This document shows, in pieces, positions 1 through 64,000 of a stretch of DNA of 64,000 nt; position 1 is the first letter of the stretch; every line of letters begins with the position of its first letter. Under the pieces are notes generated by a model that was not told where the DNA came from, made no database searches, and saw only the letters and a program-made list of their open reading frames with translations. This DNA comes from Candidatus Peregrinibacteria bacterium CG10_big_fil_rev_8_21_14_0_10_55_24 (lineage in GTDB: Bacteria > Patescibacteriota > Gracilibacteria > Peribacterales > Peribacteraceae). The stretch covers positions 124,001 to 188,000 of the forward strand of contig PFDV01000003.1 of NCBI GenBank assembly GCA_002772745.1, read 5' to 3'. Both the position numbers and the translations under genes were made by a program.

Positions 1-204
1 GTAGAGAGAGATCAGCTAGAGCGAGCACAAGAGGTCGTCCAAAGAACATTGGAACAGATTGCTGAGCAGTTTGGCGGGCGATTCGCTGGCGTAACCAACC
101 GCATTGAAGAGTACGGAGAACCCGCAGAGGAGATTACGGAAGATGAGCCTCCATCTTCCGATAGGGATAAGGATGTAGCTGCGAGTGGAGTGCCGCACAG
201 ATGA
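1..204 (+). CDS. Hypothetical protein, C-terminal fragment (5' end outside window)
   Basis: Open frame from base 1: VERDQLERAQEVVQRTLEQIAEQFGGRFAGVTNRIEEYG... to TGA at 202-204. Confidence 0.5.
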   Translation, partial: VERDQLERAQEVVQRTLEQIAEQFGGRFAGVTNRIEEYGEPAEEITEDEPPSSDRDKDVAASGVPHR

Positions 205-267
205 TTCTTGCTGCGCGATACGACTATAGAGCGCGGAACCTACACTGCTGTCGCTAATGTTTGCCTG

Positions 268-867
268 CTATGTTCCTGCCCCCAGTACTCGCACGACTAC
301 CTCGCGGTAATAACCCTCCACTGCATCGAGAATCCGATGGACACTCACGCGTTCTTCGTACGGAAGATCATCTCTATTGAGCTTGGCAGACTCCTCTTCG
401 CGTCGGGCAGCGTACATGTGGAGTAAGAGGAGCTTCGCACTGTCTCTGGGAAGATCTCCTAAGAAGTTTTCGTTATCGTGTGGCCGTACAGATGCACAGG
501 TTTTCCGTGCGGCGGGAATGCTGTGTGCATGGAGAAACTTGCGTCGTATTTTTTCCATCACAGAGAGTGGCCGGCGAACGTAGCCCTCAACATTAGCCCA
601 GACATTGCCGCGTCGAATGTCGGCTTCTGCTATCCCCAGCGACAGGCTGATGTGATTCCCGCGCGCGTGGCGCAGCAGCAAGCTCTGGTGCAAGTCTGCG
701 CTGTAGTCGAAGCACCCCTGCATGGCGGCCTTCCTCACTTGTTGGGCGAAGAGCTCGCGTGCCTCTGTAAATGCACCAGAAGCTTCGATGTGCGCCGTTG
801 GCGGAAAGGCCTCAGACAGAGAAAAGGATGGTATGCCCGGGGGGCTACGTGTACAATAACCCGACAA
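268..867 (-). CDS. Hypothetical protein
   Basis: 199 aa ORF divergent from uvrB; start uncertain. Confidence 0.4.
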   Translation of the reverse strand: MSGYCTRSPPGIPSFSLSEAFPPTAHIEASGAFTEARELFAQQVRKAAMQGCFDYSADLHQSLLLRHARGNHISLSLGIAEADIRRGNVWANVEGYVRRPLSVMEKIRRKFLHAHSIPAARKTCASVRPHDNENFLGDLPRDSAKLLLLHMYAARREEESAKLNRDDLPYEERVSVHRILDAVEGYYREVVVRVLGAGT

Positions 868-881
868 TCTTTTTCCCAGCT

Positions 882-2861
882 ATGCCCCAATCGCATCCAT
901 TCCGGCTCGTCTCCGACTTTCAGCCAACGGGCGACCAGCCCAAGGCGATTGCAGAGCTTCTCGATGGTATCAATAAGGATGAGCGGCATCAGATTCTCCT
1001 GGGTGCCACGGGCACGGGGAAGACTTTTACCATGGCCAACATCGTCGCAGAACTCAACCGTCCTACGCTGGTGCTGGCGCACAACAAGACCCTCACAGCG
1101 CAGCTTGCGAGTGAGTTCCAATCCTTCTTCCCCGATAACGCAGTCAGCTACTTCGTGTCGTACTACGACTACTACCAGCCGGAGGCGTACCTGCCCGCGA
1201 CGGATACGTACATCGAAAAAGATGCGAGTATCAATGAGGAGATCGAGAAGTTCCGCCATGCGGCGACCTACAACCTGCTCACGCGGCGCGATGTCCTCAT
1301 CGTCGCTTCGGTCTCGTGCATCTATGGGTTGGGGAGTGTCTCCGACTACGAAGCGCTGGCTGTGACCATCAAGCGCGGCGAAGCACTGCAGCGCGACAGG
1401 CTCTTGAGGCGCCTCACGGATATCCAGTACAAGCGCAGTGGCATCGAGTTCAAGCAGGGGATGGTCCATGTCTTAGGCGACACCGTGGAGATCTTCCCGC
1501 CTGCCGGCGACACGGTGATCCGCATTGAGATGCCGTTTGACGAAGTGGAGACGATCCAGGAGGTGGACAGCTTCACAGGAGAGCTCATCCATGATTTGCA
1601 GGAAGCCACCATCTTCCCCGCCGTACACACAGTGACGACCAAGGAGAAGATCGACCGAGCGGTCACGGGCATCCTTGCCGATCTCGATATCCGGGAAAAA
1701 GAACTCCTTGTGGCGGGGGAAATCGCCAAGGCGGAGCGCATTCGCCAGCGCACCGAGTACGACATCGAAATGCTCAAAGAGACTGGGTACTGCACGGGCA
1801 TCGAGAACTACGTGCGTTACCTGGAGGGCAATGAGCCCGGCTCTCCTCCCTCCACGCTTCTCGACTACTTCCCCAAAGATTTCCTCCTCTTCGTTGATGA
1901 ATCGCACATGACCATCCCGCAGGTCGGTGGCATGCACGAGGGTAACCGCAGCCGAAAGCAAACGCTCATTGACTACGGTTTCCGTCTCCCGAGCTCGCAC
2001 GATAACCGACCGCTCATGTTCCGCGAATTCGAAAAGCGCGTAAGCCAGGCGGTGTATGTTTCGGCTACGCCCGGCAAGTACGAGTATGAACATACAGAGA
2101 AGAAACGCATCGTGGAGCAGATCATCCGTCCCACGGGGCTCCTAGATCCCGTGGTGGAGGTCAAATCCACCAAGAATCAGATTGATGACATCATGGAGGA
2201 GATCAGCGCTGCGATAGAACGCAAGGAGCGCGTACTCATCACCACCCTTACCAAGAAAATGTCGGAGAAGTTTACGCAGTACTTGCAGGATAACGATGTG
2301 AAGGTGCGCTACCTCCACAGCGACATCGAAACATTCGAACGCATCGAAATTCTGAGGCAACTGAGGACCGGTGAGATCGATGTTGTTGTGGGGATCAACC
2401 TGCTCAGAGAAGGGCTCGATCTTCCTGAAGTGAGTTTTATCGCTATCCTCGATGCGAATAAGCAGGGGTTCCTGCGTTCTCGCGATGCCCTCATCCAAAC
2501 CATCGGGCGCTGTGCGCGCAACGTCCACGGACATGTGACGCTCTACGCCGATACCATGACCGATGCCATGCGCGGAGCACTCGATGAAACCAATCGCCGC
2601 CGCTCCATCCAGGATGCGTATAACAAGAAGCACGGCATCACGCCCAAGTCGATCGAGAAGGCGATCCACGACATTACCGAGGAGCAGAGAGCTGCAGAAC
2701 TCAAGCGCCCGCGGCGCTCCCACGACAAGATCCCTGCAGACGAGAAGAAGCGGCTCCTGACAGAACTTGAGGAGCAGATGGAATTAGCTGCAGAGAACCT
2801 GGAATTCGAGAAAGCTGCCGATTTACGCGACGAAATCGAGCTTTTGCGACGAGGGAAGTAG
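882..2861 (+). CDS. uvrB: Excinuclease ABC subunit B
   Basis: MPQSHPFRLVSDFQPTGDQPKAIAELLDG, GATGTGKT Walker A, YYDYYQPEAY hairpin, C-terminal UVR motif. Start moved to 882 from the 771 in the ORF track. Confidence 0.97.
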   Translation: MPQSHPFRLVSDFQPTGDQPKAIAELLDGINKDERHQILLGATGTGKTFTMANIVAELNRPTLVLAHNKTLTAQLASEFQSFFPDNAVSYFVSYYDYYQPEAYLPATDTYIEKDASINEEIEKFRHAATYNLLTRRDVLIVASVSCIYGLGSVSDYEALAVTIKRGEALQRDRLLRRLTDIQYKRSGIEFKQGMVHVLGDTVEIFPPAGDTVIRIEMPFDEVETIQEVDSFTGELIHDLQEATIFPAVHTVTTKEKIDRAVTGILADLDIREKELLVAGEIAKAERIRQRTEYDIEMLKETGYCTGIENYVRYLEGNEPGSPPSTLLDYFPKDFLLFVDESHMTIPQVGGMHEGNRSRKQTLIDYGFRLPSSHDNRPLMFREFEKRVSQAVYVSATPGKYEYEHTEKKRIVEQIIRPTGLLDPVVEVKSTKNQIDDIMEEISAAIERKERVLITTLTKKMSEKFTQYLQDNDVKVRYLHSDIETFERIEILRQLRTGEIDVVVGINLLREGLDLPEVSFIAILDANKQGFLRSRDALIQTIGRCARNVHGHVTLYADTMTDAMRGALDETNRRRSIQDAYNKKHGITPKSIEKAIHDITEEQRAAELKRPRRSHDKIPADEKKRLLTELEEQMELAAENLEFEKAADLRDEIELLRRGK

Positions 2862-2957
2862 AATCCGGCAACGGCACGCTCCTTACGAAGGTGTTCACCA
2901 TACTGCCAATGTCTCGGTTGGAGGACGGCATTAGAATTGTGCCTGATCTCCTGTACC

Positions 2958-4469
2958 ATGCCCTCCACAGTGAGCAGGCAACGACACTACCGGCGCAGCG
3001 TTGGCATACTCCTCTTCGTAACGCTCCTCTCTGTTGCGCTGCACCAAGCTCTTGCCGCTACCTACATCTCACCATGGACAGAAGCAGGAGATGCAGGAGA
3101 CCTTGTGAGTGGGTGGAGCATCTCGGGCGCGACGTCGGAGAATACTGATGAGGGGGTACTGTATTGGGAATACACGGGGACAAGTACGCCGACAGGGGCG
3201 TATGGAGCGCCGTGGACAGAAACGGGAGATGATGGGAATCTGGTTTCAAACCTTGTTATCAATGGGGCTGATGATACAAACACAAATTCCGGTCAACTAT
3301 ACTGGACTCTTAATAGAGATACAGAATACACGGAGGTACTTTTTAGATTATGGACAACTGGAGTCCATACGCTTCACACGGATGTTGCTACAACCGGATG
3401 GGTTTCGGCTGGCGCAGGAAAGACCATATCAGAAGCTGAAAGTTCCGGGCTTTCTGGAAGCGTTGATTTAATATGGCCACCTTCCGTTCAGGACACCGAC
3501 GCAGGAAATACGATTACGGGCACGGCTTCTTATGATACTTCCCTCACCCTCTCCCTCTACTCCGACTCCGCCAAAACCCAGCTCGTCGCACAAGGCACAG
3601 CCTCGGCCCTCGGTGAAATCACCCTTACAGCCCAAAACGACTCTGGCCTCTCAGGCACCGTAACCGCTGATTCCCTAGGCACAGACACCGATGCCGGTAA
3701 CACCCTCACGGGGAACAGCGTTCCCACGCTCTCTTCCACTGTGCCCATCGACAATGCCACCGACGTCTCCGTCTCTCCCACCCTCACCCTCACCTTCTCA
3801 GAAACTGTCTCCAAGACCGGTACGGGCTACCTCACCATCTACAAGACTTCCGACGACTCTGTCATTGAACAGATCAATACGGCGACGGGTTCTGTTACAG
3901 GCTCGGGGACGGACACCATCACCGTCACTCCCACGGTAACCCTCTCTGCTTCCACGCAGTACTACATCCTCATCGATGCCATGGCCTTCTACGATGAAGA
4001 AGACATCAGCTACGCCGGCATCACTGACTCCACTGTCTGGAGCTTCACCACAGCCGCAGCGTCCTCCTCCTCTACAGGAGGAGGCTCCTCCACCTACCGC
4101 CAACTGCGCGCAGAGCGCATGCGCGCCAACTGGGCGAAGAGCAACGCCACCCGCCACCCCTCTGCTCCTCTCAACCCGACTCCCAACCCTACCCCCGCTT
4201 CCACCCCCCACAACCACTCCACTGGGTCCGGCTCCACAATGACAGGAGCACTCCTGCCCTCGCTCCTCATCGAGACAGGACAGGAGGAAGAATCTCCAGC
4301 ACCCTCAGTACCTCCCTCGCCACCCCTCTCTCCTTTCCACCAGCGCCTCCTCACCCGCCTCTCCGAACGCATCAACCAGAGACTTCAAACCCACCCTCAT
4401 CTCACCCCCTTCTTCGAGCGGCTCGTTGAGCGTTTGTTGCAGAGGATGGAGAAAAACACAGCTTCGTAA
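2958..4469 (+). CDS. Secreted protein with Big_5-like Ig domain and Pro/Ser-rich C-terminus
   Basis: Signal peptide (VGILLFVTLLSVALHQALA); VPTLSSTVPIDNATDVSVSPTLTLTFSETVSK...; two N-terminal degenerate repeats. Confidence 0.75.
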   Translation: MPSTVSRQRHYRRSVGILLFVTLLSVALHQALAATYISPWTEAGDAGDLVSGWSISGATSENTDEGVLYWEYTGTSTPTGAYGAPWTETGDDGNLVSNLVINGADDTNTNSGQLYWTLNRDTEYTEVLFRLWTTGVHTLHTDVATTGWVSAGAGKTISEAESSGLSGSVDLIWPPSVQDTDAGNTITGTASYDTSLTLSLYSDSAKTQLVAQGTASALGEITLTAQNDSGLSGTVTADSLGTDTDAGNTLTGNSVPTLSSTVPIDNATDVSVSPTLTLTFSETVSKTGTGYLTIYKTSDDSVIEQINTATGSVTGSGTDTITVTPTVTLSASTQYYILIDAMAFYDEEDISYAGITDSTVWSFTTAAASSSSTGGGSSTYRQLRAERMRANWAKSNATRHPSAPLNPTPNPTPASTPHNHSTGSGSTMTGALLPSLLIETGQEEESPAPSVPPSPPLSPFHQRLLTRLSERINQRLQTHPHLTPFFERLVERLLQRMEKNTAS

Positions 4470-4504
4470 AAGGGGTGTAGAGCGCTTGACTATATCTAAA
4501 ACAT

Positions 4505-4957
4505 ATGGGAACATATATCACTATGGCTCGTCTCCCCCTCTCCCTCCTCACCGCAGGACTCCTCTTCGCTTCCGCGACCCCTGCGCTCGCCGCGAACGTG
4601 TTTCCGTACATCCCCGTTGAAGACAGTGTGAACTTCGGCGTGCACCCGTGGGTGGCACGTGAACGCCTTTACGATGACAGCGTAAGTCCCTATGTCCGTA
4701 CCGAGTGGTACTACCTGACGCACCCCGATCGCAGTGTGACCCACGCGCTCCATCCGGTCTTCCGAACGAACTACTACGCACCGCCCGTGGATCCAAACTA
4801 TGCGCGATTCATCGGACGGTACCGTACCGAGGACCGCTACACCTCCTGGAATGCCTACGTTCCACAGCCCGCCGATTCGCCGTGCGACAACTTTAGCTAC
4901 GAGCGTCCCAACTACCGCGTACCTCCGTACGCCTATACGTGCGAAGGCCGGAACTAG
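4505..4957 (+). CDS. Hypothetical secreted protein
   Basis: Signal peptide LSLLTAGLLFASATPALAA, Tyr/Pro-rich mature region. Confidence 0.6.
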   Translation: MGTYITMARLPLSLLTAGLLFASATPALAANVFPYIPVEDSVNFGVHPWVARERLYDDSVSPYVRTEWYYLTHPDRSVTHALHPVFRTNYYAPPVDPNYARFIGRYRTEDRYTSWNAYVPQPADSPCDNFSYERPNYRVPPYAYTCEGRN

Positions 4958-4968
4958 GGGTGAGTGTG

Positions 4969-5041
4969 AGTATCAAGTATGGAGTATTAAGTATGGAGGG
5001 TTATTGTTCCCCATATACTTGATACAAGATACTCAATACTG
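4969..5041. repeat. Quasi-periodic self-complementary repeat (GTATCAAGTAT type)
   Basis: gtatcaagtatggagtattaagtatgg ... catatacttgatacaagatactcaatac, between convergent genes. Confidence 0.7.
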
Positions 5042-5044
5042 ACG

Positions 5045-5980
5045 TTACTGACGTTCATGCCATGCCTGCACCGCTTTGGCATACCCCTGCGGTGTTCCCG
5101 TATCCAGACGCGTACCCTCGCACTCCAGTCCGTGGATGGGAGTGGTGGGCAGTGCGCGGATGAGAGCGTCAATAATGCGGATTTCAGTCCCGGTTGTCCA
5201 CAACTGATTATCCTGGATAGGTTCCGTTTTTCCCTCAAAAAACTTTTCAGTAGTCCAGTCAGGATTAACAGTGAGAACGTTCATTTTTTGGCGAAGAACT
5301 CCGCTGTCTTGGTTAAGCTCGACGAGCTGGTCAAAAATCTTACGGGGAAGAATATAGCGACCAACGATGCCCAGCGTGGAGGGAGCCTCCTCCGGGGACG
5401 GTTTCTCCATCAGACTCTTCAGTTTTTTCAGACGAGGATTCTTAGGGTGTTCACTCTCCACTTCCACGATGCCGTAGCGCTCGACATCTTCCTTTGGGAC
5501 GTTCTCCAGGGCGATCACGGCGCCGTTCTCGGCGTATTCGTATGCCTGTAAAAGCTGTGTCAGCCCAGGGTCTTTGCCCAAGAAGAGGTCATCGCCGAAG
5601 AGCACCGCAATGGGGGCATTCCCCACCCAGGAAGCGGCTTGGAGAATTGCGTGTCCATCGCCGAGCTGTTCATCCTGGTACACAGTGGTGAAGCGTACAG
5701 AGTCGTAGCGCTTGAGCTCCTCCAAGTGGTGCAGCTTCCCGCGTCGGTCAAGTTCCGCTGCGAGCTTCGTATCATGGGCAAAGTACTGGGGGATCGCCTC
5801 TTTCCCCCGGCTGATCACGAAGCAGATATCGGAAATGCCAGCATCCAGGCATTCATCGACAAGGTGTGCGATGATCGGACGATTCCCGATAGGCAGGAGC
5901 TCCTTGGGGACGACCTTCGTCCACGGAAGGAAACGGGTGCCAAGTCCTGCAACGGGGAGAATGGCTTTGGTAATCTTCAT
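5045..5980 (-). CDS. galU: UTP--glucose-1-phosphate uridylyltransferase
   Basis: MKITKAILPVAGLGTRFLPWTKVVPKELLPIGNRPIIAHLVDE. Confidence 0.93.
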   Translation of the reverse strand: MKITKAILPVAGLGTRFLPWTKVVPKELLPIGNRPIIAHLVDECLDAGISDICFVISRGKEAIPQYFAHDTKLAAELDRRGKLHHLEELKRYDSVRFTTVYQDEQLGDGHAILQAASWVGNAPIAVLFGDDLFLGKDPGLTQLLQAYEYAENGAVIALENVPKEDVERYGIVEVESEHPKNPRLKKLKSLMEKPSPEEAPSTLGIVGRYILPRKIFDQLVELNQDSGVLRQKMNVLTVNPDWTTEKFFEGKTEPIQDNQLWTTGTEIRIIDALIRALPTTPIHGLECEGTRLDTGTPQGYAKAVQAWHERQ

Positions 5981-6164
5981 GCGCCTGTGCAGTGTAGGGC
6001 GGTGGCGGGGGGAGAGGAAAGAGAACCAGGAAGAAATCGTTTGGGAGGTTTGGGTACATACCTGACCTTCCAAACCTTATAAACCTGCCAAACGCCACGG
6101 TCTACACATTGACCTTCCACCCAATTTCCTCTACAATGGGGAGAAATTTTCCTCACAAACACCC

Positions 6165-6446
6165 ATGGGTATTCAGACAGAACTCGACAAAGTCCACGCG
6201 CTCTACGTGATGCAGATGGATCTCTGGAAGATCCTCGATGGGCGAGTGCGCAGCGATGCGCAATTCCAAGAGGCGCGTAAGCAGCTCAAGGAATTCTCCA
6301 AACTTCTCAGGGAGGTCGACTGGCGCTACATGGGTGGCGAGGATGTATACCAAACTTTGGAACAAATGGGCTTGGAAGCAGATCGAAAATTGCGAGCCAA
6401 GATGGAGAAGCAACGTACGCCCGTGAAGAAGCGAAGAGGCCGATGA
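6165..6446 (+). CDS. Small hypothetical helical protein
   Basis: 93 aa: MGIQTELDKVHALYVMQMDLWKILDGRV...KKRRGR. Confidence 0.6.
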   Translation: MGIQTELDKVHALYVMQMDLWKILDGRVRSDAQFQEARKQLKEFSKLLREVDWRYMGGEDVYQTLEQMGLEADRKLRAKMEKQRTPVKKRRGR

Positions 6447-6540
6447 ACAATGAATATTGAACGACGAATAATGAATGATGGGCATCGTCCATTTTTCATT
6501 CTTCACTATTCACCATTCACCATTCATACGTCATCCTTCA
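6447..6540. repeat. Quasi-periodic intergenic repeat (TGAATATTGAACGA type)
   Basis: tgaacaatgaatattgaacgacgaataatgaatgatgg ... ccatttttcattcttcactattcaccattcacc; self-complementary halves. Confidence 0.7.
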
Positions 6541-7037
6541 TTGATGCGTACTATTTTCACCTTCTCTTCTTTGGGAATGAGAATTTTAAGAATACTGTCT
6601 TTACTGAAGGTCGCCTTCACGCGCTTGGGGTCAATGGAGCACGGCAACGTAACGGAACGACTGAACTCTCCCCAATAGCATTCCTTCACGTAGTACTGAT
6701 GATCGGGAATCTCGTCGCTTAAGGCACGCGTTCCGCGGATGGTAAGCACCTTGTCATCCACTTCGATATCGAGGTCAGAGAGTTTCACGCCTGCGATGGG
6801 AGCACGGATAATGTAGTAATTATCCTGTTCGAAGATATCGACGGCGATTTGTCCTCGCTGCGGGTGCGGCGCTGGGGATTCATGTTCTTGCACGTGTACG
6901 GTGGATGAGGCCGGCACGACACCCTGCAGGCTGTGCTCCTGGTCGAATGCTCCGAAGATGCCGTGGAACGGAGAGGGATTCATTTCCAGCAATCGTACAC
7001 GATCTGTTGCGTTCAATGCAAAATTCATCGCTTGCAT
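6531..7037 (-). CDS. Hsp20/alpha-crystallin family small heat shock protein
   Basis: VDIFEQDNYYIIRAPIAGVKLSDLDIEVDDKVLTIRGTR ... GEFSRSVTLPCSIDPKRVKATFSKDSILKILIPKEE. Confidence 0.88.
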   Translation of the reverse strand: MQAMNFALNATDRVRLLEMNPSPFHGIFGAFDQEHSLQGVVPASSTVHVQEHESPAPHPQRGQIAVDIFEQDNYYIIRAPIAGVKLSDLDIEVDDKVLTIRGTRALSDEIPDHQYYVKECYWGEFSRSVTLPCSIDPKRVKATFSKDSILKILIPKEEKVKIVRINEG

Positions 7038-7101
7038 GAGCGCGATTTGGAGTTGAGGTTTCGTAATACTCCAGAGCGGAACTCTGCATTCTCGGTTCCC
7101 A

Positions 7102-7725
7102 ATGGAGCACTCTTCCCCTACCATGCGTCGGATGTTCGAGATGCTCGTAACATGGCTCGTAGATACTGTCGGTGCCATCGGGTACCCCGGCATTGTTTTC
7201 CTTATGGCATTGGAGAGTTCGTTCTTCCCCTTCCCCAGCGAAGTCGTGATGATTCCCGCAGGGTATCTGGCGCAGCAGGGACAAATGAATCTTCTCCTGG
7301 TCATTGTCTTGGGCGTCATCGGATCACTCCTTGGCGCGTGGGTGAACTACGCCATCGCGGTGAGTGTGGGGCGCAAGGCGCTCCTCACGTGGGGCAAGTG
7401 GATTTTCCTGCCTCCGGAAAAATTCGCACGCGTCGAAGCGTACTTTCGGCGCCACGGGGAAATCGGCACCCTTATCGGCCGCTTAATTCCTGTTGTGCGA
7501 CAGTACATTTCCTTTCCTGCAGGTCTTGTGCGGATGAACCTTGCGCGTTTCTCTCTCTTCACCGCGCTCGGTGCCGGGATCTGGGTGACGATTCTTACGC
7601 TCATCGGTTACTTTGTCGGAGAGAACGAGGCGCTTGTGCACGCATGGAGTCAGCGAGTGCTCTTCTGGGTTCTCCTTGCGTGTGTTGCGCTCGTTGTCGC
7701 ATACGCGAAGTTGCGGAAGCGCTAA
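7102..7725 (+). CDS. DedA family membrane protein
   Basis: [22 protein letters not shown] ... [25 protein letters not shown]. Confidence 0.88.
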
Positions 7726-7737
7726 AATACGTATGGC

Positions 7738-8523
7738 ATGACGTTCTTCCATGCACTGCTCCTCGGCACGCTCCAGGGACTCACGGAGTTCCTGCCCGTA
7801 TCGAGTTCGGGTCATTTGGTGCTTGCAGAATCATTGCTTCGCATACCTCTCTCCGCGCACACCCTCCTGAGCTTTGACGTGCTGTTGCACGCTGCGACGA
7901 TGGTCGCGCTCCTCGCCTGTTATGCGCGCACGTGGTGGGGACTCCTCTCCAGTGTGTGGACCGGTGATCGTGGGCGTCGCAGAGTGCTTGCCGCTCTCCT
8001 TATTGCCACGCTTCCGGCTGCAGCAGCCGGCGTTTTTCTGGAAGATATCATCGCCGACGCGCTGCGTTCATCTGTGAGCGTAGGGCTATCCTTCCTCGCG
8101 ACGGCTCTCATTCTCATCATGGGAGAGCGCTGTGGCAAAAAGCAGTCTGTGGCTGCACTCCCCGGCTCAAAGGCATTTCTCGTTGGTTGTGCACAGGCCT
8201 GCGCGCTCGTTCCCGGTCTCTCGCGCTCGGGGCTCACCATCAGCATGGGGCGCTGCACCGGACTTTCGCGCAGCGAAGCGCTCGACTTCTCCTTTCTCCT
8301 TGCAGCACCGATCATCGCCGGAGCAGTCATACTCGCGCTCCCCGACATCGGTGCACAGGCCGATATGCTCACGTTCCCCGTGCTCGCTGCGGGGTTCTGT
8401 GCATCACTCGTCTCCAGCATTATTGCGATCCTCTTTCTGCGTCGATGGGTACGTGCACATAGTTTTACATGGTTTGCTCTCTACCTTATTCCCGCAGGTA
8501 TAACTACAATTGCATTCCTGTGA
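7738..8523 (+). CDS. uppP: Undecaprenyl-diphosphatase
   Basis: LLGTLQGLTEFLPVSSSGHLVL and LVPGLSRSGLTISMG motifs. Confidence 0.95.
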   Translation: MTFFHALLLGTLQGLTEFLPVSSSGHLVLAESLLRIPLSAHTLLSFDVLLHAATMVALLACYARTWWGLLSSVWTGDRGRRRVLAALLIATLPAAAAGVFLEDIIADALRSSVSVGLSFLATALILIMGERCGKKQSVAALPGSKAFLVGCAQACALVPGLSRSGLTISMGRCTGLSRSEALDFSFLLAAPIIAGAVILALPDIGAQADMLTFPVLAAGFCASLVSSIIAILFLRRWVRAHSFTWFALYLIPAGITTIAFL

Positions 8524-8607
8524 ATGCTTGCTAGGTTTTTATCTTGATCACGGCGCCGCGATCAGTAGAATGCCTCCACACTCTTCCCGTTTCCACTCCC
8601 AAAACCT

Positions 8608-8832
8608 ATGGCTACCGCTGTTCTCAAGAATGCCATCCGCCGCCTGCGTTTTGAACGTAATATGACGCAGGAGGAGCTGGCGTTGCGCACGGGGGTCAGC
8701 CGCCAGACCATCATGAGCATCGAACGGGGGCAAACAAATCCCTCAGTCCTACTCTCTCTCAAAATCACTGCCGCTCTCAATGCGCAGATTACCGAAGTAT
8801 TTTGGATGGAGGGGAGCTTGGTGCCGGTGTGA
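8608..8832 (+). CDS. XRE/Cro-type HTH transcriptional regulator
   Basis: MTQEELALRTGVSRQTIMSIERGQTNPSVLLSLKITAALN. Confidence 0.9.
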   Translation: MATAVLKNAIRRLRFERNMTQEELALRTGVSRQTIMSIERGQTNPSVLLSLKITAALNAQITEVFWMEGSLVPV

Positions 8833-8931
8833 ACGGAGAATATTGAACGGAGAATTATGAATGGAGAATGCGTTGTGCATTCTGCATTTCGCTTGCTGCA
8901 TTTCGCTTGCTGCATTCCGTATGCCGCATAT
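8833..8931. repeat. Quasi-periodic repeat (GAATGGAGAAT / TGCATTTCGCTTGC)
   Basis: gaacggagaatattgaacggagaattatgaatggagaatgc ... gcattctgcatttcgcttgctgcatttcgcttgctgcattcc; overlaps the recJ 3' end. Confidence 0.75.
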
Positions 8932-10555
8932 CTTCAATGAAGAGCTGGACATCGGTTCGTCCATTCCAGCGGTTGAGCCCGATGCGACAGAGAAGATCCA
9001 GGGGCTCATTCAATCGAGAGCGCAGGTGCCCATGTTGGAATCCAACCGCCTTGGTGGTTCCTATGCTGCACTGGAGGTGTCTGCTGTCGTTTCCCACAGT
9101 GCGTACAGCGGAAAGCGAAACATTGGGGAGGAAAAAGAGAGGCTCGGGGTTCCCTTCCCCAAAAGGCTCCAAGTGTCCCAGCGCCTGCGCCAACTCCCGC
9201 GTGATGTTCTGCGGGGAGAGAACGGCATCCACGGGGAGTGTGGGCACCAGATCTTGTGGACGGACGCGTGCGCTGATGTCGTCGAGCAGTCGGGCGATGA
9301 GTTCCGGATAATTCTTGGTGGGGAACGTGCACCCGGCGGCCTGCGCGTGTCCGCCGTACGTCGTGAGCAGACCTTCTACGCGCTCAAGCCCCTCAGTGAC
9401 GTGGTATGCAGGAACGCTTCTGAGTGAAGCAATGCACGCATCGCCGCGGATGCAGGCGACGATACTTGGCTTGCCATAGCCCTCTGTGAGCTTGCCAGCG
9501 AGCAGTCCAACAATGCCTTCCGGATACTGTACACTTGCAGCGGCGAGCAGAGGCGGCACGTTCTGTGGAGAGTTCTCTGTGCTCAGATGCAGTGAGGAGA
9601 GTACGTCTGCGAGGAGACTGGCAGTCAGATCTTGGCGTTGAGCATTGAGGACTCCAAGGTGCGCGAGGGCGCTCTCTCCGGAAAGTAATGCTTGCAGGGC
9701 AATGCCGGGGTCCTCCAGGCGACCGGCGGCGTTGATACGTGGAGCTATGCGATACGCAATGTCACGTGCGGTAACACGACTGCGGTCCACTCCAGCTTGT
9801 GCGCAAAGTTTTGCAATGGGTGCATGTGCAGGAAGGTGTTTGAGCGCCGTGAGTCCCGCTGTAACCAGTGTGCGATTCGCACCCGTAAGTTCCATCACAT
9901 CGGCAACGGTGCCCAGCATTGCCAGGCAGAGATCCTCTTTATGTCCTTCCCACTCCTCTGTCCCCTCTAGGGCGCGTACAAGCGCAAAAGCCACGCCGGA
10001 GCCGGATGGATGCGGTCGTGGATACCTGGGCGAAAGCGCAGGATGCACAATGGCGTACGCTGGCGGAATTTGCGCATGTGGGTGGTGGTGGTCGGTAATG
10101 ATGGTGTCCATGCCGGATTCCTGCGCTTCATGCACCTCTTCGATGGAGGAGATTCCCGCATCGACCGTGATGAGGAGCGTGACGCCCTGCGTGCGCATCT
10201 CCTTGATGATGTGTCGCTTGAGCCCGTAACCGTCCCGTACGCGATGTGGCAGGCGTACGAAAGGTTCTACGTTGTTGCGCCGGAAAAAGCGTACCAGAAG
10301 CGCCGTCGCCGTCACGCCGTCACAGTCGTAGTCGCCGAAAATTCCGATGTGTTCATTGCGAGCAAGAGCGGATCGAATTCTCTGAGCGGCACGTGCGGTA
10401 TCACTCAGGAGATCCGTTGCCGGCAGGGGGTTGGAGCGCAGGTCGATGCCTCTAGCTGTTGCGATGGCGTGGGCGATTTGTGCAGGCGTTCCCGCAAGAG
10501 GGGCGCTATCGACCAGTTGCCAATATTTTCCGGTGAGGGAGAGGGGAAGAGCGAT
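8855..10555 (-). CDS. recJ: Single-stranded-DNA-specific exonuclease RecJ
   Basis: DYDCDGVTATALL motif lies upstream of the supplied ORF start, then ITDHHHPH and DHHA1 region; reading frame opens after TGA with no ATG/GTG/TTG before the motif, so the start near 10555 (ATC) is inferred. Confidence 0.9.
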   Translation of the reverse strand: MALPLSLTGKYWQLVDSAPLAGTPAQIAHAIATARGIDLRSNPLPATDLLSDTARAAQRIRSALARNEHIGIFGDYDCDGVTATALLVRFFRRNNVEPFVRLPHRVRDGYGLKRHIIKEMRTQGVTLLITVDAGISSIEEVHEAQESGMDTIITDHHHPHAQIPPAYAIVHPALSPRYPRPHPSGSGVAFALVRALEGTEEWEGHKEDLCLAMLGTVADVMELTGANRTLVTAGLTALKHLPAHAPIAKLCAQAGVDRSRVTARDIAYRIAPRINAAGRLEDPGIALQALLSGESALAHLGVLNAQRQDLTASLLADVLSSLHLSTENSPQNVPPLLAAASVQYPEGIVGLLAGKLTEGYGKPSIVACIRGDACIASLRSVPAYHVTEGLERVEGLLTTYGGHAQAAGCTFPTKNYPELIARLLDDISARVRPQDLVPTLPVDAVLSPQNITRELAQALGHLEPFGEGNPEPLFFLPNVSLSAVRTVGNDSRHLQCSIGTTKAVGFQHGHLRSRLNEPLDLLCRIGLNRWNGRTDVQLFIEDMRHTECSKRNAASEMQNAQRILHS

Positions 10556-10680
10556 GCTCCGAGCGTATCAGGTTTCCCCGCTCAGTGTATTGCGGTCTCA
10601 ACCCTTCTTTTTTGTGTCGCTGTCATTTGGCCTACACAAAAGCCTCCGGGGAGTTCTCCTCGCTCATGGAACAGCCCCCC

Positions 10681-11199
10681 TTAGCGCGTCATACGCGCCG
10701 TCCACCCCGTCTTTCTCCCTGCCCGCTTGAGCGTCCATCCAACGGCACCGAGCATAGTCATGACGGCCAACACTCCTCCGGGGCCGGAAGGCGCCAGAGG
10801 ATTGGGCATGACAGGTGCTCCTGCATGGAGCTGGGGTAGCAAGCTCAAGACCTCCTGGCGCGCATCGACGCGCTCAAGCAAGCGGATGGTACGCAGGAGT
10901 TCCAAGTCGCCTTCTGTCAGGGTGCGGGATGTCCCCTCCTCTGTCTCCACTACCGTGTTCTCCTCTTCGGGGGCGGCAGGGTGTTGCAGGGCAAACGCAG
11001 CATCTTGTTCTTGTTGGCGTCGAATAGCACTCAATTCCGATTGCTGATCCACGCGTTCACGCGTATCACGCGCCGCAGGGGGAACATAGAAATCGTCATT
11101 GAGAAGCACCTCCTCCGGAAGCAGGTATGCAGACGCGCTCACGGGGGCGAAGAGTGCCAAGAGAGCCAGGAGTGCAAAGGACGTGTGTGTGTTTCGCAT
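10681..11199 (-). CDS. Hypothetical secreted/membrane protein
   Basis: MRNTHTSFALLALLALFAPVSASAYLLPEE; C-terminal hydrophobic segment. Confidence 0.65.
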   Translation of the reverse strand: MRNTHTSFALLALLALFAPVSASAYLLPEEVLLNDDFYVPPAARDTRERVDQQSELSAIRRQQEQDAAFALQHPAAPEEENTVVETEEGTSRTLTEGDLELLRTIRLLERVDARQEVLSLLPQLHAGAPVMPNPLAPSGPGGVLAVMTMLGAVGWTLKRAGRKTGWTARMTR

Positions 11200-11203
11200 C
11201 GTT

Positions 11204-12232
11204 CTATTGTAGCGGAAAAACGGGATATTTGCAATCCACCTGGGATTCGAGCATGCAGTTGAAGTACTCCTGTTCATCCAGGATGCCGTCACCGTCCGAA
11301 TCGGACTTGCGCGGGTCAGGCTCGCCGCTATCTACCTGCCCGTTGAGGTTAACATCCTCACCCCTCAGTTCCAATCCGTTACGCCCGACACGACAGAGCC
11401 CGTCGCACAGGCCGTCGCGGTCCGAATCAATCTTCATGGGGTCGGTTTCACCCATATCAATACGACCGTTACGGTTGGCATCCTCCAGCCCATCAATGAT
11501 GCCATCGCCATCGCTGTCCCGCTGCTTGGGATCGGTGCCTAATCCAAAGATCTCGGTGCCGTCGTCTAGCCCGTCTCTATCGGTATCCACCACCTCGGAA
11601 TCTGATCCCCACTCTTTCTCAACGAGAGAGTTCACACCATCCCCGTCAACATCAATGCCAACAGGCAAAGGGGACTCAGTCATCACGTAACAGGACTGGC
11701 CGCCCCGGAAAATTTCAATCTGGTGCCGGATACGCCCGCGCGTGAGATCGAGCTCATTGAGGGCGATTTCGTTGAGGTTCCTGAGTGCGGAAAAACTCCC
11801 GCGCCGACGCAGTCGTTCCTCCTCACGTCGCGCGGCGCGCTCGGCCTCCGAGAGAAATACACGTCCGGGCAATCCGCTGTTCGGTGTCTTGAGTGCGACG
11901 GAATAGTTATCCGGGAAACAGTAGCCCCAATAGCGTACGTCGACGCCCTTGTTGCCGAAGAGCACCTTGCGGGCGATGGATTCCACCTGTGTGGGTATGT
12001 GAATGATCGTGTTCGTATTCGGTTGTATGGAAATGCCCTGAATAATCTCCTCTTCGGTAATCGTTTGCCACGGAGTGACTCCCCGCATGTACGCGGGGAG
12101 CAGTCGCCCTTCCAAGTTCTTTTCCTGGTAACCAACGAGCGCATATCCAAGCATGACCACGCACAGGGTTCCCAGACCAATCGTGGTCCAACGCATGGCG
12201 TATTCAAGACGAGGAGGTCGATTCGAGGACAT
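11204..12232 (-). CDS. Membrane-anchored protein with thrombospondin type-3/EF-hand-like Ca-binding repeats
   Basis: N-terminal TM; repeated DxDxDGxxD: VDGDGVNSL, DTDRDGLDDG, DSDGDGIIDG, DSDRDGLCDG, DSDGDGILDE. Confidence 0.8.
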   Translation of the reverse strand: MSSNRPPRLEYAMRWTTIGLGTLCVVMLGYALVGYQEKNLEGRLLPAYMRGVTPWQTITEEEIIQGISIQPNTNTIIHIPTQVESIARKVLFGNKGVDVRYWGYCFPDNYSVALKTPNSGLPGRVFLSEAERAARREEERLRRRGSFSALRNLNEIALNELDLTRGRIRHQIEIFRGGQSCYVMTESPLPVGIDVDGDGVNSLVEKEWGSDSEVVDTDRDGLDDGTEIFGLGTDPKQRDSDGDGIIDGLEDANRNGRIDMGETDPMKIDSDRDGLCDGLCRVGRNGLELRGEDVNLNGQVDSGEPDPRKSDSDGDGILDEQEYFNCMLESQVDCKYPVFPLQ

Positions 12233-12295
12233 CAAGATAGTATACCACACTTCCTCCTTCGTTTCCACACGCGGTTTTGCTAGCATGCAACCCAC

Positions 12296-13357
12296 ATGCC
12301 GCGCGATTACTACCAGATTCTGAATGTTTCCCGAGATGCCTCTGTTGAGGACATCAAGAAGGCGTACCGACGTTTGAGCAAGGAGTTGCATCCGGATAAG
12401 AACAAAGGAGACGCCACTGCCGAACAACGCTTTAAAGAAGTGAACGAGGCGTACGAAGTCTTACGTGATCCGGCTAAACGGCAACGTTACGATCAGTTCG
12501 GGGCCGCAGGTGCTCAGGGTTTTTCCGGTTTTGGCGACACTGGCGGATTTGATTTCTCGGGATTCGGAGGAGGTTTGTCTGATATTTTCGAATCCGTGTT
12601 TGGTGGAGGTGCAACACGTGCACAGCGTTCCAACCAGGGTCGTGACCGCGAGGTGCGCATGCGCATTGCTTTTGATGAGGCAGTGCATGGCGCGAAGAAG
12701 AGCATAGCTTTTGAAAGAGAGGTTTCCTGCAATGTTTGCGGCGGGAGCGGCATAGAAAAAGGGTCCAAGACCGTCGCGTGTCCCGATTGTTCCGGAACAG
12801 GACAGGTGACACGGACAACGCAGTCGTTCTTTGGCTCGATCCAACAGAGTGTCCTGTGCCGACGATGCGGCGGGTCCGGTTCCATCCCCGAACGTCCCTG
12901 TGCATCCTGCTCAGGAGAAGGGCGACACAGAACAAAAGAAACCATCACGGTTGAGGTTCCTGCCGGCATTCACAATGGCCAGACACTGCGCTTAAACGGT
13001 CAGGGAGACGCCGGGCGTCAGGGTGCCCCTGCGGGGGATCTCTACGTCCTCATTGCCGTGGAGGAAGATCCACGGTTCCGCCGTGACGGCGATGATGTTG
13101 CGACGCAGGTGACTGTTTCGGTGCTCGATGCGATCCTGGGGGCCGAAGTTTCCGTCCCCACACCGCATGGATCGGTGGAACTCAAAATCCCCGCAGGGAC
13201 GCAACCCAGCCAGGTACTACGTCTCAAGGGCAAGGGTATGCCTGTTCTGGGGACGTCGCGCCAAGGCAACCTCTATGTCACCGTCCGCGTAGAGATACCC
13301 TCCAAGCTCTCGAAGAAGGAGAAGGAACTTTTGGAGGAATGGAAACACTTAAGATAA
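12296..13357 (+). CDS. dnaJ: Molecular chaperone DnaJ
   Basis: J domain with HPD (KELHPDKNKG), four CxxCxGxG zinc repeats. Confidence 0.96.
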   Translation: MPRDYYQILNVSRDASVEDIKKAYRRLSKELHPDKNKGDATAEQRFKEVNEAYEVLRDPAKRQRYDQFGAAGAQGFSGFGDTGGFDFSGFGGGLSDIFESVFGGGATRAQRSNQGRDREVRMRIAFDEAVHGAKKSIAFEREVSCNVCGGSGIEKGSKTVACPDCSGTGQVTRTTQSFFGSIQQSVLCRRCGGSGSIPERPCASCSGEGRHRTKETITVEVPAGIHNGQTLRLNGQGDAGRQGAPAGDLYVLIAVEEDPRFRRDGDDVATQVTVSVLDAILGAEVSVPTPHGSVELKIPAGTQPSQVLRLKGKGMPVLGTSRQGNLYVTVRVEIPSKLSKKEKELLEEWKHLR

Positions 13358-13362
13358 CAGAG

Positions 13363-13420
13363 TTCGGGTTGGGGTTCGGGCTCGGCTAACCATGGTCAAT
13401 CCTAACCCGAGCCCTACCCA
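13363..13420. repeat. G-rich palindromic repeat (GGGTTNGGG type)
   Basis: ttcgggttggggttcgggctcggctaacc ... caatcctaacccgagccctaccc; related to 28641-28702. Confidence 0.65.
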
Positions 13421-13423
13421 CCG

Positions 13424-13966
13424 CTAAATATCCAAATTCTCCAATCCGTCATCTTTCTCTTCGATCACCGGTGAGAGCTCTTCGCCATCGTGGGCCCCCT
13501 TCTTTTCCTCTTTGAGTTTGAGCACGATCTGGCGGTAATCCCCCTCGCCCACGCTCTCGGTGGAGAGATCGGAAAGTGCCGGCGTATTGGCCACGTGCAG
13601 GTGCACCACACGGCGGAAATAGGGACTCATCGGAGCGAGAGCGACACGGTTTCCCGTTCGACGAACAAAGTCTGCCTTTTGCTCCGCGATGCGACGGACT
13701 TTGTCCTCCTGAGCGCGGCGGTACCCATCCACGTCGAGCACGATAAAGGGGCTGCGCTCCAGTTTTTTCTGTGACCGAACGATGGACTTCACCAGGTGTT
13801 GGAGCGCGTTTAGTGTTTCGCCGTGCCAACCGATGATACGGCTGGGATCGCTTGCGACGATGTCGACACGAATAAAATCTTCCTCCTCCCCCACATCAAT
13901 GCGATCGCAGGAGAGATCGAGGAAAGTAAACAGAGTGCGCAGCGTTTCTTCGATGGCCGTCTTCAT
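13424..13966 (-). CDS. jag: KH-R3H RNA-binding protein (Jag/KhpB-like)
   Basis: SRIIGWHGETLNALQHLVKSIV (KH) and R3H-like LAPMSPYFRRVVHLHVA. Confidence 0.82.
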   Translation of the reverse strand: MKTAIEETLRTLFTFLDLSCDRIDVGEEEDFIRVDIVASDPSRIIGWHGETLNALQHLVKSIVRSQKKLERSPFIVLDVDGYRRAQEDKVRRIAEQKADFVRRTGNRVALAPMSPYFRRVVHLHVANTPALSDLSTESVGEGDYRQIVLKLKEEKKGAHDGEELSPVIEEKDDGLENLDI

Positions 13967-14042
13967 AGGTTGGGGGGAGGATAGCGCAGCACCAGCGAGG
14001 ATGCCAGGAGTTGCTCGCAGAAGATGTGGAATCCCTTTCTAA

Positions 14043-14075
14043 GGAAAGACGGGGCGCGCTGGGGGCGCCCCGTCG
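14043..14075 (-). terminator. Intrinsic terminator
   Basis: gacggggcgc-gctggg-ggcgccccgtc; T-run on the minus strand. Confidence 0.65.
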
Positions 14076-14103
14076 GTGTCGGCACGATTGCTCATGCCGG
14101 CGG

Positions 14104-14217
14104 TTACAGCAGGTGCCCACAGTGGGGGCACCGTTTCCTCGGCGCACTTCGACGTCGAGGAGCGGCGGCCTTACGCCGCCGCTGGCTCACCACTCGTAGG
14201 GACTTTTTCTTGGCCAT
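14104..14217 (-). CDS. 37 aa basic CPxCG protein (small zinc-ribbon/ribosomal-protein-like)
   Basis: MAKKKSLRVVSQRRRKAAAPRRRSAPRKRCPHCGHLL preceded by SD GGAGGT (CTTGGAGGTCTTATG); shorter than the ORF-track cutoff. Confidence 0.7.
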   Translation of the reverse strand: MAKKKSLRVVSQRRRKAAAPRRRSAPRKRCPHCGHLL

Positions 14218-14283
14218 AAGACCTCCAAGGTGAGTGAAATGGGAACCAGACTGTGCATTGACGATAGCACTGAGAAGAATACG

Positions 14284-14314
14284 AAAGAAGCCTCCGGTTT
14301 ACGGAGGCTTCTTT
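14284..14314. terminator. Bidirectional intrinsic terminator, 13-bp perfect stem
   Basis: aaagaagcctccg-gttta-cggaggcttcttt. Confidence 0.8.
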
Positions 14315-14335
14315 GAAAAACAAGGAAAGAGTCAA

Positions 14336-14611
14336 TTAACGCACGGCATCCTTGAGGGTCTTACCAGCCTTGAAGGAGGGAACCTTCATCGCCGGGATGG
14401 AAATGCGCTGACTGGGATTCCTGGGGTTCACACCCGTGCGGGCTGCGCGGCGTGACACGCGGAACGTGCCGAAGCCGGTGATCGTCACATTGTTGCCCTT
14501 CTTGAGCTCCTTGGTGACGAGGGTAGTGAGCGCATCGAGCGCCTGACTTGCCGCGCGCTTGGTGATACCCGCAGCATCCGCAATGGCATTGATAATGTCC
14601 TGCTTGGACAT
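14336..14611 (-). CDS. HU-family DNA-binding protein
   Basis: MSKQDIINAIADAAGITKRAASQALDALTTLVTKELKKGNNVTITGFGTFRVSRRAARTGVNPRN. Confidence 0.94.
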   Translation of the reverse strand: MSKQDIINAIADAAGITKRAASQALDALTTLVTKELKKGNNVTITGFGTFRVSRRAARTGVNPRNPSQRISIPAMKVPSFKAGKTLKDAVR

Positions 14612-15013
14612 GGGCGAGGGGGGTAAAAAATACGACAGTGCAAGTCTACCTTGGCAAAGGGCTTGAGCAAGCCAAGAACAGCAGCTCGAAGTATGAATTT
14701 TGGCTTGGGATAGGGCTTTGAGCATTCGATAGCCAAAAACACCGAACACGAAAGGTACTCAGGAGAGAGGGTTTCGACCGCATATTCATGCAATATTAGC
14801 GTGTTTGGAGCAAATGTTCGTAAACATCCGTAACAGAAGTTTATGAATCCCTGTTACGCGGGAACAACACATTGTATGCGGAAATGTGCCCGTTCGAAGA
14901 GGTTTCTCTGCGTGATCCTTTTGACAACGTGGCACTCCTCTCACTACGCTCGCGCCCAGCACCGCTGCAAATGCATGCGCATCTTGCACGTGGCATTCCC
15001 ATTGTTCTCACTC

Positions 15014-17347
15014 GTGCCTACGCACCTTGTCATCGTCGAGAGCCCGACAAAGGCCAAGACCATTAAGCGCTTTCTGGGGAAGGATTTTTCCGTGCATGCG
15101 AGCATGGGGCATGTCCGTGACCTGCCCAGTACGACGTTGGGCGTGGATACCGAATCGGAATTCGAGGCAAAGTACCTGATCCCCAAGGAGAAGCAGTCCG
15201 TGGTGAAAATGCTTCAGAAAGAGCTCAATGCCGCAGATGAGCTATGGATCGCCACAGATGAGGATCGCGAAGGAGAGGCGATTGGCTGGCACCTCACCGA
15301 GGTGCTCAAGAGGAAGAACGACCAGGCTATCAAGCGCATCGTTTTCCATGAGATTACCGAGGAGGCCATCCACGCAGCTGCCGCCCATCCGCGAAGCATT
15401 GATGTGAAACTCGTGGATGCGCAGCAGGCGCGACGCATTCTCGATCGCCTGGTGGGATACACTCTCTCTCCGTTTCTGTGGGCCAAGGTGTACCGCGGGC
15501 TCTCCGCCGGGCGCGTGCAGTCCGTTGCCGTACGCATCCTCGTCGACCGCGAACGCGATATCCAAGCATTCAATCCCCAGGAGTACTGGACCATCACCGC
15601 TGCACTGGAGAACGCAGAGCATGCATCCTTCTCCGCGGAACTCAAAGAAAAGGAAGGCAAGAAGTACGTTCCGGTGAATGAGGAGCAAGCGCAGCAAGTA
15701 CTCAGTGATCTTTCGGGTGCTCAGTACCAAGTGGCCTGTGTCGAAGAAAAAGAACTCAAGAAGACTCCCCCGCCACCGTTCACGACCTCCACGCTGCAGC
15801 AGGAGGCAGGTCGCAAGCTGGGGTTCTCCGTAAAACAGACGATGGTGGTGGCGCAACAGCTCTACGAGGGAGTGAGTTTGGGCAAGGGGCAGGGAAGCGC
15901 CGGCCTCATTACCTACATGCGTACGGACTCCGTGAATTTGAGCGACAAAGCACTCACCGATGCGAAAGCTGTTATTGAGCAAAAGTACGGACGCGAGTAC
16001 ATCCTCTCCACTCCCCGTCGGTACCGCACCAAGAGCAAAGGCGCGCAGGAGGCACACGAGGCGATCCGTCCCACGGAGATGGCGCAGATTCCCGAGTCGC
16101 TCAAAGACGTACTCGATCACCAGCAACTCAAGCTCTACACCCTCATCTGGAATCGCACGGTGGCGACCCAGATGTCCGAGGCACAACTCAAGCGCGTAGG
16201 CGTGGATATTACGGCAGGTTCCTACACATTCCGTGCCACCGGGCAGACCGTGGCATTCGACGGTTACCTGCGTGTGTACGCGGAAGGCAGGGACGAATCC
16301 AACGATGCCGATCGTCGTAACACAGAGAATGAAGATCGCGAAGCTCTTCTGCCCACTCTGCATGATGGTGATCTTCTTGCATGCAACGAACTTGTGCCTG
16401 AGCAGCACTTCACCAAACCGCCACCGCGCTATACCGAAGCAAGTCTGGTAAAGAAGCTCGAGGAGGAAGGCATCGGACGTCCCAGCACCTACGCACCCAC
16501 TATCAGTACTATTCAGCAACGTGGGTACATCCGCAAAGAGGGTAAGCAGCTCATTCCCGAGGAGATCGCTTTCACCGTCACGGATCTGCTCACGCAGCAC
16601 TTTCCGGACATCGTCGATCTCACCTTTACCGCCAAGATGGAACAGGAGCTCGATGACATTGCCGAAGGCAAAAAAGAGCGCGTCAAATTCCTTCGGGCGT
16701 TCTACGGGCCTTTTTCTGAGCGTATCAAGAGCAAGGGGCAGGAGGTGAAAAAGGAAGACGTTCTTAAAGAGCGTGTACTGGGGAAAGACCCCAATTCCGG
16801 TTTGGAAGTCCTCATACGTACGGGACGGTTTGGGCCATACGTGCAACTCGGTCGGGCTGAAGATCGCAAGGAGAAGCCGCGTTCGGCGTCGCTCCCCAAA
16901 CATCTCACCAAGGACGAGGTCACGATGGAGCAAGCACTTTCACTCCTCAGTTTTCCCAAGGAACTCGGCACACGCGATGGCGAAGTCGTCACTGTGAATC
17001 TGGGGCGTTACGGCCCCTACATCCGATGGGGAAAGGTGACCGTGACGCTCCCCAAGGAGAACGATCCTGCTCTCCTTTCACTCGATCAGGCGATGGAGCT
17101 CATCACCCAGGCAAAACAGAACCGCAAAAAAGCAGCGGAGCCCCTGCGTGTTCTGGGGGATGATCCCAACACCAAGGCCGAGATCTCCGTGAAGGAAGGG
17201 CGTTACGGTCCCTACGTTACGGATGGCACGACGAACGTCTCGATTCCCAAACGCTTTGACCCCAGTACCATTGATTTGCCCACGGCGGCGGAACTCCTGG
17301 AGAAGAAGCGCCATGCGCCCAAGAGGATGTGGAAGAGGAAGAAGTAA
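15014..17347 (+). CDS. topA: DNA topoisomerase I
   Basis: THLVIVESPTKAKTIKRFLGKDF, TOPRIM ATDEDREGEAIGWHL, active-site YMRTDS, C-terminal GRYGPY repeats. Start GTG 15014 or upstream ATG 14975. Confidence 0.95.
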   Translation: MPTHLVIVESPTKAKTIKRFLGKDFSVHASMGHVRDLPSTTLGVDTESEFEAKYLIPKEKQSVVKMLQKELNAADELWIATDEDREGEAIGWHLTEVLKRKNDQAIKRIVFHEITEEAIHAAAAHPRSIDVKLVDAQQARRILDRLVGYTLSPFLWAKVYRGLSAGRVQSVAVRILVDRERDIQAFNPQEYWTITAALENAEHASFSAELKEKEGKKYVPVNEEQAQQVLSDLSGAQYQVACVEEKELKKTPPPPFTTSTLQQEAGRKLGFSVKQTMVVAQQLYEGVSLGKGQGSAGLITYMRTDSVNLSDKALTDAKAVIEQKYGREYILSTPRRYRTKSKGAQEAHEAIRPTEMAQIPESLKDVLDHQQLKLYTLIWNRTVATQMSEAQLKRVGVDITAGSYTFRATGQTVAFDGYLRVYAEGRDESNDADRRNTENEDREALLPTLHDGDLLACNELVPEQHFTKPPPRYTEASLVKKLEEEGIGRPSTYAPTISTIQQRGYIRKEGKQLIPEEIAFTVTDLLTQHFPDIVDLTFTAKMEQELDDIAEGKKERVKFLRAFYGPFSERIKSKGQEVKKEDVLKERVLGKDPNSGLEVLIRTGRFGPYVQLGRAEDRKEKPRSASLPKHLTKDEVTMEQALSLLSFPKELGTRDGEVVTVNLGRYGPYIRWGKVTVTLPKENDPALLSLDQAMELITQAKQNRKKAAEPLRVLGDDPNTKAEISVKEGRYGPYVTDGTTNVSIPKRFDPSTIDLPTAAELLEKKRHAPKRMWKRKK

Positions 17348-17459
17348 GAGCACACGACTTCCCACAGGATTTCGCTCCTCTCTTCGCAGTAAAACCGCTA
17401 AAATATGTTTAGCAGCTCTTTTTCCCCGTAGGAGCGCCCGCCCGTACCGAACGTCGGTA

Positions 17460-17665
17460 CGTTCGGGCGGGTAGCTCCAGCCTTCGTTCCATTCTCTCTT
17501 CGGCGGACTGCAGTTGGCAGGCAGCTTCCAAATGTTCATTCATTCCCCTAGGCGCGTAGCTCCAGCCTTCATCTCTCGCTTCGCTCGGGATGACGGCCGG
17601 CAGGCAGTTGGACCAACTTCGCCATAACAGCTTCGCGCAGGTACAGTTTGTTCATTCATCTCCAT
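17460..17665 (+). repeat. Two imperfect repeats each starting with a copy of the tRNA-Trp 5' end
   Basis: gggcgggtagctccagccttc... and aggcgcgtagctccagccttc..., each followed by ggcaggcag and ttcattcat, then the real tRNA 5' end aggcgcgtagctcag. Confidence 0.6.
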
Positions 17666-17741
17666 AGGCGCGTAGCTCAGTTGGTAGAGCACAGGTCTCC
17701 AAAACCTGGGGTCGCAGGTTCGATCCCTGCCGCGCCTGCCA
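17666..17741 (+). tRNA. tRNA-Trp (anticodon CCA), CCA encoded
   Basis: aggcgcg-ta-gctcagttggtagagc-a-caggtctccaaaacctg-gggtc-gcaggttcgatccctgc-cgcgcct-g-cca. Confidence 0.95.
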
Positions 17742-17816
17742 GAGTAATAACTCCCAAAAATATTTGGAAGGACCTTGCATCTGCGAACGGCCCATCCGTA
17801 GCCTTGGCGAAGGAGG

Positions 17817-17901
17817 GCCGCGCCTGCCAAAACATACATGGAAGACAAACCTACAGTTTTCCTTCCATGAGCCGTCCTTTCCCTCAGTGGTGCTGCTCCA
17901 G
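17817..17901 (+). repeat. Structured repeat copy A, begins with tRNA-Trp 3' end
   Basis: gccgcgcctgcca + hairpin catggaag...cttccatg + agccgtcctttccct..ggtgctgctccag. Confidence 0.65.
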
Positions 17902-18051
17902 CGCGGGACCCGAAAGACCCACGCTTCGCGGTATTTTTTATTCTCAGGCGGAGCCTGCCACATTGGGCACATGACTGGGTTGCCCTAGACGCCATGAATT
18001 CCGGTCAAGGCGATGTTTGGAGCCCGTCCTGTTCGGAACCCGAGCTCAAAC

Positions 18052-18079
18052 TTGACATGAAGTGAGATACAAGTAAGAT
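18052..18079 (+). promoter_or_regulatory. Putative sigma70-type promoter of the arginine operon
   Basis: TTGACA (18052-18057), 16-nt spacer, TAAGAT (18074-18079). Confidence 0.6.
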
Positions 18080-18086
18080 CTCAATC

Positions 18087-18149
18087 GTGATCTCATCCTA
18101 TCAGCCTATTGTTCGTCGTCGTCGCGCCTCCTCAGGGGTAGTGGCGTAA
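18087..18149 (+). CDS. Putative arginine leader peptide (20 aa)
   Basis: GTG ATC TCA TCC TAT CAG CCT ATT GTT CGT CGT CGT CGC GCC TCC TCA GGG GTA GTG GCG TAA = MISSYQPIVRRRRASSGVVA. Confidence 0.55.
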   Translation: MISSYQPIVRRRRASSGVVA

Positions 18150-18193
18150 AGCTGATGTCTGGAAAATAGCCGCCGCCCCTGTGGAGAAGCCAG

Positions 18194-18223
18194 AATCCCC
18201 AAAAGGGGATTTTTATATTTTTT
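18194..18223 (+). terminator. Intrinsic terminator upstream of the arginine operon (candidate attenuator)
   Basis: AATCCCC-AAAA-GGGGATT followed by TTTATATTTTTT. Confidence 0.75.
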
Positions 18224-18388
18224 GCAATTTCGATTCCATGCTTGAACTCTTCCCCTCCGTCGTTCTCCATCGTTGCCGTACCACCTCCACGGAGGTGCCG
18301 GCGCCACAGGCTGTGGCGCCTGCAGCATCGCCTCCGTGGAGACAAAGAAATCAGATGCTGCGTCTGTAACTCCCCCCATTTATAAATC

Positions 18389-19516
18389 ATGAAAAACCAC
18401 TGTACCTACATCATTTCTGAACCTCCCCAGACTCCCTGGTGGGGACACGGCATGATTCCCATGGAGGGAAACCATGCCATGGAACTCAACGCCAACAAGA
18501 GGCCCGACAACGACAAACTCGAACAGGAATTGGCGGCATGCAGAACGCTCTACGAAGAGTCGGGTGTCCGTTATCTCCTGAAGCCGTTCTCTCCAATCTT
18601 GGACGCGTTGTACAGACACGATGGTGTATTCTGCACTGATGCCATGGTGACAACCCAAGGAAAGAGCGGTTCGCCGTTGGCATTCAAAAGCAATTTCTCT
18701 GCCCACTTCCGACAACCTGAAGCGGAAAGCCTGGAGCGATTCATGAAACTTCAGAGCATCCGGACAATCACGCTTGAATCCGAGCAAAAACTCGAAGGGG
18801 GCGATGCGCACTACACACCTTACGATCACCTGTACATCGGCGGATTGTTTAGAGCCAACGAACGGGGGCACCAGGCGGTGATCGAACAGAGCGATGTCAC
18901 TGACGTAGCTCTCTTGAAAACGGAAGGCTTCCATGTGGATACTGTCCTCGTCCCCGCACTGGACGTTCGTGGAAAGCTCAAAGCGATCATTGCCTGCAGA
19001 CAGGCAATTGAACGCGCCAGTTGGGATATCTTGAATGCCTTCGCTGCACGAAACAGTGCGGAGCTTCTCGATATTGCCCCCATCGATTCCATCGGGAGTG
19101 GTGAGCAACACTATTCCGATGGCCAATACGCCGTGAACTGCATGCCCTTGCCAGGAGTTCTCCTCGGCAATGGATCATTCCAGACACCCGGCATTGAGGA
19201 CAGATTGAAAGAACTCGGTATTGAGCATCAATGTTCTCCCATGCCGGAGTGTGCCAAATCCGGTGGAGCATTTCATTGCCTCACGCAACAGATTCCCGTC
19301 CATCATCCGCAGGAAGTTATCACCTGGTACATGATCGGCGAGGCATCGGAGCTCTTTAAGCTCTTGCAGCATCCGCCTTTAGATCCCGTCGAAAGGGATT
19401 TGATGCGGAAGCAGCTTCCGCTTATGCAATTGAATCAACTGCACCAATTTGGACTGGATGCAAAAGCAATCGCAATTCTTGAACAGGCGAGAGAGGTATT
19501 TCTTTCCCTCACTTGA
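18389..19516 (+). CDS. Guanidino-modifying enzyme superfamily hydrolase (arginine deiminase/DDAH/amidinotransferase fold)
   Basis: KLEGGDAHYTPYDHLYIGGLFRANERG, GFHVDTVLVPALD (ADI-like HxDTV), C-terminal Cys ECAKSGGAFHCLT. Confidence 0.75.
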   Translation: MKNHCTYIISEPPQTPWWGHGMIPMEGNHAMELNANKRPDNDKLEQELAACRTLYEESGVRYLLKPFSPILDALYRHDGVFCTDAMVTTQGKSGSPLAFKSNFSAHFRQPEAESLERFMKLQSIRTITLESEQKLEGGDAHYTPYDHLYIGGLFRANERGHQAVIEQSDVTDVALLKTEGFHVDTVLVPALDVRGKLKAIIACRQAIERASWDILNAFAARNSAELLDIAPIDSIGSGEQHYSDGQYAVNCMPLPGVLLGNGSFQTPGIEDRLKELGIEHQCSPMPECAKSGGAFHCLTQQIPVHHPQEVITWYMIGEASELFKLLQHPPLDPVERDLMRKQLPLMQLNQLHQFGLDAKAIAILEQAREVFLSLT

Positions 19517-19539
19517 TACTTCCCCTTCCCCCTTTTCCC

Positions 19540-20793
19540 ATGCAAACCACTACGACCTATCAAAAAATTTCCTCTCATGAGGCCAAGAAAGGCGAATTCA
19601 AAACGTGCCTCCTCCTCTATTCTGGCGGGCTCGATACCTCTGTCATGCTCAAGTGGATTCAAGACGAATATCAGGCAGAGATCATTGCACTCACCATAGA
19701 TGTAGGCCAGATTCACGAAGATCTTGAAATCGCGAGACAGAAGGCGCTCAAGCTCGGTGCGAAGGAAGCCATTATCATCGACGCCAAAGACCGCTTCGCG
19801 GAGCAGATGTTGACGCGCGCCATCAAGGCGAACGCCGATTATCAGGGTGGCTACCGCCTCTCCACTCCCCTCGGGAGAGTCATTCTCTCTCAAATTGCCG
19901 TCGAACAGGCGCAGAAATGCGGTGCAACCGTAATTGCGCATGGCGCAACCGGCAAGGGCAACGACCAAGTGCGTTTTGAGGGCTACATCACGACCCTCGC
20001 ACCCGACCTGAAAATTATCGCCCCTGTTCGAGAGTGGGCAATGGGCAGGGACGAGGAGATCGCATACGCCGAGAAACACGGCATTCCGATTACTCAGACC
20101 AGCGCCAAACCCTATTCATACGACGACAATATGTGGGGGTCCACTGGCGAAGGCGGCGAGATCGAGGATCCAAAACTTGTTCCGCCGCTCGAGAACATCC
20201 TCGAAGTCTGCACGCACCCGAAGGATGCTCCCGATGAATCGGAGATTGTCGCAGTGACATTTGAAAAAGGCGTTCCTGTTTGCCTGAATGATAAAAAGCT
20301 CTCGATCTCTGCATTGGTACAAAAATGCAATGAGGTTGGCGCAAGGCACGGTGTCGGCATCACACATCTCATCGAAGACCGCCTCGTCGGATTGAAAGTC
20401 AGAGGGATCTACGAAGCTCCTGGCGCTGAAATCCTGGTCACAGCGCACTTCAATCTTGAAAAACTCGTTTCCACGAGAGACGTAAACGAACTCAAACAAT
20501 TGATCGATCAAAAGTGGGCGTACTTCTGCTACGGTGCCAAGTGGTTCGAGCCAACCATGGCAGCCATTCATGCATTCCAAGACTCCACAAACGAAAGAGT
20601 GACTGGTACGGTGAAAATGCGACTCTACAAAGGCGCAGCGACCGTCGTTGCTTTAGAGTCACCGTATTCGCTCTTCAACACAAACCTCGCGACATTTAAC
20701 AAGAATGCAGCGTTCAATCAGAATGCATCAGCCGGATTCATCGAGATCTATAATCTCCCCCAAAAGACGTTCTACTCCCTCCATCATGAATAA
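19540..20793 (+). CDS. argG: Argininosuccinate synthase
   Basis: KTCLLLYSGGLDTSVMLKWIQDEY (PP-loop), GKGNDQVRFE. Confidence 0.95.
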   Translation: MQTTTTYQKISSHEAKKGEFKTCLLLYSGGLDTSVMLKWIQDEYQAEIIALTIDVGQIHEDLEIARQKALKLGAKEAIIIDAKDRFAEQMLTRAIKANADYQGGYRLSTPLGRVILSQIAVEQAQKCGATVIAHGATGKGNDQVRFEGYITTLAPDLKIIAPVREWAMGRDEEIAYAEKHGIPITQTSAKPYSYDDNMWGSTGEGGEIEDPKLVPPLENILEVCTHPKDAPDESEIVAVTFEKGVPVCLNDKKLSISALVQKCNEVGARHGVGITHLIEDRLVGLKVRGIYEAPGAEILVTAHFNLEKLVSTRDVNELKQLIDQKWAYFCYGAKWFEPTMAAIHAFQDSTNERVTGTVKMRLYKGAATVVALESPYSLFNTNLATFNKNAAFNQNASAGFIEIYNLPQKTFYSLHHE

Positions 20794-22093
20794 GCTCTGG
20801 AAAAAATCATCGGCAAAACTTCACCCGACCATCGAGAGGTACACCGTCGGTGAAGACCCTGTGTTGGACATGTCTTTGTTCCCATTCGATATCAAGGCAA
20901 GTAATGCCCATGTAAAAGGATTGAGAAAAATCGGCATTCTCAGCGGACAAGAGCTCAAGGAGCTCTTGTCCGCACTCAAGGAACTGGAGAAGGACTTCCA
21001 CAAGGGCAAAATCCGGATCGCAGTGGAGGACGAAGATTGCCATACGGTCATAGAAAATATGCTTACTGCGAAACTCGGAGACACCGGGAAAAAGATTCAC
21101 ACGGGTCGAAGCAGAAATGACCAAGTGCTGGTCGCACTGCGGCTTCTCATGAAAGATCGGCTGAAAGAAATATGCATGAGGACGCTGGATCTTGCGGAAA
21201 CATTTCTGTCCTTTGCAAAAGAGTATGAGGATGTTGCGCTTCCCGGGTACTCCCATATGCAGCAGGCCATGCTCGGGAGCATCGGGCACTACGGGTGCAG
21301 CTTCGTCGAGAGCCTCTTAGACGATATCGCCTTGATCGACTCCATTCGGAATCACATCGATGCCAATCCTCTGGGAAGCGCTGCGGGATATGGCGTCGCT
21401 TTGCCTCTCGATCGATCGGGCATCACGCAAGAATTAGGATTCGGCCGAATACAAATTAATTCGCTCTACTGCCAAAACAGTCGGGGAAAATTCGAAAGCT
21501 TGTTTCTTGAGGGGCTTGCGCAAATCATGATGACCCTCGGGAGATTCGCGAATGACCTCCTGCTCTTTACGACACAAGAATTCGATTTCTTCGCCGTAGA
21601 TCAAGCGCTCGTCACAGGATCGAGCATCATGCCGCAGAAGAAGAATCTCGACGGGCTGGAAGTCTTGAGAGGCAACGTGAGCGTCATGATGGGGTATCAA
21701 CAAATGGCAAAAGATATCGCAAAGAATCTGCCCTCTGGCTATAACCGCGATCTCCAGCTCCTCAAGCGCCCCATCATCCATGGCACGGATATTGTGTTGC
21801 AGAGCATCGAGGTAGCTCGGCTGTATCTTACGAACATCGCGCCGAAGCAAGCATCAATTGAAAAGAAGATTACGAAGGACATCTTCATGGCCGATGTGGC
21901 TGTGTCTCTCTCGAGGGAAAAAGGAATTCCCTTCAGAGAGGCATATCAACTTTCTGCGAAGCACATGGAACCCTACAAGGTGGACTTCAGGAAGAATATT
22001 GCTTCAAAGGTGAGTCTTGGTGCGCCTGGAAATCTGGCATGGAAAGAATATGCGAAGAGAATCGCGGTGCTAAAACGTATTGCACATGAATAA
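20786..22093 (+). CDS. argH: Argininosuccinate lyase
   Basis: DEDCHTVIENMLTAKLGDTGKKIHTGRSRNDQV, TGSSIMPQKKN; start overlaps the argG stop. Confidence 0.95.
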   Translation: MNKLWKKSSAKLHPTIERYTVGEDPVLDMSLFPFDIKASNAHVKGLRKIGILSGQELKELLSALKELEKDFHKGKIRIAVEDEDCHTVIENMLTAKLGDTGKKIHTGRSRNDQVLVALRLLMKDRLKEICMRTLDLAETFLSFAKEYEDVALPGYSHMQQAMLGSIGHYGCSFVESLLDDIALIDSIRNHIDANPLGSAAGYGVALPLDRSGITQELGFGRIQINSLYCQNSRGKFESLFLEGLAQIMMTLGRFANDLLLFTTQEFDFFAVDQALVTGSSIMPQKKNLDGLEVLRGNVSVMMGYQQMAKDIAKNLPSGYNRDLQLLKRPIIHGTDIVLQSIEVARLYLTNIAPKQASIEKKITKDIFMADVAVSLSREKGIPFREAYQLSAKHMEPYKVDFRKNIASKVSLGAPGNLAWKEYAKRIAVLKRIAHE

Positions 22094-22297
22094 AAAATTG
22101 CAGGGAGCGCTGTCGCTATCTAGTCTCAAGCCACCCCGACCTGTCTGCTCTCAAGTCCAGTCAGTCTCACCCCATCGAAAACGCGCTCCAGGATTCAAAG
22201 TCCAATCATCACGTCCAGTCCGCTCTGCCAGATCTTAAACCAAGCAACCGATCAATTACTCTCATGATCTGCGATAGGCTCTGAGCGCAGCCGAAGA

Positions 22298-22378
22298 GCC
22301 GCGCCTGCCATTACATGAGAAAGAAACCGTAGGTTTCTCTCTCATGAGCTCTCTTTTCCCTTTGCGGTGCCCCTCCAG
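22298..22378 (+). repeat. Structured repeat copy B, begins with tRNA-Trp 3' end
   Basis: gccgcgcctgcca + hairpin catgaga-aagaaacc-gta-ggtttctc-tctcatg + agctctcttttccct..ggtgcccctccag. Confidence 0.65.
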
Positions 22379-22521
22379 ACAAGCGGAGCTTGTCTTCGGG
22401 GCAACTTGTTTCATTGGATCAAGCTCGAGTTGATTGTGGACAGGAAATATGACGTGCGAAGTGGGGGTCACATGTGATGTGTCATACTCTCGGTTCTTTT
22501 CTTGCTACACTGTTCTTACAG

Positions 22522-23511
22522 ATGTCTTTCGTCACCAATTTCCAACGGCTCCTCCTCGCCTCTCCTCGCTTCAACGTGAAGCATGTGATGGCGGAAAACA
22601 GTGATTACGCAGACACCGTTCTCAAGTCAAAGAATTGCTACTACAGCTTCTGTGTCTTCTACTGCGAGGACGTGTACTACGCCAGGTACTCGCGTAAATG
22701 CGTGAGCTGCAACGGCATCACGTTCTGTGTGGAGTGCGAATGGTGCACAGAGTGCGTGGACTGCCAACGCTGCTACAACAGTCACTACTGCCAGGATTGT
22801 CAGAACTGCTCCGATTGCTCCTTTTGCAAGGATTGTTTCGGCTGCCGCAACTGCTTCGGTTGCGCGGGGTTACACCAAAAGGAGTATCACCTGTTTAATG
22901 AGAAACTTTCGAAAGAGGAGTACGAGAAGCGGATGGGGCAACTCAATTTGCAGGAGTTTGCCCACCGCAGTCTGGTCGAGGAGCGAGTGAGAGTCCTTCG
23001 CAAGAAGACGCCGAACCTCGCCATCCACCAGTTTATGACCGAGAGCTGTATCGGTGATCATCTGACGCAGTGCAAAGGGAGTCACCAATGCTTTGACAGC
23101 TTTAACAACGAAGATTGTGCCTATTGCATCGAGACGAACGGCAACAAAGATTGCGTCGATCTCACCGTATGTTTTGAGAATGAGTTGTGCGCGCACTGCG
23201 TGCAATCAACGATGAACCATAACTGCGACCACATCATATTCACCGACCAATCCAACGATTGCGCGTTTTCCGCGTACCTCCGGGGATGCAAGTACTGTTT
23301 CGGCTGTGCGAATCTAGATCGGCAGGAGTACCACATTCTCAATGTGCCGGTGCCGCCGGAGAAGTACGAAGAGACAGTGACAGAACTCAGGAAAGAACTC
23401 CATGCGGCCAAGATGCACAACCTCAATCTTTTCTTCGTTTCCGACTACGAGCGCAAACGCTTACAAACAGAAACCGACCCTGTAATCGTCAACACTGTTC
23501 CCTCCCTCTAG
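22522..23511 (+). CDS. Cys-rich repeat protein (CPR-type, putative metal binding)
   Basis: CVSCNGITFCVECEWCTECVDCQRCYNSHYCQDCQNCSDCSFCKDCFGCRNCFGC and two FGCAxL..KEYHL/ILN motifs. Confidence 0.8.
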   Translation: MSFVTNFQRLLLASPRFNVKHVMAENSDYADTVLKSKNCYYSFCVFYCEDVYYARYSRKCVSCNGITFCVECEWCTECVDCQRCYNSHYCQDCQNCSDCSFCKDCFGCRNCFGCAGLHQKEYHLFNEKLSKEEYEKRMGQLNLQEFAHRSLVEERVRVLRKKTPNLAIHQFMTESCIGDHLTQCKGSHQCFDSFNNEDCAYCIETNGNKDCVDLTVCFENELCAHCVQSTMNHNCDHIIFTDQSNDCAFSAYLRGCKYCFGCANLDRQEYHILNVPVPPEKYEETVTELRKELHAAKMHNLNLFFVSDYERKRLQTETDPVIVNTVPSL

Positions 23512-23522
23512 CCCCTCTCGCC

Positions 23523-23795
23523 ATGACGCCAAAGCAAACGAAGTTCACGTGTAAAGAATGCTCCAAGGAATTCCTTGTGATTCCGCAGGAGATGGCAATC
23601 TACGCCGAGAAAAAATTACCGCTCCCAGATCAGTGCCCCAGTTGCCGCCATAAGCGGAGGATGGCGTTACGCAATGAGCGAGCCCTCTACAAGCGTTCTT
23701 GCGGGAAGTGCGGCGATAGCATGCTCACAACCTACGCTCCGGATGCTCCGTATGCGATCTACTGCCAGAAGTGTTTCTGGGAGAACGTTGGATAA
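23523..23795 (+). CDS. Zinc-ribbon protein
   Basis: MTPKQTKFTCKECSKEFLVIPQEMAIYAEKKLPLPDQCPSCRHKRRMALRNERALYKRSCGKCG..YCQKCF. Confidence 0.75.
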   Translation: MTPKQTKFTCKECSKEFLVIPQEMAIYAEKKLPLPDQCPSCRHKRRMALRNERALYKRSCGKCGDSMLTTYAPDAPYAIYCQKCFWENVG

Positions 23796-23869
23796 TGTCA
23801 TGCGGTGCATGGTTATGGCTTGCTCATCTCATTTCACGCCCTCAAGCGCCGAAGTCGGGTGTTCTATTC

Positions 23870-23898
23870 TTGATTTTACCATGGTAAAGTGTTATAAT
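23870..23898 (+). promoter_or_regulatory. Promoter with 14-nt palindrome in spacer (putative operator)
   Basis: TTGATT - 17 nt - TATAAT; spacer holds TTTACCATGGTAAA (23875-23888). Confidence 0.6.
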
Positions 23899-23906
23899 CA
23901 TTTTAT

Positions 23907-24353
23907 ATGGCAGACTCATCTCATCAAGAATCTTCGTTCCTCCCCTCCCCTCCAGCGGAAGTCGAGCACTTCGATGTACTAGGGATGGCAGAGCTCCCCG
24001 GAGCGTTGAACCTGGTGCAGGTTGATCTCGCAGACCCCGTACGCGCAATCCCCGGAGGGAACATCCTCACCGGATGTTTGATCGAGGACATGCGCAAGGG
24101 GCACCCGGTATTGCTCTGTGACGTCACGCGCATCGCGTACCTGTCCCCGGAGCAACGAGCCGAAGTGCGCGAGACAGCGAACACCAGCCGGATTCTTGAT
24201 ATCTTCCGCGGACCCGGTGGAGCGGTGTACATCGTCACCGACAGCAAGCCCGAACCCCATTGCTACAGGGTGGATCTCCGCCCGAAGACCGACGCGCCTA
24301 CAGAGAAGCGTGCAGGCTTCATGCAAAAACTACGGTCGCTCTTCTCCAGGTAA
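23907..24353 (+). CDS. Hypothetical protein
   Basis: 148 aa downstream of a clear promoter; probably leaderless. Confidence 0.65.
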   Translation: MADSSHQESSFLPSPPAEVEHFDVLGMAELPGALNLVQVDLADPVRAIPGGNILTGCLIEDMRKGHPVLLCDVTRIAYLSPEQRAEVRETANTSRILDIFRGPGGAVYIVTDSKPEPHCYRVDLRPKTDAPTEKRAGFMQKLRSLFSR

Positions 24354-25208
24354 TTTCTTCCTGTACACACCCTGGAACGCCGACGCAACGCGTTCACTCA
24401 AGCAGTTTCTTTGGAAGAGGAGGTCGGTGTACTTCAACCAGAAGGTCAGCCATCCCCAGACGATGAGGCCGACATTGTAGAGCATGACGTTCCCAAATGA
24501 CGTGAGAACGGCGAACCATTCCCTCAATATCCACGAAAGCATGGAGCCGGGTCCCACGGCGATGGAGAACGAGAGTTCTTCATAGTCTTTAAGGAGCTCT
24601 TTGATCCCGCTCACGGAGTAGCGCTGGTAGTCATCGGGAACGGCATGGAACGGCTGCAGGAAGGGGAGTTTGATGAAGAGGAGGCCTCCAGGTTTCAGGA
24701 CACGTTGAATCTCCTCCATCACGGTCAGGGGATCGCGAACGTGCTCAAGAACATTCTTAAAAAGAACGATATCCATGCTCTCATCGACAAAAGGGAGACG
24801 GTGCGCATCGGCCACAACGTCAACATTCGGATAGGCGACGAGATCGAGGTTGAGCATACGCCGATGCATGTCCTTAAGATCTTTGGAGAGTGATCCGATA
24901 TTGAGGACTATTGCATCGGGGTGCTCCCGGAGAAGCTGCTTGAGTCTCTTCCCCTCGCCTACCGAGGATGTCATCGTATCGAAGTAGACGGAGTGGTGCG
25001 GCGGTCTCAGCCAGCGTGCCATGATCCTCAGGGGCGTCTTCCTTGTCGTGTGTGCGGCAACGGTATGCTGCGAGAGTTCCTCTACAAAACGTGGCACGCC
25101 GTTTTCCACCGGATACCGTGCCTTGCACTGCGTGCAGGTTAGTATGGCTTCCTCCTCACGCAGTGGCGCGGAGCAAGCAGGGCAGCGCAGGAGAGCAATA
25201 TCGAGCAC
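24330..25208 (-). CDS. Class I SAM-dependent methyltransferase with Trm112-like N-terminus
   Basis: LRCPACSAPLREEEAILTCTQCKARYPVENGVPRF; DIVLFKNVLEHVRDPLTVMEEIQRVLKPGG; GTG start. Confidence 0.85.
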   Translation of the reverse strand: MLDIALLRCPACSAPLREEEAILTCTQCKARYPVENGVPRFVEELSQHTVAAHTTRKTPLRIMARWLRPPHHSVYFDTMTSSVGEGKRLKQLLREHPDAIVLNIGSLSKDLKDMHRRMLNLDLVAYPNVDVVADAHRLPFVDESMDIVLFKNVLEHVRDPLTVMEEIQRVLKPGGLLFIKLPFLQPFHAVPDDYQRYSVSGIKELLKDYEELSFSIAVGPGSMLSWILREWFAVLTSFGNVMLYNVGLIVWGWLTFWLKYTDLLFQRNCLSERVASAFQGVYRKKLPGEERP

Positions 25209-25220
25209 CGTTGCACTGTA

Positions 25221-26912
25221 TCACCCCCGAATCTCTGCAGCGAGATCTCGGTGTACCTGTGCTTCTTCTGTGCGTCCCAGAGCCTCCAGAATGCTGGCCA
25301 TGAGCAAATGTGCATCGGCGTCGTTCGGGTTCCACCGCAGCGCCTCACTCGCTTGCACGAGTGCACCTTCCAGATCCCCATGTTCCAAAAGTAATGCTCC
25401 CAGGCGGGTGCGCGCAACGACGTAGGAGGGATCGAGTTCCACTGCCTTCCTGTAGTGTTCCTCGGGTGTGCTCCTGTTGCCAAGCTGCTCCTCAAGCGAT
25501 CCCAAAAAATAGTAGGGTTCCGGATTCATGGGATCCAGTTCCATAGCTCCCCGGAGCATGGACGCAGCCTCGGTCGTCTGTCCCGCTTTGGCATATACGA
25601 GCGCGGCGGCAACGCGCAGCTTGAGGTGATCGCCGTAGGGGAGCCCTTCCCTCAAGACGTCGAATGCCGCCTGCAGGTTATTGCGCTCTCGCTCGATTTT
25701 TGCCAGCGATACGCGTGCTGAGATCGATTCGGGATAGTGCGTGAGCACCGACCTCAAGTGCTTCTCCGGATCCTGCCACAAAGTGGTCTGCCACAATGAG
25801 AGTGTAAGGAGGAAAGCAATAACAACGGATGTTGTTCCTGTAATTACCGCACGGGAAATGCGCATCCGTCCGACTGCCTCTACGAGGATGAGGAGCACCC
25901 CGATGGACGGCAGATACGCGTAGCGGTCCGATGCGAAGAAGAAGAGTCCACCCTTGTGGTAATTGAGGAACGTGGGGGCAAGCGTCATGAGTGTGAAGAG
26001 AATGCCGAACGTAAGCCAAGGATGGCTCCTGCGATTCCTCCATGCCAGCATGAGTGTAAGGAGGACGAGGAGGAGCGGCACGAAGAATGTCGGTGACATC
26101 ACTGTAATCGCTGAGCGAAAGGGATAGAGCATCCCGAGCCCCGTGGGGAGCAGAAACTTCTCCACGTAGAAAACGGTGCTCTTCCCCGCCATGAGGATCG
26201 TGGGCAACATTCCCGTTGTTTCCACGATGCGCTCCTTGCCGCTCAGTGCGATCGCGAAGAAGACGATCGAGAGGAGGGCGAAGGGAACGGTGCGCTTCAG
26301 ACTCCTCCCCCACCGTTCCTCGCGCAGGAGTACGTCGTAGAGAACAAGGATGGCGGGCAGCGTGAGCGCCATGACTTTGGAGAGGAGCGCACAGAGGAAC
26401 AGAAGCAGGCTCAGCGTATAACCCTTCCATCCGCGTGTGCGCGCGTAGGTGATGAATGCGAGGAGAAAGAAAAACGCAGAGAGCAGGTCCTTGCGCCCCG
26501 CGATCCACGCGACAGCCTCGGTATGGAGCGGATGCACGGCAAAGAGTGCAGCTCCCGCCACGGCCATCCACCGGTTGCGCGTACAAAGCAGCAGGAGCCC
26601 GCCGGCGCAGAGGGCGTTGAGTGCATGGAGGAGTACGTTCGTCGCGTGGAATATCCACGGGTGAAGCCCGCCAATGAGGTAGTCCACTTGGTAGCTTATG
26701 AACGTGAGTGGAATGTAGAGCTCCGGGTCGTAGCTTGTGAACACGCGCACAAGGTGAGGCCACGTGATACCGCGTATGGCCAAATTTTCCACCACAAGAA
26801 AGCTGTCATCCGCCGGAGCAAACCCGTGGGTTACGGTGATGCCGAACGCGGCGACTGCCAAGAGCGGAGGAAGGAGCCATGGTATCCATCGTGGGAGCGA
26901 GCGGCTGTGCAT
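25221..26912 (-). CDS. Multi-TM TPR protein (TMTC/DUF1736-like)
   Basis: Polytopic N-terminal half, FFFASDRYAYLPSIGVLLI, C-terminal TPRs. Confidence 0.8.
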   Translation of the reverse strand: MHSRSLPRWIPWLLPPLLAVAAFGITVTHGFAPADDSFLVVENLAIRGITWPHLVRVFTSYDPELYIPLTFISYQVDYLIGGLHPWIFHATNVLLHALNALCAGGLLLLCTRNRWMAVAGAALFAVHPLHTEAVAWIAGRKDLLSAFFFLLAFITYARTRGWKGYTLSLLLFLCALLSKVMALTLPAILVLYDVLLREERWGRSLKRTVPFALLSIVFFAIALSGKERIVETTGMLPTILMAGKSTVFYVEKFLLPTGLGMLYPFRSAITVMSPTFFVPLLLVLLTLMLAWRNRRSHPWLTFGILFTLMTLAPTFLNYHKGGLFFFASDRYAYLPSIGVLLILVEAVGRMRISRAVITGTTSVVIAFLLTLSLWQTTLWQDPEKHLRSVLTHYPESISARVSLAKIERERNNLQAAFDVLREGLPYGDHLKLRVAAALVYAKAGQTTEAASMLRGAMELDPMNPEPYYFLGSLEEQLGNRSTPEEHYRKAVELDPSYVVARTRLGALLLEHGDLEGALVQASEALRWNPNDADAHLLMASILEALGRTEEAQVHRDLAAEIRG

Positions 26913-26929
26913 GCTTCTAGCGTAGCACG

Positions 26930-28615
26930 CTAGAGCCGTTCCATGAGTGCAGTGGCGTCAGGATGCTCTGGATCCAACGCAAGAGTGCGATTGAGGAGTT
27001 CGCGCGCCCGATTCAGGTTTCCCTGTGCAATCTCCAACCCTGCGAGGTTCGTGAGGGCATCGAGATCACGTGGGTCAAGCTCCACAGCGCGTTCCAAATG
27101 TTCTCGCGCCTGCTCCAGGTCCCCTTTCCGCCAGAAGAGGTATCCCAGATTGACGTGTGCGGGAGCGTACGCAGGATTGAGTGTAATGGCGTTGAGGTTG
27201 GCGGAGAGTGCAAGATCCTCTTCTCCCAGCGAAAGATGCACGAGTCCCACGTTGTAGTACGCGCGGTAGTTTGGCTTGAGCGCAATGGAACGAAGCAGGT
27301 GTTCCATGGCTTCCTCATGCTCTCCCTGTTCCCAGAGTTTCGCTCCCACCTTGTTCTGTGCAAGGTACGAGTAGTCGTAGAGCGCCACGACATTCCGGAA
27401 GAGCGAGAACGTGTCGTGCCACACAAGAGATTGCCGTGCACTGAGGAACCCGAATATTCCAAGAATTGCGACGATGCACGCGGTCAGCATTGAGCGCGCG
27501 AAGCCTCTGGTCCGGCGTAGAGCCCAGTCTGCCGTCAGAGCGAAGAGGAGAAAGACGCCGATACTGGGCAGGTACGCGTAGCGGTCCGATGCGAAGAAAA
27601 TGTCTCCCGCTTTGGCGTAGTTAGTGAAGCTGGGGGCGAGGAACAGGAGGAAGAATGCCGTGCTGAGCACGACAGTTTTCGTGTGCCGCAGTGAGAGCAG
27701 AACGAATACCCCGAATATTGAGAGAATCACGAGCGGGATCCAAAAATCTGGCGCAAGGATCGTGATCTCTTCCTGATAGGGGTAGATCACGGAGAGCTTG
27801 AGCGGCGCGAAGAGTTTCTGAAGGTAGAACACCGTGCTCTTCCCTGCCATGAGCACAGAGGACAGGAGCGGCGAATCTGCGAGCACCGATTGCTTGCCCA
27901 GTATAGCAACCAATCCAAGAATAAGTGCGAAAAATACATACGGAAGTTTCTCCGTACACACGCGTTTTTTTAGGGGACGACCCTGGTACCAATCGATAAT
28001 CACAAGGAAGACGGGCAAGAGCAGGACGGACACCTTGGAGAGCAGTGCCAGGAGGAACAGGAGCACGCTTGCGATGTACCACGCGCTACGTCCTGCTTGG
28101 CGATAGAGGAGATACGTGACGAGTGTTGCCAGGGCAAAGAACGACGAGAGTACATCTTTGCGCGCCGCGGCCCATACAACTGCTTCTGTATGAAGAGGAT
28201 GCAGCGCGAAGAGGAGCCCGCAGAGGAGACCCACGCGCCACCGTTTGGTGAGTATGGCGCCGATGGCAACAACAAGCAGCGCATTGAGTGTATGGAGAAT
28301 CAGATTGTGGAGGTGGTACACCAGGGGATGAAGCCCCCCAATCACATGATCGATTTGGTAACTCACGAACGTGAGCGGAATGTAGAGTTCAGGATCGAAG
28401 TGCGAAAAGACCCAGTGCACGCTTGCCGGAGTCAGCGTTTGCACGGCGGGATTTTCAAAAATGAGGATGTTGTCGTCAAAGTGTACGAACTCATTCCCGA
28501 GCGATCGACCGTACACGGTCACAGTGAGAACGAAGAATAGCACGATGCCCGTAACGAGCATCCGACGGCTTAGTACAGCCAGCGTAAGGGCGCTTTGGTC
28601 TTCCATCTGTGCCAT
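26930..28615 (-). CDS. Multi-TM TPR protein, paralog of the adjacent gene
   Basis: HFDPELYIPLTFVSYQIDHVIGGLHPLVYHLHNLILHTLNAL matches neighbour YDPELYIPLTFISYQVDYLIGGLHPWIFHATNVLLHALNAL. Confidence 0.82.
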   Translation of the reverse strand: MAQMEDQSALTLAVLSRRMLVTGIVLFFVLTVTVYGRSLGNEFVHFDDNILIFENPAVQTLTPASVHWVFSHFDPELYIPLTFVSYQIDHVIGGLHPLVYHLHNLILHTLNALLVVAIGAILTKRWRVGLLCGLLFALHPLHTEAVVWAAARKDVLSSFFALATLVTYLLYRQAGRSAWYIASVLLFLLALLSKVSVLLLPVFLVIIDWYQGRPLKKRVCTEKLPYVFFALILGLVAILGKQSVLADSPLLSSVLMAGKSTVFYLQKLFAPLKLSVIYPYQEEITILAPDFWIPLVILSIFGVFVLLSLRHTKTVVLSTAFFLLFLAPSFTNYAKAGDIFFASDRYAYLPSIGVFLLFALTADWALRRTRGFARSMLTACIVAILGIFGFLSARQSLVWHDTFSLFRNVVALYDYSYLAQNKVGAKLWEQGEHEEAMEHLLRSIALKPNYRAYYNVGLVHLSLGEEDLALSANLNAITLNPAYAPAHVNLGYLFWRKGDLEQAREHLERAVELDPRDLDALTNLAGLEIAQGNLNRARELLNRTLALDPEHPDATALMERL

Positions 28616-28640
28616 CGTATCCCAAAGAGGATTGATGTGC

Positions 28641-28702
28641 TGGGATTCGGGTTTGGGTTGGGGTTGGGCCGGATCGAACCCCAGCCCGAACCCCAACCCC
28701 CT
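28641..28702. repeat. G-rich palindromic repeat (second copy)
   Basis: ggattcgggtttgggttggggttgggccggatcgaaccccagcccgaaccccaaccccc. Confidence 0.65.
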
Positions 28703-28924
28703 TGTGCACAAAATGTCTGCAAATTCTGTAACAGAATGGTGCCTTCAATCGTATTGAGAGGTGCACATGTCTCGCGATACGCGCAACGTCGGCCTCGCCT
28801 TCTTGGTCTCCTTCCTGATCGTCGTTTCGGCGGCCCATGTGCCGTATCTGTTTCTCTAGGTGCGTTTTCACGTCATGGTGTTCGTTTCGCGCATTCCGCA
28901 GGATTTTGTGGTACAATATTTGGT

Positions 28925-29755
28925 ATGGAAGCAATTTTTGAGCGCATGCAACGTCTCTTCAATGAAGCCTGGTCTCAGGCGTACGAGAAGATGATGGCGA
29001 TACTTCCCCAGGCACTCCTCGCCATTCTCATTGTGATCGGTGGTTGGATTATTGCCTCGCTCATCTATGCTCTGTGCGTGCGGGTTCTGGCATTCTTTGC
29101 AATCGACAAGCTGGTGGCCAAAACTCCGCTCGATCGCATGCTCAAGGGAATGGGGGTCGACAAGAGTGCGTCGGAGATTTTGGCGCTCCTCTTCTTCTGG
29201 CTCACCATTCTCGTCACGTTAGTCTTCGCTTCCGAGATTCTCCATCTCGAGCAACTCTCTCACGCGTTGGAGACTGTTACGCGCTATATCCCGCAGGTGA
29301 TCGCGGCGTTCCTCATCATCGTTTTCGGTATGCTCCTTGCGCGGTTCTTGCAGACGGTCGTCACGCAGTCATTCTCGCGCACAGGATTCGGTTACGAACG
29401 GTCCGTAGGTAAAGGGGTGCAAACCATTGTCCTCGTCTTCGTCTTCTTGGCCGCAGTCGACCAACTGGGGTTTGATCTATCGTTCGTGACAACGAACATG
29501 CTCATTTTCATTGCTGCAATTCTTCTCATCGTTGGGGTAAGCGTTGTCCTTGGGGCGCGCGCCATTCTCGAGAACGCTGTTGCCTGCCAGCAACTCAAGC
29601 GCCAGATTTCTGTGGGGCAGCGCGTTGCGATTGCAGAGCAAACCGGCCGCGTGAAAGGGTTTCTCTTTGGCGGCGTTGTGCTGGAGACGGCACAAGGTGA
29701 GACGGTGATTCCGGCAACAACATTCTTCAAACACACCTACACAATCCTGTCGTAA
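28925..29755 (+). CDS. MscS-like mechanosensitive channel family protein
   Basis: Multiple TM helices, ARAILENAVACQQLKRQISVGQRVAIAEQTGRVKGF. Confidence 0.7.
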   Translation: MEAIFERMQRLFNEAWSQAYEKMMAILPQALLAILIVIGGWIIASLIYALCVRVLAFFAIDKLVAKTPLDRMLKGMGVDKSASEILALLFFWLTILVTLVFASEILHLEQLSHALETVTRYIPQVIAAFLIIVFGMLLARFLQTVVTQSFSRTGFGYERSVGKGVQTIVLVFVFLAAVDQLGFDLSFVTTNMLIFIAAILLIVGVSVVLGARAILENAVACQQLKRQISVGQRVAIAEQTGRVKGFLFGGVVLETAQGETVIPATTFFKHTYTILS

Positions 29756-29758
29756 TCT

Positions 29759-30526
29759 ATGGGCAACAATGTAGAACGCCATCCCATTCTGGTTTCCATT
29801 CCCCATGCTTCCTCCACGATTCCGGAGGAGGTAAAAGACTGCGTAGCTCTTACGTCTCAGGAGCTTTTGGGTTACACCGATCTCTACACCGATCAAATTT
29901 TTCTCGTTCCCGGGACATCTGCGGTGCAGAGCCCTGTCTCCCGCGTGATCGTCGATGTCAACCGTGCGCCCGATGATATCTCCAAAGAGTACGAGCTTGC
30001 CGCGGAGGGCGTGACGGTCCACACGACCTGGGACGGCAAAAAAGTCTACACCAAAGATCCAACACAGGATCAGATCGACACGCTCATCCGTAAGTACCAC
30101 GATCCGTACCACGAAAAGATCGACGAACTTATCCCCCAGGCAAAGTTCCTCATTGATGGACACTCCTTTCTCCCCGTAGGACCAAAGTTGCGTGGCGACA
30201 GTGGCAAAGAACGGCCGGATATCAACTTGGGGAACGTGAACTACTCCTCCTGCTCACGGAAACAGACGTTGTTCTTTCGCGACTTCTTCACGGATCGCGG
30301 ATATTCAGTGGCCATCAATTTTCCCTATGTGGGGAAATACATTCTTGGTCACCACTGTCACCGACGCAGAATTCCCCCCTTTCTTGTGCCAGGTATTCAG
30401 ATCGAGATCAATCAGGGGCTCTACGTTAAAGCCAATTCCTTCGATCCCATTCCCGCGCGTGTAGAGGAGTTCCACGAGATTATAAAAAAACTCATTGCGC
30501 AGTTCGTGGAAACCTTCCGGGCATAG
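29759..30526 (+). CDS. N-formylglutamate amidohydrolase family protein
   Basis: ILVSIPHASSTIPEE, YTDLYTD, RVIVDVNRAPDD, IDGHSF, PGIQIEINQ. Confidence 0.82.
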   Translation: MGNNVERHPILVSIPHASSTIPEEVKDCVALTSQELLGYTDLYTDQIFLVPGTSAVQSPVSRVIVDVNRAPDDISKEYELAAEGVTVHTTWDGKKVYTKDPTQDQIDTLIRKYHDPYHEKIDELIPQAKFLIDGHSFLPVGPKLRGDSGKERPDINLGNVNYSSCSRKQTLFFRDFFTDRGYSVAINFPYVGKYILGHHCHRRRIPPFLVPGIQIEINQGLYVKANSFDPIPARVEEFHEIIKKLIAQFVETFRA

Positions 30527-30616
30527 GCAAGGAACACAGGCGAAGAGTACATGGATTCCCCCTCGGGCCCCCTCTTCCAGGTGGCTCTGTAGCCCAAAAT
30601 CTGCTATCATATCCTG

Positions 30617-31489
30617 ATGCTTAAGGTTGAGGTTATCGTGGAACGGCCAGGTGTGATTCTCGCCATGCTCTGCGCAATTGCAGGGCTCTTTTTCGGAGTG
30701 CAGATGCTTGTGAATACTGCGGTGCACACCGCACTCAGTGCGAACGCGACGGGGGGACAGATCACGCAGGACCGCCTGCGAGAAAACGAAGAAGAAATTC
30801 GCCGACAGCGCATTGAGCAGGCGGTACTCAATAAGCGCGAAGAAATTCTACGCTACCAACTCCTCCTTCTGGAGCGCAGGGCCGATCAGGAAGGCGGCGT
30901 ATGGTCTCAAGAGGAACAGGAGGAATGGGAGCGCGTCCACGCGGATTTCTTGGCGTTGCTTCAGGATCGTCAGGCGGCCGAAGAACGCATTCGCGCGGCG
31001 CTCTACGAAATCTGGGAATCCCAGGGGGCCCTGATGCAGGCAGGGAGGACAACAAGCGCATCACTTGCCGCACTCTCGTGGCCTGTGGATCCCAAAGAGG
31101 GGCTTTCTGCGACCTACCTTGATCCCACGTACGAGGAGACATTTGGCCTTCCTCACTGGGGTATTGATATTCCCGTGGAGCAGCGTTCCATCATCCGTGC
31201 GGCAGCCGATGGTGTTGTGGAAACCGTTGCGGACAATGGCATGGGATTTAGCTACATTGTCCTGCGTCACGAAGGTGGTGCCACACTCTACGGACACGTG
31301 AGCGGATTTTTGGTGCACGAAGGAGATCAAGTACGCGAAGGATCGGGCATTGCGATCTCTGGCGGCATGCCGGGCACACCCGGTGCCGGGCCGCTCTCCA
31401 CGGGGCCGCACCTGCACTTTGAGGTCTTTGAGGATGGCACGCATGTTGATCCTCTGGGGTATTTGCCAGAAGGAATACTCGAAAAGTAA
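30617..31489 (+). CDS. M23 family metallopeptidase with coiled coil (EnvC/NlpD-like)
   Basis: HWGIDIPVEQRSIIRAAADGVV ... HEGGATLYGHVS ... TGPHLHFEV. Confidence 0.88.
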   Translation: MLKVEVIVERPGVILAMLCAIAGLFFGVQMLVNTAVHTALSANATGGQITQDRLRENEEEIRRQRIEQAVLNKREEILRYQLLLLERRADQEGGVWSQEEQEEWERVHADFLALLQDRQAAEERIRAALYEIWESQGALMQAGRTTSASLAALSWPVDPKEGLSATYLDPTYEETFGLPHWGIDIPVEQRSIIRAAADGVVETVADNGMGFSYIVLRHEGGATLYGHVSGFLVHEGDQVREGSGIAISGGMPGTPGAGPLSTGPHLHFEVFEDGTHVDPLGYLPEGILEK

Positions 31490-31825
31490 AAGAATCTCAT
31501 GCTCGGTGCGCAGCAATCTCGTCTGCTATAGCTCAACCAATATCATTCGTTACACAGAAACAATTTCTTTCCCGGTGCCTCCACTGCAGCATACGTTTCG
31601 GCGCTCGCCGTTCTTTTTGTGGCCAAAAAGAACCAAAAAGCCTCTGTCCGCTGCAGACTCGCGCAAAGCCATCTTTCTTTCGTACAAACCTGTGCGCGCT
31701 CTCAGCCAAGATTGCTTCGCAACTTGGCATTCGAGCGCTAACAGCGAGCGTACCGATGTTCTGCTTTGCGCTCAGGCATATGCAGCGGACAAGAACTGTT
31801 TGTAACCAATGACATTGGTTTAGCT

Positions 31826-32926
31826 CTATGTTGGCAGCACTCGCTCTTGTTGCAGCGCATATGCATCCGTCATCCCGGAAACATAGTCCTTTATGGCTTC
31901 CTCTAGGGCTCCGCCCGTTTTTTTCTGGAGGGCGAGCACCTTGGGATTCGGTTGCGTGTGATAGGCATGACAGAGTGTTGAGATGCACTCTACGCCCCTG
32001 CGGTTGCGTTCTAGGATGCGCGGATGCGCGTACATTCGTTCCTGGAGAAAGTCGCGCAGGGTATCGAGTGCGAGACGCATGCTCTTTGAGAAACGGATGA
32101 GGGGGACGTCTGTGTGGAGGACGGTATCAAGTGTGGTACTACACTGTGACGTGAGCTCCTCTTCTGTAGCTCGGTAGAGATCGCAGACGAGCAGGTGGAT
32201 GAGTGCCCCGCGCAGCGATGTGCCCCGCGCACTGCGCTGACGATCGGCATCGAGGGCCAGAGGTATCGCGAGGAGCTTCTCTTCTGGGAAGAGTTCTGCG
32301 CGCACACCATCCTCGCAATCGTGACCGGTGTAGGCGATTTCGTCCGCAATGTTCACGACCTGCGCTTCCAGCGTTGGGCTGTGCATACTAGGACTCGGGG
32401 GTATGTCGTACGGTGTCGTATGCTTGAGAAGACCATCCAAGATCTCGCGATTTAAGTTGAGCCCTGGGTAGAGCGCTGAATGTTCTTCTAAGAGCGTCAC
32501 GATGCGATGGGATTGCTCGTTGTGCTCAAAGTGGAGCCCAAAACGCTCCATCCATCCATTAAGCGCCGCTTCGCCCGCATGTCCGAAGGGCGGATGTCCC
32601 AAATCGTGGGCGAGTGCGATGCATTCCGTGAGATCCTCGTTGAGCCCTAAAGCCCGTGCGATATCCCGGCTGATCTGCGCAACCTCCATCGTGTGGGTCA
32701 GTCGCGTACGCACATGGTCGCCGGACCCCTCCACGAAGACCTGCGTTTTCCCCTTTAAGCGCCGGAACGCCTGCGTATGAATGATACGATCGCGATCACG
32801 CTGGAAAGGAAAGCGCGTCTCGTCTTGAGGTTCTCCGTGCTCGCGTCCTAGCACACCATCGTGAGGCACCGCATAGGGGGCAAGGAGTGCGTTGGCCTTC
32901 TGGAGACGGTCGGAGAGCGAGAGCAT
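31826..32926 (-). CDS. Deoxyguanosinetriphosphate triphosphohydrolase-like HD protein
   Basis: DRDRIIHTQAFRRLKGKTQVF, TRLTHTMEVAQISRDIAR, LAHDLGHPPFGHAGE. Confidence 0.92.
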   Translation of the reverse strand: MLSLSDRLQKANALLAPYAVPHDGVLGREHGEPQDETRFPFQRDRDRIIHTQAFRRLKGKTQVFVEGSGDHVRTRLTHTMEVAQISRDIARALGLNEDLTECIALAHDLGHPPFGHAGEAALNGWMERFGLHFEHNEQSHRIVTLLEEHSALYPGLNLNREILDGLLKHTTPYDIPPSPSMHSPTLEAQVVNIADEIAYTGHDCEDGVRAELFPEEKLLAIPLALDADRQRSARGTSLRGALIHLLVCDLYRATEEELTSQCSTTLDTVLHTDVPLIRFSKSMRLALDTLRDFLQERMYAHPRILERNRRGVECISTLCHAYHTQPNPKVLALQKKTGGALEEAIKDYVSGMTDAYALQQERVLPT

Positions 32927-33007
32927 GGCGGCACACCATTTTAGAATGTTTTTGCGTTGACGCATACCTTGCGAGGACTCAGTAGCCAACCTTACTACTA
33001 TTTCATT

Positions 33008-33331
33008 ATGAAAAGAGAACCCTGTTATTCATTTGAAAATGTGTTCATGGAGGCCAGAAAGGTCCACGATATTGAGCAATGGGTCCGCGGCAACCTTTCG
33101 CACAACTGTGCCAAAACCATCCTTGAGTATTGCAGAGTTCTCTTCAGGCGCGGTGATCATGTTCTTGCTCGGCAGATCGCACAATCGCAGGCAGTGAAGA
33201 AGCTCGTTGTCCCCGGATCAAGGCAGCTCGATGACAGGACCTACGTGAGTGCGGAAATCCCCGAGGGATGTGTGGGACGTGGGGATTACAAGAGATTCCT
33301 CGCAGAATTGGGGATAGGAGAAATTGACTGA
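33008..33331 (+). CDS. Hypothetical protein
   Basis: MKREPCYSFENVFMEARKVHDIEQWVRGNLSHNC... Confidence 0.55.
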   Translation: MKREPCYSFENVFMEARKVHDIEQWVRGNLSHNCAKTILEYCRVLFRRGDHVLARQIAQSQAVKKLVVPGSRQLDDRTYVSAEIPEGCVGRGDYKRFLAELGIGEID

Positions 33332-33613
33332 ATGGATGTCATTCCCACGTCCACCCGACTCCGCTGTGCTTCGCCGGGCAGGAACGACCCGCCTTCGCCA
33401 ACGCTACGGCGGGCGAGAACTGGAAGTAATTTCATGCTCGTACGCATTTTGTCTTTACCCACGTCCAAACGACCGTCGAGCAGGGGCGCTTGTCTCCTGG
33501 CGTTCCAGGTGGGTGGCCGCATCCGCGGACCGCAATCCGCAGAGATTTGGCCTCCCTTGACGAGCGTTGAGGAGAAACGACTGCTCTAACGCGTCGTTGA
33601 GACAAGAGAAATG

Positions 33614-34291
33614 CTACCGCTCTGCAATGGCACATGCGAGTACATTGGCGAAACCTGACTTGACCGCAGAGCGATCCCCACCCCGGTACGTCCAGTACTG
33701 GTTGTGCTGACAGCATGTGCACTCCGCTTGCCGTTCCAGGTGCTGTGGTTTAACCCCCAGCGCAAGGATCTGATGATCCGCTGCGGATCGCAGGTCAACG
33801 TGTCTCCCGTGGAAGTATACGGGGTCCATGGCGGGGAGTTCGGCAATGGGATCGGTGAATTCTGCGCAATGCGTACAGAGTGACGGCCCGGCAGCCATCA
33901 GGACTTCCTGCGGCGTGATACCCCATTCCTTGTGCAGCTGAGCGAAGAAAGCAGGTATGGCGCCGGCGATCAGTCCGCGCCACCCTACATGGAGCACGCC
34001 GATGACACCGCGCATGGGGGCGTACGCAACAAAAGATTGGCAGTCGGCTGTGCGCACGGTGAGCACGAGATTGCACTGATTCGTGATCACACCATCGGCC
34101 TGCTGCGTACGGGCAATGGGTCCCTCTACTCGGATGGTTGTGTTGCCATGCACCTGCTCCAGCCCGGCAATGTTCTCCATGCTCATACGATCGGCAATCA
34201 TCCGATCATTCTGAATGGCATCCGCTTTCACAAAGAGTGCGGTCGTCAATTCGGGGAACGCACGGAAGAGACGAAACGGCTGTGCAATCAT
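33614..34291 (-). CDS. Laccase-domain (YfiH/polyphenol oxidase family) protein
   Basis: EQVHGN, ADGVITNQCNLVLTVRTADCQSF, GVLHVGWRGLIAG. Confidence 0.88.
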   Translation of the reverse strand: MIAQPFRLFRAFPELTTALFVKADAIQNDRMIADRMSMENIAGLEQVHGNTTIRVEGPIARTQQADGVITNQCNLVLTVRTADCQSFVAYAPMRGVIGVLHVGWRGLIAGAIPAFFAQLHKEWGITPQEVLMAAGPSLCTHCAEFTDPIAELPAMDPVYFHGRHVDLRSAADHQILALGVKPQHLERQAECTCCQHNQYWTYRGGDRSAVKSGFANVLACAIAER

Positions 34292-35073
34292 GCACCGAGT
34301 GTACGCAGAAGCCCGGGGATCCTCTCGATGACATCATGCGCGGTGAAGGCGTACCCTTTCTCTGGGAAGAGTTCCTCAGCGGCACGCTTGATGGTACGCG
34401 ACGAAAGCACACTCGCCTCAAATGGTGTGAGATGCAACGCGATGAGTCCTGCAATCATGCCGGCGAGCGCATCGCCGGTTCCGCCGACGGTCAGGCCTGC
34501 GTTGCCGCCAGCAACATCTTCATGCTGCCCTGCAGGAGAGACAATGTGATCGGTTTGTCCTTTGAGGAGTATCACCGCCCCGAATTGCTCCGCCTGTTGA
34601 GCAATCTGCTTGGGCAGAAGTTCCATGCGTTCCAATTCTCCCAGGTGCGGTGTGAGCACGCTCGCCTTACCCCTGAGGAGTGAGAGCGTTTTTGGTTGTA
34701 ATGCAGTGGCATCCAACACCAGCGTGCAACTGGCACCTTCGATGATTTCCATCAGTGCTCGCACACTTTCCTCGTTCCCGTGGTCGATGCCTGGCCCAAG
34801 GACTGCGCAATCCATGGTGGCGAGGAGCTCGAGGATCGGCTCCACGTCATGTCGGCCCAAATTTTCCCCTGCAAATGGGTGAACTTGTACATTCAACGAT
34901 GCGTTCTTGGCTGCATCCTCGTGGCACGCAGGCAATGCGAGGTAGAGAAGATCCACCCCTGTCGCCTCTGCGGCGAGCGCGGAAAAAATCGGAGCGCCGT
35001 GCATCGTGCGCGATCCACCGACGATGGCCACCTTCCCGTTTTCTCCTTTGTGCGAATCTGTGGAACGTTGCAT
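34288..35073 (-). CDS. nnrD: ADP/ATP-dependent NAD(P)H-hydrate dehydratase
   Basis: KVAIVGGSRTMHGAPIFSALAA, AVLGPGI, LTPHLGELERM, NAGLTVGGTGDALAGMIAGLIA. Confidence 0.87.
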   Translation of the reverse strand: MQRSTDSHKGENGKVAIVGGSRTMHGAPIFSALAAEATGVDLLYLALPACHEDAAKNASLNVQVHPFAGENLGRHDVEPILELLATMDCAVLGPGIDHGNEESVRALMEIIEGASCTLVLDATALQPKTLSLLRGKASVLTPHLGELERMELLPKQIAQQAEQFGAVILLKGQTDHIVSPAGQHEDVAGGNAGLTVGGTGDALAGMIAGLIALHLTPFEASVLSSRTIKRAAEELFPEKGYAFTAHDVIERIPGLLRTLGA

Positions 35074-35094
35074 GTATATATCATACCTCCTTTC

Positions 35095-36231
35095 CTACTT
35101 TCCTACGAGTTGGGGATAACAGGAACCATGGTGTTTGTATATCTCCGCGACAACATCTGCTACTTGTCTGCGAAACCGTGAGGAGGAGAATCGCTGCGCG
35201 TGTGCACGAATGACCCTTGGATCGAAAGTGTGCTGCGTAAAGACCCTCATGGCCTCGTAGAGCGCTTCTACTGTTTGCTCGTGAAAGAAGATACCAGTTT
35301 TCTCTGCTTCTACAGTATCAAGCGCACCACCCCTCGCGTATGCGATCACCGGAGTGCCGCAGGCCTGAGCCTCCAAGGGCACGATGCCCGCATCCTCATG
35401 TTGAGGGAGGAAGAGAGCACGGGATTCGGAGTAGAGCGCAGGAAGATCTTCTTCGGGGACATAGCCCAGGAACTCCACGGTGGGTCCTGCCATTTGCTTC
35501 AGTCGCGCCTCTTCGGGGCCCGTGCCGGCAATACGCAGCGAAACGTTATGCGTGTTTGCACAGGCAATGAGAAGATCAAAACGTTTGTAGGGGACCAACC
35601 GTCCAATGGCGAGGTATGGTGCGGCATTGCCACGTGCGTCGCTGCTTAAGGGAAATTGGAAAAACCGGTCCTGCACAGGCGGGTAAATCACCGTACTCTC
35701 GCGACCGTACACGGAACGGATTCGATTCTGTGTCTCGGTAGAATTGGCCAGGAAGCAGTCCACGCGTTTCTCCGTAGTCAGATCCCAGCGTCGTAGTGAT
35801 GTGAGCGCACGCTTCAGGCGGCGATGAAGGATACGAGGGAAACGCGAACGCCGCAGGTACTCATTCTCCATCTCCCAGGCATAACGCATGGGAGTGTGGC
35901 AATAACAGACATGTACGGCGGTACTGGGTGGGATAATGCCTTTTCCCACGGCATGCGATGAACTCAAGATGATGTCGTATGCGGAAAGATCAATTCCCTC
36001 CAGTGCTCGTGGCATCCACGGAAGCAGCAAACGGTGGCGTTTGCCAAGCAGGCGGTACCACCGTTGCAGCTTCGTGACGCGAATGTCTGCATGGTCGAGC
36101 GGACCCAATGCTCCAATATTTGCTACGGTGGTGAAGATCGGCGCATCGGGCCACAGTTCGTGGAATTCCGCAATCACATGCTCAGCTCCGGCATAAATAG
36201 GGAGCCAGTCGGCGACAAGGGCAATGCGCAC
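35095..36231 (-). CDS. Glycosyltransferase (GT4-like)
   Basis: (GTG)[64 protein letters not shown]. Confidence 0.9.
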
Positions 36232-36272
36232 GGAGGCAGTATGCAGGAAGAAGAGAGGATGCTCTAGTGCGG

Positions 36273-36352
36273 GGTTTGGCAGGTCAGGAGAATCAGGGGG
36301 TTTGTACAACTGTCCTGACCTGACGAAACCTCCCAAAACCTCCCAAGCCTCT
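36273..36352. repeat. GGTTTGG/GGTCAGGA palindromic intergenic repeat
   Basis: ggggtttggcaggtcaggagaatcagggggtttgtacaactgtcctgacctgacgaaacctcccaaaacctccc; related to 6046-6095. Confidence 0.55.
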
Positions 36353-36369
36353 TACGCTATCATGTCCCC

Positions 36370-37290
36370 ATGTCCCTGCGACCTGCCCGGCGTTTGCCGC
36401 GCCGTTTCAACAGGCCTGTCACACGCGAGACCAAACTCCTGGTTAAGCGCCGAAACCGTACAACGCGACGGGTCACGGATCGCGTGCGCAAGATCCAGCG
36501 CAGAGGAGGACGGTTGCTGATTGCCGTGCGCAAGTCGTTCATGCAGTGGTTGATTCTCGTTGGTGTGGGACTCGTACTTCTCATGGGTGGGCTCTTCGCA
36601 TTTTCCCCTATTGTGCGGATTCGAGAAATTCGCGTGGTACGCACGAATGCGCGTTTGGATATCGAGGAAGTGCAACACATACTTGCTCCTCTCTTCGGCA
36701 GGCATCTCTTTTTTCTCCCTGAGTACGAAGTGACGAATCTGCTGAAGGATGCGTTATCGGATCTGCAGGAAGTGGAGGTATCCAAGAGGTATCCGTCTCT
36801 TCTGCATGTGCGCATTGCCTTGGACCCCATCGTCGCGCGCTTGCGTATTCTTAGTCCGGAAGATGCTGCCGATCCTCAGGATTACACGGGATCCGGAGCC
36901 GGAATTGATTTCCTCACAGAGCGAGGTATCTACATTGTGGCTCCTATGTTGGAAGTTCCCGTCGAAATTCCAACAATCAATCTGGTGGACTGGGGCGTAC
37001 GGCCGGAGCCTGGCACCGAACTTCTCATCCCGGAGTTTCTCGATCGCATCGCGCAGACGGAACGAGCACTCCTCCAGCAATTCGGTCATCACGTGCAGGC
37101 GACGACCGTGTATCTGCGTGCACAGGAGTATCACCTGCAGATCGACCAGGGCAGAGAACTCTGGTTCGACACCGCGAGCACCATGGATAAGCAACTCCTT
37201 CGCTATCGTACATTTCTGCGCAATGTGCCTCTCGATTCCGTGCAGACATATGTCGATCTTAGGCTCACGGATCGCGTGATATACAAGTAG
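36370..37290 (+). CDS. FtsQ/DivIB-like POTRA domain protein
   Basis: Basic N-terminus, one TM, FSPIVRIREIRVVRTNARLDIEEVQHIL...VSKRYPSLLHVRI. Confidence 0.72.
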   Translation: MSLRPARRLPRRFNRPVTRETKLLVKRRNRTTRRVTDRVRKIQRRGGRLLIAVRKSFMQWLILVGVGLVLLMGGLFAFSPIVRIREIRVVRTNARLDIEEVQHILAPLFGRHLFFLPEYEVTNLLKDALSDLQEVEVSKRYPSLLHVRIALDPIVARLRILSPEDAADPQDYTGSGAGIDFLTERGIYIVAPMLEVPVEIPTINLVDWGVRPEPGTELLIPEFLDRIAQTERALLQQFGHHVQATTVYLRAQEYHLQIDQGRELWFDTASTMDKQLLRYRTFLRNVPLDSVQTYVDLRLTDRVIYK

Positions 37291-37376
37291 AAGTGCTTGA
37301 CCGCGGGGTCGTGCATTCCCTGTAAAATGGTTGACCAGCCTTTCCCTTTGGGGGGGTTCTGCGTATCCTGCATGGG

Positions 37377-38255
37377 ATGGTTCGACCACTCCTTGCAGCC
37401 TTGCTCTTAGGCATGCTGCCTGCATCCACAGTGCCCCTTGATTCAGATTCTCTTGCAGGTTTTCTGCAGGTGAGTATTTCGCCTCCATCGGAAGCGATTG
37501 ACGTAGAGGAACGCCTGTCCGCGTCCGGAGTAATCATCGCCGATGTTGCAGGGGGGCAATCTCTGTACCGCAAGCAAGCCGATGTCCGCCGGCCCATGGC
37601 GAGTCTGACCAAGCTCATGACGGCGCTTCTGATTGTGGAGCACCACACGATGGATGAGTGGGTAACGGTTCCCGTAGCTACGGGGCGCGTTGAAGGGAAT
37701 AAAATTTACCTGCCGCCCGGGGAGCAGTTTACCGTGGGTAATCTCCTTTCTGCGCTCCTCATTGCCTCCGCAAATGATGCGGCGGAAGTACTGGCGATCT
37801 ACCACAGCGGATCGGTTTCTGCATTTGTAGAGGAGATGAATGCCCGTGCAGGTGCCCTGGGGCTTAAAGATACGCAGTATGCCAATCCCTCCGGTCTTGA
37901 CAGTTCCCTGCAGTGGTCCACCCCGCAGGATCTGACATGGCTTGCGAGCTTTGTTCTGCGTAAGCCTGAGATTCGCGAGCGCATGGGCAAGCGTGGCACG
38001 CGCATCATCAGTCGGCAGGGAAGCACCATTCCCCTGACACACACGCACGCGCTCCTTGGAACAGAGAGCGAGGTCGTTGCCGGCAAAACGGGAACGACGA
38101 TGGGAGCGAAAGAGTGCCTCCTTTCCGTGGTGGATGCTGGCGGACACGAATATGTGGTGGTGTTGCTCCACTCTTTGGAACGTTACAAGGATATGCTCAA
38201 GATTCTTTCTGCCATTGAGCAGCGGGCATCCGAAACCGCAACTGCGCTCCTCTAA
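37377..38255 (+). CDS. Serine-type D-Ala-D-Ala carboxypeptidase (S11)
   Basis: MASLTKLMTALL (SxxK), SAN, KTGTT. Confidence 0.92.
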   Translation: MVRPLLAALLLGMLPASTVPLDSDSLAGFLQVSISPPSEAIDVEERLSASGVIIADVAGGQSLYRKQADVRRPMASLTKLMTALLIVEHHTMDEWVTVPVATGRVEGNKIYLPPGEQFTVGNLLSALLIASANDAAEVLAIYHSGSVSAFVEEMNARAGALGLKDTQYANPSGLDSSLQWSTPQDLTWLASFVLRKPEIRERMGKRGTRIISRQGSTIPLTHTHALLGTESEVVAGKTGTTMGAKECLLSVVDAGGHEYVVVLLHSLERYKDMLKILSAIEQRASETATALL

Positions 38256-38264
38256 GATTCTGCA

Positions 38265-39314
38265 ATGGTAACGAATACGACCATTCGTTGGCTCTCTGTG
38301 CGGGTGCGCCTCACGTGCCTTGGATTCTTGGTCGTTGCATCGCTCCTTCCGCCCTACGTTCCCGAATCGGCGTTGGCATCGCCGGAACTTGCAGTCACAA
38401 CGCCGCAATTTCTCCTTGTTGAGGACGGATTTCTGATGAAGTCGTCTTCCCTGACGCGTCAGGGGTCTCGTCGCGCCTACGCGGAGGGGATCATCCACAC
38501 CGTCAAGGAGGGAGAGAGTCTGGAGCGTCTTGCCAATCGTTACGGCGTCGTCGTGGACACCATTCGGTGGGCGAATAATCTTAAGGAACAGGCAGCCATT
38601 CAGCCGGGTGATGAACTCCTTATCCTCCCCGTGGATGGGATTCTCCACACCGTGAAACGTGGCCAAAACCTGACGCAAATTGCCGAACTCTACGATATCC
38701 CTGCAGAGGAAATTGCTGCGCAGAACAAGGTGCAGGGTGGATTCCTGCTTGCGGGACAGGAACTCATCATCCCCGGGGGAACGCCCATCACGGGTGAACC
38801 GACTGTCATCGCCTCTGCTGAGCCTCCTCCGCAGTCGCCCCCAACATCTGGCCAGCCACCCACCGCGAAACCGCAACCTGCCGCAGAACCTCCTCCCGCA
38901 GCCCAGGAACCGACGACATTTACCGATACCCCCACCAGTGGGGTGCTCCAAAAGCCGTGTTCCGCCGAGTGCTTTATCACGCAGTACTACCATTCGGGTC
39001 ACTATGCATTGGATTTGCAGGAGCGCGGAGGCGGTCCGATCTACGCCGCCGAAGCGGGGACGGTGACTCGCGCCGAATACGGTTGGAACGGAGGATTCGG
39101 CAACGTCATCGAGATTGATCATGGCAATGATCTTGTGACGCTGTACGGACACAACAAGGAGCTCTACGTGGAAGTGGGCGACACCGTGTATCGCGGCCAG
39201 GAAATCGCGTGGATGGGGAACACCGGTCTCGTATATGGTAAAACGGGAATCCACGTACACTTTGAAGTGCGCCTGCAAGGCATGAAGAAGAACCCGTTGC
39301 TCTACATTCAGTAA
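38265..39314 (+). CDS. LysM + M23 peptidoglycan endopeptidase
   Basis: Two LysM repeats (HTVKEGESLERLANRYGV, HTVKRGQNLTQIAELYDI), Pro-rich linker, M23 domain. Confidence 0.9.
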   Translation: MVTNTTIRWLSVRVRLTCLGFLVVASLLPPYVPESALASPELAVTTPQFLLVEDGFLMKSSSLTRQGSRRAYAEGIIHTVKEGESLERLANRYGVVVDTIRWANNLKEQAAIQPGDELLILPVDGILHTVKRGQNLTQIAELYDIPAEEIAAQNKVQGGFLLAGQELIIPGGTPITGEPTVIASAEPPPQSPPTSGQPPTAKPQPAAEPPPAAQEPTTFTDTPTSGVLQKPCSAECFITQYYHSGHYALDLQERGGGPIYAAEAGTVTRAEYGWNGGFGNVIEIDHGNDLVTLYGHNKELYVEVGDTVYRGQEIAWMGNTGLVYGKTGIHVHFEVRLQGMKKNPLLYIQ

Positions 39315-39397
39315 GAGCGTTTTTTCTCTGCGGTATGAGAAATACTTGAAAAGGTTGTTCTCTGCAAAGGACGGCGTAAGCTCCTCCTCCTGTCTGT

Positions 39398-41590
39398 ATG
39401 GAACAACAATCATCTTCTTCTCCTGACGAGGTCGAGACGTCCGCTCCCTTCTGGACGAAAGTTGGCGCGCCGCGTCCTGGTGCCCCGGATGGTGATCGGG
39501 TCGCGGTACTCGATGTCTATGAACCCACGTATGTCCCGGCGCAACTGCGCTGTACGGAAGAGGAAGTGGAAGAGCTCCGTGCGCGGGGACTGACAAGCGA
39601 CGGAGAGTACGCGCTACGACGTACATTTGGCGCAGGGTCCATTACGGACATGCAGGAAGTTGCACGCAGCGCAATCACGGAGGGCGGATTCGTTGGGATT
39701 CAAACGCTGCCCAATACCGATTCCGGGCCAAGGCAGACCTCAGCATGCCCGTATCTTTCCGGCATGTTCGGCAAGGATCCCAAAGATGTAGATCTCCTTG
39801 GCGTGGCTGCACTCCGAGAATTCCCGAGCGTGTTTATTGAGCTCGTCAACGCGCGCGGCAAGCAGATGCGCCGGGACGAGAAGAGGATGTGCGAACATCA
39901 CCAGTACCATCACGCACACCTACGTGCGTTCAAGCTCGCCGCTCTGCGCATCGCGTACGATCGCATGATGGAGGATGGAATGAACGCGGAATTCGAAACG
40001 TTCTGGGAGAAACACGCCCGGGACAGTGACAGACTCCTCGACTGTGCAGTAACCATGGTATTGGAGGAGCGATTCCAGGCGTCGTGGTTCGAGTGGCCCG
40101 AGGAAATCGCATGCAAGAAACCGATAGAGCTGCTGCAGGAGGATGCATCGCTCGCGGAAGATGCTCGTTATCTGCTCTATGTGCAGTGGGTTTTGCAAGA
40201 ACAGTGGAGTGATTGCTCTACAGCAGTGCGTGCCGTCGGAGGTCATATGATTGAGGATCGCGCTTACTCCGTTTCCCGCCGTACCCCCGAAGTTTGGCGC
40301 GATTGGCGCGAACAGCACATGGAGGGAAAGCAGGGCGTCTTCCATATTGGCCCCGATCGCCAGCCCACCTACTCCACTGGCGTCAACGTGGCGGGAGATC
40401 CGTACGGTCCGCAGAAATGGGGGCACGTTGTCCCGAGATTCATAGAGAACCCCGACGGGGTCATTGACTACATTGTCGAAACCATCGCGCAGGACGAAGG
40501 ACGCATCGATATCCGCCGCGTTGATCATGCGCTTGCGTGGATTTGGAAGTACTACCGCGTTCCGTGGGAGAAAAATGCGAGCGAAGGGGAGTACTTTCAT
40601 GCTCTCAAGGAGAAGATCTTCAATCGTCTGCGTGAGCGTTTCCCTGATGTGTACTGGATTATTGAAGATGTCGGTTACACGGACGGTGACGTCCTTCGGA
40701 CACAGCAGTGGCTGGGGCTCGGGCCGTTCAAATCGTTCAAATGGGCCCCGGGACACAACGGTAGCCTCGATCCCCTGTACCGCTCTCCCAAGGAGGCTCC
40801 TCCGTCCGCCGTCGTGCTGGATGATAACGCCGACCTGCGCGCGTTCGAGGTGTGGTTCTTGCAGTTGAGCCGGGAGAATAGACGGCACTACATCGGAGAG
40901 ATTTACGGTCAAGAGCATACGGATGAGCGATTCCATCGGCATGTGGTGCAGGGCGAGCGCCACGACACCGAAGCAGTGTTACGCTGGTTGATGCGATCCC
41001 GCGCACACATCGCGGTGACAACGCTGCAGAGTGCGGGGAACAGCGTCGTTGCAGATGATCGCGACGAGAATTCCCCCGGTCTGGAACATCCGCAGTTCTG
41101 GCAGTTGCTTTCTCGCCTGGAGCGCGGCGATCTTCCAGAAGTCTTCGCGATGACGCGACATGTAATAGAGGAAACGCGCAGGGAAACGCGCGAAATCCTC
41201 AGCCCAGGGAGCTTGCAGGTTCTCGCACTCTCCATGCGCCCGGGTCAAGGGCAGTACGTCAAACAGGGAGGGACATTCATTCTGCGCATTGCCTGCAATC
41301 GGCCGCCGCAGGCAGATACGCGTATCGAATGTAATGCACAGGAGGGGAATCGCGACGGTGTACACCTCATTCGGCCGCAGGAAGGAGGTCTTTCAGAGCC
41401 ATGCATTACATCCTGTGCGCGTTACCAGGATGGCACGTATGTCTGGGAAATCGCCGGGACCGTAGCGCAGGACGCGCAGTCGTGGGCAGTGATTGAACTC
41501 TCTCCGTGCATTGTCGAAGGGGAAGAGCGTCATGCACTGTGCTTGCCGGAGGACAGGCTCTACATTCAGGTACAGCCGGAAGGAACGTGA
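39398..41590 (+). CDS. Divergent GH77-like 4-alpha-glucanotransferase
   Basis: DIRRVDHALAWIWKYYRVP, WIIEDVGYTDGDVLRTQQWLGLGPFKSFKW, plus C-terminal beta-rich domain. Confidence 0.6.
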   Translation: MEQQSSSSPDEVETSAPFWTKVGAPRPGAPDGDRVAVLDVYEPTYVPAQLRCTEEEVEELRARGLTSDGEYALRRTFGAGSITDMQEVARSAITEGGFVGIQTLPNTDSGPRQTSACPYLSGMFGKDPKDVDLLGVAALREFPSVFIELVNARGKQMRRDEKRMCEHHQYHHAHLRAFKLAALRIAYDRMMEDGMNAEFETFWEKHARDSDRLLDCAVTMVLEERFQASWFEWPEEIACKKPIELLQEDASLAEDARYLLYVQWVLQEQWSDCSTAVRAVGGHMIEDRAYSVSRRTPEVWRDWREQHMEGKQGVFHIGPDRQPTYSTGVNVAGDPYGPQKWGHVVPRFIENPDGVIDYIVETIAQDEGRIDIRRVDHALAWIWKYYRVPWEKNASEGEYFHALKEKIFNRLRERFPDVYWIIEDVGYTDGDVLRTQQWLGLGPFKSFKWAPGHNGSLDPLYRSPKEAPPSAVVLDDNADLRAFEVWFLQLSRENRRHYIGEIYGQEHTDERFHRHVVQGERHDTEAVLRWLMRSRAHIAVTTLQSAGNSVVADDRDENSPGLEHPQFWQLLSRLERGDLPEVFAMTRHVIEETRRETREILSPGSLQVLALSMRPGQGQYVKQGGTFILRIACNRPPQADTRIECNAQEGNRDGVHLIRPQEGGLSEPCITSCARYQDGTYVWEIAGTVAQDAQSWAVIELSPCIVEGEERHALCLPEDRLYIQVQPEGT

Positions 41591-41665
41591 GTGCGCGGAA
41601 AGCAGAGGTTGACGCAGATACACGATGCTTTCGCGCATGGGACATCCGCCACTCCCAATATCCGT

Positions 41666-42727
41666 TTACCTCCGCCACACAGCACGAGCGCCCCTCCACG
41701 CGTACTTCGCCACAATAAGCAGGATGAAGAAGTACAGAACGTACTGCAGGATCACAAGGACGGTAGTGATCAGGTTGATGGAGACATCTTGCACGACAGT
41801 ATTGAGGTCACGGACAAACCCTTTTACTGCGGCTTTCCACGAGTCTCTGATGTCCTTGCCGTCCACAAATTTGTCCTCTTCCACAGAAATGGAGAACCGC
41901 GTGTAGTCCAGGCGATCGATCTGATCCGCCATCGCGCGTTGCATGCGATCCAGTTGCTCGCTCACGGAGATGCGCTGCTGTGTGAGGCGCTCGATCATCT
42001 GTACCTTGCTGTCGATGACCGTTGCAAGACTCTCGGCATCACGCGTGTTCCTTGCCAATGCCTCGATCTCCGCGTAGGCCTCCTTCGCACTCTCAAAAGT
42101 CTCGTCTATTGCAGCCATCTTCTGTTCCAGAATTTCCAGTTCACTGGTGTAATCCTCCACCAACCGCTTGATGGTGTACGTGTTCGCAGAAAGCGTATCG
42201 GGATTGAGACCTTCGATGATGGCCAGTAATTCTTCCGTGAACGCTTTTTCCACCTTGAACGCGTAGTAGCACCCGCGCTCGTAGCGATTGGCATTCTCAA
42301 AAATGACCTCTCCTCTGGTCTTCAATGCCTCAATCTCGCCGCAGGTGTCCTCCAGATCCCGCGTCTTGATGGTGCCGTTGTACTCCGTCACCTCGTACTC
42401 TTCCGCATCGGGGCCTACAGATCCCTCATCCTGCGGTATGGGAACGGAGCTTGGGCTGGGAACGGAGCCGCGCGTAGCGGCCATGCCCATGTCCATCTGA
42501 GCATCATTGCTTTCATAGTACCCCATCTCCTCGGAAAACTTGGCCGCTTGCTCATTGAGCATCGTGCCCGTGTTCCTCAGTAGTGGTTCAACGGTGGATC
42601 CCACAAGCCGTATGGCAAATACCACCACGATGACTGCTGCCAGCGCGGTGAAGAACACCTTCACGGCTGCAGCGGGCCTTGCAACGATCTGTGCGATGAA
42701 TTCTCTGATAGGCACGCAATAGAGCAT
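41666..42727 (-). CDS. DUF4349-like membrane protein with central coiled coil
   Basis: N-terminal and C-terminal TM helices, TIKTRDLEDTCGEIEALKT..., long coiled coil. Confidence 0.55.
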   Translation of the reverse strand: MLYCVPIREFIAQIVARPAAAVKVFFTALAAVIVVVFAIRLVGSTVEPLLRNTGTMLNEQAAKFSEEMGYYESNDAQMDMGMAATRGSVPSPSSVPIPQDEGSVGPDAEEYEVTEYNGTIKTRDLEDTCGEIEALKTRGEVIFENANRYERGCYYAFKVEKAFTEELLAIIEGLNPDTLSANTYTIKRLVEDYTSELEILEQKMAAIDETFESAKEAYAEIEALARNTRDAESLATVIDSKVQMIERLTQQRISVSEQLDRMQRAMADQIDRLDYTRFSISVEEDKFVDGKDIRDSWKAAVKGFVRDLNTVVQDVSINLITTVLVILQYVLYFFILLIVAKYAWRGARAVWRR

Positions 42728-42778
42728 AGCGTTCCTCTCGTGGGGAGACAACATGTCCCATATTGCCTGCCAATTCCA

Positions 42779-44668
42779 CTACTTCCCTATTGGCACGATG
42801 TGCTCCTGTCGCTGCTGCAGCCGCCCAAGGAAACGCTCCTCGGAATCGTCTCCCAGTAGTTCCAGTGCGCACGCCACGCTCATCTGAGAGACGAGCTGCG
42901 CCTTTCGAAGAGATGTGATTGTAGCGGCTTCGTGAGGGTTGTGGCTCAGGCCGTTATCTGCGGCAATGGTCATACTCACCTGTGTTCCCTCCGCAGGACT
43001 CTCCTTCGCTTTCGCCAGGGTATTGCTGTCGTGCCCGGGGAGAACCGAGGCCTTGATCACCGAGTACCCAAGACAAGCGGCGATTGCCGCCTTCCGTTCT
43101 GCAATCATCGCACTCACGGTTCCTGATGCAGTGCGCGAACGCTCGGTGCGGAACGCTGCGAATTCTTCACCTGCGAACCATCGGTCGAATACATGCTTCT
43201 GCACTTGTTGTGCGAAGCATTCTCTCAGACGCGTAAGATGCTCTGTATCCGTGAATCGAAAATCGAGCTTCATCGAAAAGCCATGTTCTGGGCTTAAGAC
43301 AAAATCCGTTCCGGTGCACGTGACGTCGTAGATTACGCGGTGGCCATCGGCAGCGTGCACATCGGTTTTTCGTGGTGCTCCTTCCATGCGGGCGGGGATG
43401 GAGAGCAGACCGATGGTGTGTTCCTTGGGAAGAGACCTATATGTTCCGGCAGGTGCCGGCGACAGAGTCCAGCGCATATCCAAATTGCGCGTGTCACGCA
43501 GCGTCGTTTGACATACTGCAAGTGCATCGCGTGCGAAACCATCGGCATCCGCCGATCGTATGAGGAGTCGGATGCGCTGCCTCCGTGGCACTTTCGTGTA
43601 CCCGGTTAGTGCATCGGGCTCCACGCTCAACACATGCACACCCCTGTTTCGGTCCCCCTTACCAAAGAGCACCTTACTGAGGATGTACGTTCCAACCAGA
43701 GCATCGTTGCGAAACCACGGTCCGCCCTCCGTCATCGTTTCGTCCCTATTGTGAATCGTGCCTGCGGTGTGTGCTTCTTCGCCGATGACTTCCACGTCAA
43801 TGATGGAGTACTGTCCTTCAGCGATTTCATGATTCCGGGCGTTAACGGTTTCAGGGGACATGACCAAGTCTTCCCTGATAGAGCCTCCGATACCGCCTGA
43901 TGCAATATGGACGTCGTTACCCGTTGTCTGCAGCAACTTTGCCTGTGCGATATGTCCTTCTTCCGCTGTGACGATGTTGCGTACTCCGCTCGTCAACGTG
44001 ATTTGGAGCATTCCCGTGCCATCATCTCGAATGATGGGGTTCTGCGCTTCGTCGAGGACGTCGTTCCACGTCCTGCCCGGTTGCGTGTAGCGACTCCAGT
44101 GATGTTGGAGCGTGCTCTCGTCACCATTCTTTCCGTACTGCATGGCGTTGAGTTTTGCTGGTGTCAGTTCTCCTGTGGCCACCGCACTGCCGACACATGC
44201 ACGACCGGTCATACTGGATTCCTCCGCGCGCCATACGGCCATAGTCAGGCTATGCCTCGTTTGCGCGCCAGTCTCTCTGCGGAACTGTGCGAGCTTAAGG
44301 AGCATGTCACGCGCGATGTTCACGCCCCATACGCCGTCGAGCGGCCCTCCGTCGGGTACGGAATCAATGTGTGAATGGTAGAGAACGGTGCTCTGCGCAT
44401 CCTGCCCGAAGTACGTAACGAAGAGATTCCCGACTGCATCGGTGTCGATGGCAAAATCCATACCCTCTCTCAGTCCCATGGTGGTGAGCTGTTCTCGCAT
44501 GTCTTGTTCGATGAATGCGAACGCGGCGTCTTCGGCTTCCGAGAACGCGAGGCAACTACGTCCTTTTGGAGGATGTGCCTCTGGCTGTGCCGGTCCGTTC
44601 ACATTGAATAGCGGATTCTCTACAAGAGGATCGACAATGCCGCCGTACGGTTTTGGAGATGCGTCCAT
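42779..44668 (-). CDS. M20-family metallohydrolase (N-carbamoyl/allantoate amidohydrolase-like)
   Basis: VLYHSHIDSVPDGGPLDGVWGV, AVWRAEESSMTGRACVGSAVATGEL, LPGHDSNTLA, SHNPHEA. Confidence 0.75.
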   Translation of the reverse strand: MDASPKPYGGIVDPLVENPLFNVNGPAQPEAHPPKGRSCLAFSEAEDAAFAFIEQDMREQLTTMGLREGMDFAIDTDAVGNLFVTYFGQDAQSTVLYHSHIDSVPDGGPLDGVWGVNIARDMLLKLAQFRRETGAQTRHSLTMAVWRAEESSMTGRACVGSAVATGELTPAKLNAMQYGKNGDESTLQHHWSRYTQPGRTWNDVLDEAQNPIIRDDGTGMLQITLTSGVRNIVTAEEGHIAQAKLLQTTGNDVHIASGGIGGSIREDLVMSPETVNARNHEIAEGQYSIIDVEVIGEEAHTAGTIHNRDETMTEGGPWFRNDALVGTYILSKVLFGKGDRNRGVHVLSVEPDALTGYTKVPRRQRIRLLIRSADADGFARDALAVCQTTLRDTRNLDMRWTLSPAPAGTYRSLPKEHTIGLLSIPARMEGAPRKTDVHAADGHRVIYDVTCTGTDFVLSPEHGFSMKLDFRFTDTEHLTRLRECFAQQVQKHVFDRWFAGEEFAAFRTERSRTASGTVSAMIAERKAAIAACLGYSVIKASVLPGHDSNTLAKAKESPAEGTQVSMTIAADNGLSHNPHEAATITSLRKAQLVSQMSVACALELLGDDSEERFLGRLQQRQEHIVPIGK

Positions 44669-44830
44669 ACAAATGGTAAAATACCTATAATATTAGATAT
44701 GTCAACTACAGTGTGTTCACCATTGGATGCTCAATACTGCCACCGAACTTCGTCCCAAAGATGACATTGGATGGCGGGCCGTGCTGAACGCTGTTCGAAC
44801 GTACGGGCAGGAAGTTATTGGTTGCCTAAC

Positions 44831-45238
44831 CTAGTCCTGATGCTTCTTCTTACTATGTGTTAGCCAGATCGAATGCTCTCGCGATATAAGCAGTTCACAT
44901 TTTTCAGCTAGCAGCTGGGCATTTCCACTCGTGTAGTCTCCTGCCTTAGAGAGGAATAACTCTTTTTCATGCTTTAACGTTTCGGCTGTGGTCCGGTAGT
45001 TTATCCAGTTCTCCTGTGGTTTCAGAAAACCATCCAGCGCTTCTATTAAGATAATACAGGTCCCGATCAGGCCAACAGTCCAGTGGGGCAGGTGTTCAAA
45101 ATAGCCGAGAAAAATTAACAGTGCGGAACAGAAGATGGTAACTATTCGAAACGCGTACAGCATACATTTATTAAAAGCACTTTTACGTTCGTACCATTTT
45201 ATTTCCGGCTCCAGTCTGTTCTGTAAATACTCACTCAT
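44831..45238 (-). CDS. SLATT/DUF4231-type two-TM protein (predicted membrane effector)
   Basis: YLQNRLEPEIKWYERKSAFNKCMLYAFRIVTIFCSALLIFLGY...QENWINYRTTAETLKHEKELFLSKAGDY; ATGA overlap with upstream TIR gene. Confidence 0.8.
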   Translation of the reverse strand: MSEYLQNRLEPEIKWYERKSAFNKCMLYAFRIVTIFCSALLIFLGYFEHLPHWTVGLIGTCIILIEALDGFLKPQENWINYRTTAETLKHEKELFLSKAGDYTSGNAQLLAEKCELLISREHSIWLTHSKKKHQD

Positions 45239-45720
45239 CGTTTGGTGAGGGAAGGGTATCCTAACTGTGTGTAAACACTGTCCTTATAGTGGTAGTTACC
45301 GTCTTCAAACATTTTGTAGTTTTCCAGCGAATACTTCACGATTGCCGGGGAAAAAGGTATAAAAATTGCACCGATACCTTCAAGCCAAGAAGGACATAGT
45401 GCATCGTGTTCTCGTGACCCATTCAGATTTACTCCGATCATGGTGCACCCTTTTTCTATTGCGGCTTCTGCTTCCCATCTGACGTACTTCCGCTTGAATC
45501 GGGTATTTTCTCCGATCAGCTGAATAAATTTCCCAGCCATGTTGATACGTTCTCTGCATTTCCGTTTAACGTAGTCCTCATTTTCTGAATTAACTACGTC
45601 CGGAAGCTGACAGTCTGTGAAGCTAAAATCGATATGCTCGTTGGTTTTCCATGCTTGCATTAAGCGGTAGTACTTAATGTCGGCACTGCTGAATCCGACA
45701 AACGTTCGGGGTAAACCCAT
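45235..45720 (-). CDS. ThsB-like TIR domain protein (DUF1863/MTH538 type)
   Basis: RTFVGFSSADIKYYRLMQAWK ... FIQLIGENTRFKRKYVRWEAEAAIEKGCTMIGVNLNG. Confidence 0.8.
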   Translation of the reverse strand: MGLPRTFVGFSSADIKYYRLMQAWKTNEHIDFSFTDCQLPDVVNSENEDYVKRKCRERINMAGKFIQLIGENTRFKRKYVRWEAEAAIEKGCTMIGVNLNGSREHDALCPSWLEGIGAIFIPFSPAIVKYSLENYKMFEDGNYHYKDSVYTQLGYPSLTKR

Positions 45721-45739
45721 AATTAATTGGGGGAAAGGA

Positions 45740-45973
45740 TTAATGCTTGGTGTCTCGCGGGGGACAGGGATCATTGCTGGGAGGCATCGTGTCGGAGTCG
45801 CGGAAGAGACAATCACGGCCCTGAATGCGTACTTCGCCGCCTCCGGTGTTCTTGCACGACTCTTTCGCCGCCGCCTCAGCATCGGATTGCTTGTCGAATA
45901 GACGGGCACGAACCGCTCTCTCTCGGAGAGCCGCCCACTGCGGGCCGCGTTTAGTGACGTAGTAGTTGACCAT
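45740..45973 (-). CDS. DUF2188-like protein
   Basis: NYYVTKRGPQWAALRERAVRARLFDKQSDAEAAAKESCKNTGGGEVRIQGRDCLFRDSDTMPPSNDPCPPRDTKH. Confidence 0.8.
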   Translation of the reverse strand: MVNYYVTKRGPQWAALRERAVRARLFDKQSDAEAAAKESCKNTGGGEVRIQGRDCLFRDSDTMPPSNDPCPPRDTKH

Positions 45974-46061
45974 GAAGAACGATTGGTAGGTGGTTACGGG
46001 GCTGGTCGGTCGGTGCTATTGGTCTGGAGATTTCTCCGCCTCAAGTACGACTCATCCTCGT

Positions 46062-46088
46062 TTAGCACTCCACATTATAGAGTGCTAA
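46062..46088 (-). promoter_or_regulatory. Perfect CIRCE element (HrcA operator)
   Basis: TTAGCACTC-CACATTATA-GAGTGCTAA, 9-bp arms and 9-nt spacer. Confidence 0.93.
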
Positions 46089-46101
46089 TCTTCGGTGTCA
46101 A
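46074..46101 (-). promoter_or_regulatory. Consensus sigma70-type promoter overlapping CIRCE
   Basis: Minus strand TTGACA-CCGAAGATTAGCACTC-TATAAT (16-nt spacer), reading toward DUF2188/TIR/SLATT. Confidence 0.8.
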
Positions 46102-46300
46102 CTACAGCTTGGGAAAGGCAAAAACATGTAAAGCGAAAACCAGTTATTGCTGGAATGGTTCTGTGTATTGGGAGCGAAAGAGCTCATCAGAAAGAATCGC
46201 AAGTTTCTTTCACGAATCGATGGCGGGGTTGACCCTTCGACTATGCTCAGGGTCAAGATGTCACTCTTGATTTCAAGACACTGTTTGACGCAGAGAATTC

Positions 46301-46377
46301 TGGCGGGGTTGACGGGACTTGAACCCGCGACCTTCCGCGTGACAGGCGGACGCTCTAACCAATTGAGCTACAACCCC
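46301..46377 (-). tRNA. tRNA-Asp (anticodon GTC), CCA encoded
   Basis: Reverse complement ggggttgtagctcaattggttagagcgtccgcctgtcacgcggaaggtcgcgggttcaagtcccgtcaaccccgcca. Confidence 0.95.
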
Positions 46378-46680
46378 GTGATGTGAATGATACAAGAGTG
46401 GTGACTCCGCTGTGCCCTTTTTATTACGCCGCTTCGCGGCTGGGCCAATTGAGCTACCCGCCCGTACCCGCCAGACCTGTCGGGCTGGCCGATCCGGTAC
46501 GGATCGGGCGGGCAACCCCTTATTAGGCTGCAAAACGGTACCTGAGCCCTGCGAATGGCGCAACGGAAATCAGGGGATAGCTCACAGGCCAAGAAGTGTG
46601 CGGTTTGCTCAAGCGGGAGCGCTGTTCTCCCGCGGAGTTGTTCCGTAGTATTCTCCTCACTTCCTTTCCCCTCCTCCTCT

Positions 46681-47085
46681 ATGCGGATGCCACTCTTCGC
46701 CGGTATCGCACACCGAATGCACGACAATCTCTACCTCCTCTTCCGCATCCTCGTTGGGTTCCTCTTCCTCCAGCATGGAGCGCAGAAGCTTGGCATCCTC
46801 GAAGGCGGTTTTGCCATGGAGGGCTTCATGGGCTTTATTGGGCTCTGTGAACTCGCCGGCGGCATCGCGCTCATCTTGGGCGTCTTCACGCGGCTCGTGG
46901 CGGTCCTGGGCACCATCCTCCTCATCGGCGCCTACACGACGGTGCACATGAAGGGCGGACTTTTGCCCATCGCAAATAAAGGAGAACTTGCGCTGCTCTA
47001 CGTCGCGACGTTCCTGGTCCTCTTCACCTTTGGCGCAGGCAAGGCGAGCCTCGAGCGAGCTCTCTTTAAGAAGGAGCTCTTCTAG
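46681..47085 (+). CDS. DoxX family membrane protein
   Basis: LYLLFRILVGFLFLQHGAQKLGIL ... GFIGLCELAGGIALILGVFTRLVAVLG. Confidence 0.88.
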   Translation: MRMPLFAGIAHRMHDNLYLLFRILVGFLFLQHGAQKLGILEGGFAMEGFMGFIGLCELAGGIALILGVFTRLVAVLGTILLIGAYTTVHMKGGLLPIANKGELALLYVATFLVLFTFGAGKASLERALFKKELF

Positions 47086-47609
47086 AGTTTCTTACTCTCC
47101 ACGATGATGCGCATCACGGTGGTGCGCCGCGAACCCGTGGGACGAATCTTGGGATCATCAAAGGTACGCACCTCCTCCATGCCGCATTTCTCCATCATGC
47201 GGCGAGAAGGAATGTTCTCCTCGTGACGCATGGCGTAAATCTCCTGTAGATCTGCTCGGGTAAGCCTTTCTATGGCTGCCTTCAACAGCTCCGTGCCGAT
47301 GCCGCGTCCGGCGTAGCCGGAATGCACGACAGCTTCCGCTGCATAGCCGTGCAGCTCCGCCGCGCGTTCCAGCGGTTGATCATCAGGATAACGGTGACCG
47401 ATTTCGTAGGTGACAACACCGATGATTGCGCCGTAAGTATCGGCGACGACTGCGGAAACTGTGCCGGTGGCAATGGATTCAACATGCGCGCGGACCTCTT
47501 CCTCGGGCAGATGATTCCAGGGGTTAGGCCCCTGTGCCAGGATGAGTGTGGTAATGGCGGAGATATCATCGGGGGTTGCCAGACGAACCTCATATTCTGG
47601 TTGCTGCAT
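47082..47609 (-). CDS. GNAT acetyltransferase
   Basis: YEVRLATPDDISAITTLI ... VHSGYAGRGIGTELLKAAIERL. Confidence 0.88.
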   Translation of the reverse strand: MQQPEYEVRLATPDDISAITTLILAQGPNPWNHLPEEEVRAHVESIATGTVSAVVADTYGAIIGVVTYEIGHRYPDDQPLERAAELHGYAAEAVVHSGYAGRGIGTELLKAAIERLTRADLQEIYAMRHEENIPSRRMMEKCGMEEVRTFDDPKIRPTGSRRTTVMRIIVESKKL

Positions 47610-47777
47610 AGGAGGGATAGTGTTCGTCGCGCTTGTCGTATTGTCAACCGGCCTGCTTGGGTAAGCCGCCAATGCCATTTCAAAGTGCTCCTAAGGACCG
47701 TTGCTTGGCGGATCCTTCTCTGCTACACCGTGGGCCACCGCGCGCCACCGCGCGGAGTTTTTTCCAATGTGTTCCCT

Positions 47778-49151
47778 ATGGCACGCCGCATATTCTCTGC
47801 ACAGGAATTCCTCCAGAATCTTGTCGCCGGGCTCACAGTGAGCTTCGTCGCCCTCAGCCTTGGTGCCGCGTTTGGTATCCTCTCGGGCAGGGGAGCGTTC
47901 GCCGGCATGCTCTCCGCCGCAGTCATCGCGCTTGTAACGTCGCTTTTTGGCGGCACCAGAGTGCAATGCTCCGGCCCCACGGGACCGATGACGACGGTGA
48001 CCGCGGTCGTTGTTGCCGCGGCACATGATCACCTTGCAGCCGAACTCGGTGGCATCAGCAGCGATCACTTTCTCAACATCGTGCTCTTCCTCACCGCTGC
48101 GACACTCCTCCTTGCGGCCCTTCTCAGGCTCGGGCGGTTTATCACGCTCGTTCCGAATGTCGTGATTTCCGGTTTCATGGACGGCATTGCCGTAATCATT
48201 TGGTTAGACCAATGCAAGAAACTCTTCGGTTTGGGGGGTAAGGCGGCATTTACGGGACCCGTCGGCACGAATGTGATCGTTGCGATTATCACGGCGGTTC
48301 TCGTGTTTACGCTTCCCTACTTCCTCCGCAAGGTCATGCCGAAGTTCGCAGGCTTGCTTTCAGGAACACTCCTTGCCATTGTCATCATGACGGTTGTGGC
48401 CAGCCTCTTCCGCCTACCCATTGAGCATGTTGAGCTCACGGGAAGCATTAAATCTCTGGGCGACCTTTCGGCGCTCCTGCGCGCGCAATGGCCGACGGAG
48501 TGGTCCGTGCCCGTTCTACTCGCAGCACTCCCCTTCGCGCTCCAGCTGGCTGTGTTGGCGTACCTCGACACACTCCTTACGTCACTCGTCGTCGACAAGA
48601 TGACGCGCGAGCGTACGCAGCAGAATAAGGAGCTCATGGCCCAGGGGCTCTCTGCCGCAGCTGTCGCTGCGCTGGGCGGCATCCCCGGTGCACAGGCAAC
48701 TATCCGCTCCGTGCTCATCATCAAGGAGAAGGCGACACTCAGGCTTGCAGGCGTCATGGTGGGAATCTTCGCCCTTGTGGAGATGGTGCTTTTGCAGGAC
48801 GCAATCAACCTGATCCCGCAGGCGGTGTTCTCGGGTGTACTCTTCAAAGTGGGGTATGATGTCTTCGATTGGCTGCCGCTGCGTTTGTACCTCAAGGAGC
48901 TCATGCGCGACTGGCATCAGGTGGCTCACAAACTCTTCTCCCGTCACGATGACGAGCGCATCTTTGTCACGAATAGGGAAATACTCATGATCGCAGGAAC
49001 GACACTTCTCACCATCTTCTGGGATCTCAACGTTGCCGTAGGGAGCTTTACGCTCCTCTTCTACCTCCTCAACCGCGTCCTCCTACGCGCAAATCCCATA
49101 CGGGATCTCAAGCCCATCCTGGAAACTGAAGGTATGAGCGATGAGCCGTGA
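47778..49151 (+). CDS. SulP/SLC26-type anion transporter
   Basis: NLVAGLTVSFVALSLGAAFGILSGRGAFAGMLSAAVIALVTSLFGGTRVQCSGPTGPMT ... GGIPGAQATIRS. Confidence 0.88.
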   Translation: MARRIFSAQEFLQNLVAGLTVSFVALSLGAAFGILSGRGAFAGMLSAAVIALVTSLFGGTRVQCSGPTGPMTTVTAVVVAAAHDHLAAELGGISSDHFLNIVLFLTAATLLLAALLRLGRFITLVPNVVISGFMDGIAVIIWLDQCKKLFGLGGKAAFTGPVGTNVIVAIITAVLVFTLPYFLRKVMPKFAGLLSGTLLAIVIMTVVASLFRLPIEHVELTGSIKSLGDLSALLRAQWPTEWSVPVLLAALPFALQLAVLAYLDTLLTSLVVDKMTRERTQQNKELMAQGLSAAAVAALGGIPGAQATIRSVLIIKEKATLRLAGVMVGIFALVEMVLLQDAINLIPQAVFSGVLFKVGYDVFDWLPLRLYLKELMRDWHQVAHKLFSRHDDERIFVTNREILMIAGTTLLTIFWDLNVAVGSFTLLFYLLNRVLLRANPIRDLKPILETEGMSDEP

Positions 49152-49219
49152 TAGTGATTGCAATTCGCAGTCATTTGTATGATCGAGAGGTCTCCCCGTA
49201 GCGCATGGGTTATGCCTCT

Positions 49220-51139
49220 CTACACCTTCAACTCGTACTTCTCCGGATGGCAGGCGATATCCACGAGCAAATCGCCCATGCGCTCGGGTAGTTCCTCGAT
49301 GGGGACGTTGGGCAATGCATGCGGGAAAAACGTCTCAACGTGCCTTGTGCCGGGTCCGACACCGATGCCGACGAGCGCCTGTTCGCCGCGTTTGCGAATG
49401 GCGCGGACTACGGTGTGAACGTCCTGTATCGTGCTGTGCCGTCCCCACGGCATGCCATCGGAGAAGGCAAGCAGGTAGCTGCGGCGGGCCCGTTCTCTTG
49501 CGAGGCGCCTGGATGCCCGTAAGAGGCATGGGCCCAAATCGGTATTGCCCGGCCAGTTGTGTCCGCCGGGGTTGATGCCATGGGGCTCCAGGAGCATGCC
49601 CGCCATCCTGGCGCGCACGCTGTCGGTGAACTCCTCCACGAACGTCTTGAAGACAATGATGTCATCCTGGAAACCGAGGATCTCAAACGGCGCACGCAGG
49701 CGGTGGAGATCCTCCGCCGTCATGACCACCCCGCGGAATGTCTGTTGAATCTTCTCGTCACTGCGCATGGATCCCGAGAGATCCACCAGCAGGGTAAACG
49801 TGTCATCCCGTTCCATTCTTGTGCCCGGATGTGCGAATACACGGTGGTCCACAGACCGCGCTCCTGCGGCAATTGCCGCCGCGCGACGGAAGGCTGCGCG
49901 CATGTTCACGAGCGTCCCGGTGGTTTTGAGGTGCATTCCTCCCTCTGTAAGCCTGGGACGCAGGACGGGGAGCAAGCGGCCGTAGAGCCTGTCTGCCAGG
50001 TGGCGCACCTCATCGTATGCCTCTTGGTAGGGTGTTTTTTCCAGCGTGGGTGCCACATGTTCCTTTGTGAGTCTGTGGGCTTCCGGCGGGGAATACGGGG
50101 AGACGATATCCGATGGGGGACACACACTGCCTATGGTCACCGTGGGCACCAGATGTCCGCCCAGGGTGCTTTCCACAAATTTTTCCTCATCACAGCCTAA
50201 CGCCTCGCGTGCCTGTGCGAGGAGCTCCACGCGTTCCTCTGGCAGCAGATCATCGAGTGAAGGAGGGGCATCCTGAGGATTGGCATTCTCAGCAAGCATC
50301 TGCCGAGCACGGCGTTCGGTGTCCTCTTCGATCAATGCGCGTATTCTCGGCCACAGTTCGTTGTAGGAAATGCGATACCGTTCTTTCGCCGCTTCCACTG
50401 TCTCCGCCTCGGAGGCGTCGCGGCTCGGCACTGCGTTCGCCACGCGCAGAATGATAGGGTGCAGCTCTCTGTAGAGATCAATGACGGAGGGGTGATAACA
50501 CCGCTCAATGAGGTCGCGGCTAAAGTGTGGGGCGAACTTCGTAAGTTCGCACCACTGCAGAAAACGGGGGATTGCTTCCCTGCGGTGCTGAACAAATTCA
50601 TCGGGCTCCTCGGCAGCCTGGAGAACGACCTGTGCGGCGCGGTAACGCAGCCACTCACCCGCTCCCGGGTATTCCCGGTAAACAAACTGATCGGTAGCAC
50701 GCTCCTCTGCCGCCTTGAGCGTCGCAAGTACGCCTGTGTCCTGCAGAACACTCCTTGGGACGAACTGCGCCATGCGTTCGATGCGTACGTGGGAAGCCTC
50801 ATGCGCGCTGTGGCCCATGGCCGCGATGTCGTCCGCTAAATCCGTGGGCGGAACATGGACGAATTCCCGTACAAGCTCCCCCTCTTTTGTCCATGTGGAG
50901 TACCGGAACCATTCCTGGTCGGCGTCTTTCCCCTGCAGTGCAATATGCGCGGCAGCCTCGGGGTCAACCTCCGTGGTCACGGTGAGGTCTGGCTTGCCAC
51001 CGATCGTGCGGATGATAGTCGTCAGGCGGTCGAGGAGCCGACGCGCTCTCTCCTGCTCTTCTTGCGGGGAATGGCACGGGCTGACCACGGGCGCTTGTGT
51101 GGTGGTGGATGCCGGATCGTACTCGATGGGTTGATACAT
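49220..51139 (-). CDS. vWA domain protein (MoxR-associated)
   Basis: TFTLLVDLSGSMRSDEKIQQTFRGVVM (MIDAS DxSxS) near C-terminus. Confidence 0.82.
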   Translation of the reverse strand: MYQPIEYDPASTTTQAPVVSPCHSPQEEQERARRLLDRLTTIIRTIGGKPDLTVTTEVDPEAAAHIALQGKDADQEWFRYSTWTKEGELVREFVHVPPTDLADDIAAMGHSAHEASHVRIERMAQFVPRSVLQDTGVLATLKAAEERATDQFVYREYPGAGEWLRYRAAQVVLQAAEEPDEFVQHRREAIPRFLQWCELTKFAPHFSRDLIERCYHPSVIDLYRELHPIILRVANAVPSRDASEAETVEAAKERYRISYNELWPRIRALIEEDTERRARQMLAENANPQDAPPSLDDLLPEERVELLAQAREALGCDEEKFVESTLGGHLVPTVTIGSVCPPSDIVSPYSPPEAHRLTKEHVAPTLEKTPYQEAYDEVRHLADRLYGRLLPVLRPRLTEGGMHLKTTGTLVNMRAAFRRAAAIAAGARSVDHRVFAHPGTRMERDDTFTLLVDLSGSMRSDEKIQQTFRGVVMTAEDLHRLRAPFEILGFQDDIIVFKTFVEEFTDSVRARMAGMLLEPHGINPGGHNWPGNTDLGPCLLRASRRLARERARRSYLLAFSDGMPWGRHSTIQDVHTVVRAIRKRGEQALVGIGVGPGTRHVETFFPHALPNVPIEELPERMGDLLVDIACHPEKYELKV

Positions 51140-51188
51140 AGGTCTTGTGATCCCCGTCGTTGTGCGTGGCAGCTAGTTCCCTCTCCTA

Positions 51189-53069
51189 TCAGGATTCTTC
51201 GTAGACGGCATGCGGAGGAACATCGCCGATACACCGCAGGTACCACTCCGAAGGAGTGCCCTGGTATCCCGGACACACAAGCGAGCGCACCTTGCGATCG
51301 CCGATGTACTTCAGCATATCGGGAAATCCTTCCAGCGCATGTCCCGGATGCAGTTCATGAGGGGGTTCTCCGTGGATGTGTACGCGATACCCTGTACTGC
51401 GGCCGTCTTTCCAGATGCGTTCGTGGTCAGCAGTCGTGTCGATGAGCTCCGGAGGGATTTGAGCCGCGTGAGGAAACTCCATCGAAATCCACTTGCCGTC
51501 ACGCGTGCCGCTGGTCGGCCAGCTGTGCCAGCTCCATTGGTGCTCAGGTTTCGCCAGACCATTGGCTTGCAGGAAGCCCCACACCTCACTGAGGAAGATT
51601 TCCGGTTGCCTGCCGGGAAGCTCTTCGTAGCCCTCGGTGAAGTGCACGCCCCAATTCTCCCGCGTGAGCTCGAGTGCGTGGAGCATATCTTGAAGCTTCC
51701 TTCTATCGCCGGGATCTGCGCAACGGTCGAGATAATAGAGACGGAGGGCAAGTTGTATGCTTTCGATAGGATCATCTGCCGTGGAACGCACGCGATTCTG
51801 CCCGCGGTCGAATGTTCTGTGCCGTTCGAGAAATGCCATAGATGCCTCCAGACTCCGTTGCGTGAAGAGCAACCCCTCCTGCGTATCGAGGCCCGAACGG
51901 CCGATTTCTTTGCTGTGGGCAGCTCTGGCTGCAGACTCCTGAAATGCAGAGAGCCTGTTCAAGAACGAACGGACATTCCCGATCTGTGCGAGTACTGTAT
52001 GTTCTCTGGAGAGTGCTTCGGTTTGCGCGTACTCCCTGCGTGGCGGGTGGACACAATCGTGCGACGCATATCTGCAATCGCGGAAGGAGATGCCCGGTTG
52101 CCTTCCAAAGACCCGTCGGTCCAGGCGATCGAAGTAGTGCTGGGCATTCGGCTCTCCTACCACCAGGCGTCGGATCCAGCGGTCTTTGTACGGAAGACCG
52201 AAGGGCAGGCGCGCATCATCCATGGGGTTTCTGGTGGCGTACATGCGGAAGAGCGGATGGAGCGGCCGGACAGACCGATTGCTGATTTCCTCATCAGGAA
52301 CACAACGCCGAATCACCTCGTTCTCGTGCTCGGGTATGGTGAGGGATGGGGGAATCTCCAAGACGCTGTTGGTTGCACTCTGCAACACTTCCTGCGGTGC
52401 CAAATCTGCTTCGTCGAGCAAGAGCACCACCCCCTCTGTCATGCAGAATGGTACGGCACCGTCCTTCCAGCGCCAGTCTCCGGCTTGCGATTCCATACCG
52501 CAGAGCTCGGCCAGGCGTTGCATTTCCTGCAGGGAGAGTACCCTACCTTGCTGCATGGAGTGGATGAGCTGCGATGCTTCGTCAGGGAGCTTGCCTGGGG
52601 AGCCAGTCGTACTTTTTGCTTGTGCGAGGACGATTTCCAGGCGTTTGCGCAGGTCTTGATCATTGGGAACAAAGTGTCCGACGAAGTCCGTTGTGTCCGA
52701 TTTACTCCTGCAATTCAACCGGAAGAGAGGGCGGTTCAGTAACCGGTACAGCTCAAGCACCCCGGAGGTTTTCGTCGTTCCTGGGTAGCCATCAATGAGC
52801 AAGGGGTGGGCATGTTGCTCTGCGAGAGCTACGGCATAGAGCACTTCCAATGCCGAAGGATCGTAGGTGAAGTTGGGGTCGGCACGAGGAACAAGATGCC
52901 GCAAATTGGGTGGGCAATCGTACCGTGGCAGAGCGAGATCATGGAGGTAGAGCACCTTGCCGTCCGGTGATTGCTCCACGGCTGCGATGCCCTCAATGGC
53001 GTCGACCATCGGAACATCCTGATCGTCGTTGTTGATGCTCGAAGGTATATCGGGGCAATTTGGTGCCAT
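51189..53069 (-). CDS. MoxR-like AAA+ ATPase
   Basis: Walker A LIDGYPGTTKT, Walker B VVLLLDEADLAPQEVLQSATNSVLE, RMYATRNPMDDARLP. Confidence 0.85.
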   Translation of the reverse strand: MAPNCPDIPSSINNDDQDVPMVDAIEGIAAVEQSPDGKVLYLHDLALPRYDCPPNLRHLVPRADPNFTYDPSALEVLYAVALAEQHAHPLLIDGYPGTTKTSGVLELYRLLNRPLFRLNCRSKSDTTDFVGHFVPNDQDLRKRLEIVLAQAKSTTGSPGKLPDEASQLIHSMQQGRVLSLQEMQRLAELCGMESQAGDWRWKDGAVPFCMTEGVVLLLDEADLAPQEVLQSATNSVLEIPPSLTIPEHENEVIRRCVPDEEISNRSVRPLHPLFRMYATRNPMDDARLPFGLPYKDRWIRRLVVGEPNAQHYFDRLDRRVFGRQPGISFRDCRYASHDCVHPPRREYAQTEALSREHTVLAQIGNVRSFLNRLSAFQESAARAAHSKEIGRSGLDTQEGLLFTQRSLEASMAFLERHRTFDRGQNRVRSTADDPIESIQLALRLYYLDRCADPGDRRKLQDMLHALELTRENWGVHFTEGYEELPGRQPEIFLSEVWGFLQANGLAKPEHQWSWHSWPTSGTRDGKWISMEFPHAAQIPPELIDTTADHERIWKDGRSTGYRVHIHGEPPHELHPGHALEGFPDMLKYIGDRKVRSLVCPGYQGTPSEWYLRCIGDVPPHAVYEES

Positions 53070-53144
53070 ACGTAGGGCGGAACGCTACTCTTTGGAACAC
53101 AACCCGCAAGAAAAATTGGAGGGAGTTTTTCCATAGCCACCAAT

Positions 53145-53285
53145 CAGTGTGCGGTGCTGTAGGTGTTGGTGGCAATGGATTCAACATGCGCGGAGTTCTC
53201 CCCCAGGGGTTGCCAGGCGCACGGTATACTGCGGTTTCTGTATAAAAGGGATAGTGTTCGTCTGTCGTTTTCCTCTGCCAACCGC
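53145..53285 (-). pseudogene. Decayed 5' fragment of the GNAT gene at 47082-47609
   Basis: gtggcaatggattcaacatgcgcg and gggatagtgttcgtc shared with 47471-47650, with internal deletion. Confidence 0.7.
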
Positions 53286-53445
53286 ACAACTCTATGACAG
53301 GTGCTGGTAGCAGTGCTCTCCTGATGCACCGGGAAACGGAAAGAAAACTTTACTAAACGTCTACCAAATCTTACATGCCTCCGAAGCATCTGTTTCTCCA
53401 CAATCTCTCGGAGAAGTATTGACCCCCCATGGGTGAGCGAGAACA

Positions 53446-53835
53446 ATGCCTGACCAAACTTCCCCCTCTGCTCGTATGGAAACCGCATCTCCTTTACCTA
53501 CGCCTGCTGCCGACCTTCCCGAGTCGCGCACCTTACGGGTGTTTTCGGAAGAGACGCATGCAACAGAGGAGTCGTTGCTCAACCCGGCGCTCGTTCATAT
53601 CCCCGTCCTCGTTGCCGGTGCTGTGCGGCGCTATGTCGCGCGTGTCGGTATCCCAGAGGAACAACGGCTCACAACCGGGGAAGAAGAACAGGTTATCAAA
53701 GCTGCTCAACAGAGGATCTGGCATCACTCTCACAGTGAGGGACTCATGCTGACCATGCGGGAAATCGAAAAGACTGTCCAACGAATTGTCTTGGGCACAG
53801 AGGTTCTCCACCTGGAGGCTAGAGCTGCGGGGTGA
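53446..53835 (+). CDS. Hypothetical protein
   Basis: MPDQTSPSARMETASPLPTPAADLPESRTLRVFSEETHATEESLLNPALVHIPVLV... Confidence 0.55.
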   Translation: MPDQTSPSARMETASPLPTPAADLPESRTLRVFSEETHATEESLLNPALVHIPVLVAGAVRRYVARVGIPEEQRLTTGEEEQVIKAAQQRIWHHSHSEGLMLTMREIEKTVQRIVLGTEVLHLEARAAG

Positions 53836-55270
53836 GCGTGTGCCACTCGGTTGCCTGCTCATAGGCGTGGCCGGCGCGCAGCACTGTCTCTTCCCCCCAC
53901 TGGTTCCCCATGATCTGCAGGCCGATGGGGAGGTTCTCCTTGCTCATGCCGCAGGGGATGGAAAGCGCGGTGATACCAGCAAGGGGTTGGCTGATCGTAA
54001 ACACATCTTCCAGGTACATGGCCACGGGGTCATCGGTATGGGCTCCCACCAGGAAGGCCGGTGTGGGGGAAACGGGGGCGAGGATCACGTCAACCTCCTT
54101 AAACGCCTCTTCAAAATCCCGCCGGATGAGCGTACGTACCTTCTGCGCGTGGCGGTAGTAGGCGTCATAGTACCCGGCAGAGAGCGCGTACGTGCCGATC
54201 ATGATGCGGCGCTTCACCTCGTCGCCGAAACCTGCTGATCGAACGGCGTGGTAATAGTCGACGAGATCAGCGGCCTTCTCGCTGTGGCCGAAGCGAATGC
54301 CGTCGTAGCGCGCCATATTGGAGCTCACTTCACTCGGGACGATGATGTAATATGCGGCGACCGCGTACTTTGTGTGGGGGAGTGTTATCTCGCGCGTCAC
54401 CGCGCCGAGCTTCTCGAACACGGCGATCGCGCTACGCACGTGTTCTTCCACCTGTGGGTCGATCCCCTCAATGAAGTACTCCTTGGGAACGCCGATCCTA
54501 AGACCCTTCACGTCCTTCGTGAGCGCTTTGCGGTAATCGGGGACCGGTAGAGATCCTGTTGTGACATCCTTGGGGTCCTTACCTGCGATGGTGCCAAGGA
54601 TCATGGCTACGTCCTCCACAGTCTTCCCAAGCGGCCCGATGGTATCCAGTGAGCTTGCCATACTCATCACGCCGTAGCGGCTGGTACGTCCGTAGGTCAC
54701 GCGCAATCCCGTACATCCGCAGAACCCTGCGGGCTGGCGGATGGAGCCTCCGGTGTCGGTTCCCAGAGCAAACAAGCACGCATCGGCAGCCACGGCGGCT
54801 GCACTCCCCCCCGATGATCCTCCTGCTACACGCGTGGTATCCCATGGGCAGCGCGTGACACCGTAGCACGAGGATTCGGTACTTGCGCCCATTGTGAACT
54901 CGTCGGTGTTGGTCTTGCCCAGGCTCACGGCGCCCACCGCTTTCAGGCGCTCTGTTGTCGTTGAGTCGAAGGGGGGCACGTAGTCCTTGTTGCGCAGGAT
55001 ATTCGAGCAGGCAGTAGTGGGGATGCCTTCCTCGCAGTAGACGTCCTTTGTGAGGTACGGGATGCCCGTAAGGGGGTGGGGAAACTCCCCATTCGAATCA
55101 ATGTTTTTTGCTTCCTCTAGGGCTCTTTCAAAATTCCTGTGCACGACGGAGTTGAGCGCAGTATCCACGGATTCAATCCGTTCAATGCAGGCGCGCGTGA
55201 GTTCCTCGCAGGAGATTTCCTTCTTGGAGAGCTTCGTATGGGCCTGTGCGATGGTAAGGGAGGAGAGCAA
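53819..55270 (-). CDS. gatA: Asp-tRNA(Asn)/Glu-tRNA(Gln) amidotransferase subunit A
   Basis: VAGGSSGGSAAAVAADACLFALGTDTGGSIRQPAGFCGCTG amidase signature; TTG start inferred at 55270. Confidence 0.93.
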   Translation of the reverse strand: MLSSLTIAQAHTKLSKKEISCEELTRACIERIESVDTALNSVVHRNFERALEEAKNIDSNGEFPHPLTGIPYLTKDVYCEEGIPTTACSNILRNKDYVPPFDSTTTERLKAVGAVSLGKTNTDEFTMGASTESSCYGVTRCPWDTTRVAGGSSGGSAAAVAADACLFALGTDTGGSIRQPAGFCGCTGLRVTYGRTSRYGVMSMASSLDTIGPLGKTVEDVAMILGTIAGKDPKDVTTGSLPVPDYRKALTKDVKGLRIGVPKEYFIEGIDPQVEEHVRSAIAVFEKLGAVTREITLPHTKYAVAAYYIIVPSEVSSNMARYDGIRFGHSEKAADLVDYYHAVRSAGFGDEVKRRIMIGTYALSAGYYDAYYRHAQKVRTLIRRDFEEAFKEVDVILAPVSPTPAFLVGAHTDDPVAMYLEDVFTISQPLAGITALSIPCGMSKENLPIGLQIMGNQWGEETVLRAGHAYEQATEWHTLTPQL

Positions 55271-55316
55271 GGGAATGCAGAATGCAGAATTATGAATGCA
55301 GAATGGAGAATTAGCC
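55271..55316. repeat. GAATGCAGAAT quasi-periodic repeat between gatC and gatA
   Basis: gggaatgcagaatgcagaattatgaatgcagaatggagaatta. Confidence 0.65.
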
Positions 55317-55604
55317 GTGGGCAGAGGGCGTTTCAATCTGATTATCAACAATGGGGAGGGGACTTGTGGAGAGCAGAGCCGCACGCTCTGCACTGCTCGG
55401 TTCCACCGCGTCCTCGCGCAGCACGTTACAGGCGCCAGTCACCTGCGCCGTGGGCTCCACAGCGGAGGTATCCACCTCCTTGAGGACATCCACGTAATCG
55501 AGGATGGAGGTGAGCTCCTTCGCAAACTTCGTGACCTGTGCATCGGAGAGCGTCAGGCGCGCAAGCTTGGCGATATGCCGGACATCAGTGGGGCTCAGGG
55601 CCAT
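55311..55604 (-). CDS. gatC: Asp-tRNA(Asn)/Glu-tRNA(Gln) amidotransferase subunit C
   Basis: MALSPTDVRHIAKLARLTLSDAQVTKFAKELTSILDYVDVLKEVDTSAVEPTAQVTG. Confidence 0.92.
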   Translation of the reverse strand: MALSPTDVRHIAKLARLTLSDAQVTKFAKELTSILDYVDVLKEVDTSAVEPTAQVTGACNVLREDAVEPSSAERAALLSTSPLPIVDNQIETPSAHG

Positions 55605-55810
55605 GTTCGCTGCGAGGATAGGGGAAACCCGATACGCGTGCCACTGCGTAGGAGCCAGAAACCAGAAGTCAGTGGTCAGAAGGAACAAGGCGCAATGAGT
55701 GGCAGGAAGACGTGCCACGTCTTTTCTGCCCACTCATCGCCGTCTCCTAATTCCACATTCCTCGTCGCAATCCCATTGACCGCGCGCTTACGATTCCCGA
55801 GGCTATCCGT

Positions 55811-56185
55811 ATGAAGCTCTCTCGTCTTCGTGGGCGCAAGATCTGTGACCGCGTGCAGCACAAGGGTGCCGTGTGGAAGGGCGCCACGTTCGTGATTCGC
55901 TGGCTCCCCGGGCCGCCGCATCATCCTGCCGCCGATCCGCAGGAGCGTGCGGTGTATGCGGGCACGTTGGCTTCCTCTAAGCTCCACAAATCCGCAGTGA
56001 AGAGGAACCGCATGCGCAGGCGCTGTCGCGAAGCGCTGCGTACCGAACTTCGACTCCTTCAGGATATTTCCACGATGCAGTTGTTGCTCTTCCCCAGATC
56101 GCGTAGTCTCACCTGCGACTTCGCGGATATCCAAGCCGATGTCCGCCGTTTCCTTTCCGTTGTCTCTCATGGCTCCAAAAAGTAA
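55811..56185 (+). CDS. rnpA: Ribonuclease P protein component
   Basis: SSKLHKSAVKRNRMRRRCREALR; next to yidC. Confidence 0.85.
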   Translation: MKLSRLRGRKICDRVQHKGAVWKGATFVIRWLPGPPHHPAADPQERAVYAGTLASSKLHKSAVKRNRMRRRCREALRTELRLLQDISTMQLLLFPRSRSLTCDFADIQADVRRFLSVVSHGSKK

Positions 56186-57413
56186 AGCGCGCGACCTCCT
56201 GGAATTCCTGGTGCTCTTTGCGTTGCTCTACTTCCTTACGCAGTTCGCGCTCCAACGCTTCTTCCCAGAGCAGTTTGGAGGGAAGAACGGCACGGAACGC
56301 TCCGGTATCGTGCTCACAATGCAGGATGCAACGGTGAAGGGCGGGCATCATCCCGTGGCGTATTTGGCTAATTACACTCAAGAGCCCCTCGTGCTCCCCG
56401 ATCGCTGCCCGCAGCCGCCGCTCGATGTGGCGTACCGAGGCGATGGAGAGGAGAACTTTGCCGTGCTCACAGCCACCGGAACGGTGCTCCCCTGCACGGC
56501 ACTTTCATCGGTGGAACCGGGTGACCGCGCCACGGTGGATCTCTCGCCGTGGAAGTACGCGCTCTTCGACGCAGTGGGCGAATATCGGCTCTCCCTGCCT
56601 GAAGGAGTTTCGAGCAGCGGAGCTGTGGTGACGACATTCACGATGCACCAGGCGGGTTCTGCCACCGTTGCATTTCGTGCGTTTGTCACGAAGCCGCTCC
56701 TCAATCTCCTCATCTTTGTGGCTTCGTGGATGCCGGGGTACAACCTGGGACTGGCAATTATTCTCCTCACGTTCATCGTGAAGATCGTGCTCTTCGTGCC
56801 CACGCAGCACGGGCTCCACGGCCAGCGCAAGCTGCAGGCCGTGCAACCAAAACTGGATGCGATCAAGAAGAAGTACACGGGCAATCCCCAGAAAATTCAG
56901 GAAGAAACTCTCAAGATCTGGAAAGAGTACAAGATCAATCCCTTCCAATCGTGTCTGCCCATCCTCATTCAGTTCCCCATCCTCATCGGGCTCTTCTACG
57001 TGATCCGCGACGGTTCGGTGCTCGCGCTCTCGCGGCATCTGATCTACCCCTTCTACGACAATCTCTCGTGGTCCTTTGGCACGCAGTTTTTGGGGCTTGA
57101 TCTTCTCTCCCCCAACAAGATCGTGCTTCCGCCGCTGCTCGTCATCCTCCAGTTCCTGCAGATGAAGCTTTCCTTTGCAATCGCAAAACGTAAGAAGGCG
57201 CGCAAGAAGGAGGAGACTCCTGAGGCTGCAGAGGAGAAGACCCCGCAGGCAAGCGCGCAACAGATGCAGCAGAAGATGATGCTCTACGGATTGCCGATCA
57301 TGATCGGCTTTTTCGCGCTGCAGTTCCCCGCAGCCGTCAGCCTCTACTGGGGGGTTTCCACGCTCTTTGCCATTGGGCAGCAGGTGGTGGTGAACCGCAA
57401 GGAGCTCGTGTGA
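56169..57413 (+). CDS. yidC: Membrane protein insertase YidC/Oxa1
   Basis: LAIILLTFIVKIVLFVPTQHGLHGQRKLQAVQPKLDAIKKKY ... MLYGLPIMIGFFALQFPAAVSLYWGVSTLF. Confidence 0.93.
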   Translation: MAPKSKARDLLEFLVLFALLYFLTQFALQRFFPEQFGGKNGTERSGIVLTMQDATVKGGHHPVAYLANYTQEPLVLPDRCPQPPLDVAYRGDGEENFAVLTATGTVLPCTALSSVEPGDRATVDLSPWKYALFDAVGEYRLSLPEGVSSSGAVVTTFTMHQAGSATVAFRAFVTKPLLNLLIFVASWMPGYNLGLAIILLTFIVKIVLFVPTQHGLHGQRKLQAVQPKLDAIKKKYTGNPQKIQEETLKIWKEYKINPFQSCLPILIQFPILIGLFYVIRDGSVLALSRHLIYPFYDNLSWSFGTQFLGLDLLSPNKIVLPPLLVILQFLQMKLSFAIAKRKKARKKEETPEAAEEKTPQASAQQMQQKMMLYGLPIMIGFFALQFPAAVSLYWGVSTLFAIGQQVVVNRKELV

Positions 57414-57527
57414 GCAGGAATCAGGAGTTAGAGGTCAGGGGTCGGGACAGGGAGGCAGAAGCACCGTGCCATGGCAAGCGGCTTGATCAGTCGCACCCCT
57501 TCGCGGATGCGGCTTACGTGTATATAC

Positions 57528-57550
57528 AATGTATATACACGGGGACGGGG
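57528..57550. promoter_or_regulatory. Perfect 10-bp inverted repeat, operator-like
   Basis: GTGTATATAC-AAT-GTATATACAC. Confidence 0.6.
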
Positions 57551-57557
57551 AGCCGCT

Positions 57558-57896
57558 CTACTCCTGAGTTTCTGTTGCCTGAGCTTCCTCGGGAGGAGCG
57601 TCGGCTATTCCTTGGAAGTGGATCGCTCCTACATCCTCTCCCTCGCCGTTCTCACCTGCACCTTGTACGCGTTCAAGGCCTTGCACGCGCCCAAGGAGTG
57701 CACGAGCAGCCTCCTCCTGCGCGGGATTGGAGAACACTACCTGAATGCGGCCGTTCATGTCGTTGGCAATGATGTCGACTCTCGCTCCGGTAATGCCGTC
57801 GCAGGAAAGGGCTTGTTCCACAAGCTCACGCATTTGCTCACGCTGGGGCTCGCCGCCGCCGTGCTTCGCATCGATATCTGCAAAGAGAGTGGTCAT
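57558..57896 (-). CDS. Hypothetical protein
   Basis: 112 aa ORF MTTLFADIDAKHGGGEPQREQMRELVEQALSCDGITGARVDIIAND... Confidence 0.5.
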   Translation of the reverse strand: MTTLFADIDAKHGGGEPQREQMRELVEQALSCDGITGARVDIIANDMNGRIQVVFSNPAQEEAARALLGRVQGLERVQGAGENGEGEDVGAIHFQGIADAPPEEAQATETQE

Positions 57897-57917
57897 GGAT
57901 GAGGGGGGAAAAAGAAA

Positions 57918-57949
57918 GTGTCATGGTTCGACTGCGCTCACCATGACAC
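57918..57949. repeat. Palindromic repeat GTGTCATGG-TTCGACTGCGCTCA-CCATGACAC
   Basis: 9-bp perfect arms; related copy at 62323. Confidence 0.8.
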
Positions 57950-57952
57950 GCA

Positions 57953-59041
<1,089 letters not shown>

Positions 59042-59304
59042 GGAGAGAGGGGGTGAGTGACGCCGTCACAGTAGCATGGGCGCACGTCTCCATCCAGGTT
59101 GGAAAAATTTTGGCAGAATAGCGGTTTGCTTGCGTATTTTTTTACATTCATCGCGATGGAAAACCACCGCCTCTGTAGAAAAAAACAGGCGACAGGGATT
59201 GCGGTTTTCCGCCATATGCATAGACTTGGCGAACTTTCGGTTAGCTACACACATGGTGTGTGTGGCGACGGTCCGAAAGCAGACCACAGATTAAGGAGGT
59301 TCCC

Positions 59305-59589
59305 GTGGTCTGTTGTTCATTCGCGGGTCGTTTCGTTGTCGAGGGTGACGGTGTGCTCGTCTTGCCCCCCGGGGTGGGCGAAACTGGTATCAGTGGCGAG
59401 AAGGTGCTCATGCGCCTTGCTCGCGCTCTGGGTTCCGCGACAGCGGGACCGGAGACTGATGCCATGAGGAGGGCGTACGATCTGTTGCAGGCGCGTCCGC
59501 CTGCCTCAGCGCAAATTCTGCAGGAAGCATTCGTGCAACCTGCAGTCGCCGCTCTCTTCTGCCCCACCCCGGCGGAGGCGGCCCGCTAG
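59305..59589 (+). CDS. Small hypothetical protein, GTG start with SD
   Basis: AAGGAGG-ttccc-GTG; VVCCSFAGRFVVEGDGVLVLPPGVGETGISGEKVLMRLARALG... Confidence 0.6.
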   Translation: MVCCSFAGRFVVEGDGVLVLPPGVGETGISGEKVLMRLARALGSATAGPETDAMRRAYDLLQARPPASAQILQEAFVQPAVAALFCPTPAEAAR

Positions 59590-59609
59590 CACCGACTGAG
59601 AGGTCGGTA

Positions 59610-59657
59610 CCCCCCAGCCACTACACCCACGATGGGTGCGGCTGGGGGGAAATTTTT
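59610..59657 (+). terminator. Intrinsic terminator
   Basis: CCCCCCAGCC...GGCTGGGGGG followed by AAATTTTT. Confidence 0.85.
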
Positions 59658-60102
59658 CGACCATATCAACGAACGAGCCTAGGAGACAGAACTGTCAGGC
59701 ACACTCGTCTCTGAGCCTGCGGGGAGCGAACATGCTGCGCCGAAGGGTGGAATCCGTATGCTCCAGAGCCCCTCTCCCTGTCCCTCTCCCGCCGGGAGAG
59801 GGAACGAAGCACAACAACGGAACGGAAGTTTTATATATTTTCCTCTCCTCCTTGGGGGCGGGTAAGGAGAGGGAACGAGGCATTGATCCCGAGGAAGCGT
59901 GTGCCTTTCTACCGTACCTACAGAATTCTTATGCGTTTTAGGTTCCAGTTCGCCCCACGTAGTATTTGACATAATACTAAAATATATCTTGATTATACTT
60001 AGGGAATCTTCTATCCTCTTCTTAGTTCTGACGAACCCAGGCAGGGCTGCTTGGGCAGAACCGGTTCCAAACAATCCCGGCTGAGTCGGGAAGGAGGGAA
60101 TC

Positions 60103-60288
60103 ATGTTGGTTCAAACCCTGAAGAAGGGTGGCGAGGGGAGTGAAACCCTCGTCGTAACTGTCTCTGCTGAGAGCCTTAGGTCTCTCGCAGAGAAGGGAGA
60201 AGATCTGCGCTTCACGATCACGGTCGTGAAGGGCAAAGCCCGGGTCGGGATCACCGCCCCGCGCGAGGTCCAATTCTCCCGGGAGTAA
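60103..60288 (+). CDS. CsrA-like small protein (divergent)
   Basis: [10 protein letters not shown]...[35 protein letters not shown]. Confidence 0.6.
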
Positions 60289-60310
60289 TACTCCCCCGCG
60301 AACCAATAAA

Positions 60311-60361
60311 GACCGGCATGGATGCCTTGAGACAAGGAAGTCCATGCCGGTCGGTTTTTTT
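60311..60361 (+). terminator. Intrinsic terminator
   Basis: GACCGGCATGGA...TCCATGCCGGTC followed by GGTTTTTTT. Confidence 0.92.
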
Positions 60362-60461
60362 AGTTGACCCCGTGCCCACTTGGCACCAATCTACGGCCCC
60401 CTCGATGACCACGGTGGCATCGTGGGTAGTTCCTTTTGCCTCCATTGAAAGGAGGTGCCAC

Positions 60462-60731
60462 ATGCTCGTTCTTAGCAGGAAAAAGAACGAGAGCATTGTG
60501 ATCAACGACGACATCACGATCGTCGTCGTTGAAATCCGCGGGGACAAGGTTCGTTTGGGGGTGGAAGCCCCCAAGGACGTCCCCGTCCATCGGCGGGAGG
60601 TGTTCGACGCCATCCGCCGGAACGAGGCCGCTGAGGCGGCCAGAGACGCCGCCAGGAAGGCGGCAGACCAACAAGCTGCTCAAGACAGGGCAGCGCCCGG
60701 CGCGGCGACCGATGAGTCGCCGCGACCGTGA
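60462..60731 (+). CDS. csrA: Carbon storage regulator CsrA with Ala-rich C-terminal tail
   Basis: [61 protein letters not shown]. Confidence 0.93.
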
Positions 60732-60768
60732 TGGTGGGATTCGGGGAAGGACCCCGAAACACACCCTA

Positions 60769-60809
60769 GGCCCCCACACCTTCTGCGGAGGGAGTGGGGG
60801 TCTTATTTT
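60769..60809 (+). terminator. Intrinsic terminator
   Basis: ggcccccac...gtgggggtc followed by ttatttt. Confidence 0.75.
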
Positions 60810-60860
60810 CCTTGAGTGGAGCACTCGCCCCCAGGGCCAACTTTGCGTATCCTCCCTCCC

Positions 60861-62306
60861 GTGCCCTTCACGCTCTACAACACGCTCACCAAACGCGAGG
60901 AGGAATTCCGTCCTCTCGAAGAGGGCAAGGTGCGCCTGTACACCTGCGGTCCCACGGTCTACGGCCGGCCGCACGTGGGCAACTATTCCTCCTTCCTGAT
61001 GGCGGACTTGCTGCGGCGCTGGTTGCAGTATGGGTTGGGGTACAAGGTCACGCACGTGAAGAACATAACGGACGTGGGGCACCTGGTTGCCGATGCAGAC
61101 ACAGGGGAGGACAAGGTGGAGAAGCAGGCGCGCGAGGAGCACGGCGAGGTGACGCACGACTCGGTCATCGCCATCGCGCGCAAGTACGAAGCGATGTACT
61201 TGGAGGATGAGAGAGCGCTCAACCTCGTTGAGCCGGAAGAGCGTCCGCGCGCGACGCAGTACATCGAAGAGATGAAGGCGATGGTCGAGGCACTCCTCAA
61301 GAGCGGCAACGCATATGTGATGGAGGACGGCGTCTACTTCGACGTGCATAGCTCTACTCCCACGCCGTACGGCACGCTCTCAGGAAACACTCTGGAGAAC
61401 CTGGAAGCCGGTGCTCGTGTTGGTGTGGATGAGAAGAAGAAGCACCCCGCGGACTTCGCACTCTGGAAGTTCTGCGTCGGGCAGAACGAGCACCACGCGC
61501 TGCAGTGGGATTCCCCCAAGGGCCCCGGTGGCGAGACGTATCCCAAGGGGTTCCCCGGCTGGCACATCGAGTGCTCCGCCATGAGCAGCTCGCTCCTCGG
61601 GGAGCAGATCGACATCCACACCGGCGGTGAGGACAATATTTTCCCGCACCATGAGTGCGAGATTGCGCAGAGTGAATCCGTGAGTGGCAAAAAGCCATTT
61701 GTGCGCTTGTGGCTGCACAAACGGCGCATCCAGATGGGGGAGGAGAAGATGTCAAAGAGCCTTGGCAACGTGAAAACGTTGGATGACATCCGTGCCATGG
61801 GGTTCAGTCCACTGGATCTTCGGTACCTCTTCCTCTCCGTGCACTACCGCACGCAGCTCAAGTTCACACAGAAGGGACTTGAAGATGCGCACAAGGCGCG
61901 GCGCAAGATCGTGGAGTGGATGGAGGAAGTTGAGGAATCAAGGGAGGAAAAAGAAGCAGAGGAAGCAAAGGAGTACGAACAGAAATTTCGCTCCGCAATG
62001 AACGCAGATCTCAACACGCCGGAGGCTCTCGCCGCAATCTTCGATTGCATGACGTGGTCGCGCACAGCAAAGGCACAGGGGGCGTGCAGAGCATTCGCTG
62101 CGCTCGTACGTTCGACGTTCGGGTGCTTCGACTCCAACGAAGGAGATGAGAATATTCCCGATGACGTCCAGGCGCTCGTTGCCAAGCGCAAGGGAGCGCG
62201 TGCATCCAAAGACTTCGCCGCGTCCGATCATCTGCGCTCGGAGATTCGCGCACTCGGGTACGAGGTACGCGACGGGGATGACGGTCAGGAGGTGCGAAAA
62301 CTCTGA
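60861..62306 (+). CDS. cysS: Cysteinyl-tRNA synthetase
   Basis: (GTG)PFTLYNTLTKREEEF...YTCGPTVYGRPHVGN, GWHIECSAM, KMSKSLGN. Confidence 0.95.
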   Translation: MPFTLYNTLTKREEEFRPLEEGKVRLYTCGPTVYGRPHVGNYSSFLMADLLRRWLQYGLGYKVTHVKNITDVGHLVADADTGEDKVEKQAREEHGEVTHDSVIAIARKYEAMYLEDERALNLVEPEERPRATQYIEEMKAMVEALLKSGNAYVMEDGVYFDVHSSTPTPYGTLSGNTLENLEAGARVGVDEKKKHPADFALWKFCVGQNEHHALQWDSPKGPGGETYPKGFPGWHIECSAMSSSLLGEQIDIHTGGEDNIFPHHECEIAQSESVSGKKPFVRLWLHKRRIQMGEEKMSKSLGNVKTLDDIRAMGFSPLDLRYLFLSVHYRTQLKFTQKGLEDAHKARRKIVEWMEEVEESREEKEAEEAKEYEQKFRSAMNADLNTPEALAAIFDCMTWSRTAKAQGACRAFAALVRSTFGCFDSNEGDENIPDDVQALVAKRKGARASKDFAASDHLRSEIRALGYEVRDGDDGQEVRKL

Positions 62307-62322
62307 GGGGGCTTGATACCGT

Positions 62323-62374
62323 GTGTCATGGTTCGACTCCCTGCCTGCCGGCAGACAGGCGCTCACCATGACAC
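62323..62374. repeat. Palindromic repeat GTGTCATGG...CCATGACAC with nested 20-nt insertion
   Basis: Same arms as 57918 plus ccctgcctgccggcagacag between TTCGACT and GCGCTCA. Confidence 0.8.
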
Positions 62375-62446
62375 GCGTGCCAGAACAGTCCAAACGTGGG
62401 GAACTCCTGACGAAATGTCAGGTTTGCTCAACGATCTTGTAGTGTT

Positions 62447-62731
62447 TTACACAATAATTGTATGTTTAATGCAACATCTTTTTTCTCTCCGCGGATTGTA
62501 GCGAAAGAGGCTCTCTAATGCGGAATCGTGCGTAGATTCGCCGAATGAAGCGAGAATTTTCGCAGCGGAGAGCCGAACCACACTGTCCGCGCGTGTAACG
62601 CAACACCGGAGCAGATCGTTTTGGTAGGCGCACAGGACAGCCTGGAAGTCTTGCTTCCCTGCGCCCGTTCTCCTAGGATCTCTGCTAAAGATCCGCGCTC
62701 TACGCGTAAAGGAGGGCGTGGTCTGTGTCAT
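62447..62731 (-). CDS. Hypothetical protein (uncertain)
   Basis: 94 aa ORF ...DSVVRLSAAKILASFGESTHDSALESLFRYN; AAGGA just upstream of ATG. Confidence 0.3.
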   Translation of the reverse strand: MTQTTPSFTRRARIFSRDPRRTGAGKQDFQAVLCAYQNDLLRCCVTRADSVVRLSAAKILASFGESTHDSALESLFRYNPRREKRCCIKHTIIV

Positions 62732-63061
62732 TGTTCCTTAACAATTCGGCACCTTGCCTTGGCCCCACGTCTAATAGGGAAAGAGACAAGTCTTCCACAT
62801 CACGTTTTCACGTGGTCGTGTTTTTTTGTTCCACAGGCTTTCTACATGGAAAGATTCACTCCGTGGTCGTGTACCCTCTTTATTCATAAGGAGACGATCG
62901 GCTCACACCCGGTCCGCCTCAGCGCGGACATCCCGTGAGTCATCCTCCCACACTAGAACTGCGGAGATTGCCGAATGTGCCTGTGCGACCCTCACAGAGA
63001 ACAACCAAAGACAGAACACAACAAACACCCTTCTGTATTATTTACTCCTTTATATACTCCT

Positions 63062-64000
63062 ATGGACTTTATCCGCATGAAGAAAGTTCTCGCGGGGATG
63101 TCCGTTGCCGCTATTTCGCTCACGCAAGCCGCGAGCGTCTTCGCTGCTTATACGGATGTACCCAGCGGGGTCTGGTTCGAGGATGCAGTCGAGGCTTTTC
63201 TCGACATGGGCTACCTCGATGCCAGCCAAACGCGCTTCCGCGGTGGCGACAGTGCCAACCGTGCGGAGTTCGTTAAGCTCGTTGTCGAGCTCAATGGCGG
63301 GATTCTCTCGACTCCCCCGGCCGTTCCGAGTTTCGATGACGTAGCAACCGGCGCCTGGTACTACGGGTACTTTGAAGAAGCCGGTAAAGAGGGCTGGGTC
63401 CGTGGTGACGGTGACTGCTACGGCGGCCATCCGTGCTACGCCCGTCCTGCCGCGAACATCAACCGCGCAGAAGCCGCGGCGCTGATCGTTCGCGCATTCG
63501 GCCTGGAGGCCACGGGCGACGCATCCCAGTTCGTCGACAACCCGTCGGGCCAGTGGTACACCAACGTCATCCAGACGGCGGCAGACCACTGCGTTCTGCA
63601 GGGTGACGGCGACACGGGTCGCGTACGCCCCGGCGACAATATGAACCGCGCCGAAATGGTAACCATGCTCTTCCGCGTCGATCAGGGTCTTGCCTACGGC
63701 GTGGATTGCGGTGTGGGTGCCGGCGGCGAGGCGATGATTGTCGACGTGGTTGCCACCTCCTCCACGACGCTCGAGGCAGACTTCAACGTCACCCTCGATG
63801 CAGCGTCTGCAGAGGACGTAGCAGTCTACACGGTGACCGGATCGCCGGAGCTTCCTGTGAGCTCCGTGACGCTCCTCAACCCTTCTACGGTTGAGCTCAC
63901 CCTCGGCGAACCCATGCTGGCCAGCCATGAGTACACACTCTCGGTTGATGGCCTTCTGGCAGCCGATGGCACGGTCGTCGATGACGCCATGACTTTCCTG
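63062..64000 (+). CDS. SLH-domain surface protein, truncated by window end
   Basis: MDFIRMKKVLAGMSVAAISLTQAASVFAAYTDVPSGVWFEDAVEAFLDMGYLD...NRAEFVKLVVELN and two further SLH-like repeats; frame open to base 64000, absent from ORF track. Confidence 0.85.
   Translation, partial: MDFIRMKKVLAGMSVAAISLTQAASVFAAYTDVPSGVWFEDAVEAFLDMGYLDASQTRFRGGDSANRAEFVKLVVELNGGILSTPPAVPSFDDVATGAWYYGYFEEAGKEGWVRGDGDCYGGHPCYARPAANINRAEAAALIVRAFGLEATGDASQFVDNPSGQWYTNVIQTAADHCVLQGDGDTGRVRPGDNMNRAEMVTMLFRVDQGLAYGVDCGVGAGGEAMIVDVVATSSTTLEADFNVTLDAASAEDVAVYTVTGSPELPVSSVTLLNPSTVELTLGEPMLASHEYTLSVDGLLAADGTVVDDAMTFL

Follow-up and report, generated by a model that had tools for sequence, protein, structure and literature searches.

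A candidate Thoeris-like TIR–SLATT module with a predicted HrcA/CIRCE promoter in a Peregrinibacteria genome

Introduction

The described systems closest to the locus reported here include those of the Thoeris family, in which a ThsB-type TIR protein is encoded with an effector, ThsA. Type I Thoeris combines ThsB with a SIR2–SLOG ThsA, and type II combines ThsB of subfamily 9, such as EcThsB2, with a TM-macro ThsA. An active-site Tyr in ThsB has been reported only together with TM-macro ThsA (PMC11204291). In staphylococcal ThsB2, mutation of a Glu (E81) or a Phe (F6), both of which have counterparts in the protein examined below, abolished defence (PMC12578639). SLATT proteins were predicted to be nucleotide-responsive pores in earlier comparative work (PMC7159879), and phage defence by DRT10 requires a SLATT protein (PMC12632851). 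A neighbourhood joining TIR and SLATT genes was described in firmicute phages in 2022 (PMC9503650).

Here we analyse a three-gene unit in a 64,000-nucleotide stretch (the window; contig PFDV01000003.1) of the 1.29-Mb genome of Candidatus Peregrinibacteria bacterium CG10_big_fil_rev_8_21_14_0_10_55_24. An original prediction had read these genes as a DUF2188/TIR/SLATT operon and a candidate uncharacterised defence system; given the 2022 publication, "uncharacterised" was an overstatement. The reading that we favour, with a probability of roughly 0.6, is a Thoeris-like abortive-infection module of two genes, acquired horizontally and placed under HrcA/CIRCE control, with DUF2188 as a passenger.

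Results

The three predicted minus-strand genes at 44831–45973 were all found to be present and intact at the coordinates first given (Table 1). The operon layout is backed by their tight packing, with a gap of 19 nt between the DUF2188 and TIR genes and an ATGA overlap between the TIR and SLATT genes, and the family names DUF2188, ThsB-like TIR and SLATT (DUF4231) drew Pfam, PADLOC and NCBIfam matches far beyond chance. The lower GC content ascribed to the whole unit holds for the TIR (0.44) and SLATT (0.43) genes but not for DUF2188 (0.60), the flanks being at about 0.57. ATG at 45720 is the likely TIR start: the alignments with two close relatives start at M1, and the closest relative locus (L078, from another Peregrinibacteria genome) is similar in DNA from this codon on; GTG at 45909 was rejected as a start, since the relatives' alignments begin at 45720. 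The next gene on the minus strand (42779–44668) encodes a 629-amino acid protein with a weak Peptidase_M28 match, which is absent from 29 relatives searched, and has a promoter-like site of its own (TTGACA-16-TATTTT, 44705–44678). The promoter and CIRCE (46062–46101), the tRNA-Asp gene (46301–46377) and the 13-nt tRNA copy (46221–46233) had all been missing from the original prediction.

Table 1. Positions of the genes and sequence elements of the TIR–SLATT locus in the window
Feature	Position	Strand	Details
SLATT_1 (DUF4231) two-TM membrane protein gene	44831..45238	-	135 aa; DUF4231 E=7e-18; NCBIfam SLATT_1 E=1e-29
ThsB-type TIR gene	45235..45720	-	161 aa; PF08937 ThsB_TIR E=9e-15; PADLOC ThsB E=1.6e-42
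DUF2188 gene	45740..45973	-	77 aa, intact; PF09954 E=1e-9; PADLOC PDC-S16
Perfect CIRCE (HrcA operator), TTAGCACTC-N9-GAGTGCTAA	46062..46088	.	0 mismatches; overlaps -10 box
Sigma-70-type promoter, TTGACA (46101-46096), 16-nt spacer, TATAAT (46079-46074)	46074..46101	-	12/12 consensus bases; faces DUF2188-TIR-SLATT
tRNA-Asp 3' end, copy 2, GTCAACCCCGCCA	46221..46233	-	copy 1 at 46301-46313
tRNA-Asp (GTC)	46301..46377	-	directly upstream of DUF2188-TIR-SLATT unit

The anticipated TIR fold was supported by an AlphaFold2 model of moderate confidence (pLDDT 79), whose best match among solved structures was EcThsB2 (E=3.6e-12, TM-score about 0.8). EcThsB2 (8v6t), from TM-macro (type II) Thoeris, was also the best PDB match by sequence (E=3.9e-21), and the C-terminal tail of the window TIR, GNYHYKDSVYTQLG, aligns with EcThsB2 and the macro-linked ThsBs, as in ThsB subfamily 9. 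The predicted active-site residues are a catalytic Glu83, the sole invariant column in 45 TIRs, and Phe7, which is shared by L078 and a Ureibacillus locus (L098) and replaced by Tyr in every macro-linked ThsB compared. In the TIR tree these three Phe-bearing proteins form one clade (support 100/99). Its sister clade (97/85) holds TIRs partnered with TM-macro ThsA or, in two cases, with a SLATT_3–SLATT_1 fusion. The proteins of both clades all keep the catalytic Glu, and the 14-row clade uniting the window TIR with the macro-linked ThsBs is supported at 100/99. Because defence by a staphylococcal ThsB2 depends on the corresponding Phe and Glu, the window TIR looks, by analogy, like an active cyclase-type enzyme. 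Counting against an NADase reading, no NADase activity was detectable for EcThsB2, its closest solved relative (PMC11204291). The Tyr-bearing ThsBs encoded at L012:3441–3950 (L012a) and L025:3986–4483 adjoin the SLATT_3–SLATT_1 fusions and are an apparent exception to the rule that this Tyr accompanies TM-macro ThsA (PMC11204291).

For the SLATT protein, the two-TM fold that had been predicted was recovered in a confident four-helix model (mean pLDDT 92), with hydrophobic, putatively membrane-spanning segments at about residues 26–48 and 54–72; no solved structure resembled it at E<0.001. Conservation among 100 relatives is concentrated elsewhere: of the 18 columns conserved most strongly, 17 are found outside both hydrophobic segments. 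The SLATT tree pairs the window with L078 (100/99), and its resolution stops at that pair. Lacking a soluble ligand-binding domain, unlike type II ThsA with its macro domain, the protein offers a point against gating by a nucleotide. In four Saprospiraceae loci (L123, L133, L148 and L151) a 388-amino acid patatin-like phospholipase is encoded 3' of SLATT, another recurrent partner.

The neighbourhood search for the proposed trio gave a divided answer, in that TIR–SLATT recurs but DUF2188 was in no other TIR–SLATT locus searched. In 48 of the 50 viral contigs that a SLATT alignment query retrieved, SLATT adjoins a ThsB-type TIR; the set includes many near-identical staphylococcal phages and is not independent. 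The window SLATT as a single-protein query gave no viral match. Among the best 80 genome loci, a same-strand TIR lies nearby in 31 (ThsB-type in 16) and an opposite-strand TIR in 21 more, and further pairs are carried on haloarchaeal and Neorhizobium plasmids. The custom HMMs were built from sequences found in the same analysis, so that their E-values rank matches and do not prove them. TIR and SLATT form a mobile and putatively functional pair. At L078, where the TIR is 77% and the SLATT 62–63% identical to the window proteins, the pair adjoins tRNA-Gln rather than tRNA-Asp, with a serine recombinase nearby. The presence of the pair at another tRNA, with similarity running from the TIR start codon, indicates that the pair is mobile. 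In 380 genomes of the phylum, full-length SLATT of the window kind was found in the window genome only, and full-length ThsB of the window group in one other genome (G232), there with TM-macro ThsA. The Ureibacillus locus (L098, 5774–7498), from another phylum, encodes a TIR 69% identical to that of the window and, downstream of it, a TPR-S (tetratricopeptide sensor) protein; SLATT is therefore not the only partner of this TIR clade. At three loci from other genomes of the window's phylum (L174:1486–2533, L176:1495–2536 and L175:1038–2508), a small TIR is accompanied by membrane proteins (146–212 amino acids) that have no Pfam match and are possibly further TIR-linked membrane effectors.

The same pairing could arise without a diffusible nucleotide, if an oligomerising TIR contacted SLATT directly and scaffolded it into a pore. 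Such contact would suit a SLATT_1 of only 135 amino acids with no sensor domain, conserved SLATT residues on the cytoplasmic side, where a partner could bind, and TIR and SLATT genes that, whichever comes first, overlap or directly adjoin each other at nearly every locus. We nevertheless regard it as unlikely: the catalytic Glu, needless for a pure scaffold, is invariant in SLATT-linked TIRs, and the unrelated partners of SLATT (patatin, SAVED and TPR-S proteins) fit a soluble signal better.

The insertion history of the region was approached through its tRNA gene. The second copy of the 13-nt tRNA-Asp 3' end, 80 nt downstream from the first, is a possible integration scar; no further copy was found in the window, including downstream of SLATT. 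In 29 relatives with the matching tRNA, other genes lie downstream. Given the 13-nt copy and these different neighbours, the region between tRNA-Asp and the M28-like peptidase is probably an insertion, and the contrast in GC content suggests separate origins for DUF2188 and the TIR–SLATT pair. An ancestral heat-shock gene at this tRNA was rejected as a source of the operator, no CIRCE (up to 2 mismatches) being present 3' of the tRNA in the 29 relatives.

DUF2188 might be a third component, needed as a sensor, inhibitor or antidote of TIR–SLATT, as had first been proposed. It shares the promoter across the 19-nt gap, no minus-strand promoter-like site was found between the DUF2188, TIR and SLATT genes, and PADLOC lists the family as a phage-defence candidate (PDC-S16). 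The trio was nevertheless rejected as a conserved unit, and a three-component system seems improbable, because DUF2188 is missing from L078 and from all other TIR–SLATT loci searched, differs in GC content from the pair, and is carried by 14 of 192 phylum genomes at loci that, outside the window, never adjoin TIR or SLATT. As it was found in no other TIR–SLATT locus, DUF2188 is probably a co-transcribed passenger. DUF2188 often lies near tRNA genes, at about 5 of 16 loci (L016, L166, L169, L171 and 45740–46377 of the window), with a rough binomial p of 3e-4 for which the background, 4%, was assumed rather than measured.

Apart from the promoter of the unit, 44400–46700 holds a single promoter-like site on the minus strand, which belongs to the M28-like gene next in line. 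The operator overlapping the promoter of the unit is rare by chance, the expectation for a CIRCE in the window being 0.01 at up to 3 mismatches; the whole genome holds 4 perfect and 4 weaker sites, against 1 match for a control pattern. The other annotated CIRCE sites of this genome sit before clpB, dnaK, groES, clpC and hrcA. HrcA itself is encoded (E=7.9e-23), and its gene is preceded by a CIRCE with 2 mismatches. In the relatives, CIRCE sites that have a -35 box are almost always found before dnaK, groES, clpB, clpP or clpC-type genes (the clpP and clpC-operon calls were made by eye, without a family search). One perfect CIRCE, at L191:1501–1527 (G000:C8:27813), has no clear heat-shock gene downstream. 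Because L078 has no CIRCE, heat control of the pair appears to be local and not ancestral. According to the titration model, HrcA is activated by free GroEL (PMC6032397), and derepression by non-native protein is therefore expected. From the operator we infer that HrcA binds at the TIR–SLATT promoter and that induction there couples expression to chaperone load. A promoter placed by its sequence in the chaperone regulon would also suit a membrane or cell-death device that is induced by stress and not directed at phage, in which heat shock derepresses TIR–SLATT and the module limits the growth of damaged cells. We give this little credence, as other TIR–SLATT pairs have no CIRCE and are carried by phages, satellites and plasmids, and as the heat control is local.

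Discussion

In the Thoeris-like abortive-infection module that we favour, the ThsB-type TIR would sense an infection product, and Phe7 and Glu83 would turn NAD+ into an ADP-ribose-derived signal. The conserved cytoplasmic helices of SLATT, a predicted two-TM hairpin with both ends in the cytoplasm, would receive this signal; the protein would then oligomerise and make the inner membrane permeable, and the infection would end together with the cell. The HrcA/CIRCE promoter would raise the dose of the module once GroEL is occupied by non-native protein, whether from heat or from massive phage-protein synthesis. A more tentative extension, which we consider plausible without favouring it, makes HrcA, through its dependence on free GroEL, the first sensor of infection: phage proteins would titrate the chaperone, and the module dose would rise before the TIR is triggered. 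If true, this would be two-step immunity gated by the heat-shock response, and the chaperone regulon would have captured a TIR–SLATT module.

The unexpected feature of the locus is its regulation. No precedent linking HrcA with anti-phage defence was found, none being apparent from the titles, abstracts and term counts of the papers searched that mention both, and the predicted chaperone-linked control of TIR–SLATT looks new. The locus supplies a concrete, testable candidate for a connection of HrcA, the heat-shock repressor, with an immune module. At about 300 residues in total, this very small two-gene system also suits asking whether a TIR product gates SLATT, a long-predicted idea. Effectors have been swapped within one ThsB lineage, which is found with TM-macro proteins, a SLATT_3–SLATT_1 fusion, a single SLATT_1 or a TPR-S protein.

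Compared with type II Thoeris, the locus shares a TIR of the ThsB type, in which both the catalytic Glu and the folded-back C-terminal tail are present, as well as a small two-gene layout with a membrane effector. It differs in having Phe7 in place of the active-site Tyr and SLATT_1 in place of TM-macro ThsA; no ThsA_Macro (PF20016) is present at the locus, and the genome gave no match in a search that was run without a working positive control. With type I Thoeris it shares the Phe/Glu active site of the cADPR-making ThsBs (PMC12578639), but the window TIR is far from type I ThsB in sequence and no SIR2–SLOG ThsA was found at the locus, where the neighbours are SLATT, DUF2188 and the M28-like peptidase. 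DRT10 likewise has a membrane SLATT as a required partner, its trigger enzyme being a reverse transcriptase and not a TIR. In a Neorhizobium locus (L012) and a viral contig (L025), a subfamily-9-like ThsB is again found with a SLATT effector replacing TM-macro ThsA, but there Tyr is retained in the TIR, and a double SLATT (SLATT_3–SLATT_1) of about 290–306 amino acids takes the effector position. In the phage TIR–SLATT neighbourhoods (PMC9503650), as in the window, a ThsB_TIR adjoins one SLATT_1/DUF4231 gene and the protein lengths are about equal, whereas the phage TIRs fall in other clades, have no subfamily-9 tail or CIRCE, and mostly follow the order SLATT–TIR. The TIR–SLATT pair is of a known kind, and the particular combination of TIR and SLATT in the window looks new.
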